Source: Parvibaculum sp. (GTDB taxonomy: Bacteria; Pseudomonadota; Alphaproteobacteria; Parvibaculales; Parvibaculaceae). Taken from it: DNA of 38,197 bases. The notes below the pieces were generated by a model. That model had not been told where the DNA came from. It did no database searches and saw only the letters and a program-made list of their open reading frames with translations. The position numbers and the translations under genes were made by a program. How positions within the stretch are numbered: position 1 is the stretch's first letter; every line of letters starts with the position of its first letter. Below are positions 1 to 38,197 of this stretch, one piece after another. The DNA lies in assembly GCF_002684405.1 (NCBI RefSeq), contig NZ_NYVD01000106.1:1-38197 (forward strand), in the 5' to 3' direction.

Positions 1-912
1 ATGCCGTGCCCGGAAACCGAGATGGAGCCGCTCCTGCCCTCGGTCTTCGGCGAAAACAAGCTGACCGGCTCCCGCCTCGCGCAAGGCCTGGCCACCGCCT
101 GGACCGATCTGCGCCTCGACGATGACGGCTTCGGCCGCATCCTGATCGCCAATGAAAGCCTGCGCCCCGGCCGGATGGGCCGCATGCTGCAGCGCCTGAT
201 CGAGATCGAGACCTATCGGATGACCGCCCTTCTGGGCTTTCCGCTGGCCCGCGAGGTGACGCCCGAAATCGGCGATATGGAGAGCGCGCTGGCCGAAATC
301 GCCGCCGAAACCGCCACGATCCGGGGGCTGGAGGGCGAACAGAAGCAGCTTGCACGGCTGACCGAGATGGCCGCCCATGCCGAAAGGCTGTCGGCGCATA
401 CCGAATACCGTTTTTCCGCCTCGCGGGCCTATTACGAGCTGGTGGAACGCCGCCTCGGCGAGCTGAGCGAGGCGAAAATGGAGGGATATCAGCAGATTTC
501 GACCTTCGTGACCCGGCGCCTCCGCCCGGCCATGCGCACCGTGGAGGCGGTCAGCCGCCGCCTCAACACCTTGTCGGAGCATATCGGCCGGGCCTCCGAA
601 CTGCTGCGGACAAGGGTCGATATCGCCCTTCAGGAGCAGAATCAGCGCCTTCTGGGCTCTGTGGAACGGGGCGTGAGGCTCCAGCTCCGGCTGCAGGAGA
701 TGGTCGAAGGGCTCTCCGCCGTCGCCATCGCCTATTACCTGCTGAGCATCCTCGCCTATCCGCTGGAGGCCCTGCACGAGGCCCCCTTCGGGGAGACCCT
801 GCCCGGCGACCCGCTCACCTGGAAGGCCGTTATGGGCCCGCTCTTCATCGTGGTGATCTATCTGCTGGTCCGCCGCATGGGCCGGGTGCTCAGGGGGCCC
901 GAGGACGGCTAG
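1..912 (+). CDS. DUF3422 family membrane protein, 3' part
   Basis: This is the C-terminal 303 residues of a DUF3422 protein. The family is normally over 400 residues, so the true start lies upstream of the window and the ATG at position 1 is probably internal. What is visible is a long, charged, mostly helical region (about residues 90-230), then two hydrophobic segments at about 235-255 and 275-293, and a short basic tail. The layout fits a protein held in the inner membrane by a C-terminal hairpin with its helical body in the cytoplasm. No catalytic motif can be seen and the function of the family is unknown. It ends 138 bases before argG and probably forms a separate transcript, since a hairpin and a promoter candidate lie in the gap. 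Confidence 0.8.
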   Translation: MPCPETEMEPLLPSVFGENKLTGSRLAQGLATAWTDLRLDDDGFGRILIANESLRPGRMGRMLQRLIEIETYRMTALLGFPLAREVTPEIGDMESALAEIAAETATIRGLEGEQKQLARLTEMAAHAERLSAHTEYRFSASRAYYELVERRLGELSEAKMEGYQQISTFVTRRLRPAMRTVEAVSRRLNTLSEHIGRASELLRTRVDIALQEQNQRLLGSVERGVRLQLRLQEMVEGLSAVAIAYYLLSILAYPLEALHEAPFGETLPGDPLTWKAVMGPLFIVVIYLLVRRMGRVLRGPEDG

Positions 913-924
913 AAAGGCAAGGAC

Positions 925-944
925 CCGGGGAATAATCCCCCCGG
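925..944 (+). terminator. Weak hairpin terminator after the DUF3422 gene
   Basis: Arms CCGGGG (925-930) and CCCCGG (939-944) enclose an 8-base loop, followed by TTGTG rather than a real T-run. It lies 13 bases after the stop codon. It is a weak candidate. Confidence 0.35.
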
Positions 945-972
945 TTGTGCGGCCTCTCAATATGCCTATAGT
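945..972 (+). promoter_or_regulatory. Candidate argG promoter
   Basis: TTGTGC (945-950) and TATAGT (967-972) are 16 bases apart. The -10 box matches five of six consensus positions and the -35 only three. Transcription would start near 980, giving an argG leader of about 70 bases. Confidence 0.4.
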
Positions 973-1050
973 GCGCCGCAACGCGGTATGGATATCGCAC
1001 GGCCCCGTCATATCGGTGGCCGCAATTCCCAATTTATCGGAGCGGCGTCG

Positions 1051-2280
1051 ATGAACGACGTGAAAGACGTGAAAAAGGTCGTGCTTGCCTATTCCGGCGG
1101 GCTGGACACATCTGTCATCCTGAAATGGCTTCAGGAGACCTATGGCTGCGAGGTGGTGACCTTCACCGCCGATCTCGGTCAGGGCGAAGAGCTCGAGCCC
1201 GCCCGCAAGAAGGCGGAAATGCTGGGCATCAAGGAAATCTATATCGAGGATCTCCGAGAGGAATTCGTCCGCGACTACGTCTTCCCGATGTTCCGCGCCA
1301 ATGCGGTCTATGAAGGGGTCTACCTGCTCGGCACCTCCATCGCCCGCCCGCTCATCGCCAAGCGCCAGATCGAGATCGCGCATGAGACCGGCGCCGACGC
1401 CGTCAGCCATGGGTCGACCGGCAAGGGCAACGACCAGGTCCGCTACGAAGTGAGCTACGGCGCACTCGATCCGGACATCAAGATCATCGCGCCCTGGCGC
1501 GAATGGGATCTGAACTCCCGCACCAAGCTCATCGAGTTCGCCGAGAAGCATCAGATCCAGATCGCCAAGGACAAGCGCGGCGAAGCGCCCTTCTCCGTCG
1601 ATGCGAACCTTCTGCACATCTCCGCCGAAGGCAAGGTGCTGGAAGACCCGTTCGAGGAAGCGCCGGAATATGTCTACAGCCGCTCCGTCTCGCCGGAGGA
1701 GGCACCCGACAAGCCGACGGTTGTCGAGATCGATTTCGAAAAGGGCGACGCGGTCGCCGTCGACGGCGAGAAGATGAGCCCGGCGACGCTGCTGACGAAG
1801 CTCAACGAGCTGGGCGGCGCCAACGGCATCGGCCGTCTCGACCTCCTGGAAAACCGTTTCGTCGGCATGAAGTCGCGCGGCATCTACGAGACGCCCGGCG
1901 GCACCATCCTGCTCGCCGCCCATCGCGGCATCGAGCAGTCGACGCTCGACCGCGGCGCCGCGCATCTGAAAGACGAGATGATGCCGCGCTATGCGGAACT
2001 CATCTATAACGGCTTCTGGTTCTCGCCCGAGCGCGAAATGCTGCAGGCCGCCATCGACAAGAGCCAGGAAATGGTGACCGGCACGGTGCGCCTGAAGCTC
2101 TACAAGGGCTCGGTCAGCGTCATCGGCCGCAAGTCGCCCTATTCGCTTTACTCCGCGCAGCACGTCACCTTCGAGGACGATGCCGGCGCCTACGATCAGA
2201 AGGACGCGGAGGGCTTCATCCGGCTCAATGCGCTGCGCCTTCGTCTTCTTGCCGCGCGCAACAAGCGCGTCGGCAAGTAA
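1051..2280 (+). CDS. argG: Argininosuccinate synthase
   Basis: ArgG joins citrulline and aspartate, using ATP, to form argininosuccinate in the seventh step of arginine synthesis in the cytoplasm. The 409-residue product has the N-type PP-loop SGGLDTS at residues 15-21 and family motifs such as [13 protein letters not shown], and matches the usual family length of about 400. I chose ATG 1051 because it has GGAG at 1039-1042 and places the PP-loop at the normal distance from the N-terminus. The in-frame ATG at 988 would add 21 residues not expected in the family. ppa follows 41 bases downstream on the same strand and may be co-transcribed; no terminator is seen between them. The PPi made by ArgG is a substrate for that neighbour. 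Confidence 0.97.
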
Positions 2281-2321
2281 CCCCCAGCAACCTGTAAGAA
2301 ACTCTCAGTAACGGAAGTCAG

Positions 2322-2855
2322 ATGCGTATCGACGCCATCCCAGTCGGGGAAAATCCGCCGGAAGACCTCAACGTCATCATCGAGGTGCCGCATGGCGGCC
2401 ACCCGGTGAAATATGAACTCGACAAGGCGTCCGGTACGCTCTTCGTCGACCGTTTCATGCACACGGCAATGCACTATCCGTGCAATTACGGCTTCGTGCC
2501 GCATACGCTTTCCGACGATGGCGACCCGATCGACGTCCTCGTGGTCAGCCGCATCCCGGTCGTGCCGGGCTCGGTCATCCGTTCGCGCCCCATCGGCGTA
2601 TTGATGATGCATGACGAGGCCGGTCAGGACGAAAAGATCCTCGCCGTGCCGGTGAAAAAGCTCAATCCCTACTACAAGGATGTGCACAACTACACCGACA
2701 TGCCGGACATCCTTCTCCAGCGCATCACCCATTTCTTCGAGCACTACAAGGACCTCGAAGAAGGCAAATGGGTGAAGATCGATGGCTGGCAGGATGCCGA
2801 CAAGGCCCGCGAACTGATCGTCAAATCGATCGAAGCAGGCGCCAAAGCGGCCTGA
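2322..2855 (+). CDS. ppa: Inorganic pyrophosphatase, family I
   Basis: This soluble cytoplasmic enzyme hydrolyses pyrophosphate to two phosphates and so pulls PPi-releasing reactions forward. The 177 residues match the usual bacterial family I length. The signature DDGDPIDVL (about residues 66-74) supplies the metal-binding aspartates, and the NYGFVPHT and KDVHNYTD segments are also typical. GGAAG lies a few bases upstream of ATG 2322. It sits directly after argG, whose reaction releases PPi, so joint expression would make sense, though this is an inference. The gene converges on the serine-hydrolase-like gene with only 31 bases between their ends, and I see no clear terminator there. Confidence 0.97.
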
Positions 2856-2886
2856 CAAAGCGGATAGCAATCACCGCGTGAGGAAA

Positions 2887-4314
2887 TCAGGGCAGGCGCC
2901 AGCCTGCCTCCATCCCCATGATCTGGGCGGCGGCCTCCTGAACGAGGTCCGCCGCCTTGTTCGTATTGGCGAGCAGAACCACTGCGTCGCCGCGCAGCGG
3001 ATGAATGACCACCAGGCTCGAAAAGCCCGGCCGGTCGCCCGACTGCCACAGCGTGAACCCGTCCCGCGTCGAGCGCGTGTGAAAGCCCAGCGCCGGTTCG
3101 CGCCCGTCGCCGATCATCATGTCGCGCAGCGCCGGATCGAGCCCTTTCGAGGCGAGAAAACCTTCCGCGAAGAGACCGAGATCATGCGCGCTGCTGCGCA
3201 GCGACAGCGCCACGCGCGGTTCGTTCCCGCCAAGCGTCGGCACCGGCACATTGCGCTCCAGAAAGAAGACCCCCGCGATCAGCGCCAGCAGGATCCCGAA
3301 AACGAGCGCGCGTTCCTCCCCCCGATGGCCGCGACGGAGCACGCCCTGGCCCGGGCGATATACCAGTGCCAGAAAACGCCAGAAAAGAAATCCCGCAAGG
3401 CCCAGGCAGACGAGAAATGTAATCGCATAGGCCAGCACCGCCGCGAGCATCGGCCAGCCGATGAAGAGCCCCATCGGCACCATGGCCGCCGCGAAAGCGC
3501 CCGCCGTCGCGATGGCGAAATCGCGCGGCACCATCCGGATCCGGTCCAGCAGGAAATGAACCGCCGCGAAAGCGAGCGGCAGCGCCAATGCGAGCATGGC
3601 CAGCCAGGGCAGGAAAACGGCGGCAAGCGCCTGCCAGAGCGGTACATAGCCCCGCGCCACCGAACGTGTCAGCGCTTCCGGCAGCCGGTAGCCCGAGGAC
3701 AGCATGTCGAAAGGCTTGAACACATAGGCTGTGACGATGCGCTCAAAGGGGGCGTCCACCCTGTCTTCCATGACCCGGGCAAGCCCGCCATAACCGCCCG
3801 CCATCACCAGGTCGGCGCCCGCCACGCGACCCCGGCTCTGCCAGATACCCGAGACGATACCGGCACGCCGGCCCTTTCCTTCCAGCACCTGTCGCAGCGG
3901 TACGGCCTGCCCGTCTTCGGCAACCGGCTCGCCGAGCGTCAAAAGCCGCGCTCCCACCATGCGCATCGCCGTATAGGCCGCCACCGACTTGCCAAGCGCA
4001 CCCGCTTCGAAAAGCGTGTTGGCGCTCACCTTGCGGTCGCCCAGCGCATCGGCAAGCCCGTAGCCCTTTTCGAAAACCAGAACGCCCTTGCGGATAACGG
4101 CCACGGCAAGGCCGGGCACGTCTTCTTCCGCCATGCGGCGCGGCAGGTAATCGTCGAGCGCGCGCGCCATATCGCCGACCGGCCAGCGCGCCATGCCGCC
4201 ATCCACTCTGGCGTCGCTCGCCTGCGCGCCCGGCAGGGCGGCGAGCATCGTCAGCAGCACAAGACAAAAGCCGATAAGGCTGGCGCGGACCCGCGCGCAA
4301 TCAGATGGGCGCAT
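2887..4314 (-). CDS. Beta-lactamase-fold membrane protein, catalytic residues lost
   Basis: This 475-residue protein looks like a class C beta-lactamase/serine hydrolase family member but is probably not an active hydrolase. A signal or anchor segment covers about residues 11-32. The region expected to hold SxxK reads FEAGALGK, so Ala106 replaces the nucleophilic Ser while Lys109 remains. The YxN position reads VMA (170-172). The third motif, usually HSG or KTG, is QSG. Between the two halves of the fold lie about 120 residues with roughly five hydrophobic spans (about 215-335), after which typical family sequence resumes (SLRSSAHDL, and later GDRPGFSS). ATG 4314 overlaps the end of the aldo-keto reductase gene by 14 bases, so the two are probably translationally coupled. 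A longer reading frame starts at 4479, but its N-terminus looks like shadow sequence. The role is unknown; a binding or sensing function is possible. Confidence 0.75.
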   Translation of the reverse strand: MRPSDCARVRASLIGFCLVLLTMLAALPGAQASDARVDGGMARWPVGDMARALDDYLPRRMAEEDVPGLAVAVIRKGVLVFEKGYGLADALGDRKVSANTLFEAGALGKSVAAYTAMRMVGARLLTLGEPVAEDGQAVPLRQVLEGKGRRAGIVSGIWQSRGRVAGADLVMAGGYGGLARVMEDRVDAPFERIVTAYVFKPFDMLSSGYRLPEALTRSVARGYVPLWQALAAVFLPWLAMLALALPLAFAAVHFLLDRIRMVPRDFAIATAGAFAAAMVPMGLFIGWPMLAAVLAYAITFLVCLGLAGFLFWRFLALVYRPGQGVLRRGHRGEERALVFGILLALIAGVFFLERNVPVPTLGGNEPRVALSLRSSAHDLGLFAEGFLASKGLDPALRDMMIGDGREPALGFHTRSTRDGFTLWQSGDRPGFSSLVVIHPLRGDAVVLLANTNKAADLVQEAAAQIMGMEAGWRLP

Positions 4315-5305
4315 CGAGCGGTATCCGGGGAATTTGCCGCCTGAGACCGAGCGCTTCGATCTCCGCGATCTGCGCGGGGTCGAGCGGCCCTTTTTCCGCG
4401 GCATCGACAAGCTGGCCGAGCTCCGCGCGGTTCTTGACGCCGAGCACCACCGTGTCGACGCCCTCGATGGCCAGCGCATAGCGATGCGCGATCGCGGCCG
4501 GATCTTCGCCCCAGCTTTCGCAGAGCGCGCGGAAAGGCACGGCCTTTTCGTAATCCTTCATGTCGGGATCGCCCGCTTCGAGCGGACGATCAAACGCCGC
4601 GGTAAGCGCACCCGCCTGCACGGCGCGAATGCCCATCACGCCGACATCATTGTTCTTCGCGGTCCGGATGATGTTGCGCGGTTCCGTCGGCTCTTCATAG
4701 CGCTTCAGCCCGCCGGCCGAATCCATCAGGTTCGCGATCACCTGCACCACATCGGGCTTCGGCTCGCTCCTGAGCGCTTCCATGATCGATATGGGCAGGC
4801 CGATTCCCGTCACGCCCCAGGCGCCGATGATCCCTCGCGCCTTCAGGCTCTCGAAGGTCGGAATCACTTCCCCGACGAAACGCGACCAGGAGACGCCGCC
4901 ATTGTTGGCGTAATCGGGATGCTGCTCATAAACGTAGTCGTCGGGATGGATATTGGAATGCAGGATGTAGCAATCCGCATGCTCGCGCTTCAGCGTCTCG
5001 AGGCTGAGGCGCACCGATTTTTCGAGCCGCCCGGGAATGTCGTCGGCATGGCGCGCGCCGACCATGCACTTGGTGGAAACGCGCAGATGAGACGGCCAGC
5101 CGCCGTCGAACGCTTCGCCGACGACCGATTCCGCCTGACCGTAAAGCGGAGCGAGGTCGAGGAAATTGATGCCCGCATCGACCGCGGCGCGCACCGTCGC
5201 GACGGCCTCCTCGCGCGTCGAATTTCCCCAGACGAGGCCCAGCCCGCCGCCGCCCAGCGTCAGCGCGCTGACGGGCCACAAATCTCCAAGCTGACGCATC
5301 TCCAT
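4301..5305 (-). CDS. Aldo-keto reductase family oxidoreductase
   Basis: This is a 334-residue NADPH-dependent aldo-keto reductase of the TIM-barrel type. The catalytic tetrad is present: Asp in NFLDLAP, Tyr in PLYGQAE, Lys in STKCM and His in ILHSN. The C-terminal part contains the usual cofactor-binding region ending in VLGVKNRAEL. The substrate cannot be read from the sequence; the layout resembles the subgroup often annotated as general stress or L-fucose/galactose dehydrogenase-like proteins. It lies 36 bases downstream of folD on the same strand, and its end overlaps the next gene by 14 bases, so folD, this gene and the degenerate hydrolase may form one transcript under the folD riboswitch. 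Confidence 0.88.
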   Translation of the reverse strand: MEMRQLGDLWPVSALTLGGGGLGLVWGNSTREEAVATVRAAVDAGINFLDLAPLYGQAESVVGEAFDGGWPSHLRVSTKCMVGARHADDIPGRLEKSVRLSLETLKREHADCYILHSNIHPDDYVYEQHPDYANNGGVSWSRFVGEVIPTFESLKARGIIGAWGVTGIGLPISIMEALRSEPKPDVVQVIANLMDSAGGLKRYEEPTEPRNIIRTAKNNDVGVMGIRAVQAGALTAAFDRPLEAGDPDMKDYEKAVPFRALCESWGEDPAAIAHRYALAIEGVDTVVLGVKNRAELGQLVDAAEKGPLDPAQIAEIEALGLRRQIPRIPLDAPI

Positions 5306-5341
5306 GGCGAGCCTCCTCTGCCTGAAAGTCGTCCAGTCGCC

Positions 5342-6250
5342 CTAAAAATCGGAGGGCAACGCAATGCCATGCTGTCGGCAGGCGGCGATCACCGTGTTGC
5401 GCAACAGGCAGGCAACCGTCATCAGCCCCACGCCGCCCGGCACGGGCGTGATGGCGCCGGCGACCTCCTTGGCTTCATCGAAGCAGACATCGCCGATGAG
5501 CCGCGTCTTGCCCTCGCCCTTTTCCGGCGCGGGTACGCGGTTGATGCCGACATCGATCACGATGGCGCCGGGCTTCACCCAGTCGCCGCGCACCATGTTC
5601 GGGCGGCCCACCGCCGCGACCAGAATATCGGCCTGCCGCGCCAGCGCGGGCAGGTCGCGCGATCGGCTATGCGCGATGGTAACGGTGCAGTTCTCTTTCA
5701 GCAGAAGCTGCGCCACGGGCTTACCCACGAGATTGGAGCGCCCGATGATGACGGCATGCTTGCCCGCAAGCTCCCCGCCCGCCGCCTGCTTCGCCATGAT
5801 GACGCAGCCCTCCGGCGTCGCGGGCACCATGGCGGGCAGACCGCTCGCAAGGCGGCCGGCATTCAGCGGATGCAGCCCGTCCGCATCCTTGACGGGATCG
5901 ATGGCGTCGATGACGTTCTGCTGGGAGATCTGCTCGGGCACCGGAAACTGCACGAGAAAGCCGTGCACGGCCGGGTCGGCATTGAGCTCGGCAACCTTGG
6001 CAAGAACCTCTTCCTCGCTGGCGCTGCCATCCATCTTGTATTCGAAGGAGTTCATGCCCGCCTCGCGCGTGGCGATGCCCTTGTTGCGGACATAGACCTC
6101 GCTCGCCGGATCGGTGCCGACCAGCACCACGGCAAGGCCGGGCGTCAGCCCGTGCTCGGATTTGATGCGTGCAACTTCCTGCGCCACACGGGCCTTGAGC
6201 GCGGTGGAGATGGCCTTGCCATCGATGCGATTGGAAACTGTTTCGGACAT
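5342..6250 (-). CDS. folD: Methylenetetrahydrofolate dehydrogenase/cyclohydrolase
   Basis: FolD interconverts 5,10-methylene-, methenyl- and 10-formyl-tetrahydrofolate with NADP and supplies one-carbon units for purines. The 302-residue protein has the expected length. The catalytic YVRNK motif, the VQFPVPEQ and DADGLHPLN segments and the Rossmann-type [11 protein letters not shown] are all present. The last signature is normally PGGVGPMT; here it reads PGGVGLMT, a change in a very conserved loop. ATG 6250 is preceded by AAAGG, which lies inside the expression platform of a ZTP riboswitch. Its own promoter sits just beyond the riboswitch, so folD can be expressed apart from the upstream yggT-yggU pair. 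Confidence 0.96.
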
Positions 6251-6252
6251 GC

Positions 6253-6356
6253 GGCACCTTTCTTACGAGGGTGGGTGCCCAGGCGAGCGGCGTTTGGAAA
6301 ACCCTTACGCTCCCCGGTGGTCGATCCACCTCTTCTCGCCAGTCACGCAAGGTCGC
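6253..6356 (-). promoter_or_regulatory. ZTP (pfl) riboswitch controlling folD
   Basis: Read on the minus strand, the leader contains the pfl consensus elements in order: ACTGGCG (near 6345-6339), a GGTGG/CCACC hairpin, GGGGAGCG, and CGCCTGGGCA (about 6285-6276). GAGCG pairs with the later CGCTC. ZTP and ZMP build up when 10-formyl-THF is short, and this RNA class is known upstream of folD. GGCACC at the aptamer's 3' edge (6274-6279) is complementary to GGTGCC at 6253-6258, which overlaps the ribosome-binding site. I infer a translational switch in which ligand frees the folD start. Confidence 0.88.
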
Positions 6357-6360
6357 GTGG

Positions 6361-6389
6361 ACTATAGAGAGCCCCGCCCCTTGCGGCAA
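6361..6389 (-). promoter_or_regulatory. folD promoter
   Basis: On the minus strand TTGCCG (6384-6389) and TATAGT (6361-6366) are separated by 17 bases. The expected start near 6354 coincides with the 5' edge of the riboswitch. The -35 box is directly downstream of the yggU-like stop codon. Confidence 0.65.
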
Positions 6390-6393
6390 CGCC

Positions 6394-6729
6394 TCAGGAG
6401 AGGCCGCGGATATATGCCGCGATATCTTCTTCCAGCACCGCGCTGTCGCCCCTCACCAGCAGCATTTTGAGCGGCGCCGTCTCGCCGGAGGCGATGCTGA
6501 GGGAGCTTTTGGGAAGCCCCCATGCCTTGGCGACGAGTTTCATCACCGCCTCATTGGCCTTGCCCTTTTCCGGCGCGGCAGTGACCCGCAGCCGCAACCG
6601 CGTCCCATCGCCGTCGCCGACCAGCCCCTCGATCCGGTTGGCGCCGGATTTGGGCGTCACCTTGAGCGCGACCAGCACCCCGTCCGGTGCGCGCCGGACC
6701 GGCAGATCACCCGGCAAAGGAGGCCGCAT
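6394..6729 (-). CDS. DUF167 family protein (YggU-like)
   Basis: This small soluble protein of 111 residues belongs to the DUF167/UPF0235 family, whose E. coli member is YggU. The family signature is visible as VTPKSGANRIEG and then RVTAAPEKGKANEAVMKLVAKAWG in mid-protein (residues about 24-75), followed by the SGETAPLKMLLVRG region. The biochemical function of the family is not settled. The start overlaps the end of the YggT-like gene by 23 bases, and the yggT-yggU order is common in proteobacteria, which supports the call. It ends just before the folD promoter, so read-through may add to folD transcription. Confidence 0.88.
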   Translation of the reverse strand: MRPPLPGDLPVRRAPDGVLVALKVTPKSGANRIEGLVGDGDGTRLRLRVTAAPEKGKANEAVMKLVAKAWGLPKSSLSIASGETAPLKMLLVRGDSAVLEEDIAAYIRGLS

Positions 6730-7000
6730 AGGTCTCCCACATCAGGTTCTGGGCGAAGACCAGCAGCAGGATGAGGACCACGGGAGAGATATCGATACCG
6801 CCCAGATCCGGCAGCACCCGGCGGATGGGCCGCAGAACCGGCTCCGTTAGCTTGTAGAGCGTGTCGGCCACGGCATAGACGAAGCGATTGCGCGTATTGA
6901 CCACGTCGAAGGCGATCAGCCAGCTCAGCACCGCCTGGATGATGATCACCCAGATATAGAGATGGATGATGGTGGAAATCAGCTGCAGGAGAGAGGTCAT
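6707..7000 (-). CDS. YggT family membrane protein
   Basis: A 97-residue inner-membrane protein of the YggT family. Two hydrophobic segments are visible, about residues 3-30 (LISTIIHLYIWVIIIQAVLS) and 70-90 (ISPVVLILLLVFAQNLM). Between them lies the family's conserved loop with VADTLYKLTEPVLRPIRRVLP. I chose ATG 7000 because AGAAGGG stands a few bases upstream; the reading frame continues to 7036 but without a good ribosome-binding site. Family members are linked by context to cell-envelope or osmotic functions, without a firm biochemical role. It is the first gene of a pair with the YggU-like gene. Confidence 0.87.
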   Translation of the reverse strand: MTSLLQLISTIIHLYIWVIIIQAVLSWLIAFDVVNTRNRFVYAVADTLYKLTEPVLRPIRRVLPDLGGIDISPVVLILLLVFAQNLMWETYAASFAG

Positions 7001-7166
7001 GGGAGCCCTTCTGATGTGGCATCTGCGCGAGCGCACTCCACCCTGTTTCCCGGTGAAATACGCGACGACACGGCGTTCAAGCAGATGTAGCGGGCCAGAG
7101 CGCCCGGTTCAAGCACGGCAAGCGCTCCACCCCCTATGGAGAACGGCGCCGAAGGCCACCAATCTC
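7001..7166. other. Gene-free stretch between yggT and tRNA-Ala promoter
   Basis: Nothing convincing is seen here beyond the ribosome-binding site of the YggT-like gene at its left edge. It presumably holds the minus-strand promoter of the yggT pair. A 79-codon minus-strand frame through it looks non-coding. Confidence 0.5.
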
Positions 7167-7196
7167 TTGACATATGCCGGTCGCAAAGCATATGTA
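7167..7196 (+). promoter_or_regulatory. Candidate tRNA-Ala promoter with embedded inverted repeat
   Basis: TTGACA (7167-7172) and TATGTA (7191-7196) are 18 bases apart. The spacer carries a perfect 8-base inverted repeat, ACATATGC (7170-7177) and GCATATGT (7188-7195), which touches both boxes. The start would fall near 7203, about 42 bases before the mature tRNA. Confidence 0.55.
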
Positions 7197-7244
7197 GCGG
7201 CTTCCGGCGCATGGGCTTTCGGCCCCGCCGAGGCAAGCTGGAAC

Positions 7245-7319
<75 letters not shown>

Positions 7320-7320
<1 letters not shown>

Positions 7321-7373
7321 GCCTTCGCCTATCGGCTACGGCTCGGCAAGCCCGCGATATCGTAGCGAAGGCT
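7320..7373. repeat. Inverted repeat abutting the tRNA-Ala 3' end
   Basis: AGCCTTCGC (7320-7328) and GCGAAGGCT (7365-7373) form 9-base perfect arms around a 36-base GC-rich loop. The left arm shares the last A of the tRNA CCA. There is no T-run, so it may be an RNA-processing or termination structure or the trace of an integration event. Confidence 0.5.
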
Positions 7374-7444
7374 GCCACGTCGAAGGGACGAAGCCACGCA
7401 GACAGCTTCACGCCAATTGGGTTGTCATGAAGTCTCGCTGACCG

Positions 7445-8167
7445 CTAGCCGACCTCCCCCAGCCAATGATCCAGGAACCGCTCCAGCCAGGCCCTTAGTT
7501 CTCCGTCATATTGTTGCCGGTCGCGGCGATGGTCCGGTGCCGGCTGGGCGCCCGGAAGCTCCAGCCGCTCGCGGCCCCGGGTCAGCCAGATATTCATCAT
7601 CAGTGCCGTCAGCTCGGGATGGAACTGGATGCCATAGGCATTCGTCCCGTAGCGCATGGCCTGCACGGGATAGGCCTCGCTCTCTGCGAGCCGTACCGCG
7701 CCCGAGGGCAGCTCAAAGCCCTCGCGATGCCACTGATAGACATAGGTCGGATCGGCAAAGAGATCGCTTCCCTCGTCGGTGGGATGGATCGGGTAATAGC
7801 CGATCTCGACCTTGTCGTCCTCCCGGCCATAGACCCTCGCACCCAGCTGCTTCGCCATGAGCTGACCGCCAAGGCATATGCCCCAGAAGGGCGCCTCTTC
7901 CTTCAGCGGCACGCCGATCCAATCGATTTCCGTCCTGATGTAGTCGAGATCGTCATTGGCGCTCATCGGCCCGCCAAAGACGATGGCCGCCCTGTGTTCT
8001 TCCATCGTCTCCGGCAGAAGATCGCCCAGTGCGGGCCGCCGGATATCGAGCCTATGCCCGCGAGCCCGGAGCGCCTGACCGACCCGGCCGGGCGTCGAGC
8101 GCTCCTGATGCAGCACGATAAGGATGGGCCGGGAATCGCGGAATGTTTCGGCGTCGGAACGGGGCAT
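7445..8167 (-). CDS. Class I glutamine amidotransferase
   Basis: This 240-residue cytoplasmic protein is a stand-alone class I glutamine amidotransferase domain of the GMP-synthase-like type. The nucleophile is Cys98 in WGICLGG, and the His183-x-Glu185 pair in IQFHPEL completes the triad. The FGGPMSAND segment forms the usual glycine-rich loop. The partner synthase, if any, is not next door. The start is uncertain: ATG 8167 gives the normal N-terminus, while an in-frame GTG at 8176 has AGAGG upstream at a reasonable distance. Related free-standing proteins act on gamma-glutamyl compounds or unknown substrates, so the reaction is left open. Confidence 0.85.
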   Translation of the reverse strand: MPRSDAETFRDSRPILIVLHQERSTPGRVGQALRARGHRLDIRRPALGDLLPETMEEHRAAIVFGGPMSANDDLDYIRTEIDWIGVPLKEEAPFWGICLGGQLMAKQLGARVYGREDDKVEIGYYPIHPTDEGSDLFADPTYVYQWHREGFELPSGAVRLAESEAYPVQAMRYGTNAYGIQFHPELTALMMNIWLTRGRERLELPGAQPAPDHRRDRQQYDGELRAWLERFLDHWLGEVG

Positions 8168-8304
8168 GGCGCTCACGCGTGTTGAACCTCTCAAGTGTGA
8201 GATGGCCCAGCGAAACCTGCAATGCTTATCTCATGTACCTGAACCAATCGACAGCGAAAGCGCACGGCACCCATAGCAAGCCCAAGGATCATAGGACGAT
8301 GGCT

Positions 8305-9345
8305 CTATTCCAATAGCGCCTCTTTCAAGCCGTCGAAATCCACACTCTTACCCTTCAGAGTAAAAGTCACGACCTTCACATCCAGCATATCAATAGCTTT
8401 ACGAAATAACGGGTCCCTTGGCATCGCAGGGCATACAAGGACTCGTTTGGGAGGCGTCGCCTCCCCCGCCCCGTACACAACGAGCTGCCCAAGTGCTGTA
8501 AACAAACTCTGTGTGTCAGATGAGGCTTTGACCTCAAAGAGAACACTCATCGCACGATCATGAAGGAGATATAGGTCGGGCTTCATCGCATAGCGCTGCG
8601 AATTTACAGCTTGTTTTCCCAAAGCGTTCTGAAGGGCGTTTGTTACGCGACCATGAACTCGCTTAATTTGCGCCGGTGTATTTTGGTACCCGCCGCCGGT
8701 GCCGTCTTTCTCATTTTCTGGATTGAACGCAGCCCTCTTGTTCTCGGCCGACGGCGTTTTACTTTTTCGAGATAACGCTCGCTGCCGTGCCAGCGAGCGG
8801 AGCCGATTACACTCTCGTACATATCGGATCAGAGAGCTTAGGAATTCTGGATCACCTAACCTCCCTATTACAAAAACGGACTCCTCTCTGTTATCGGAAT
8901 GCTCAACGGGTTCCGGCGCAAATCCACAAATCGTACGCCGGAAGTTTACAAGCGAAACTTGTCCTCCCCTCCCGCCGCCAAGCAGTCCCTTATGAGCTAA
9001 AAACAATTCACCATCGTCGCTTACGACCGCACGCCCTGCGGTTCCTCGATCAACCTGCCCTGTCGTCAAATTTATCTCAACGGTTGCACCGACTGGCGAA
9101 CCCTCCGAACCCAAATCCATCCCAAACCAACAATACCAACGTCCCTTATACTGTTTGGCTTTGCTAATATGCATCCAAAGGCCATGTTCGCGCAGCCAGT
9201 ACAAACGAGCATTGCCGAGTTGAGACGAAGGGCCTGGATGAGAAATTCGTCGGCGCAGGTTCTCGGCTCCCGCCTTCTCAAACTCTTGGACAAGTGCAGA
9301 CCTCAATCGCCGAACTTCTCTTTCACTGTTTGTGACTTTCAACAT
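8305..9345 (-). CDS. Unknown protein with PD-(D/E)XK nuclease-like domain
   Basis: I do not recognise the whole protein. ATG 9345 is chosen because GGAGG (9352-9356) lies six bases upstream, giving 346 residues. Near the C-terminus, KPDLYLL (Asp257), FEVKAS (Glu271, Lys273) and a later GQLVVYG (Gln287) are spaced as in PD-(D/E)XK nucleases. The N-terminal half is rich in aromatic and glycine residues and has no motif I can name, and a basic, low-complexity linker spans about residues 180-225. Codon use is visibly less GC-rich than in flanking genes, suggesting recent acquisition. No methyltransferase is adjacent, so a simple restriction-modification pair is not supported; it may be a solitary defence or repair nuclease. 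Confidence 0.6.
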   Translation of the reverse strand: MLKVTNSEREVRRLRSALVQEFEKAGAENLRRRISHPGPSSQLGNARLYWLREHGLWMHISKAKQYKGRWYCWFGMDLGSEGSPVGATVEINLTTGQVDRGTAGRAVVSDDGELFLAHKGLLGGGRGGQVSLVNFRRTICGFAPEPVEHSDNREESVFVIGRLGDPEFLSSLIRYVRECNRLRSLARQRALSRKSKTPSAENKRAAFNPENEKDGTGGGYQNTPAQIKRVHGRVTNALQNALGKQAVNSQRYAMKPDLYLLHDRAMSVLFEVKASSDTQSLFTALGQLVVYGAGEATPPKRVLVCPAMPRDPLFRKAIDMLDVKVVTFTLKGKSVDFDGLKEALLE

Positions 9346-9452
9346 TTCCACCCTCCGCATTAGCCCACGATCCAGCCAAATTCGGCCCGTTCGCCTAGCC
9401 ACCCAACGTCCGCAAATTTTGAACGACGAGGCCCTTCACCTTTTCGCGTCGA

Positions 9453-10238
9453 CTACATGGCGGAGATGCCGCCATCGATCTTGATCTCCGAGCCCGTGAT
9501 GAATTTGGACTCGTCCGACGCCAGGAACAGCACCGCATAGGCGACATCGTCCGGGTCGCCCACCACGCCCAGCGGCACCTGGCGGGCAAGTTTCTCCTTC
9601 AGCTCGTCGCGCGAGATGCCTCGCGCCATGCCGTCCAGGATCGGCGTGTCGATGAAGGTCGGATGGATGGAATTGGAGCGGATGCGATAGCCCCGCTTGG
9701 CGCAGTGAAGCGCCACCGATTTGGACAACAGCCAGACGCCCGCCTTGGCCGCGTTATAGGCGGCCATATTGTGCCCCGCGATCAGGCCGGCGATGGACGA
9801 GGTATTGATGATCGAACCCGGCGCATGCGGCACCATGTAGGAGATGGCGTGCTTGCAGCCGAGAAAGACGCTGTCCACATCCACCGCCTGCACATGCTTG
9901 AAGGTCTCGAAATCGGTGTCCTCCACCGTCGTGCCGCCGCCGATACCGGCATTGTTGAAGAGCACATTGATACCGCCCATCGCATCGTTCGCCGCGGCGA
10001 GCGCATGCTTCCACTGCTCTTCCTGCGTCACGTCGAGTTCGACCGCGAAGGCCGCGCCCGGCACTTCGGCATTGATCCGCTTGGCGACCTCTTCGGCGCC
10101 CTTCGCATTGATGTCGGCGAGCGTCACTTTCGCGCCCTCGCGCGCCATCATCAGCGCCGTGGCTTCGCCGAGCCCCTGCGCGCCGCCGGTGATGAAGGCC
10201 ATCTTGCCGGCCACGCGGCCCTTTGCGGTTCCTGTCAT
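9453..10238 (-). CDS. Short-chain dehydrogenase/reductase
   Basis: A classical SDR of 261 residues. The NAD(P)-binding TGGAQGLG is at about residues 18-25, NNAG at about 92-95, and the catalytic Ser (INTSS), Tyr and Lys (YNAAK) are all present. The segment GYRIRSNSIHPTFIDTP resembles bacterial 3beta/17beta-hydroxysteroid dehydrogenases, which hints at a cyclic or steroid-like alcohol substrate; this is inference. The acidic end of strand 2 (LADIN) favours NAD over NADP. It is the last gene of a minus-strand operon with a flavoprotein and a crotonase, fitting a catabolic pathway. Confidence 0.9.
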   Translation of the reverse strand: MTGTAKGRVAGKMAFITGGAQGLGEATALMMAREGAKVTLADINAKGAEEVAKRINAEVPGAAFAVELDVTQEEQWKHALAAANDAMGGINVLFNNAGIGGGTTVEDTDFETFKHVQAVDVDSVFLGCKHAISYMVPHAPGSIINTSSIAGLIAGHNMAAYNAAKAGVWLLSKSVALHCAKRGYRIRSNSIHPTFIDTPILDGMARGISRDELKEKLARQVPLGVVGDPDDVAYAVLFLASDESKFITGSEIKIDGGISAM

Positions 10239-10283
10239 CGGATACTCCCTTTCACTCTTTTCTGGTTTGTGAACTGTCGATTG

Positions 10284-10664
10284 TCAGTCGGCCGCTGCCG
10301 GTTCCGCGCGGCCGGTTACGATCCATGCATAGATAAAGGCGATGCCCAGAATGCCGTCGATCGCCGGCCCCGGCAGGTCGCCGCTGACGATGCGCCCCTC
10401 GGAAAAAAGTGCCAGCGATGCGATGAAGAAGGAAAACTTCTCCACGATGGCCGCGAGGATGAAAGGCCGATAACGCTTCGGATCCTGCGCGATTACCATG
10501 AAAGCGAACTGCCAGGCGAGCGCCAGCCCCATGAAGCCGTAGAAGAACTGCGGATGCGCGAAGGGAACGCCCCGCGCGAAATTCTCCTCCATGAAGAAGG
10601 ACGGCACGATGACGAATAAGCCGTAGATCGCCGCGAGGAGAAAGATCGATTTGGCCGCTTTCAT
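10284..10664 (-). CDS. Small four-span membrane protein, unknown
   Basis: I do not recognise this 126-residue protein. It shows about four hydrophobic segments (near residues 5-24, 42-60, 67-88 and 104-119), with a short N-terminus that could act as an uncleaved signal. Conserved-looking features are FFMEENF and HPQFFYGF between the first two spans. It stands 12 bases after the flavoprotein gene and 45 before the SDR gene on the same strand, so it is probably part of the same catabolic operon. A role in the membrane such as uptake or electron transfer is possible but not shown. Confidence 0.65.
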   Translation of the reverse strand: MKAAKSIFLLAAIYGLFVIVPSFFMEENFARGVPFAHPQFFYGFMGLALAWQFAFMVIAQDPKRYRPFILAAIVEKFSFFIASLALFSEGRIVSGDLPGPAIDGILGIAFIYAWIVTGRAEPAAAD

Positions 10665-10676
10665 GAAGGTTCCTCT

Positions 10677-11846
10677 TTAAAGCATGGCGGTGTTGGTCGG
10701 GACGCCGAGAAACAGACGCCCCGTCAGCTCATAGGTCGTGTCGGCCACCATCGCATGCTGCGTGGCGACGTGGATGTCGCGAAAACGGCGCTGCAGGGCG
10801 TGACTGCGATAGACCGAAGAACCGCCCGCCAGCGTATACATGAGATCGATCGTCCGCCCGGCCGATTTCACGGCATGGACGCTTGCATGACGTAGATCGC
10901 GGCGATGGGCTTCAGTGATTTCGCCATGCCGCGTCGCCGCTTCCCAGGCCGTGTCTATCGCCTCATAGAGATAGGCGCGGGCGGAACGGGTGAGAGCCTC
11001 CGCCTCGGACACATCCAGATGCGCCTTGGCGCGCTCCGCCAGCGTCTTGGACGAACCTTGCGGCTTCTTCGCCGTTGCCGTTTCGACGAGATCGTCGATG
11101 GCGCCCCGCGCCGCACCAAGCGCCACCCCCGCGATGCCGATGCTGAGAAGCCCGAATGTCGGGAAAGCATAGAGCGGGCGCGCAAGCGGCTTGTCGGAAA
11201 TCAGGCTGATCGCCTGCGAGGCCGGTACGAATACCTCCTTCACCTCGAAATCCGTGCTGCCGGTCCCGTTCAGCCCGGACACATCCCATGTATCGAGCAA
11301 CGTGACCTCGCTTTCGGGAAAGAGCAGCATCCGGTTCTGAGGTACGCCCTCGGGCGCCATTTCCGGCTTGCCGTCCTCGCCCATCACGAGACACCCGCCC
11401 GCGATCCAGTTCGCATTGCGCGAGCCCGATCCCCATTGCCAGCGCCCCGTAGCGCGGTAGCCTTCGACGCCGTCGTGCACCTCGCGTACGGCCTTGCCGC
11501 GCGGCGCGAAAACGCCGGCGCTGATGACGTCCGGCGCACCGAAAACGGCCCGGGCCTCATTGGGCGGCATGAAGCCCGCGAGAAGGCCGGTTGTCCCGCC
11601 GATCATCACGCACCAGGCCGGAGAGGCGTCGGCACGCGCCAGCCGTTCCACGACCTCCACCAGAAGGCGGGGATTGGCTTCGAGCCCGCCGCAGGCCTCG
11701 GGAATGCAGAGCCGGTAAAACCCGGCCGCCGCGAACCTCGCCGCAATGTCCTGCGGCAGAAAGCGATTGGCCTCCACCTCCGCCGCGCGCTGCGCCAGCT
11801 CTTCCGAAAATCCGTCGGCCGCTGCCAGAATGTCTGTTGCCGTCAT
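10677..11846 (-). CDS. Acyl-CoA dehydrogenase-like flavoprotein
   Basis: This 389-residue protein belongs to the acyl-CoA dehydrogenase superfamily. Its C-terminal section, with the RDIHVATQHAM motif, resembles the type 2 domain of HsaA-like flavin-dependent monooxygenases more than classical fatty acyl-CoA dehydrogenases. An N-terminal helical domain, a central beta-domain (WQWGSGSRNANW, about residues 130-145) and a C-terminal four-helix part are visible. ATG 11846 is preceded by GGAGG; the frame extends to an ATG at 11864 that overlaps the crotonase stop. The gene lies 14 bases after the crotonase. It may oxidise an acyl-CoA or hydroxylate a substrate using flavin from a separate reductase, which is not seen here. 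Confidence 0.85.
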   Translation of the reverse strand: MTATDILAAADGFSEELAQRAAEVEANRFLPQDIAARFAAAGFYRLCIPEACGGLEANPRLLVEVVERLARADASPAWCVMIGGTTGLLAGFMPPNEARAVFGAPDVISAGVFAPRGKAVREVHDGVEGYRATGRWQWGSGSRNANWIAGGCLVMGEDGKPEMAPEGVPQNRMLLFPESEVTLLDTWDVSGLNGTGSTDFEVKEVFVPASQAISLISDKPLARPLYAFPTFGLLSIGIAGVALGAARGAIDDLVETATAKKPQGSSKTLAERAKAHLDVSEAEALTRSARAYLYEAIDTAWEAATRHGEITEAHRRDLRHASVHAVKSAGRTIDLMYTLAGGSSVYRSHALQRRFRDIHVATQHAMVADTTYELTGRLFLGVPTNTAML

Positions 11847-11860
11847 CGCCTCTTCCTCCC

Positions 11861-12673
11861 TCATATGCCGCGGCCGAATTTCGGCGTCCGTTTTTCAAGG
11901 AAGGACCGTACCGCTTCGCGGTGATCGTCCGTCGTGAAGGTGACCATTTCATAACCGACCGAGGCATCGAGGATGGAATGGGCGAGTTGCTTCAGCCCGA
12001 TATTCGCCGACACCTTGGAATAGCGGATCGCCATCTGCGCGCCACCCGCCAGCCTGTCGGCGAAAGCGTCGACACTGGCGTCCAGCTCATCCTCGGGCAC
12101 GGCATGATTGACCAGACCGATACGGGCCGCCTCCGCGCCGGAAATCGCATCGCCCGTGATGAGATATTCCTTCGCCCGCGCATAGCCGATGAGCTGGGGC
12201 CAGATGATCGCACCGCCATCGCCGGCGACGATGCCGGCACGGACATGCGGATCGGCAAAGCGCGCGCTCTCGGCGGCGAAGATCACGTCGCAGAAAAGCG
12301 CGAGGGTGGCGCCAAGCCCGATGGCGGGCCCTGCGACCTTGGCGACGATCGGTTTTTCCAGATCGAGCAATGAGAAAACGATGCGCTTGGCCTCGGCCGC
12401 GTCGGGGCCTTTCGTGCCGCTCTCAAACCCCTGCTTCATCCAGTTGAGATCGCCGCCTGCGGAAAAGCTCGCCCCCTCGCCCGTCAGCACGACGATGTCG
12501 GAGGCCGGATCGTCAGCCGCATCGAGAAAGACGCGCGACAATTCTCGGTGCATCGCCGCGTCGACGGCATTGAGCTTGCCGGGATTGCTGAGACTGAGCG
12601 TCAGAACGCGGCCGCGCCGTGTCGCCTTGATGCGCTCATAGCCCGAAAAATCGACCCCCTGCTCCCCTGCCAT
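11861..12673 (-). CDS. Enoyl-CoA hydratase/isomerase family protein
   Basis: A 270-residue crotonase-fold protein, the normal length. The oxyanion-hole regions are present (ASFSAGGDLNWM and AGPAIGLGATLA). The two catalytic glutamates of true enoyl-CoA hydratase are absent: the first position is Thr in GLGATLALFCD and the second is His in FADPHVRAG. It therefore probably catalyses another crotonase reaction, such as isomerisation, hydrolysis or ring opening of a CoA thioester. ATG 12673 follows GGGAGGACGCG, a strong ribosome-binding site. It is the first gene of a four-gene minus-strand operon with the flavoprotein, the small membrane protein and the SDR. Confidence 0.87.
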   Translation of the reverse strand: MAGEQGVDFSGYERIKATRRGRVLTLSLSNPGKLNAVDAAMHRELSRVFLDAADDPASDIVVLTGEGASFSAGGDLNWMKQGFESGTKGPDAAEAKRIVFSLLDLEKPIVAKVAGPAIGLGATLALFCDVIFAAESARFADPHVRAGIVAGDGGAIIWPQLIGYARAKEYLITGDAISGAEAARIGLVNHAVPEDELDASVDAFADRLAGGAQMAIRYSKVSANIGLKQLAHSILDASVGYEMVTFTTDDHREAVRSFLEKRTPKFGRGI

Positions 12674-12767
12674 CGCGTCCTCCCTTTTTGCCGGCATCGT
12701 CTTTTATGTTTTCACGATTGTGACGCCGAAGGGGAGATGAGGAAAGCGGAGGGCCGGGCAAGGTACG

Positions 12768-12795
12768 AAAAAACCCCGGCCAAAGGCCGGGGTTT
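12768..12795 (-). terminator. Intrinsic terminator of the YCF48-like gene
   Basis: On the minus strand AAACCCCGGCC and GGCCGGGGTTT form an 11-base perfect stem with a 3-base loop, continuing into a run of six T. It lies 24 bases beyond the stop codon and insulates the crotonase operon downstream. Confidence 0.93.
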
Positions 12796-12819
12796 CTGAA
12801 ACTCGAAAGAGCGTACCGA

Positions 12820-13905
12820 TCAGCTGCCGGACGGGTCGGCGATCGAGTAGCTGGCGCCCACGGCCTTTTCAGCCTCGGCGGCGGTATCGGGCATGACCTT
12901 CGCACCCGGCTCGCCGAAGACGACGACCTTGCCGTCCGCACCCTTCACCACGGCGGAGTAGCCGAGACGGTCGGAGCGCGTGACTTCCTTGAAGTTCTGG
13001 CCGCCATCCGCGCTGTACCCGACATAGCCCTGAAGACCGGTCAGCACGACATGCTCCTTGTCGAGCTGGACGCCGCCCGCGATGGACTTGTCCGTCCCCG
13101 TATCGATCTTTTCCCAGGTATCGCCATTATCGGCCGACCGATAGGCATTGCCGCGCATGCCGAAGACCATCACCGAGCCGTCGTCCAGCGCAAGGCCGCC
13201 CCAGAACGACCCTTCATAAGGCGTCTGGATACGGTCGAAAGTGGCACCATCGTCAGTGGAGCGGTAAACCACGCCGAATTCCGCGGCGATGAAGATCGCA
13301 CCGGACTTCGTCTCGAACGCGCCGTTGAGATGATAGTCGTCCAGCAGGCCTTCGCTCAGCGTCCGCTCGTTCCAGGTCTCGCCGCCATCTTTCGTTTCGA
13401 CGAATTTGGAAAAGGCGCCCATGGCAAAGCCGTGCGTCTTGGTTTCGAACAGCACCGTCATGAAGGGCGTTTCGGATTCGGGGTCGTAGAAGGCCCGCTC
13501 CCACGTCTCCCCGGCATCGCGCGTGCGCAGCACGATCGCGTCATGACCGACGGCATAGCCGAGCTTGTCGGTAATGAAAGTGACGTCGGTCAGCGTCGCC
13601 TGTGTCGGCACGGTCTTGGCCTGGGTCCAGTTCTGGCCCCGGTCGTCGGAATAGACCACATTGCCGAACTCGCCCACCGCGACGATACGGTCGCCGGCAT
13701 TGGCAGCGGCCAGAAGAAGCTCTTTCGCGGCAAGCCTCGATTGGGTCGCATATTCGATTTCGTCGTTCTGGCCGCCATTCTGGCCTTGTGCCGCGGCGTC
13801 GGCAGCCTTGGCGGTCAGGGGCGTGAAAGCGACAAGCGCCGCGACGGCACCGCCGGCCAGCGCCCGCGTAACCGTCTGCGTAATGGTTTGGATGCTCGAA
13901 TTCAT
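12820..13905 (-). CDS. Exported YCF48/BNR-repeat beta-propeller protein
   Basis: This 361-residue protein has a Sec signal peptide (hydrophobic about residues 15-30, cleavage probably after AKA at about 34) and a body of repeated Asp-box-like motifs: YSDDRGQNW, RTRDAGETW, ETKDGGETW, RSTDDGATF, RSADNGDTW and YSADGGQNF. Six such motifs imply a beta-propeller in the periplasm. The family is related to the YCF48/HCF136 photosystem assembly factor, but in heterotrophs it commonly sits beside DUF1302, DUF1329 and RND transporter genes, as here without the transporter. The job is probably envelope assembly or substrate handling in lipid or hydrocarbon use; this is inferred from context. Confidence 0.88.
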   Translation of the reverse strand: MNSSIQTITQTVTRALAGGAVAALVAFTPLTAKAADAAAQGQNGGQNDEIEYATQSRLAAKELLLAAANAGDRIVAVGEFGNVVYSDDRGQNWTQAKTVPTQATLTDVTFITDKLGYAVGHDAIVLRTRDAGETWERAFYDPESETPFMTVLFETKTHGFAMGAFSKFVETKDGGETWNERTLSEGLLDDYHLNGAFETKSGAIFIAAEFGVVYRSTDDGATFDRIQTPYEGSFWGGLALDDGSVMVFGMRGNAYRSADNGDTWEKIDTGTDKSIAGGVQLDKEHVVLTGLQGYVGYSADGGQNFKEVTRSDRLGYSAVVKGADGKVVVFGEPGAKVMPDTAAEAEKAVGASYSIADPSGS

Positions 13906-14392
13906 AGGTCCCTAGGGCTCCTCACTTAGATCGACATGCTATCGGACAAGATCCCCGAAGACAGAATGCCGATCGTCTAAACAGCACTGGAACACCCCCC
14001 TCCCCGCCTGAACGAGCACAGGATGTTCCCGGGCGCGCCTCCCGGCGCCGCATGGGCGACAGCCTGCTTCCCCTGCTCCTTCCCGGGCATACCGGGTCCG
14101 GATTTCGAAAGGACCGCAGGCCCGACGACCGCCCCGTTTATTCTTTTTTCGCGGCCGTCATCTTGGTCAGCCGGTCTTATAGCGCGTTCCGGCGCGTCAT
14201 GCATCAACGGAAATCAAACGCGGTAAATTTGCACGCGCATGGCCGGAACTGCTGGCAAAGTCATGGTTTTTTCAAGGACCGCGACCCTCGCCGGCCATGG
14301 CGTACCTGCCGCTGAGACGCCCCCCCTGTCCGGAAACGGACGGCAAAGTCCGGGCTCACTCCGGCAAAACCGGCCTTGGGCAAAACCGGCCT
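13906..14392. other. Long gene-free stretch upstream of the YCF48-like gene
   Basis: About 490 bases without a convincing gene. It should hold the minus-strand promoter of the YCF48-like gene; CTTATA at 14176-14181 (TATAAG on the minus strand) is the only box-like sequence I noticed and it lacks a partner. The right end has the GCAAAACCGGCCTT direct repeat. Confidence 0.4.
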
Positions 14393-14393
14393 T
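14364..14393. repeat. Two 14-base direct repeats
   Basis: GCAAAACCGGCCTT occurs at 14364-14377 and again at 14380-14393, a 16-base period, directly beyond the DUF1329 terminator. Confidence 0.75.
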
Positions 14394-14430
14394 CAAAACA
14401 AACCGGGCCCCGGATTTCTCCGGGGCCCGG
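14394..14430 (-). terminator. Intrinsic terminator of the DUF1329 gene
   Basis: CCGGGCCCCGGA (14403-14414) and TCCGGGGCCCGG (14419-14430) make a 12-base perfect stem with a 4-base loop, followed on the minus strand by TTTGTTTTG. A smaller CTCCC/GGGAG hairpin with a plus-strand T-run lies beside it at 14437-14458. Confidence 0.9.
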
Positions 14431-14456
14431 CCGATCTCCCGAAAGGGAGGGTCTTT

Positions 14457-15815
14457 TTAGCGAACGCCCATCTGACGGATGGCGTTCGGCGTGTAGCGGT
14501 TCTTGTCGATCTCGTCGGCGAAGTAGTTCACCGGCGGCTCTTCGTTCTGCATGGCAAGCGCCAGGTAGCGGCCGGCCTGCAGGTCGTAGACGATTTCCGC
14601 GCCCGAACCGCAGAGCGGCACATTGTAGCGCTGGAGCTGGTGCAGTTCCTGAACGCGCCAGAGCTGACCGCGGCCGTCATAGAGTTCCGCCGTGGAGATC
14701 TGCCAGGCGTCCTCGTCATTGTGATAGACGCGACGCGAATAGACGTGGCGCGTACCGGCCTTCAGGTTCGCTTCGAATTCCCAGACACGGCGCAGCTCGT
14801 AGCGGACCTTGTCCTGGTTCAGGTGAAGCGGCTTGATGAACTCGTCATAAGACGTGGATTCCGCTTCGTAATCGTTCGCGGCGACCACACGCTTGTGCTT
14901 GCCGAGAACGGTCCAGTCGTAGCGGTCCGGAGCGCCGTTATAACCGTCGAAGCTGTCGGACGTGGACAGGCCGTCGGAGTTCGTGCCGGGATTGTCGTAG
15001 GCGATATTCGGCGCACGACGCACGCGACGCGTACCGGGGCTGTACTGCCAGGCCTGACGCGGCTGCTTCTCGGCGTTGAGAGCTTCATACACCAGGATCA
15101 CGTTACCCGCGGAACGGGCCGGGGCGATCGTGTTGGCGATGTAGTAAAGCGAAATGTTGTCCAGATCTTCCGCGCTCTTCACGGCAGGGTCGGACCAGGC
15201 GAGGATCGCCTCATCCTGCACGATCTGCATCGTGTAGTCGCCCGAACGGGTCACCGGCGCCGCAGCGAACTGACGCACCACCTTGAAGGAGCGGTAACGC
15301 AGCGTGTGGTTCCAGATCATTTCAAGCCCGTTGTTCGGGATCGGGAACGGGAAGCCGAAAATGCCCTTCGAGATACCCGAGCCGCCGCCGACGAGTTCGC
15401 CGACCGCCGCATTGCGCTTGTTCGCTTCGTAAACCTTATCCGGATAAGCGCAGCTACGACGCGTCTGATAGACGTTCATCTTGTAGTCTTTGTACGTCGA
15501 CAGCAGGGCCTTGTAGCCCGGCGTCAGCACGTCGTCATACTGACCGGCATTCGAAGACGTGATCGTGTATTTGACCGGATCGTCCTTGAACGGGTCGGCC
15601 AGTTTGTCGCCCGGCTTGTAGTTCACATTGCTGGGCACGGTCTGCAGCCCACCGGTCCAGGCCGGAATATCCCCGCCGTCGCCGGCCTTCTCGGCGCCCA
15701 TCGGGGTAAGGTCGTTACCCAGACGGTTCACCTGTGCTTGCGGCACCTTGGCCAGGGCGCTGGTCGTCAGCGCACCGAACACAAGGGCGGACACCAGCAT
15801 GGTTGTCCTTTTCAT
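14457..15815 (-). CDS. DUF1329 exported protein
   Basis: A 452-residue DUF1329 protein with a signal peptide (MKRTTMLVSALVFGALTTSA, cleavage near ALA-KV at residue 22). ATG 15815 is preceded by GGAGGGAACG, and the longer frame to 15872 adds a charged stretch unlike a signal. Family features are the N-terminal GNDLTPMGAEKAGDG region, the middle NGLEMIWNHTLRYR and the PGTRRVRRAPN segment. DUF1329 proteins are related in fold to LolA/LolB-type lipid carriers and are found with DUF1302 outer-membrane proteins, so a periplasmic lipid or hydrophobic-substrate role is likely but not proven. It has its own terminator and a promoter candidate, so it is a single-gene unit. Confidence 0.92.
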   Translation of the reverse strand: MKRTTMLVSALVFGALTTSALAKVPQAQVNRLGNDLTPMGAEKAGDGGDIPAWTGGLQTVPSNVNYKPGDKLADPFKDDPVKYTITSSNAGQYDDVLTPGYKALLSTYKDYKMNVYQTRRSCAYPDKVYEANKRNAAVGELVGGGSGISKGIFGFPFPIPNNGLEMIWNHTLRYRSFKVVRQFAAAPVTRSGDYTMQIVQDEAILAWSDPAVKSAEDLDNISLYYIANTIAPARSAGNVILVYEALNAEKQPRQAWQYSPGTRRVRRAPNIAYDNPGTNSDGLSTSDSFDGYNGAPDRYDWTVLGKHKRVVAANDYEAESTSYDEFIKPLHLNQDKVRYELRRVWEFEANLKAGTRHVYSRRVYHNDEDAWQISTAELYDGRGQLWRVQELHQLQRYNVPLCGSGAEIVYDLQAGRYLALAMQNEEPPVNYFADEIDKNRYTPNAIRQMGVR

Positions 15816-15907
15816 ATACGTTCCCTCCACTGGATTCTTATGAGGCTTCCGACGCGTCCGAAACTCACGCACACGCCAAGGCCGGTTTCCCCGCCTATTC
15901 TGGCAAG

Positions 15908-15935
15908 ATCATAGCAAAACAAAGGACCGCAGCAA
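15908..15935 (-). promoter_or_regulatory. Candidate DUF1329 promoter
   Basis: On the minus strand TTGCTG (15930-15935) and TATGAT (15908-15913) are 16 bases apart, placing a start near 15901 and a leader of about 85 bases. The rest of the gap up to 16174 includes an AT-rich patch around 16012-16028 and no gene. Confidence 0.4.
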
Positions 15936-16174
15936 ACGGTTCCCCCCCGTATTTCTGTGTCCCCCGAGCATCGCTCATTACTCATTTTCCGCCAGTTTTG
16001 CCCGGCACTGCATTAAATCTTTTTAATGAAGCGGTCCGCGGACACATCCCGGGCAGAGGATCGCCCTGTCCGGAAATACTCCGCCTACGGATGTTACCCC
16101 GCACACCTGGAGAGAATGCCGCGTCCCGGCATCCGCCCCGCGAAACCCGCCCGCCTGAAAAAATGCGGTGCGCA

Positions 16175-16209
16175 AGAAATAGGCCCGGCGGCATCGCTGC
16201 CGCCGGGCC
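16175..16209 (-). terminator. Intrinsic terminator of the DUF1302 gene
   Basis: GGCCCGGCGGCA (16182-16193) and TGCCGCCGGGCC (16198-16209) form a 12-base perfect stem with loop TCGC, then TATTTCTT on the minus strand. It starts 25 bases after the stop codon. Confidence 0.88.
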
Positions 16210-16234
16210 CTGATTTCGTGATCTCCAATGCCGA

Positions 16235-18241
16235 TCAGAAGGCGTAGGAGATACTCGCCGCGACGAAATCCTTATCGGACGAGAAGTTGCGGAACGGATT
16301 ACCCCAGTTATGGGTGTAGGAGATATTCGCCTTCCACACCGACTGAAGATCCGCCGTCAGACCGACCGACACCGCCTTCTTGTCCTGAACGAAACCGGGA
16401 CCGACCGGGCCGGCCGAATAGCCCGTCACGTCATGCGCGAAGTTGATATTCGGCGTGAGCGTCCAGGGCGTGTCGAACGCATTGTTGTACTGGGCGCTGA
16501 AGGCAAGACGGTAACCGGACGAAAACTGCGAGGCGTATTTCGCCTGGCAGGCACCCGGCACGAAAGCGCCAGTGGCGAGGTCAATCTGCGAACATGCCGA
16601 GTCGCCCAGGATCGCGGTCGTAAACGGGCTGTTGGCTCTATTCGCCGCGCGCGGAATACCGAGACCGCTGGTTGCACTGTCGAAATCCGGCAGATACTGG
16701 AAGCCGGCATTCATAACCATGAACATCACATCCGCGCCGATGGTCGAAACCATCGGAGAGGACGGGTTGAGCGTGCTGATCAGTCCCAACTGGCCGTTGA
16801 TCACGTCGTGACGCGCATAGCCGCGATAGGCATCGCCATACCCCGCCGGGTTGTAGGTTTCGCATAGCGAGCTGTTCGAGACACCCGTAAAGCCGCCCAG
16901 ATCGGCATTGGCCAGATCGTTACAGTTGATGTTCGTATCGCTGAGCGCGAACGGCATGTTGGGCGAATAGGAGACTTCGCCGGACAGGGCCGAGCCGCCC
17001 ATGATCGGAACCAGGGTGTTGAAGCTGAATCCGAAGGTCGTCGCCATCGGATATTGCAGCAGATAGTGCTTCGTCATTGCCGCGGCGCCGACAACCGTTT
17101 CCAAATCCCCGCTACCTGCGCATGCTAGGAAGCCCGCATAGGTTTCGGGAAGGCCGCCACCTGCCAGAGCATTACAGCCACCATACAACGTGGTCGGCTC
17201 ACCAGTGGCGACGCCTCCACCAAGGATGGTGTCGGCGACGGTCAAGTTGGCCGCAGTGAAGGAGCCGACCGGCGCCACCAGGCTGTAGCGGTTGACATAG
17301 AGGCCCATATCGGTGCCGCCATTCAGCCAGTCGGCATAATACTTCAACGCAACGCCCCATGTGCTTGTATCCTCGCCCTGCTCGTCGGCGGTGCGGGGAA
17401 GCGTAACCGGATGCGGATATTCACCGATAAACTGGACATAGCGGCCGCCCTCGCCGCCGGCGTCGGAGCCGGAGAAGAAGGTGCCGGCGGGGTCGAGCGT
17501 CAGCTTTTCCCAGTCGAACTGCCAGAACGCCTCGATGGAGAAATTCGCCGGCAGGCCCATATTGAAATAGACCGCCGGAATCGGCTGGAAGGCTTCCTTC
17601 AGTTCCGAGCCCGGCGTGCGCAGCGCGCTCAGATCCATCGGCAGATAGGAGCTGATGCCGCCCGGAATGAACAGGCTTTCGCCCCAGTTGACGACCTGCT
17701 TGCCCACGCGCAACGAGACCGGCTGCCCCAGCAGGTCGAAATTGCCATAGACATAGGCATCGAGAATGGACAGGTCCCGGGCTGCCGAGAGATGCGCATC
17801 GCTCCCGCGAACGGCATCCTCGAGCGGCCGCGTGCCGTAGCCGGAGCTGCGTTTGCCCACATGCTCGTCCGCCCAATAATCGTAAAAGCCCTTGATACGG
17901 AGAAAGGCCCCGAAATTCTCGTAGCGGGCGCTGATGTCGGTCGTGATCTTGCCCGTCATCGTATAGGGCACGCCGGGACCGTTATTGATATTGCCGTCGT
18001 CATCATTGACGCCCATCGACACACCGTTGCCCGCCGGACACCCGCCATTCACGATCGCGATATGCTCGCAATCCTGGTTGGAAGCGCGGATACCCACGCC
18101 GAACGACACCGTATTGTCGACGGTAATGTCCACATCGCCGACTTTCAATTGCGTCGCCTGGGCGACCTGCGGGGACATCCCCAGCGCTGTAGCCACGACA
18201 CCGCCAAACAGCAGCGCCGAGCGCAAGCTCCTTTTTATCAT
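16235..18241 (-). CDS. DUF1302 outer-membrane protein
   Basis: This 668-residue protein is a DUF1302 family member. It has a signal peptide (basic start MIKRSLRS, hydrophobic core, cleavage near AQA-TQ at about residue 29), alternating beta-type sequence throughout and a C-terminal Phe in ASISYAF, the usual mark of a beta-barrel outer-membrane protein. ATG 18241 has GAGGAGG eight bases upstream; the longer frame from 18343 lacks one and hides the signal peptide. The family is porin-like and typically linked with DUF1329, which lies just downstream. Uptake or export of a hydrophobic compound across the outer membrane is a reasonable inference. Confidence 0.92.
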   Translation of the reverse strand: MIKRSLRSALLFGGVVATALGMSPQVAQATQLKVGDVDITVDNTVSFGVGIRASNQDCEHIAIVNGGCPAGNGVSMGVNDDDGNINNGPGVPYTMTGKITTDISARYENFGAFLRIKGFYDYWADEHVGKRSSGYGTRPLEDAVRGSDAHLSAARDLSILDAYVYGNFDLLGQPVSLRVGKQVVNWGESLFIPGGISSYLPMDLSALRTPGSELKEAFQPIPAVYFNMGLPANFSIEAFWQFDWEKLTLDPAGTFFSGSDAGGEGGRYVQFIGEYPHPVTLPRTADEQGEDTSTWGVALKYYADWLNGGTDMGLYVNRYSLVAPVGSFTAANLTVADTILGGGVATGEPTTLYGGCNALAGGGLPETYAGFLACAGSGDLETVVGAAAMTKHYLLQYPMATTFGFSFNTLVPIMGGSALSGEVSYSPNMPFALSDTNINCNDLANADLGGFTGVSNSSLCETYNPAGYGDAYRGYARHDVINGQLGLISTLNPSSPMVSTIGADVMFMVMNAGFQYLPDFDSATSGLGIPRAANRANSPFTTAILGDSACSQIDLATGAFVPGACQAKYASQFSSGYRLAFSAQYNNAFDTPWTLTPNINFAHDVTGYSAGPVGPGFVQDKKAVSVGLTADLQSVWKANISYTHNWGNPFRNFSSDKDFVAASISYAF

Positions 18242-18599
18242 TGAGTGATCCTCCTCGATCCTCGACGTCTTCACTAACTTTGCAGCTGGATCGGGAGGTG
18301 TAATCTGGAAGCGATCGACTGTTCCCCCCCGGCCAGTCAGCATCCCTCAATCACAAGCCCACCTTTATTGAAGGGCCAAGTCAAGTCGGAGGGCGGGCTG
18401 GACGCGGAGAAGCGCTCCACATTCGGCCCCGGTATGACATTTTTGACACGGCGGAGAGGCGAGAAGGGACCGTTACCGGAATATATTGCACCGCACACTG
18501 ATTATGTGCAACGCAACATAAACTACTGTCGAATCGAATCTGTCTTATGAGGTAAATGGACGCCCCCGACAGGCCAGCAGGCGAGCGGTTGGAAAAATT
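18242..18599. other. Gene-free stretch between MarR and DUF1302 genes
   Basis: About 360 bases with the DUF1302 promoter presumably inside. TTGACT on the minus strand near 18387 has no good -10 partner. The half near 18480-18560 is AT-richer and has a palindromic element; no coding sequence is convincing. Confidence 0.45.
18502..18521. promoter_or_regulatory. Interrupted palindrome, possible operator
   Basis: TTATGT (18502-18507) and ACATAA (18516-18521) form 6-base arms around an 8-base spacer. A second overlapping pair, TTGCAC (18486-18491) and GTGCAA (18506-18511), uses the same region. It sits between the MarR gene end and the DUF1302 gene and could control the latter. Confidence 0.4.
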
Positions 18600-19250
18600 T
18601 CAGGAAGAGGCTGTCCGTTCGCGCCCGGCAGAGGTAGCGTCAGCCTCCTCGCCGGCTTCCCCGGCCGGCTCGCCGCGTCCGGCGACCGTATAGCCGGTCG
18701 CTTTCACTTCGATCGCGCTCAACACGTCCAGCGCCGTTCGAAGGTCCGATTTCGACAATCCGCCCGCCAGCCATTTGCCCGCCGGCGTCTCGCGGTCCCG
18801 CATCGCGCGGTAGGCGGCATAGCCACGCGGGGCGATGCGCACCAGCCGCGAACGCTTATGGGCGGGATTGTCGATATACTCCACCATCCCCTCTTTCAGC
18901 AGCCGGTTGACGAGCTTCTGGATGAACTGCCGGGAAACCGATCTGAGGCTCGCGAGCTGCGGCACGGTCCGCGGCCCCATCTCGATGAGATTGCGCAGCA
19001 ACGCCCGGTGCGGCGCGCTGGCATCGGCCTCGCCATGAATACGCGCAGCCATCGCTCCCAGTTCGAAATGGAGCCGGTTCACCGTATCGATGAGTTCGAG
19101 AAGGGTCTGGAGCTTCTTGCCCTGCTGGCCCGGAATAAGGGTCAGCGAACCGGGCACGGCGCCTGCCGCCCCCTCCCCGGACGTGGCCGTGGCCGCCTCT
19201 TCGGCACTCTCCGGCTGCTTCTTTTCCGAATGCTGACGCTTCTTCCCCAT
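18600..19250 (-). CDS. MarR-type transcriptional regulator
   Basis: This 216-residue protein has a winged-helix domain of the MarR type in the middle: the ALLRNLIEMGPRTVPQLASL region is followed by a recognition helix (VSRQFIQKLVNRLLKEGMV) and the wing (NPAHKRSRLVRIAPRGYAAY). The first 45 residues are charged and low-complexity, and a Glu/Gly/Ala-rich tail follows the domain; both are extra to the usual 140-160 residues. ATG 19250 is preceded by GAGGG. A perfect 16-base palindrome overlaps its promoter, so it probably represses itself. Candidate targets are its own gene and the DUF1302 gene downstream. Confidence 0.85.
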   Translation of the reverse strand: MGKKRQHSEKKQPESAEEAATATSGEGAAGAVPGSLTLIPGQQGKKLQTLLELIDTVNRLHFELGAMAARIHGEADASAPHRALLRNLIEMGPRTVPQLASLRSVSRQFIQKLVNRLLKEGMVEYIDNPAHKRSRLVRIAPRGYAAYRAMRDRETPAGKWLAGGLSKSDLRTALDVLSAIEVKATGYTVAGRGEPAGEAGEEADATSAGRERTASS

Positions 19251-19290
19251 CGGACCCTCGAAAATGCATGGCAAGAATGCGCGAAAGCAC

Positions 19291-19332
19291 ATGCAGATAT
19301 CTGCATCCTAGGGTCGGCTGGCAGCCTGTCAA
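19291..19332 (-). promoter_or_regulatory. MarR-gene promoter with 16-base perfect palindrome
   Basis: On the minus strand TTGACA (19327-19332) and TAGGAT (19305-19310) are 16 bases apart. ATGCAGATATCTGCAT (19291-19306), a perfect palindrome of the size MarR dimers bind, overlaps the -10 box and covers the start region. Repressor binding there would block transcription, so autoregulation is likely. Confidence 0.7.
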
Positions 19333-19378
19333 ACGACGTTATGACGAAATCCGCCGCCTCACGGCGCGTCGGGGCGCG

Positions 19379-21130
19379 TCAGATCTCCTGGGGATCGCCC
19401 GGTTCGGCGGCCTCGCGTTCGCGCCCGCTGACGCGCCAGCGCGCCACGATCTGTTCCAGCCCCCGGCGGTCGAGATTGGGCGCGCTCCATGATTGCGAGA
19501 AGGCCGCGTTCACATTGCGCGGCAGCGTGTCGGCCGCCAGATCGTGGAAGCGGATACGCATCGGCATGGCCACGCCCTGCCCGAGAATGATCGCTTCCCG
19601 GTCGCCGAGCAGCGGCAGGAAGTCGAGAAGGTCGAGCGCGCCGTCATGCGTATTGGCCCGCATCACCTGCTGGTCCCGCTCGGTGGACAACCGCATGGCG
19701 ACCGCCGTGGAACATTGCGACAGGATGGTCGGGTCGAGTTCGGAGGGCCGCTGGCTCACCAGCGCGAGCGACAAGCCGTATTTGCGGCCTTCCTTGGCAA
19801 TACGCGACAGCGCCTGGCGCGTCGGCATGAACTTGTCGCCGCCATGCGCCGGCGCATATCGATGCGCCTCCTCGCAAACCAGAAGCATGGGAAGCCCGCC
19901 CTTGCTCCAGACCGCCAGATCGAAGGCGATGCGCGAAATCACCGACACCACCACATCGAGGATTTCCGGCGGCACAGTCGAAAGATCGATGACGGTGATC
20001 GGTTTTCCGTCGCTCGGTATACGGAAGAGCTTGCCCAGCACATCGGCCATATTGTCCTGAACGGTCAGGCTGCCGAACATGAAACTGTAGCGCTGGTCGC
20101 TGACCAGCGTTTCGATACGGCTCTTGAGCCGGCGATACGGCACCGTCGAGCGTGTGCGTTCGAGCTTGCCGAGCTGGTCGTCGATATAGAACAGCACGTC
20201 CGAAAGACGGAAGGGTGTCGGCGTCTCGACGGTGATGCCTCCCGTCTCGCCGACGCGGCGCGCAATGGCGGCGCGGCCCGACGAGGCATCGTGAAAGCGC
20301 CGCTTCGCATAGAGAACCGCATCGCTCAGGATTTCCACTTCGGCATCGTAATGGCCGTCATGGCTGACAAGCGCCGCCGTCAGTTCCTGAAAGTTCAAAA
20401 GCCAGAACGGCAGATTGAGATTGCGGGCATTGATGAGTTCGGCCTGCGCGCCGAACGCGCTGGGATACTCGTTGTGAATGTCGAGCACCACCACATGCGC
20501 ATATTCATGGCCGACGAGCACGCGCTGCAGGATACTCGTCAGCGCGCACGACTTGCCGCAGCCGGTCGTGCCGACAACGATGAAATGCTTGGCCAGAAGA
20601 TCGTCGAGAAGCAGTCGCGCCGGCACATTGCTGTCCTGAAAGAGCGTGCCGACTTCCACCGTCGCCTTGCCCGGCTGGTTGTAGACGCGCGTCAGGTCGT
20701 GCCGGTCGGCGAGCAGGACGGTATCGCCAAGCGTGGGAAGGCTGGAAACGCCACGCTGGAATTTGAGCCTTCCGTCCTGGCTGTCGACGACCACTTCGCC
20801 GGCCAGATTGATCTCGACCAGCCCCATATCGACCTGATCGTCCTCGTCGGAGGGCGCGGGCGCGCTGACCGCCGAAACGATACCGACGACCTGCCGCTCG
20901 CGCGTGGGCACTTTCACCAGTTGCCCGATCTCGATACGCCGGCGAAAGCCGCCCTTGTCGCCAGGCGACTTTTCCATCACGGCCACGGCCTGCGCGCCGG
21001 AAACCGAAACGATATGCGCGATCCGCACTGGCGGCGAGGCCGGTTTCCCCCGCCGCTCCGAACCGTCGCCGCCGACTTTCATGCCCGAACCGTCAGGTGC
21101 CTGACGAGGTGCTGCAACGCCCTTTGTCAC
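19379..21130 (-). CDS. HerA/DUF87-like ATPase
   Basis: A 583-residue P-loop ATPase of the HerA/FtsK class. An N-terminal HAS-barrel-like region (about 35-165) precedes the Walker A GTTGCGKS at residues 187-194. The Walker B sequence LLVCEEAHRY lies in the C-terminal half, with the motif QRPSELDPTIL after it. Such proteins form hexameric DNA translocases, often with the NurA nuclease; no NurA is seen nearby. The ATG at 21128-21130 overlaps the histidine-kinase TGA by four bases (ATGA), so the two are translationally coupled. Coupling a translocase-like ATPase to a sensor kinase is unusual and its meaning is unknown. Confidence 0.9.
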   Translation of the reverse strand: MTKGVAAPRQAPDGSGMKVGGDGSERRGKPASPPVRIAHIVSVSGAQAVAVMEKSPGDKGGFRRRIEIGQLVKVPTRERQVVGIVSAVSAPAPSDEDDQVDMGLVEINLAGEVVVDSQDGRLKFQRGVSSLPTLGDTVLLADRHDLTRVYNQPGKATVEVGTLFQDSNVPARLLLDDLLAKHFIVVGTTGCGKSCALTSILQRVLVGHEYAHVVVLDIHNEYPSAFGAQAELINARNLNLPFWLLNFQELTAALVSHDGHYDAEVEILSDAVLYAKRRFHDASSGRAAIARRVGETGGITVETPTPFRLSDVLFYIDDQLGKLERTRSTVPYRRLKSRIETLVSDQRYSFMFGSLTVQDNMADVLGKLFRIPSDGKPITVIDLSTVPPEILDVVVSVISRIAFDLAVWSKGGLPMLLVCEEAHRYAPAHGGDKFMPTRQALSRIAKEGRKYGLSLALVSQRPSELDPTILSQCSTAVAMRLSTERDQQVMRANTHDGALDLLDFLPLLGDREAIILGQGVAMPMRIRFHDLAADTLPRNVNAAFSQSWSAPNLDRRGLEQIVARWRVSGREREAAEPGDPQEI

Positions 21131-21996
21131 GCTTCACCGCCTTTTTCACCTTGGGACGCCGCCTTGTTGGTCGCAGGCAGCGTGAATACGACTGTGGTGC
21201 CCTGTCCGGGCTCGCTGGAAATATGGAACTCGCCGCCATGCAGCCGCGTCAGCGCCGCGGCGATCGGAAGCCCCAGACCGGTGCCTTCCTGACTGCGCGA
21301 GAAGGCCGACTCGACCTGGCCGAACGGCGTCATCGCCCTGGCAACCTGCGTTTCGTTCATGCCGATACCGCTATCGGCCACGGCGAAGGAGACGCTGTTG
21401 TTCCGGTTGCTCGCAACGACCAGCACGATCCGCCCGCCCACGGGCGTAAACTTGTGCGCATTGGACAGGAGATTGATTAGGATCTGCTTCACCCGCCGCT
21501 CGTCGAGCATCAGCGGGGGCAGGTCCGGCGTCACCTTGACCTCGAGCGCCTGGCTCTTCTCGCCGATCCTCGGACGCACCATGGAGACGCAGGATTCCAC
21601 GATCTCCGCCGGATCGTGCCGGCCGAGATCGAGTTTGAAATTCCCGCTCTCGATTTTCGAGATGTCGAGAATATCGCCGATAATGTTGAGAAGGTGCCGC
21701 CCCGCGCCGGAAATATGGGTGGCATATTCGACCACCCGATCCTGCTGGGCGGCGGTGTCCTGCATGTGCTGGATGAATTCGGAAAAGCCGATAATGGCAT
21801 TGAGGGGCGTTCTGAGTTCATGGCTCATATTGGCCAGAAACTCCGATTTCGCGCGGCTGGCGAGGTCGGATTCGAGCTTGGCTGCGCGCAGCGCCTCCTC
21901 GGAGCGCCGCCGCGACATCAATTCGCCCATGTTTTCCGTGTACTGAGAGAGAAGCGAACTTTGCCGCCGCTTCCGCCCCATACGCTCCGCATACAT
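21127..21996 (-). CDS. Soluble sensor histidine kinase
   Basis: A 289-residue kinase without a membrane segment or recognisable input domain. A short N-terminal coiled region (about 12-50) leads into the H-box SHELRTPLN with His59, followed by the N-box NLLSNAHKF, G1 DSGIGM, and G2 GTGLGL. The order and sequence resemble the PleC/DivJ type common in alphaproteobacteria. No response regulator is adjacent, so its partner is elsewhere. The start is either ATG 21996 (GGGGAC upstream) or ATG 21981. The end overlaps the HerA-like gene by four bases. Confidence 0.92.
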   Translation of the reverse strand: MYAERMGRKRRQSSLLSQYTENMGELMSRRRSEEALRAAKLESDLASRAKSEFLANMSHELRTPLNAIIGFSEFIQHMQDTAAQQDRVVEYATHISGAGRHLLNIIGDILDISKIESGNFKLDLGRHDPAEIVESCVSMVRPRIGEKSQALEVKVTPDLPPLMLDERRVKQILINLLSNAHKFTPVGGRIVLVVASNRNNSVSFAVADSGIGMNETQVARAMTPFGQVESAFSRSQEGTGLGLPIAAALTRLHGGEFHISSEPGQGTTVVFTLPATNKAASQGEKGGEA

Positions 21997-22187
21997 GCGA
22001 AAGGTCCCCGAAAGGCTATCAACAGGTCGTCTTGACCTTAGGACGCGCTTTGTTTCGGGGAGGTAAACGGGTCGTTAGGAAAAACGAGAAGTTTAAGGCT
22101 AAATCACACATGAGGGCCGCGCTGCGAGGTCGCTGGGGCGTGACTCGCAGGCAACGCCCAGCGCCTGCCCGATCCGGCCTGCCCGCC

Positions 22188-22685
22188 CTAATCCAGGGCG
22201 TTTTCGTTCTGCTCGCCGGTCCGGATCCGGATCACCCGCTCCAGCGGCGTGACGAAAATCTTGCCGTCGCCGATCTTGCCCGTATGGGTGACCTTCTCGA
22301 TCTCGGCCAGCGCCTTGTCCACCATGCCGGAGGGCACGGCGACATCGATCCGCAGCTTGGGCACGTCGGTCACTTCATATTCACGCCCGCGATAGATTTC
22401 CGTCTGCCCCCGCTGGCGGCCGAAACCGGCCACCTGCGTCTTGGTGATCCCTTCGATCCCCAGCGCCACCAGCGCATCGCGCAGCTCATCATACTTATGG
22501 GGCCGGATAATCGCCGTGATCATGCGCATGGGAAATTCCTGGTCGTATTGAAGGCCATAATGGACGAGCCGCCGGATCGCCTCCGACCGGGAGGGCAGGT
22601 CGGACTGCGCCCGTCTCCATTGATCCACCAGATCGTTGAACTCCCTGGAGGCGACGAGCTGGATGCGCTGATCCAGTTTTTCCAT
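22188..22685 (-). CDS. Ribbon-helix-helix/PII signalling protein fusion
   Basis: A 165-residue protein with two domains in one frame. Residues 1-50 look like a ribbon-helix-helix DNA-binding domain (KLDQRIQLVASREFNDLVDQ, then SRSEAIRRLVHYGL). Residues 53-165 are a complete PII protein: GFGRQRGQTEIYRG, the T-loop Tyr103 (equivalent to the uridylylated Tyr51 of GlnB), and TGKIGDGKIFV with ERVIRIRTGE near the end. ATG 22685 has GGAG at 22693-22696. An internal ATG at 22529 has AGGAA six bases upstream and would yield a stand-alone PII. PII senses ATP/ADP and 2-oxoglutarate, so the fusion may let carbon/nitrogen status control DNA binding directly. No amt or glnA gene is adjacent. Confidence 0.88.
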   Translation of the reverse strand: MEKLDQRIQLVASREFNDLVDQWRRAQSDLPSRSEAIRRLVHYGLQYDQEFPMRMITAIIRPHKYDELRDALVALGIEGITKTQVAGFGRQRGQTEIYRGREYEVTDVPKLRIDVAVPSGMVDKALAEIEKVTHTGKIGDGKIFVTPLERVIRIRTGEQNENALD

Positions 22686-22854
22686 GAAACCACTCCGGCG
22701 CGGAGCCGAATTCGTCAGAATCCGCCCGCCTGACTCGACTGTCACATGATGAGGCCGGCCCGGCGTGAGTGACCTAACCCCCTGCTATTCTTGACTTTCT
22801 AGCATCCGACGGGGGCCCTGTCCAAACTTTGTGAAATCGCGCCAGAAGCTGATA

Positions 22855-22885
22855 TTGACAAACTTACACATCTTACCCATATAAT
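22855..22885 (+). promoter_or_regulatory. Consensus promoter boxes for the YRG-repeat gene
   Basis: Perfect TTGACA (22855-22860) and perfect TATAAT (22880-22885) are separated by 19 bases, two more than ideal. The start near 22892 gives a leader of about 83 bases with a CGGACC/GGTCCG hairpin (22894-22913). Confidence 0.7.
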
Positions 22886-22974
22886 GCTTGCAACGGACCG
22901 GAAGGGAGGTCCGGAACGGAACAGCAAAGGCCCGCGCCAACCGCATTGAGAGGCCGGCCGATTTGGAGGATGCA

Positions 22975-23163
22975 ATGATGGACGACGAACTGAACTATCG
23001 CGGCGCGCATCATCATGGCGAAGCGAAGAAGGGCCCGAAGGGCAAGCCGACCGACATGCACTATCGCGGCACCGACTTCCGCTCCGACAAGCAGCAGCAC
23101 GCCGAAAGCCCTAAGAAGCGCGACCATGAGGGCCTGCTCTATCGCGGCGTGCAGCAGCACTGA
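22975..23163 (+). CDS. Small YRG-repeat protein, unknown
   Basis: A 62-residue hydrophilic protein, rich in His, Lys, Arg and Asp, with no membrane segment. Three copies of a short motif are spaced along it: LNYRGAHH, MHYRGTDF and LLYRGVQQ. The tandem YRG motif recalls cyanobacterial DUF4278 proteins, but I cannot confirm a relation. GGAGG (22965-22969) precedes ATG 22975; a second ATG follows at once. A longer frame opens at 22888, but it lies inside the hairpin leader and lacks a ribosome-binding site. The strong promoter suggests an abundant product. No function can be given. Confidence 0.75.
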   Translation: MMDDELNYRGAHHHGEAKKGPKGKPTDMHYRGTDFRSDKQQHAESPKKRDHEGLLYRGVQQH

Positions 23164-23373
23164 CCTTTGGTATCGGACGTGTCCGGGGCGTTACCCGGAC
23201 GTAACTTGCTCGGATGCCGCCGCCGGCGCAGCATCCCGGCCGCTTCCCCCAGGGAGCACGACCAACAATAAAAAGCCGGACCAGACTCGAAAGGCCACTC
23301 CATGCGCCGGCACGCGCGGGAGTGGCTTCTGTTTGTCCGAAGCCGGAAAAGATGAAGCGATTTCAGGGAAAAG

Positions 23374-23449
23374 TGGTGCCGCTTGGGTGACTCGAACACC
23401 CGACCCCATCATTACGAATGATGTGCTCTACCAACTGAGCTAAAGCGGC
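23374..23449 (-). tRNA. tRNA-Thr, anticodon CGT
   Basis: The 76-base minus-strand gene includes CCA. The acceptor stem pairs GCCGCTT with AAGCGGC, the anticodon stem CATCA/TGATG encloses TTCGTAA, and the T-arm is GGGTG/CACCC around TTCGAGT. Anticodon CGT reads ACG threonine codons. Confidence 0.97.
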
Positions 23450-23583
23450 CCGCATGGCAGGCGTTTCGAAAACGCCGCCGAAAGAGGCCCTCAAATAACG
23501 CGGCGCGCGCCCTTTGGCAATATCCCTGCGACAGGGAAACGCGCAAGCCGCGAAGATTTTCCCGCAAAGACGCGGACGCCACC

Positions 23584-24582
23584 CTAAGGGGCGTCCGGCA
23601 AGGCAGGCTTCGCGGTCCCGCCCAGCGCGAAACTCAGAAACCCTCGCACATCCGCCGCGCTTTTTTCCGGCACCTCTTCCATTGGCACATGCCCCGCATC
23701 GGGATAGGTGACGATTTGCGCCTGCGGAATACGCTTCTTGAACGCCGCCGCCACGGAAACCGGAATGAGATGGTCCTGCGCGCCCCACATCACCAGCACC
23801 GGCACCTCGATCTCCGGCAGCCTTACGGCGAGGCTGTCGTCGTCCGGCTTGAAACCGGCGAACCGAAGGGCCGTCGCCCGGCGATTGCCGTCGTAAAGCG
23901 TGAGATCGTAATAGCGGTCCACCATCGCCGGCGTCACCTTGGACGGATCGGCGAAGACGCTCTTCACGCCTTCCTCGACGAGGGCGCGCGGCGTTACCCA
24001 GCGCATGACGACGCGCCCGATGGAACTGCTGGCGAGTTGAAAGGCGAGCGGCGCCTTCTCGTCCTCGGAATGCCGGCGCGGAATACCGGCGGAATCGACA
24101 AGGATCAGCGCCGAGACCTTATCCGGATGGTCGACCGTATATTGAGCGGCAACCCCGCCGCCCATGGAATTGCCGCCGATAGCGAAACGGTCCATGCCGA
24201 GCTTCACCATCACCTCATCGACGAAATCGGCCATCCCCTTGCGGCTGTAATCGTCGCCCGGCACGGCCCCGGTGAGCCCGTGTCCCGGCAGGTCCATGGT
24301 CACGATACGGTAGCTGTCGCCCAGTTGCGCCGCCCATGGCCCCCAGGTCTGGAGCGAGGCGTTGGACCCGTGCAACAACACAAGCACCGGCCCGGCCTCA
24401 TCGCCCTGCACCCGCACATGCGCATCCGCGCCTCCCGGCAGCTCGATGAACCGCGATGGCGGCTGCGCATATTCGGCAACGAGTTCATCCCTGGGAATGT
24501 CGAAGCGGACCGCCGCGATGGCAATCACGACCAGCGCGGCCAGGACCAGCCCTGCGATCCCCCAGACAAAGCGTTTCACCAT
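23584..24582 (-). CDS. Membrane-anchored alpha/beta hydrolase
   Basis: A 332-residue alpha/beta hydrolase. An uncleaved N-terminal hydrophobic segment (about residues 5-26) anchors it. The oxyanion motif LLHGSNAS, the nucleophile elbow GNSMGG, an acid in WGAQDHLIP and the His in DAGHVPMEEVPE form a complete catalytic set. The sequence resembles the lipase and C-C bond hydrolase types; the substrate is unknown. Its start overlaps the HemY-like gene end by seven bases, so it is the last member of the hem operon by position, though its task may be unrelated to haem. Confidence 0.9.
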   Translation of the reverse strand: MVKRFVWGIAGLVLAALVVIAIAAVRFDIPRDELVAEYAQPPSRFIELPGGADAHVRVQGDEAGPVLVLLHGSNASLQTWGPWAAQLGDSYRIVTMDLPGHGLTGAVPGDDYSRKGMADFVDEVMVKLGMDRFAIGGNSMGGGVAAQYTVDHPDKVSALILVDSAGIPRRHSEDEKAPLAFQLASSSIGRVVMRWVTPRALVEEGVKSVFADPSKVTPAMVDRYYDLTLYDGNRRATALRFAGFKPDDDSLAVRLPEIEVPVLVMWGAQDHLIPVSVAAAFKKRIPQAQIVTYPDAGHVPMEEVPEKSAADVRGFLSFALGGTAKPALPDAP

Positions 24583-26258
24583 TTCGTCGAGCCCTCCCGC
24601 GCCTCGTCCTCATCCCCATCGGGACCGGGATCGTCGGGCACGGGCGGCACGATGACAAGGTCTTCTTCCGCTTTCGTCCCGTCTTTGGCGGGAGACGCCT
24701 TGGCGGGAGTATCGGGTTGCGGGGCGTCGGCTTTTTCCGGCGCGGGTTTTCCGGCCGTCTCCGCGCTCGACGCGCCAGGTTGCGCGACCGGCGAGCGAAG
24801 CTTTTCCGTCACGTCCCGGGCATCGTCGCCCGGCGCGGAGAAGGGCTCCGGCTCGACCGCTTCGGTGACCACGCTCTCATGCCTGTCCTCCGGCGCTCCT
24901 TCCGCGCCGCCCGGCATGCCGGAGGCCGGCAGCCGGATGGACGGCGTCGCCCAGGTCAGCGCATCGAATTCGCCGGTGACGGGATTGATCGGCGACCAGC
25001 GCGGCGAGCGATAGGCCTCGCCCACCCATTGCGGATCGTCCGGCGCATGCAGCGCGCGGGTAAGCCAGCCGCGCGACGAGCCGCGATTGCCGAACTCGCC
25101 TTCCTCGATCTCCGCCATCAATTCGCAGACCCGGCGCGTCGGCGCCTCTTCCGCGCCGGGACCGGTAAAGGGAGCAAGCGCCTTGCGCGCGGCCTGCCAG
25201 TCGCGCGCGCCAATAGCCGCGCGCGCCACCAGGATCCGGCTCTCGACATGATCGGGCGCCAGCTTTTCCAGTTCATGGGCCCGCGTCAGACGGTCATAGG
25301 CGCTCTCGCCCTCCACCATTTCCAGCCAGGCGCCGGCAAGATCGGGATGAGGGTCATGCGCCCAGCCGTCCCGAACGAGCTTCATCGCCTTACGCGTCCG
25401 TCCCGTTGCCGCGGCGGCGCGCACGGCAAGCCCCATGGCAGGCGGGAAATAGGGAACGAGCGACAGGGCTTCCGACGCCAGCCGATAGGCCCGGCCGAAT
25501 GCCTTGCGGCCCGCATCGCCCGGCTGCATACGCGCGGCGACTTCCGCCTCCTGGGCCTGTGCCGTCAGCAGCACGGCGCGGCGCCTTCGGGCATTCTCCC
25601 GGTCGACGAGCTTGGAAGCGAGCTCCGCGTCCAGCACATCAAGCGCGGCCTTCCAGTTTTCTTCCGCCGCCTCGATCTCGAAAACAGCCTGCGCCGCCCA
25701 GGGCGTGTTGGGGCGCAGCTTGAAGGCGCGCCTGACGATCTTGAGCGCCTCGTCGCGGTCGCCCGCACGCTTGGCCTGAATGAAAAGACCGCGAAGCCCG
25801 AGAAATTCCGTTTCCGGCGCCGCGATCATCTGGCGGAAATATCCCGCCGCGGCATGATCGTCGCCTTCAAGCTGAGCGGCCTGCGCCGACAAGAGAAGCG
25901 TCAGCGACGGCGCATCGAGAAGCTCGCGCGCATCCTTGGCAAAGCGTTTCGCATCGCCCGCGTCGCCGGCGGCCACCGCCACCATGCCGCGCGAAAGCGC
26001 CAGGAAGCCTTTCTTCTGCCGCCGCTCCTGAAAATAGCGCGTCAGTTCCGCCGGGCTGCCCATCGCGCTGACGAAAAGGCGATAGATAAAGAGCGCGAGG
26101 AAAGCAACGACGGCAAGCAGCGCGATCCCGACCACGAAGCTCGTGCGGATCTCATAGCCGCGCCAATGCATGACGAGCTGGCCGGGATTGTCGGCGAGCC
26201 AGATGCCGATGGCGGACAGCGCCGCGATCACGAGAAATATGTAGAAGGCACGCAGCAT
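24576..26258 (-). CDS. HemY-like membrane TPR protein
   Basis: A 560-residue protein of the HemY N-terminal/TPR family, linked with haem operons in proteobacteria (not the protoporphyrinogen oxidase of the same name). Two membrane spans lie at about residues 3-20 and 42-63, followed by an extended alpha-helical repeat region with TPR-like helices (about 85-420). The last about 120 residues are acidic, Pro- and Ala-rich and probably disordered. The exact reaction, if any, is unknown; family members are thought to aid late haem steps or substrate channelling. The gene starts eight bases after the Mic60-like gene. Confidence 0.87.
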   Translation of the reverse strand: MLRAFYIFLVIAALSAIGIWLADNPGQLVMHWRGYEIRTSFVVGIALLAVVAFLALFIYRLFVSAMGSPAELTRYFQERRQKKGFLALSRGMVAVAAGDAGDAKRFAKDARELLDAPSLTLLLSAQAAQLEGDDHAAAGYFRQMIAAPETEFLGLRGLFIQAKRAGDRDEALKIVRRAFKLRPNTPWAAQAVFEIEAAEENWKAALDVLDAELASKLVDRENARRRRAVLLTAQAQEAEVAARMQPGDAGRKAFGRAYRLASEALSLVPYFPPAMGLAVRAAAATGRTRKAMKLVRDGWAHDPHPDLAGAWLEMVEGESAYDRLTRAHELEKLAPDHVESRILVARAAIGARDWQAARKALAPFTGPGAEEAPTRRVCELMAEIEEGEFGNRGSSRGWLTRALHAPDDPQWVGEAYRSPRWSPINPVTGEFDALTWATPSIRLPASGMPGGAEGAPEDRHESVVTEAVEPEPFSAPGDDARDVTEKLRSPVAQPGASSAETAGKPAPEKADAPQPDTPAKASPAKDGTKAEEDLVIVPPVPDDPGPDGDEDEAREGSTKW

Positions 26259-26266
26259 GGGGCAAC

Positions 26267-27754
26267 TCAGCCTTTCAGTTCGGCAAGACGCGCCGTGACA
26301 CGAGCCGTCAGCTCACGGACGAGTTTCTCCGCATCGAGACGCTTCCGCGCATCCGCCATCCAGGGCGCCGCGGCATCGGCGGCCGCGCCTTTCAGCGTCT
26401 CGCCCTGCGCCACCGCGCCGGCGAGGTCGCCTTCCTTCAGCTTTTCTTCCATGCGCGCCACGACCGCTTCCGTGCTGTCGCCGGAAATCTCGCCGGTCCG
26501 CCGCACGGTGATGAGCGAGGCGGCATTGGCAAGGAAACGATCCCAGATGCTGCTGTCGCCTTCGCGGCGGGCGGCGTCGAAAATCTTCTCGATCAGCGGC
26601 CCGAAACGATCTTTCAGCGCCGCGCGCGTCGGCACGCCGTTCGCCGCCGCCTCGTCGAGCGCCGCCGGCACTTCCTCCTTCGGCAGGAAGGAGGAGACCG
26701 TCTCGAGCTCGGTCTCGAACGGGCCCGCCCCTTCAATGGCGCGGGAAAGATTGGCCAACGCCAGCGCAAGCGCGGCACGCTGCGCGGCATCCGGATCGTC
26801 GGCCTTCTGCTCCAGCGCGGCGAGGCGCGTTTCCATCCGCTGAAGCTGCGGCTCCAGCTTCTCGATCTGGGCGCCGAGTTTGCCGATCATCGCATCGAGA
26901 CGCGCCACCTTGTCGTCGAGACCGGCGGAGGGCAGTTGCGCCTGCATTTCGCCAAGCCGGTTCTGCGCGGCGACGGCGGCCTTGTTCGCCTCGGTGATCG
27001 TGTCCGCCAGCCCGGCATTGCGTTCTTCGAGCGCGTCGAGACGGGCAGTCAGTTTTTCCACCGCCTCCGTCGAAACGCCACCGCCCGCGCCCACGGTTTC
27101 GTCGCGCGCGGCCACTTCCTGTTCGAGACCGCCAAGACGCGCATCCAGAGGCTCGAGCGCCTTGCCGATGGCGGTCTGCACATCCGGCTGCCCGCTTTCC
27201 ACGCTCTCCATCCTGTCGGCGATATCGGCGATGGCCTGCTTGTTCGCTTCCACAGCGTCCCCCGTCCCGGCGGTGCCGTCGGGCTCGGCAATGCCGAAAT
27301 GCCAGGCGATGACGACCACCGCCGCGGCGCCCGCGATCCCGGAAATGAGACCGCTGATGAGGTGGAGATGGCTGGCCGGCGACGCGGCCGGCGGCGGCGG
27401 AGATTTCGCATCGCCGCCGCCATTGCCGTTACCGCCGCCCTTGCCGCCCGTTGAAGCGGTTTTCGGCTTGCCTGCTTCCGAGGCGGCGCTCTTTGACCCC
27501 GCACTTTCGGAAGAGCCCCCCGCCTTTTCCGTGCCTGCGGCCCCCTTCGGCGCGTCGGCCTTCACTTCCTCCGCCTTGCCGTCCAGCACCTTGGGGCGTT
27601 TCCGCTGGGGCTCGGCGCCACCCCCCTTGCCCTGCCCCTGCGCACCGGGCTTCAGCACCTCCGCGTCGGGAGAGGCTTTCCCGTTCTCGGCACGGGCGTC
27701 GCCGTCTGCGGGTTTCTGGGAGCCGGGTTTTTTCGGACCGTTCGCATCGCTCAT
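26267..27754 (-). CDS. Mic60/mitofilin-like inner-membrane protein
   Basis: A 495-residue protein with a low-complexity Lys/Gly/Ala/Pro-rich N-terminus (1-128), a single membrane span at about 130-152, a long coiled coil (about 165-320) and a C-terminal mitofilin-like helical region (about 335-495, with the SLITVRRTGE motif). This is the architecture of alphaproteobacterial Mic60, the bacterial relative of the protein that shapes mitochondrial cristae. Its place between hemD and a HemY-like gene is the known conserved context for that family. It is expected to sit in the inner membrane with the coiled coil in the periplasm and shape or tether membranes. Confidence 0.85.
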   Translation of the reverse strand: MSDANGPKKPGSQKPADGDARAENGKASPDAEVLKPGAQGQGKGGGAEPQRKRPKVLDGKAEEVKADAPKGAAGTEKAGGSSESAGSKSAASEAGKPKTASTGGKGGGNGNGGGDAKSPPPPAASPASHLHLISGLISGIAGAAAVVVIAWHFGIAEPDGTAGTGDAVEANKQAIADIADRMESVESGQPDVQTAIGKALEPLDARLGGLEQEVAARDETVGAGGGVSTEAVEKLTARLDALEERNAGLADTITEANKAAVAAQNRLGEMQAQLPSAGLDDKVARLDAMIGKLGAQIEKLEPQLQRMETRLAALEQKADDPDAAQRAALALALANLSRAIEGAGPFETELETVSSFLPKEEVPAALDEAAANGVPTRAALKDRFGPLIEKIFDAARREGDSSIWDRFLANAASLITVRRTGEISGDSTEAVVARMEEKLKEGDLAGAVAQGETLKGAAADAAAPWMADARKRLDAEKLVRELTARVTARLAELKG

Positions 27755-27805
27755 CGGGGGGCATCCATCTATTTGTCGACTCGATACTATAAGGGCTCGG
27801 GGCCC

Positions 27806-28573
27806 TCAGGTCAGGTCGTCGCGGGCCGCAAGGCCCGTCTTGTTCACAAGCTCAATCAACGCGGCCTGTTCCGGCCTTGCGGCAACATGAACGCGCCTGA
27901 AGACGGCGGTTCCGCTTTCGCGCCCCGGGGCATCGGCCAGCGCCCCGGCGACCGCGCCGGAAAGGCAGAACGCCTCGAGCCCGGCCAGCGCCCCGTCGAG
28001 GCCCGCCTCATGCACCAGCGACATGAAAAGCCCCGCCGTGCGCGGCGAATAGAGCAGCACGCCGTCCACATCGCGGGCCTCCAGCGCGGCATGCGCCACA
28101 TCGGGCAGGAAGCGAACCGGGCGCGCCTCGTAAAGCACCGCGCGAACCACCTCGAACCCCTTCACGCCCAGCATGGCCTGCAGGTCGCCCGCCGTCACGC
28201 TGCCCGCGACATGCAGAAGCCGCCCGGCACCGGGCGAAAGCTCGGCGCAGACGAGATCGGCCAGCGCCTCCACATCGCCGTCGGCGCTGCGGACCCGGGC
28301 AAACCCCGCCGCGCGGGCCGCCGCCGCCGACGCCTGCCCGACCGCATATACGGGAACGGCCTTCATCGCCATGGCCTCGCTGCGCGCCGCCAGCGCCCTG
28401 GCGCCATTGGCGCTGGTGACGAGGATCGCCTGCCACTCCCCCGCCGGCAGCTCGGCGGTGTCGTGAAAATCGATTTCCATCAGCGGGGCGAGAACGGCTT
28501 CATGCCCGCTTTCGGCCAGAGCCGCCATCAGCTTGCCCGCATCGGCTTCCGGTCTCGTGACGAGGAGCCGCAT
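27806..28573 (-). CDS. hemD: Uroporphyrinogen-III synthase
   Basis: HemD closes and rearranges hydroxymethylbilane to uroporphyrinogen III. The 255-residue length is normal. The family is poorly conserved, but the N-terminal RLLVTRPEADA, the middle AVGQASAAAARAAGF and the later VLLYSPRTAGLFMSLV are typical. It begins six bases after the hemC stop on the same strand and catalyses the next step, so co-translation is expected. The start ATG 28573 lies in this short gap. A gap of 51 bases separates it from the Mic60-like gene, without an evident terminator. Confidence 0.92.
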   Translation of the reverse strand: MRLLVTRPEADAGKLMAALAESGHEAVLAPLMEIDFHDTAELPAGEWQAILVTSANGARALAARSEAMAMKAVPVYAVGQASAAAARAAGFARVRSADGDVEALADLVCAELSPGAGRLLHVAGSVTAGDLQAMLGVKGFEVVRAVLYEARPVRFLPDVAHAALEARDVDGVLLYSPRTAGLFMSLVHEAGLDGALAGLEAFCLSGAVAGALADAPGRESGTAVFRRVHVAARPEQAALIELVNKTGLAARDDLT

Positions 28574-28579
28574 ATCGCC

Positions 28580-29506
28580 TCATACCGTCTGGAAGAATTG
28601 GGGGCCGGCGCGGGATTTGAGATCCTCGCCCGCTTCGACGCCAAGGCTTTCCGCCTCGCCGGCAAGACCTTCTCGCGAGGTCTCGACGACTTCCGCCCCG
28701 TCCGGCGTCAGGATCATGCCGGTAAGCCGCATCCGCTTGCCGGAAATCTCCGCCAGCGCCGCGATCGGCGTGCGGCAGGACCCGTCCAGCACCCGCAGCA
28801 GCGCGCGCTCCGCCGTAACGCGCAACCCCGTCGCGGCATGATGGATCAGGGAAAGCGCTTCCGCCGCCTCGTCGTCATCGGCCCGGCGCTCCACGCCCAC
28901 CGCGCCCTGGGCGACGGCGGGGAGAATTTCGTCCGCCGACAGGGGCGCCGTCACGCGGTCCGTCAATCCCATGCGGGTAAGCCCCGCCATGGCCAGCAGC
29001 GTCGCATCGGCCACGCCCTCTTCGAGCTTCCGTAGTCGTGTATCCACATTGCCGCGAAACGGAACGATTTCGATGTCGGGCCGACGCAGCTTCACCTGCG
29101 CGGCGCGGCGCAGGGAAGACGTGCCGACCACCGCGCCTTCCGGCAGCTCGGCCAGCGAACCCGCCTTGAATGAAAGGAACGCATCGCGCGGATCCACCCT
29201 TTCCAGAATGCAGTCGATCAGCAGCCCGTCCGGCAGCACCGTCGGCATGTCCTTCATGGAATGGACGGCGATGTCGATGCTCTTGTCGAGGAGCCCGTCC
29301 TCGATTTCCTGCGTGAAGAGCCCCTTGCCGCCGAGTTCGGAGAGATTGCGGTCCTGCACCCTGTCGCCCTGCGTGGAAATGACGACGACCTCCGTCGCCT
29401 CTTCCACCGGACGGCCCAGCGCCGCCGCAAGCCGCGCCGCGACATCGTTTGCCTGAATGAGCGCGAGCCTGGACCCGCGTGTGCCGATGCGATAGCGGCG
29501 TTGCAT
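28580..29506 (-). CDS. hemC: Hydroxymethylbilane synthase
   Basis: HemC polymerises four porphobilinogens to hydroxymethylbilane on a dipyrromethane cofactor. The 308-residue protein has [11 protein letters not shown] at the N-terminus, the catalytic Asp in VHSMKDMP, the [12 protein letters not shown] segment, and the cofactor-binding Cys in DGSCRTPIA. The reading frame opens at 29551, but ATG 29506 matches the family start and puts GTRGSRLAL at the normal place. It heads the minus-strand haem operon and diverges from tsaD across 129 bases. Confidence 0.95.
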
Positions 29507-29526
29507 GCGTCTTACCGTTCCTGTAT

Positions 29527-29635
29527 GCGCCCCTTCTGGAGCGCGGACCATTCCTGCAAGCGCCCGCTTTCAAAGGGGCGCCAAACTCCGACGCGCCCCT
29601 TATATAGTGTTTCGACCCTCTTTCGAGAGGGGCGC
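29527..29635. promoter_or_regulatory. hemC/tsaD divergent control region with four octamer copies
   Basis: GCGCCCCT and its complement AGGGGCGC alternate four times: 29527-29534, 29574-29581, 29593-29600 and 29628-29635. TATAGT (29603-29608) is a -10 candidate for tsaD. From a start near 29615 the leader would be a CCCTCT/AGAGGG hairpin with a TTCG loop (29616-29631), which contains the tsaD ribosome-binding site; the start codon follows four bases later. Confidence 0.55.
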
Positions 29636-30772
<1,137 letters not shown>

Positions 30773-30785
30773 CCGCGTCCCCAAC

Positions 30786-30822
30786 AAAAAAGGCCCCGAT
30801 ACCGGGGAAACGGTATCGGGGC
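30786..30822 (-). terminator. Intrinsic terminator of the small membrane-protein genes
   Basis: GCCCCGATACCG and CGGTATCGGGGC form a 12-base perfect stem (30793-30804 with 30811-30822, 6-base loop). The T-run (six T) is on the minus strand, so it ends transcripts coming from the small genes; on the plus strand tsaD transcripts would meet only the hairpin. A second GCCGGCT/AGCCGGC hairpin lies at 30853-30886. Confidence 0.88.
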
Positions 30823-30937
30823 AAATGGACCTCATACAAGGCCCGGGGGGTCGCCGGCTCTCCAAAGGGGGAGGGTGAAAGCCGGCTGAGGGAACGCCCT
30901 TGAAAGGCGGAGGTCGGGGGGAGGATCGCCCCTCGCC

Positions 30938-31066
30938 TTACATGATCGTTGCAACGCCACCCGACAGCAGGATCAGCGACACCGCATAGGCTGCGAGGAC
31001 CGCGGCGGCGGCGAGGCCGGTGCCCCTGTCCAGAAGCGCGTCCAGATTATGTGCGGTGTGTTTCAT
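30938..31066 (-). CDS. Small single-span membrane protein, 42 residues
   Basis: A small ORF with GAGGA seven bases before ATG 31066. The sequence has a hydrophilic start (MKHTAHNLDALLDRGTG), a hydrophobic segment from about residue 18 to 36 (AAAAVLAAYAVSLILLSGG) and a short end. The LAAYAVSL core matches LASYAVAL in the neighbouring small protein, so the two are probably paralogues. It has an intrinsic terminator downstream and no partner enzyme visible. The function is unknown; small proteins of this type may regulate membrane complexes or act as toxins, and neither is shown. Confidence 0.65.
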   Translation of the reverse strand: MKHTAHNLDALLDRGTGLAAAAVLAAYAVSLILLSGGVATIM

Positions 31067-31137
31067 CTTCCGATCCTCGATTGCGGCTGGCGGCCCGGCA
31101 GCCCGGCGAACCGGCCTGCCGTCGAATCTTCGGCGTC

Positions 31138-31245
31138 TCAGACGCCGTACTGGGTGACGACCTGCGCAAAAAGCGCGACCGCGTAGCTCGCAAGCGTGAG
31201 GGCGGCGAGCTTGTAGGAAACCTTGCGGGGCTGAATGTTCATCAT
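31138..31245 (-). CDS. Small single-span membrane protein, 35 residues
   Basis: A short ORF with AGGAGA (31252-31257) six bases before ATG 31245 (a second ATG follows at once). The basic start MMNIQPRKVSYK is followed by a hydrophobic span (LAALTLASYAVALFAQVV) and a short polar end. It is 71 bases upstream of the 42-residue gene on the same strand and shares the LASYAVAL core with it. The AT-rich 31315-31480 region upstream may hold its promoter. Function is unknown. Confidence 0.65.
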   Translation of the reverse strand: MMNIQPRKVSYKLAALTLASYAVALFAQVVTQYGV

Positions 31246-31489
31246 GGGTCTTCTCCTGTGCCTGTAGGAGGGCAGCGTCTCGGCGCTCTCCAGTGCCGAT
31301 GACGAGGATTTAGGAGACCCCTGAACGAAAAACAATGAACAAAACAAAAAATATTCACTGTTCAGCATTCATGTTGCCGCGATGCAACAGATATTTACAC
31401 GAAAAAATCAAGTAAATTAAGCAAAATCAACTACTTACGCAGCTTGCTGCAATCGCACCAAGCTGCGAAAAATTTTTGTGCAGTGCGAG
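31246..31489. other. AT-rich control region upstream of the small membrane genes
   Basis: About 240 bases, strikingly AT-rich from 31315 to 31480 against a GC-rich background. It holds TGTTGC/GCAACA arms (31372-31377 and 31384-31389), a TGAACA (31336-31341)/TGTTCA (31359-31364) pair and the inverted repeat at 31438-31467. I cannot place a promoter with confidence. Confidence 0.5.
31438..31467. repeat. Nine-base inverted repeat in the AT-rich region
   Basis: CGCAGCTTG (31438-31446) and CAAGCTGCG (31459-31467) surround a 12-base loop, next to AAAAATTTTT. It could be an operator or a hairpin in a transcript. Confidence 0.6.
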
Positions 31490-31509
31490 AAAAAAGGCCC
31501 GTCAGGCCT
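31490..31509 (-). terminator. Short terminator overlapping the TetR stop
   Basis: AGGCC/GGCCT (5-base stem) followed by six T on the minus strand. The TetR stop codon lies inside the hairpin. Confidence 0.6.
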
Positions 31510-32143
31510 CGACAGACGCGGTTTCCACAGCCGGAACGCCCGGATCCGCCATCTCCATACCGGCCCGCATGGCGCCGGCAATGAGCGCATAGACCCCTTC
31601 GAGTTCCCGCTCGAGCTGTTCGAGCGACAGGCTCGTGAAAAGCTGGGGATACATGAACTTCATCGTGGCGGACTGGATGACCTCGGAGACGAAGGCGGGA
31701 TCGGCCACCCGGAATTCGCCCGAGGCATTGCCGAACTCGATGATCCTGCGCAGCACCTCGCGCTCGCGGCTCAGGCCTTCATTGAAGAAATTCGGCCGCT
31801 CGGTCGCGACGATCTGGGCCATCTGAACGAGTTTCGGATCCTTCTCCAGCGTGTGGAACGTCTCCCGCAAATCCTCGAACAGGAAATCGTGCAGGCGTTC
31901 CGAAGCGCTGCGGCCCGGTTGCGTGAGGATACGGGAGAGCGCCGTCGCATTCTGGATCGAGGCATTGCGGCAGATTTCTTCCGCAATATCGAGCTTGCCC
32001 GGAAAATAACGATAGATATTGCCCGGCGACATCTCGCAGTCTTCCGCAAGCTCGGCCATGGTTGTCTTCGTGTAGCCGTAATGCTTGAAACGGCTGCGGG
32101 CGGCTTCGATGATTTTTGTTCTGGGATCGTCGCTATCTGTCAT
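31502..32143 (-). CDS. TetR family transcriptional regulator
   Basis: A 213-residue TetR-type repressor. The N-terminal helix-turn-helix spans about residues 8-55 (RTKIIEAARSRFKHYGYTKT, then MAELAEDCEMSPGNIYRYF), and the rest is the ligand-binding helical domain, with a C-terminal acidic/Val-rich tail. ATG 32143 is seven bases after a TATAAT box, implying a leaderless mRNA; no ribosome-binding site stands before it or before the in-frame ATG at 32167. TTGAACGAT repeats and a palindrome flank the promoter, so self-repression is likely. It diverges from gpsA and lies upstream of the two small membrane genes, possible targets. Confidence 0.9.
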   Translation of the reverse strand: MTDSDDPRTKIIEAARSRFKHYGYTKTTMAELAEDCEMSPGNIYRYFPGKLDIAEEICRNASIQNATALSRILTQPGRSASERLHDFLFEDLRETFHTLEKDPKLVQMAQIVATERPNFFNEGLSREREVLRRIIEFGNASGEFRVADPAFVSEVIQSATMKFMYPQLFTSLSLEQLERELEGVYALIAGAMRAGMEMADPGVPAVETASVEA

Positions 32144-32191
32144 TTGAACGATTATAAGCAAGACCATTGAACGATCAATGAACCGTTCAAT
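32144..32191 (-). promoter_or_regulatory. TetR promoter with operator repeats
   Basis: On the minus strand TTGATC (32173-32178) and TATAAT (32151-32156) are 16 bases apart, and ATG begins seven bases past the -10 box. The operator set is a palindrome ATTGAACG/CGTTCAAT (32166-32173 and 32184-32191) over the -35 region and a third TTGAACGAT at 32144-32152, 23 bases from its copy at 32167-32175, about two helical turns. Confidence 0.72.
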
Positions 32192-32232
32192 CTTCAGCCG
32201 CGTGTTCCGGGCGGCGAAATACGAGAGGTCCA

Positions 32233-33234
32233 ATGCGGCAGTTTGAAAAAATCGGCGTCATAGGCGCAGGCGCCTGGGGAACGGCGCTGGCACAGGTGGC
32301 GGCGGACGCCGGGCGGGACGTCACCATATGGGCCCGCGAGCCCGACGTCGTCGAAAGTATAAACGCCACACACGAAAATGCGACCTTTCTGTCCGGCGTG
32401 GACCTCGATCGCGGCATCGACGCAACCGGCGATCTCACCGCCGCCGCCCGCGCCGATGCGCTGCTGATCGTCACGCCCGCCCAGTTCGTGCGCGCCACGC
32501 TGAAAGAGATGGCGCCGCATCTGGCTCCCGGCACACCCGTCATACTCTGCGCCAAGGGGATCGAGCAACGAACCGGCTCCCTGCTGACGCAAGTGCTGAC
32601 GGAGACGGTCCCGCAAGCCGCCGCAGCGGTTCTTTCCGGCCCGAGCTTCGCCCGCGAGGTCGCCATGGGCCTGCCCACTGCGGTGACGCTGGCCTGCGCC
32701 GACGAGACCCTCGGCCACGCACTGGCTAAAGCCGTCGGCTCGCGCACCTTCCGCCCCTATTACTCGACCGACCTCACCGGCGCCGAGATCGGCGGCGCGG
32801 TGAAAAACGTCCTCGCCATTGCCTGCGGCGTGGTGGAAGGCCGCCGGCTCGGCGCCAGCGCCCGCGCTGCGCTGACCACGCGCGGCTTCGCGGAAATGAC
32901 CCGCCTCGGCCTCGCCCTTGGCGCGAAACGCGAAACGCTGACCGGGCTTTCCGGCCTTGGCGATCTCATCCTCACCTGCAACTCGCCTCAATCGCGCAAC
33001 ATGTCGCTCGGCATCGCATTGGGCGAGGGCAAACCGCTCGACGAGATCATGGGCGCGCGCAATTCGGTGAGCGAAGGCGTCCATACCGCCACCGCGCTCG
33101 CCGACCTTGCCAATGCCAGGCAGGTCGATATGCCGATCGCGCAGGCCGTCGCGGCCATCGTGACGGGCCGCATGGAAGTCGACGAGGCGATGGTCGCGCT
33201 CCTCTCCCGCCCGTTCCGCGCGGAAGGCGAATAG
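32233..33234 (+). CDS. gpsA: Glycerol-3-phosphate dehydrogenase (NAD(P)+)
   Basis: GpsA reduces dihydroxyacetone phosphate to sn-glycerol 3-phosphate for phospholipids. The 333-residue protein has the Rossmann loop [13 protein letters not shown] at residues 8-20, the [10 protein letters not shown] segment, the catalytic Lys in [11 protein letters not shown] and [18 protein letters not shown] stands five bases before ATG 32233. The tsaD-gpsA-YciI-EVE order is typical of alphaproteobacteria; here the minus-strand TetR cassette lies between tsaD and gpsA. Its promoter must lie in the same short divergent gap, so TetR binding may affect gpsA also. Confidence 0.96.
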
Positions 33235-33330
33235 GCGACGCCGCCATGCCGTCGGGTCCGATCCCTCTTGGGCATGGGGGCCGTTCCGGATAGTCTCGCG
33301 CCAAACCACGCCTATGGAAGGTTCCCCGAC

Positions 33331-33618
33331 ATGCTTTTCTGTCTCTACTGCACCGACAAACCGGATTCGGTCGATATCCGCCTCGCCAATCGCGATGCCC
33401 ATCTGAAGTATTGGGCCGATGCGGGCTGCGTGAAGATCGGCGGCCCCTTCACCACCGATGACGGCGCCACCATGAACGGCTCGATGCTGGTGATCGATGT
33501 CGCGGACAAGGCGAAAGCCCAAGCGCTGGTCGAGAACGATCCCTACAACAAGGCGGGTCTCTTCCAGTCCGCCGAAATCCGCGCCTGGAAATGGCTGCTG
33601 GGACCGCAACAGGGCTGA
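33331..33618 (+). CDS. YciI-like protein
   Basis: A 95-residue protein of the YCII family (ferredoxin-like fold). The conserved His-Asp region is seen as RDAHLKYW (about residues 22-29), and GGPFTTDDGATMNGSMLV and NDPYNKAGLF follow as in the family. ATG 33331 has GGAAGG upstream; the frame extends to 33268 without support. Family members are small dimers, some with dehydrochlorinase or unclear enzymatic roles. The gene lies 96 bases after gpsA and 17 before the EVE gene. Confidence 0.9.
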   Translation: MLFCLYCTDKPDSVDIRLANRDAHLKYWADAGCVKIGGPFTTDDGATMNGSMLVIDVADKAKAQALVENDPYNKAGLFQSAEIRAWKWLLGPQQG

Positions 33619-33635
33619 CGGGAGGGACGAACGCG

Positions 33636-34064
33636 ATGGCTTACTGGCTTTTCAAATCCGAACCCGGCACCTGGTCCTGGGAAGACCAGAAAAAGAAGGG
33701 CGCCAAGGGCGAACCCTGGGACGGCGTGCGCAACTACCAGGCCAACAACAATATGAAGGCCATGAAGAAAGGCGATCTCGGCTTCTTCTATCACTCGGTG
33801 AACGAGAAGCGGATCGTCGGCATCGTGCGCGTCATCGGCGAACATCGCCCGGACCCGACCGACGAGAAAGGCAAGTTCGGCCTCGTCGACATCGAAGCCG
33901 TCTGCGACATGCCGAACCCGGTAACGCTCGACGACGTGAAGGGCGAACCGGATCTGCATGAAATGTCGCTCATCAAACAATCTCGGCTTTCCGTTCAGCC
34001 TGTCGAACCCGATGCGTGGAAAAAGATCTGCGCCATGGGCGGGCTGAAGAAACTCCCCAAATAA
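33636..34064 (+). CDS. EVE domain protein
   Basis: A 142-residue EVE domain protein, related to human thymocyte nuclear protein 1 and to PUA-fold modified-base readers. The start MAYWLFKSEPGTWSWEDQ, the GVRNYQANN pocket segment, GDLGFFYHS and the later DIEAV/MSLIKQSRLSV are all family features. GGAGGG precedes ATG 33636. EVE proteins bind modified bases in DNA or RNA; the substrate here is unknown. It follows the YciI-like gene by 17 bases and precedes the Rieske gene by four. Confidence 0.93.
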   Translation: MAYWLFKSEPGTWSWEDQKKKGAKGEPWDGVRNYQANNNMKAMKKGDLGFFYHSVNEKRIVGIVRVIGEHRPDPTDEKGKFGLVDIEAVCDMPNPVTLDDVKGEPDLHEMSLIKQSRLSVQPVEPDAWKKICAMGGLKKLPK

Positions 34065-34068
34065 ACCC

Positions 34069-34455
34069 GTGAAGAACCCGCTCGCCCGGCCCGGCGCGCC
34101 CGCCCCCGGCACGCGCCTCTGCGCGCTCGACGATATCGACGAACCGGGCGCCAAAGGGTTCCTTTTCGGCAGGGGCGCGGACCGCTTCGACATGTTCCTG
34201 GTACGGAAAAATGGCGCGGTCAGGGCCTATGTGAACGAATGCCCGCACGCCTTCACGCCGCTCGAGACATGGCCCGACAAGTTCCTGACGCTGGATGAGG
34301 AACGCATCATCTGCTCGACGCACGCCGCCCTCTTCCGCATCGAGGACGGCTACTGCACCTCCGGCCCCTGCGCGGGCAAGTCGCTGATCCCGATCCCGGT
34401 CGAAGTCGTGGCGGGTGAGGTGAGGATTGGTCATGCCCGTGCAAATCACTCCTAA
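34069..34455 (+). CDS. Rieske [2Fe-2S] protein
   Basis: A 128-residue stand-alone Rieske domain. The cluster ligands are visible as CPH in NECPHAFTPLE and C-S-T-H in ICSTHAALF. No signal peptide or membrane span is present, so it is soluble and cytoplasmic, like ferredoxin components or small assembly-type Rieske proteins. The start is a GTG at 34069, four bases after the EVE stop, with a weak ribosome-binding site, so coupled translation is likely. The electron partner is unknown. Confidence 0.88.
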   Translation: MKNPLARPGAPAPGTRLCALDDIDEPGAKGFLFGRGADRFDMFLVRKNGAVRAYVNECPHAFTPLETWPDKFLTLDEERIICSTHAALFRIEDGYCTSGPCAGKSLIPIPVEVVAGEVRIGHARANHS

Positions 34456-34538
34456 AACACAGACATCGTTGACTCTCTTCGAGACACAATCTTTACTTGG
34501 GCTAAGCTTCGTTTTGTCTAATTGGGGAGGGGACCTTG

Positions 34539-34847
34539 ATGAGCGATGCAGGCAAGGGGACGACTTCACTAATAAAATCCACAGGTGACATTCCCGAGCC
34601 CTATGAAGTGCTTGGATTGGTGTATGGCTATCGACTGCGTCGCGCGGAAGGGTGCGCAAATCAGGTAGCCATTATCGATGCGTTCAAAGAGGCAGCGTCG
34701 ACCCTGGACGAAAGCGCCCGCGCTATGGGTGGCGATGCCATCATTCATATAGATTTTCTCCAGCGCGACACTTCATCGGCGAGTTGTGGCAGCTCGAAAC
34801 CCGCATCAGAAGTTTATGCGTGGGGAACGGCAGTGAGGCGCAAATAG
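34539..34847 (+). CDS. YbjQ-like small protein (tentative)
   Basis: A 102-residue soluble protein. The segment from EPYEVLGLVYGYRL to ESARAMGGDAIIHIDF (about residues 20-72) has the shape of the YbjQ/UPF0145 family: an initial beta strand, a long helix with Glu/Ala, and an A-x-G-x-x-A-I strand. The tail is Ser-rich. ATG 34539 has GGGGAGG upstream; a TTG at 34536 was not used. Base composition is lower in GC than in surrounding genes, which, with the adjacent YidD-like gene, suggests a transferred patch. The assignment is by pattern only. Confidence 0.5.
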   Translation: MSDAGKGTTSLIKSTGDIPEPYEVLGLVYGYRLRRAEGCANQVAIIDAFKEAASTLDESARAMGGDAIIHIDFLQRDTSSASCGSSKPASEVYAWGTAVRRK

Positions 34848-34930
34848 GCGCTGCTTTGATTAACCTAATCAAGAACCTCATCTTTTTCGCCGTCCATCTC
34901 TCTTCCGGCTACGGAACGAACAATACAGCC

Positions 34931-35284
34931 ATGGACAGGCTGGCTGCTATACTGGCGATAGGCACGATTAAGCTCTACAGGCTTTCTCTATCTCCTCTTG
35001 TGGGCGGCGACTGCCTCTTCAATCCCACATGTTCAGTCTTTGCTGAAAAAGCATTGCAAGAACATGGGTGGACACAAGGCATCGCGCTTAGTGTCCGAAG
35101 ATTGGAAGATTGCTCTGGTGGGTACTCACTCTTCTATGCAGGGGACGGGTGCATAATGATGCGCACCCGCTCCGGTGACATATGTGGAGAAGAATGCTTT
35201 TCGGAGAAAATGCGGAGTAAGGTAACGTCATTCAAATCGCTTGCTGCGACTGCCGCGCCTGCAATCACAGACGAGGGCGATTAG
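34931..35284 (+). CDS. YidD-like protein
   Basis: A 117-residue protein with the YidD signature: KLYRLSLSPLVGGDCLFNPTCS (split here) at about residues 14-35, EKALQEHGW, then SVRRLEDCSGGYSL. YidD assists YidC/Oxa1-type membrane insertion. The normal end HPWxPGGxDPVP is replaced by a Cys- and Met-containing tail of about 45 residues (from about residue 72), unlike ordinary YidD. ATG 34931 lacks a good ribosome-binding site. The gene is lower in GC than its neighbours, and its end overlaps the Doc-type gene by 20 bases on the other strand. It may be a divergent second copy. Confidence 0.6.
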   Translation: MDRLAAILAIGTIKLYRLSLSPLVGGDCLFNPTCSVFAEKALQEHGWTQGIALSVRRLEDCSGGYSLFYAGDGCIMMRTRSGDICGEECFSEKMRSKVTSFKSLAATAAPAITDEGD

Positions 35285-35660
35285 CATTCGCAAGGCTCGT
35301 ATTCTCCCTGAGCCACGGCTCCAGCTTCTCGAAACGAAACTCGCCGCGATCGAAAAGCCCGATCATGAAGTCATAGGCCTCGACCGGATCGGCCTCGAAG
35401 ACATAGCCGTTGAGACGGAGAAAAACATCCGCCGCCGCGAAGGCGATACGCTTGTTGCCGTCGATGAAAGGGTGATTGACCGCCAGGCTTTCGAGCAGCG
35501 CGGCCGCCTCCGCAATCACGTCTTCGTAATAGCCGGTCTGCGGACGGAACAGGGCAGACTCCGCCGCCCCCATATCGCGCACGCCATGCGCGCCGCCATA
35601 AAGGTCGATCAGTTCCGCCTGCATGGCGAGGATTTCGGCCAGCGTCAGATAATCGGGCAT
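35265..35660 (-). CDS. Doc/Fic-type toxin
   Basis: A 131-residue Doc-family protein. The Fic motif reads HPFIDGNKR, with His63 and Lys70, and the preceding MQAELIDLYGG and GVRDMGAAESAL regions are typical of death-on-curing toxins. Known Doc proteins phosphorylate and inactivate EF-Tu. It lies 10 bases after the antitoxin gene on the same strand, in the usual antitoxin-first order. The stop overlaps the YidD-like gene end by 20 bases. Toxin activity is inferred from family; the motif is intact. Confidence 0.92.
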   Translation of the reverse strand: MPDYLTLAEILAMQAELIDLYGGAHGVRDMGAAESALFRPQTGYYEDVIAEAAALLESLAVNHPFIDGNKRIAFAAADVFLRLNGYVFEADPVEAYDFMIGLFDRGEFRFEKLEPWLRENTSLANANRPRL

Positions 35661-35670
35661 CGCTCAGCCG

Positions 35671-35895
35671 CTATTTGGCGAGACGCTTGTAAAGCTCGGC
35701 ATTGCGCCGGACGCTGTCGCGAAAATGCGCCATGACCTGCTCGCGCGGACGCACGGCCTCCCGGCTTTCCAGATAGCTCCGGAATGCCTCTTCCACCACG
35801 GCCTGAAACTGACGACCTTCCGTCTTGGCAAGCTCTCGCATCCTGGCGAGAAGCTCCGGATCGGCCTGGCTGGCAAATTTTTCACGCGCGGTCAT
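35671..35895 (-). CDS. Antitoxin of the Doc pair
   Basis: A 74-residue protein upstream of the toxin. Its first about 45 residues (ASQADPELLARMRELAKT, VVEEAFRSYLE) look like a ribbon-helix-helix or MetJ-type fold, and the C-terminal helix (about 50-74) would wrap the toxin. ATG 35895 gives the usual N-terminus; ATG 35919 adds eight residues. The palindrome TATCATGATA at 35927-35936 lies directly upstream and probably is the self-repression site. Confidence 0.82.
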   Translation of the reverse strand: MTAREKFASQADPELLARMRELAKTEGRQFQAVVEEAFRSYLESREAVRPREQVMAHFRDSVRRNAELYKRLAK

Positions 35896-35926
35896 GGAAA
35901 CGACCCCATCAAGTTTCATCAAGCAG

Positions 35927-35936
35927 TATCATGATA
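35927..35936 (-). promoter_or_regulatory. Antitoxin operator candidate
   Basis: TATCATGATA is a perfect 10-base palindrome 8 or 32 bases upstream of the two possible antitoxin starts. Antitoxins of this class usually repress their own operon through such sites. Confidence 0.5.
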
Positions 35937-35962
35937 TCGCGTGAGGGGCGGATTTCAACCCG

Positions 35963-36709
35963 CTAACTCGCCTCGAACGCCCGGAAATCCTCGATCAGCG
36001 CCTTGGCCGACATCTCCAGCAGCACCTTGCCGTCTTCCGGCTTCGCCAGCGACGGGTCGGACCCGATCCGCCCGTCGGGAAATTTCGCGCGATAATCTTC
36101 GGCATCGGTAAAGCGGCCATTGGGCGCGACCTTCGGGTTCATCTCCACCTTTTTGATCGCGTCCGGATAGGCGTAATAGGTGACGGCGACTTCCGACGGT
36201 GTCGCATGGCTGCCATGCGAGGCGCCATAGAGCTTCTTGCAATGGTCGAAGACGGGCTTGTAATCCCACCAGTTGACGCGCTTGAGCTTCACCGGCCCAC
36301 GATTGGACGCGGCGCGTCCGAGCGAGCGGTCGGCATAGATTTCGGCAAAGGCGGCGTCGATGGTGGCGATATTCCCGCCATGCCCGTTGAAGAAATAGAC
36401 CCGCTCGAAACCGTGATGCGCAAGCGAGGCCACCCAATCATAGATCGCGGCGATCATGGTGGAGGGCCGAAGCGTCATCGATCCGGCAAACCCCAGATGA
36501 TGCTGCGCGATCCCGACATTGAAGGTCGGCCCGACGAGAATGCCCGCCGCTTCGCTTGCGTGATGGGCGATCGCTTCCGGACAGATCGCATCCGTGCCAA
36601 TGAGCCCGTTGGGCCCATGCTGCTCGGTGGACCCGATGGGAATGACGATGCCCTTCGACCGCGTGAGATAGTCTTCGACTTCGGGCCAGCTCGATTTGTG
36701 CAAAAGCAT
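35963..36709 (-). CDS. Creatininase-family amidohydrolase
   Basis: A 248-residue metal-dependent amidohydrolase of the creatininase family. The metal-binding Glu, His and Asp are in IPIGSTEQHGPNGLIGTDA (split: GSTEQHG and GTDA), and NGHGGN is intact. AGGAGG lies before ATG 36709, which fits the family N-terminus; the frame extends to 36757. Related enzymes hydrolyse creatinine, formamides or MftE-type peptides; the substrate is not known. It diverges from the broken GNAT gene across a 62-base gap. Confidence 0.9.
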   Translation of the reverse strand: MLLHKSSWPEVEDYLTRSKGIVIPIGSTEQHGPNGLIGTDAICPEAIAHHASEAAGILVGPTFNVGIAQHHLGFAGSMTLRPSTMIAAIYDWVASLAHHGFERVYFFNGHGGNIATIDAAFAEIYADRSLGRAASNRGPVKLKRVNWWDYKPVFDHCKKLYGASHGSHATPSEVAVTYYAYPDAIKKVEMNPKVAPNGRFTDAEDYRAKFPDGRIGSDPSLAKPEDGKVLLEMSAKALIEDFRAFEAS

Positions 36710-36771
36710 GATTGCCTCCTGCGCCCTATTGTGACCGTTTAAGGGACCGATCTCCACCCGGGAGGGACATA

Positions 36772-37210
36772 GTGAGGATCAGACAGGCCGCAACAGCCGA
36801 TGCCGATGCGCTCGCCGCTATCTTCATCGCCGCCCGCGCACACATGCCCTATCTCGATCCCGGCCTTCACAGCCGGGCGGAGACGCGCGGCTTTATCTAC
36901 AATGTCGTCAGCAGTCAGACAGTCTGGATCGCGGAAAACGGCGGTATAGCGGGATTTGCCGCCATGGAGCCTCGAAGCGGCGACAACTGGCTCCATCATC
37001 TTTACGTCCGCCCCGACCGCCAGAACGCAGCGGCAGGCTCCCGTCTCATGGCGGAAGTAAAGAAATCCATGCCCCAAGGCTTTTCGCTCTGGGTTTTTCA
37101 GGCCAATCTCGGCGCCCGGCGCTTCTACCGGCGCCAAAAATGAAGAAAAACTGCCCGACATGCTGCTGCGCTGGCCGGGCCAAAAAATTGAAAAAAAGTC
37201 TGAGGAGTAG
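36772..37210 (+). pseudogene. GNAT acetyltransferase, frameshifted by a small deletion
   Basis: The N-terminal frame (GTG 36772 with GGGAGGG upstream) encodes a GNAT protein up to ARRFYRRQK, stopping at 37143. The family would continue with HGFxxxxxTDGSGNEE and then an LPD segment. In the next frame, from 37139, NEEKLPDMLLRWPG follows directly and ends at 37210. So the typical middle piece of about 13 residues is missing and the join is out of frame, consistent with one deletion that is not a multiple of three. The shifted tail carries the ribosome-binding GAGGAG of the next gene. A sequencing error would not explain the missing residues. Confidence 0.72.
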
Positions 37211-37215
37211 AGGCG

Positions 37216-38197
37216 TTGACGACAACGAATGAGCTGGCCGCCGAGAATACAGGCCCGCTGAAGGGCGTGCGCATTGTGGATCTGACCGCCGTGGTGTTCG
37301 GCGCCTATGCAACCCAGATCCTGGCCGATATGGGCGCGGAGGTGCTGAAGGTGGAAGCGCCTTCCGCCACGGGCGGCGGCGGCATGGGCGGCGACATCAT
37401 GCGCTGGCCCGGCCACACGCCGGAAGGCGCACCCGCCGATCTCGGTCCGATCTTCATGACCATCAACCGCAACAAGCGCTCCGTCCTCCTGGACCTCCGC
37501 TCCGAGGAAGGCCGCGAGGCGCTGCTGAAACTCATCGCCACGGCGGACGTGCTGACCTCCAACATCCGCTATGACGGCATGGTCCGTCTCGGCCTCTCCT
37601 ATGAAGACGTGAAGGCGGTGAACCCGTCGATCATCTTCGTCCATGCGGCGGGCTATGGCTCCAACGGACCCTATGCCGGTCTCCCCGCCTATGACGATCT
37701 CATCCAGGCAGGCTCCGGCGCGTCGGACCTGCTGCCCCACATGGACGGCAACGAACAACCCCGCTACATGCCGACGATCGTCGCCGACAAGGTGTCGGGC
37801 CTCTTCATGGTCTCCGCTATCACCTCCGCGCTCTATCACAAGGAGAAGACCGGCCAGGGCCAGTTCGTGGAAGTACCCATGTATGAGGCGGTCACCTCCT
37901 TCGTGCTGGCGGAGCATTTCTACGATCATGTCTACGACCCGCCCACGGGCGATTGGACCTATGGCCGCATCACCAATCCCGACCGCCGCCCCTACAAGAC
38001 CAAGGACGGCTATATCGGCCTGCTGCCCTATTCCGACAAGCAGTGGGAACAGTTCTTCGAACTCGCCGGCCGCCTCGACGAATACAGGAACGATCCGCGC
38101 TTCAAGGACTACAAGACGCGCACCCAGCACATTCGCGAGCTCTATGCGATGATCGAGGAAACGACGCAGACCAAGACCACGCAGGAATGGCTCGCGG
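37216..38197 (+). CDS. CaiB/BaiF class III CoA-transferase, 5' part
   Basis: The first 327 residues of a class III (formyl-CoA transferase type) CoA-transferase. GAGGAG (37202-37207) precedes a TTG start at 37216, which sets the family N-terminus LKGVRIVDLTAVVFGAYATQ. The ADMGAEVLKVE, NRNKRSVLLDLRSEEGR and AYDDLIQAGSG segments are characteristic, the last with the catalytic Asp that forms the acyl-anhydride. The gene continues beyond the window. Its substrate is probably a carboxylic acid in a catabolic route, which fits the other CoA genes, but is not fixed. Confidence 0.92.
   Translation, partial: MTTTNELAAENTGPLKGVRIVDLTAVVFGAYATQILADMGAEVLKVEAPSATGGGGMGGDIMRWPGHTPEGAPADLGPIFMTINRNKRSVLLDLRSEEGREALLKLIATADVLTSNIRYDGMVRLGLSYEDVKAVNPSIIFVHAAGYGSNGPYAGLPAYDDLIQAGSGASDLLPHMDGNEQPRYMPTIVADKVSGLFMVSAITSALYHKEKTGQGQFVEVPMYEAVTSFVLAEHFYDHVYDPPTGDWTYGRITNPDRRPYKTKDGYIGLLPYSDKQWEQFFELAGRLDEYRNDPRFKDYKTRTQHIRELYAMIEETTQTKTTQEWLA

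Follow-up and report, generated by a model that had tools for sequence, protein, structure and literature searches.

In a 38,197-nucleotide stretch of Parvibaculum DNA (contig NZ_NYVD01000106.1; the whole stretch analysed is called the window below), one gene joins a ribbon-helix-helix (RHH)-like head to a complete PII sensor domain. We propose, with a probability of roughly two in three, that its product is a one-component, locus-specific repressor of the neighbouring DUF4278 gene that responds to nitrogen and energy status; we infer the DNA binding, repression and ligand response from sequence. PII proteins are among the most widespread signalling proteins, and to our knowledge they are understood to act only by contact with other proteins. 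If this reading is true, a conserved PII that carries a DNA-binding head would be a one-component carbon/nitrogen sensor and a compact candidate for a 2-oxoglutarate/ATP-responsive switch. The paired DUF4278 gene offers a target open to testing and a starting point for understanding DUF4278, a family that, as far as we know, still lacks a clear function. The open-access literature that we searched contained no relevant description of PII fused to an RHH or other DNA-binding domain. RHH regulators are a known kind, and what appears to be new is their combination with PII as the sensor.

An intact fusion of an RHH-like segment and PII

Encoded on the minus strand, the fusion gene runs from an ATG at 22685 to a TAG at 22188-22190 and specifies 165 amino acids. 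It was recognized from its open frame and from the conservation of its length and sequence in several alphaproteobacterial lineages. The plus-strand reading of 22188-22685 was irrelevant, as the coding frame is on the minus strand. Residues ~1-50 (22536..22685, minus) form the RHH-like segment, with the strand candidate DQRIQLVAS, helices at 14-26 and 33-50, and the motif SRSEAIRR. Residues 53-165 (22191..22529, minus) form the PII domain, with a T-loop motif YRGxEY and Tyr103 as the equivalent of PII Tyr51.

An earlier note on this DNA had described a single unbroken frame leading from an RHH-like segment into a complete PII domain with Tyr103, GKIGDGKIFV and GFGRQRG. The 165-codon frame bears this out, the same fusion is intact in other genomes, and all three features are found in the PII part. 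The frame error between the domains that the note had named as a possible refutation is excluded, with the frame uncut across Parvibaculum and the other lineages. Every uncut locus encodes 164 or 165 amino acids with the frame continuous into PII. Of 28 named genome loci, 27 have the frame intact and one (L046) is interrupted by a contig end; the length is constant in 17 Parvibaculum genomes. The fusion is therefore neither a sequencing frameshift nor a product of chance.

Pfam P-II (PF00543) matched residues 53-158 over model positions 1-102 of 102 (E=3.4e-26, 92 bits against a cut-off of 25), the closest solved chain was E. coli GlnK (E=6e-37), and Foldseek returned PII matches. NCBIfam gave a PII match only, so annotation would list the protein as an ordinary P-II regulator. 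The equivalents of PII R9, Q39, Y51, K58, R101 and R103 were invariant in 19 aligned members. The Lys90 equivalent is kept in the window protein and replaced in the Neomegalonema/Rhodobacteraceae members (L042, L051 and L052), suggesting that ligand use may differ in the latter. The same genome also carries an ordinary glnB before glnA and an ordinary glnK before amtB, which makes the fusion a third, specialised PII paralogue.

The earlier note had also suggested that an internal ATG at 22529, preceded by AGGAA, could yield a free PII as a second product. This ATG exists, and the corresponding Met53 was invariant in the 19 aligned members; two products are unsupported, as the AGGAA is particular to this species and a near twin. 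The invariance of Met53 may just as well be a leftover or reflect a structural role.

Distribution and conservation

Seventeen Parvibaculum genomes out of 27 encode the fusion, with sequence identities of 74-100%; the contig of one carrier (G005) begins at residue 29 and covers only residues 29-164. Conservation across related genomes, a check proposed in the earlier note, was found in Parvibaculum, Hyphomonadaceae, Neomegalonema/Rhodobacteraceae and OCS116/PS1. Named carriers include P. indicum, Henriciella mobilis, a Hyphomonadaceae MAG, Neomegalonema MAGs, a Rhodobacteraceae MAG and the marine PS1/OCS116/MED-G09 genomes. Among 19 diverse aligned members, 30 of the 51 head columns were invariant, including SEAIRRLV and DQRIQLVAS (identical in all 19), and conservation of the head was at least equal to that of the PII part. 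When compared with 14 ordinary alphaproteobacterial PII proteins, the PII domains of the fused proteins formed one group (branch support 98/98), which is consistent with a single fusion event.

A phage origin of the whole fusion was rejected: none was found in viral contigs, and the phage collection gave one non-significant RHH match (E 0.2). A plasmid search with the whole protein returned only ordinary PII among the matches listed.

Downstream of the fusion gene in the window, a histidine kinase gene (21127-21996) and a HerA-like ATPase gene (19379-21130) lie on the minus strand. They were rejected as fusion partners, since the pair also occurs in six fusion-less Parvibaculum species and is thus conserved independently of the fusion. 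In L053-L061, genes for a thioredoxin-like protein (WCEPC, ~311 amino acids) and a 217-residue protein follow within a few bases downstream of the fusion, and in OCS116/PS1 they are probably co-transcribed with it. Upstream of the fusion locus, a cobalamin riboswitch (minus strand; L053 7061-7236 and L061 7437-7615) precedes a gene resembling TonB-type receptors.

Nature of the N-terminal head

RHH_1 was the only Pfam family found for the head. It was detected in 9 of 15 members and never above the Pfam cut-off; in the window protein the match was weak (E 0.09 at full length and 0.015 for the segment alone; 13.2-15.7 bits against a cut-off of 20.5). Using hhalign, the head together with two standalone relatives aligned with Pfam-detected alphaproteobacterial RHH proteins (columns 6-50 to 5-47, score 21.3, E 2e-4). 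As a control, 60 column shuffles of the fused set scored at most 17.0; the fused members alone, unshuffled, reached 20.8, over just 19 columns. A PHROG transcriptional-repressor family matched all 15 members (best E 4e-4). A free-standing 57-residue relative of the head is encoded among phage-like genes (L095, 1486-1659, minus; profile E 5e-22), and its RHH_1 match covers nearly the whole model (E 0.006). This protein is a possible donor of the fusion head.

Structure prediction gave helices at 14-26 and 33-50 and, in the full-length monomer model, an extended start of low confidence, which fit a strand-helix-helix order. RHH strands form only in the dimer, and in a monomer model of the 51-residue fragment the N-terminal strand was modelled as a helix. 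Foldseek with this fragment model found no solved RHH protein and no match whatsoever, a result that is uninformative. A PDB profile search with the RHH segment gave chance matches only.

The head might instead be a protein-interaction or oligomerisation extension, in which case the fusion would be an ordinary protein-acting PII and the promoter boxes described below would belong to another regulator. Such a reading would accommodate the subthreshold RHH_1 scores, the lack of a Foldseek match and the usual action of PII through proteins. However, the colinear profile match to RHH proteins beats all 60 shuffled controls, and the standalone relative among phage-like genes matches RHH_1 almost end to end. 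The strand and SRSEAIRR are invariant, and the conserved box occurs at the fusion locus alone in genomes with the fusion gene. We consider a non-DNA-binding head unlikely. The assignment of the head as an RHH domain is moderately supported by these sequence comparisons, and we regard it as very probable.

The adjoining DUF4278 gene

Divergently from the fusion gene, a DUF4278 gene occupies 22975..23163 on the plus strand. It starts at ATG 22975 or 22978, is preceded by GGAGG at 22965-22969, and encodes 61-62 amino acids with three YRG motifs (PF14105: 30.0 bits, E=7e-7, cut-off 25.3). A tRNA gene (23377-23449, minus; the anticodon reads CGU, Thr) lies between it and an alpha/beta hydrolase gene. 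A small protein of 49-75 amino acids with exactly three YRG motifs adjoins the fusion in 27 of 29 loci, although some of the distant neighbours score below the PF14105 cut-off (e.g. 16.5 bits in OCS116). The gene is divergent in Parvibaculum, Hyphomonadaceae and Neomegalonema/Rhodobacteraceae; in OCS116/PS1 it lies on the same strand, ~0.6 kb upstream of the fusion. DUF4278 is rare in the class, being above cut-off in 4 of 385 sampled genomes, and the Parvibaculum genomes with DUF4278 above cut-off are exactly the 17 with the fusion. No DUF4278 gene was found near the two ordinary PII genes of the genome, and a wider scan gave only the window copy.

Several loci depart from this arrangement. 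In G306 (L106/L094), two tandem DUF4278-like three-YRG genes (L106 1492-1656 and 1658-1843) lie just upstream of the fusion gene. Two OCS116-type loci (L060 and L061) keep the fusion with no recognisable three-YRG/DUF4278 gene upstream; a GTGTGTAACTTA box still seen in L061 at -319 may be a remnant. In genus g125 (L107 and L108), alphaproteobacterial three-YRG DUF4278 proteins occur without the fusion and adjoin a hemF-like gene.

The cyanobacterial glutamine-synthetase inactivating factor IF17 has DUF4278 as its N-terminal part, and glutamine riboswitches in cyanobacteria are located mainly before DUF4278 genes (PMC6316151). Transcription of gifA and gifB is repressed by NtcA under nitrogen shortage (PMC7760959). 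We found no glutamine riboswitch before the DUF4278 gene in window positions 22500-23600 at E up to 10, nor in eight other loci at the gathering score, and this form of control was rejected for the present locus.

DUF4278 and the PII T-loop tip (YRGxEY) have the motif YRG in common; the likeness is short, was noticed post hoc and serves as a lead only. One reading built on it treats the fusion and the DUF4278 protein as a closed pair, in which the small three-YRG protein would bind to the fusion, or compete with the fusion T-loop, and exert feedback on its own repression, in a toxin-antitoxin-like or anti-repressor-like manner. All 27 small proteins have exactly three YRG motifs, matching the three YRG T-loops of a PII trimer, and the two genes are almost constantly adjacent. 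Nevertheless, the likeness is limited to a short motif, and similar DUF4278 proteins exist in L107 and L108, where the fusion is absent, and in cyanobacteria. We regard this reading as very improbable. A bolder reading would make the fusion the first PII to serve as a transcription factor in its own right. Its partner, the DUF4278 protein, would mimic the T-loop tip and vie with PII for GlnD, for AmtB or for the fusion itself, the locus being a self-contained nitrogen-sensing feedback device. We regard this as rather improbable.

Boxes in the DUF4278 promoter

The DUF4278 promoter was read directly at 22855..22885 (plus), with TTGACA at 22855-22860 and TATAAT at 22880-22885. Its spacer is 19 bp, outside the range of a promoter scan that allowed spacers of 16-18 and found none. 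The spacer contains a putative operator, TTACACAT-C-TTACCCAT (22864..22880, plus), which consists of two tandem boxes in 9-bp register. The earlier note had named no DNA target, and had missed the divergent DUF4278 gene and these promoter boxes as the likely one.

The DUF4278 promoter of every lineage contains TTACACAT boxes in 9-bp register; in OCS116 the box faces the other way and reads ATGTGTAACTTATGTATCATATGTAA. Boxes with no more than one mismatch occur in the background at 0.037 per 100 bp. A 20-base box-pair pattern, allowing up to two mismatches in 18 fixed positions, occurred once in each of the 17 fusion-bearing Parvibaculum genomes and in none of 10 others; with one mismatch in 14, the pair was also found once per fusion-bearing genome. 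An additional inverted box stands 35 bp upstream in other Parvibaculum species, and no such box is recognisable in the window. The fusion, DUF4278 and the box pair are thus confined to the same 17 of 27 Parvibaculum genomes. As the three are linked, gain or loss as one block and shared descent partly explain this co-occurrence, and part of the box conservation could be promoter conservation because the boxes overlap promoter elements. The informative observation is the lack of further boxes elsewhere in these Parvibaculum genomes, which suggests a local regulator.

These data also bear on whether the fusion is a DNA-binding regulator with a wider target set or an activator role, DUF4278 being one target among others. 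Although both activation and repression are known for RHH proteins, and pattern searches would miss degenerate sites, the box pair occurs once per genome by either pattern, and its position inside the -35/-10 spacer suits repression. We consider a wider or activating role unlikely and favour a locus-specific repressor that probably switches the DUF4278 gene off directly.

Proposed regulation

In the proposed mechanism, the RHH head, separated from a PII sensor of GlnK/GlnB type by two or three linker residues, would bind the tandem boxes between -35 and -10 of the DUF4278 gene and repress it; its own promoter is probably under the control of the fusion as well. When the PII part binds ATP/ADP and 2-oxoglutarate, the geometry of the RHH heads would change, which would couple DUF4278 expression to the nitrogen and energy state. 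GlnD was present in the five genomes tested, including the one that the window comes from, so uridylylation of Tyr103 is possible and could provide an extra input. The PII-fused repressor would give the same kind of input as cyanobacterial nitrogen control of DUF4278/gif genes. Solely by analogy with cyanobacterial gifB, the gene may be repressed at high 2-oxoglutarate and released in nitrogen excess.

The earlier note had supposed that the fusion could act on DNA without a partner kinase. The first half gains indirect support from the conserved operator-like site in the neighbouring promoter. The absence of a partner kinase is not quite the issue: GlnD is present, and the partners of ordinary PII are of several kinds. 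The assembly that the note had put forward, two PII trimers sharing three RHH dimers, is hypothetical.

Comparison with known systems

Like GlnK and GlnB, the fusion has a complete PII domain with T-loop, Tyr51 equivalent and ligand residues, its nearest relative among solved chains being E. coli GlnK; it differs in its N-terminal RHH-like head, its status as a third paralogue and its separate grouping.

In NikR, an RHH head at the N-terminus precedes a small ligand-sensing domain of ferredoxin-like fold (ACT-like, metal). The NikR likeness drawn in the earlier note holds for the layout, an RHH-like head followed by a small ligand-sensing domain, but does not extend to membership, as the C-terminal part is PII (ATP/ADP/2-oxoglutarate type, of a trimeric family) with no nickel-binding ACT-like domain. 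The putative boxes are tandem 9-bp repeats, whereas NikR recognizes a palindrome.

The fusion shares an RHH-like segment with Arc/CopG-type repressors of phages and plasmids, and the nearest standalone relative of the head is the 57-residue protein encoded among phage-like genes. In contrast to those repressors, it carries a metabolic sensor and is tied to a chromosomal nitrogen-linked gene.

Finally, cyanobacterial gifB/IF17 and other DUF4278 genes are under nitrogen-linked expression control (PMC6316151, PMC7760959), as we propose for the DUF4278 gene here. The window DUF4278 protein is without the C-terminal part of the inactivating factor, and where cyanobacteria use a glutamine riboswitch, a PII-fused putative DNA-binding protein appears to take its place.
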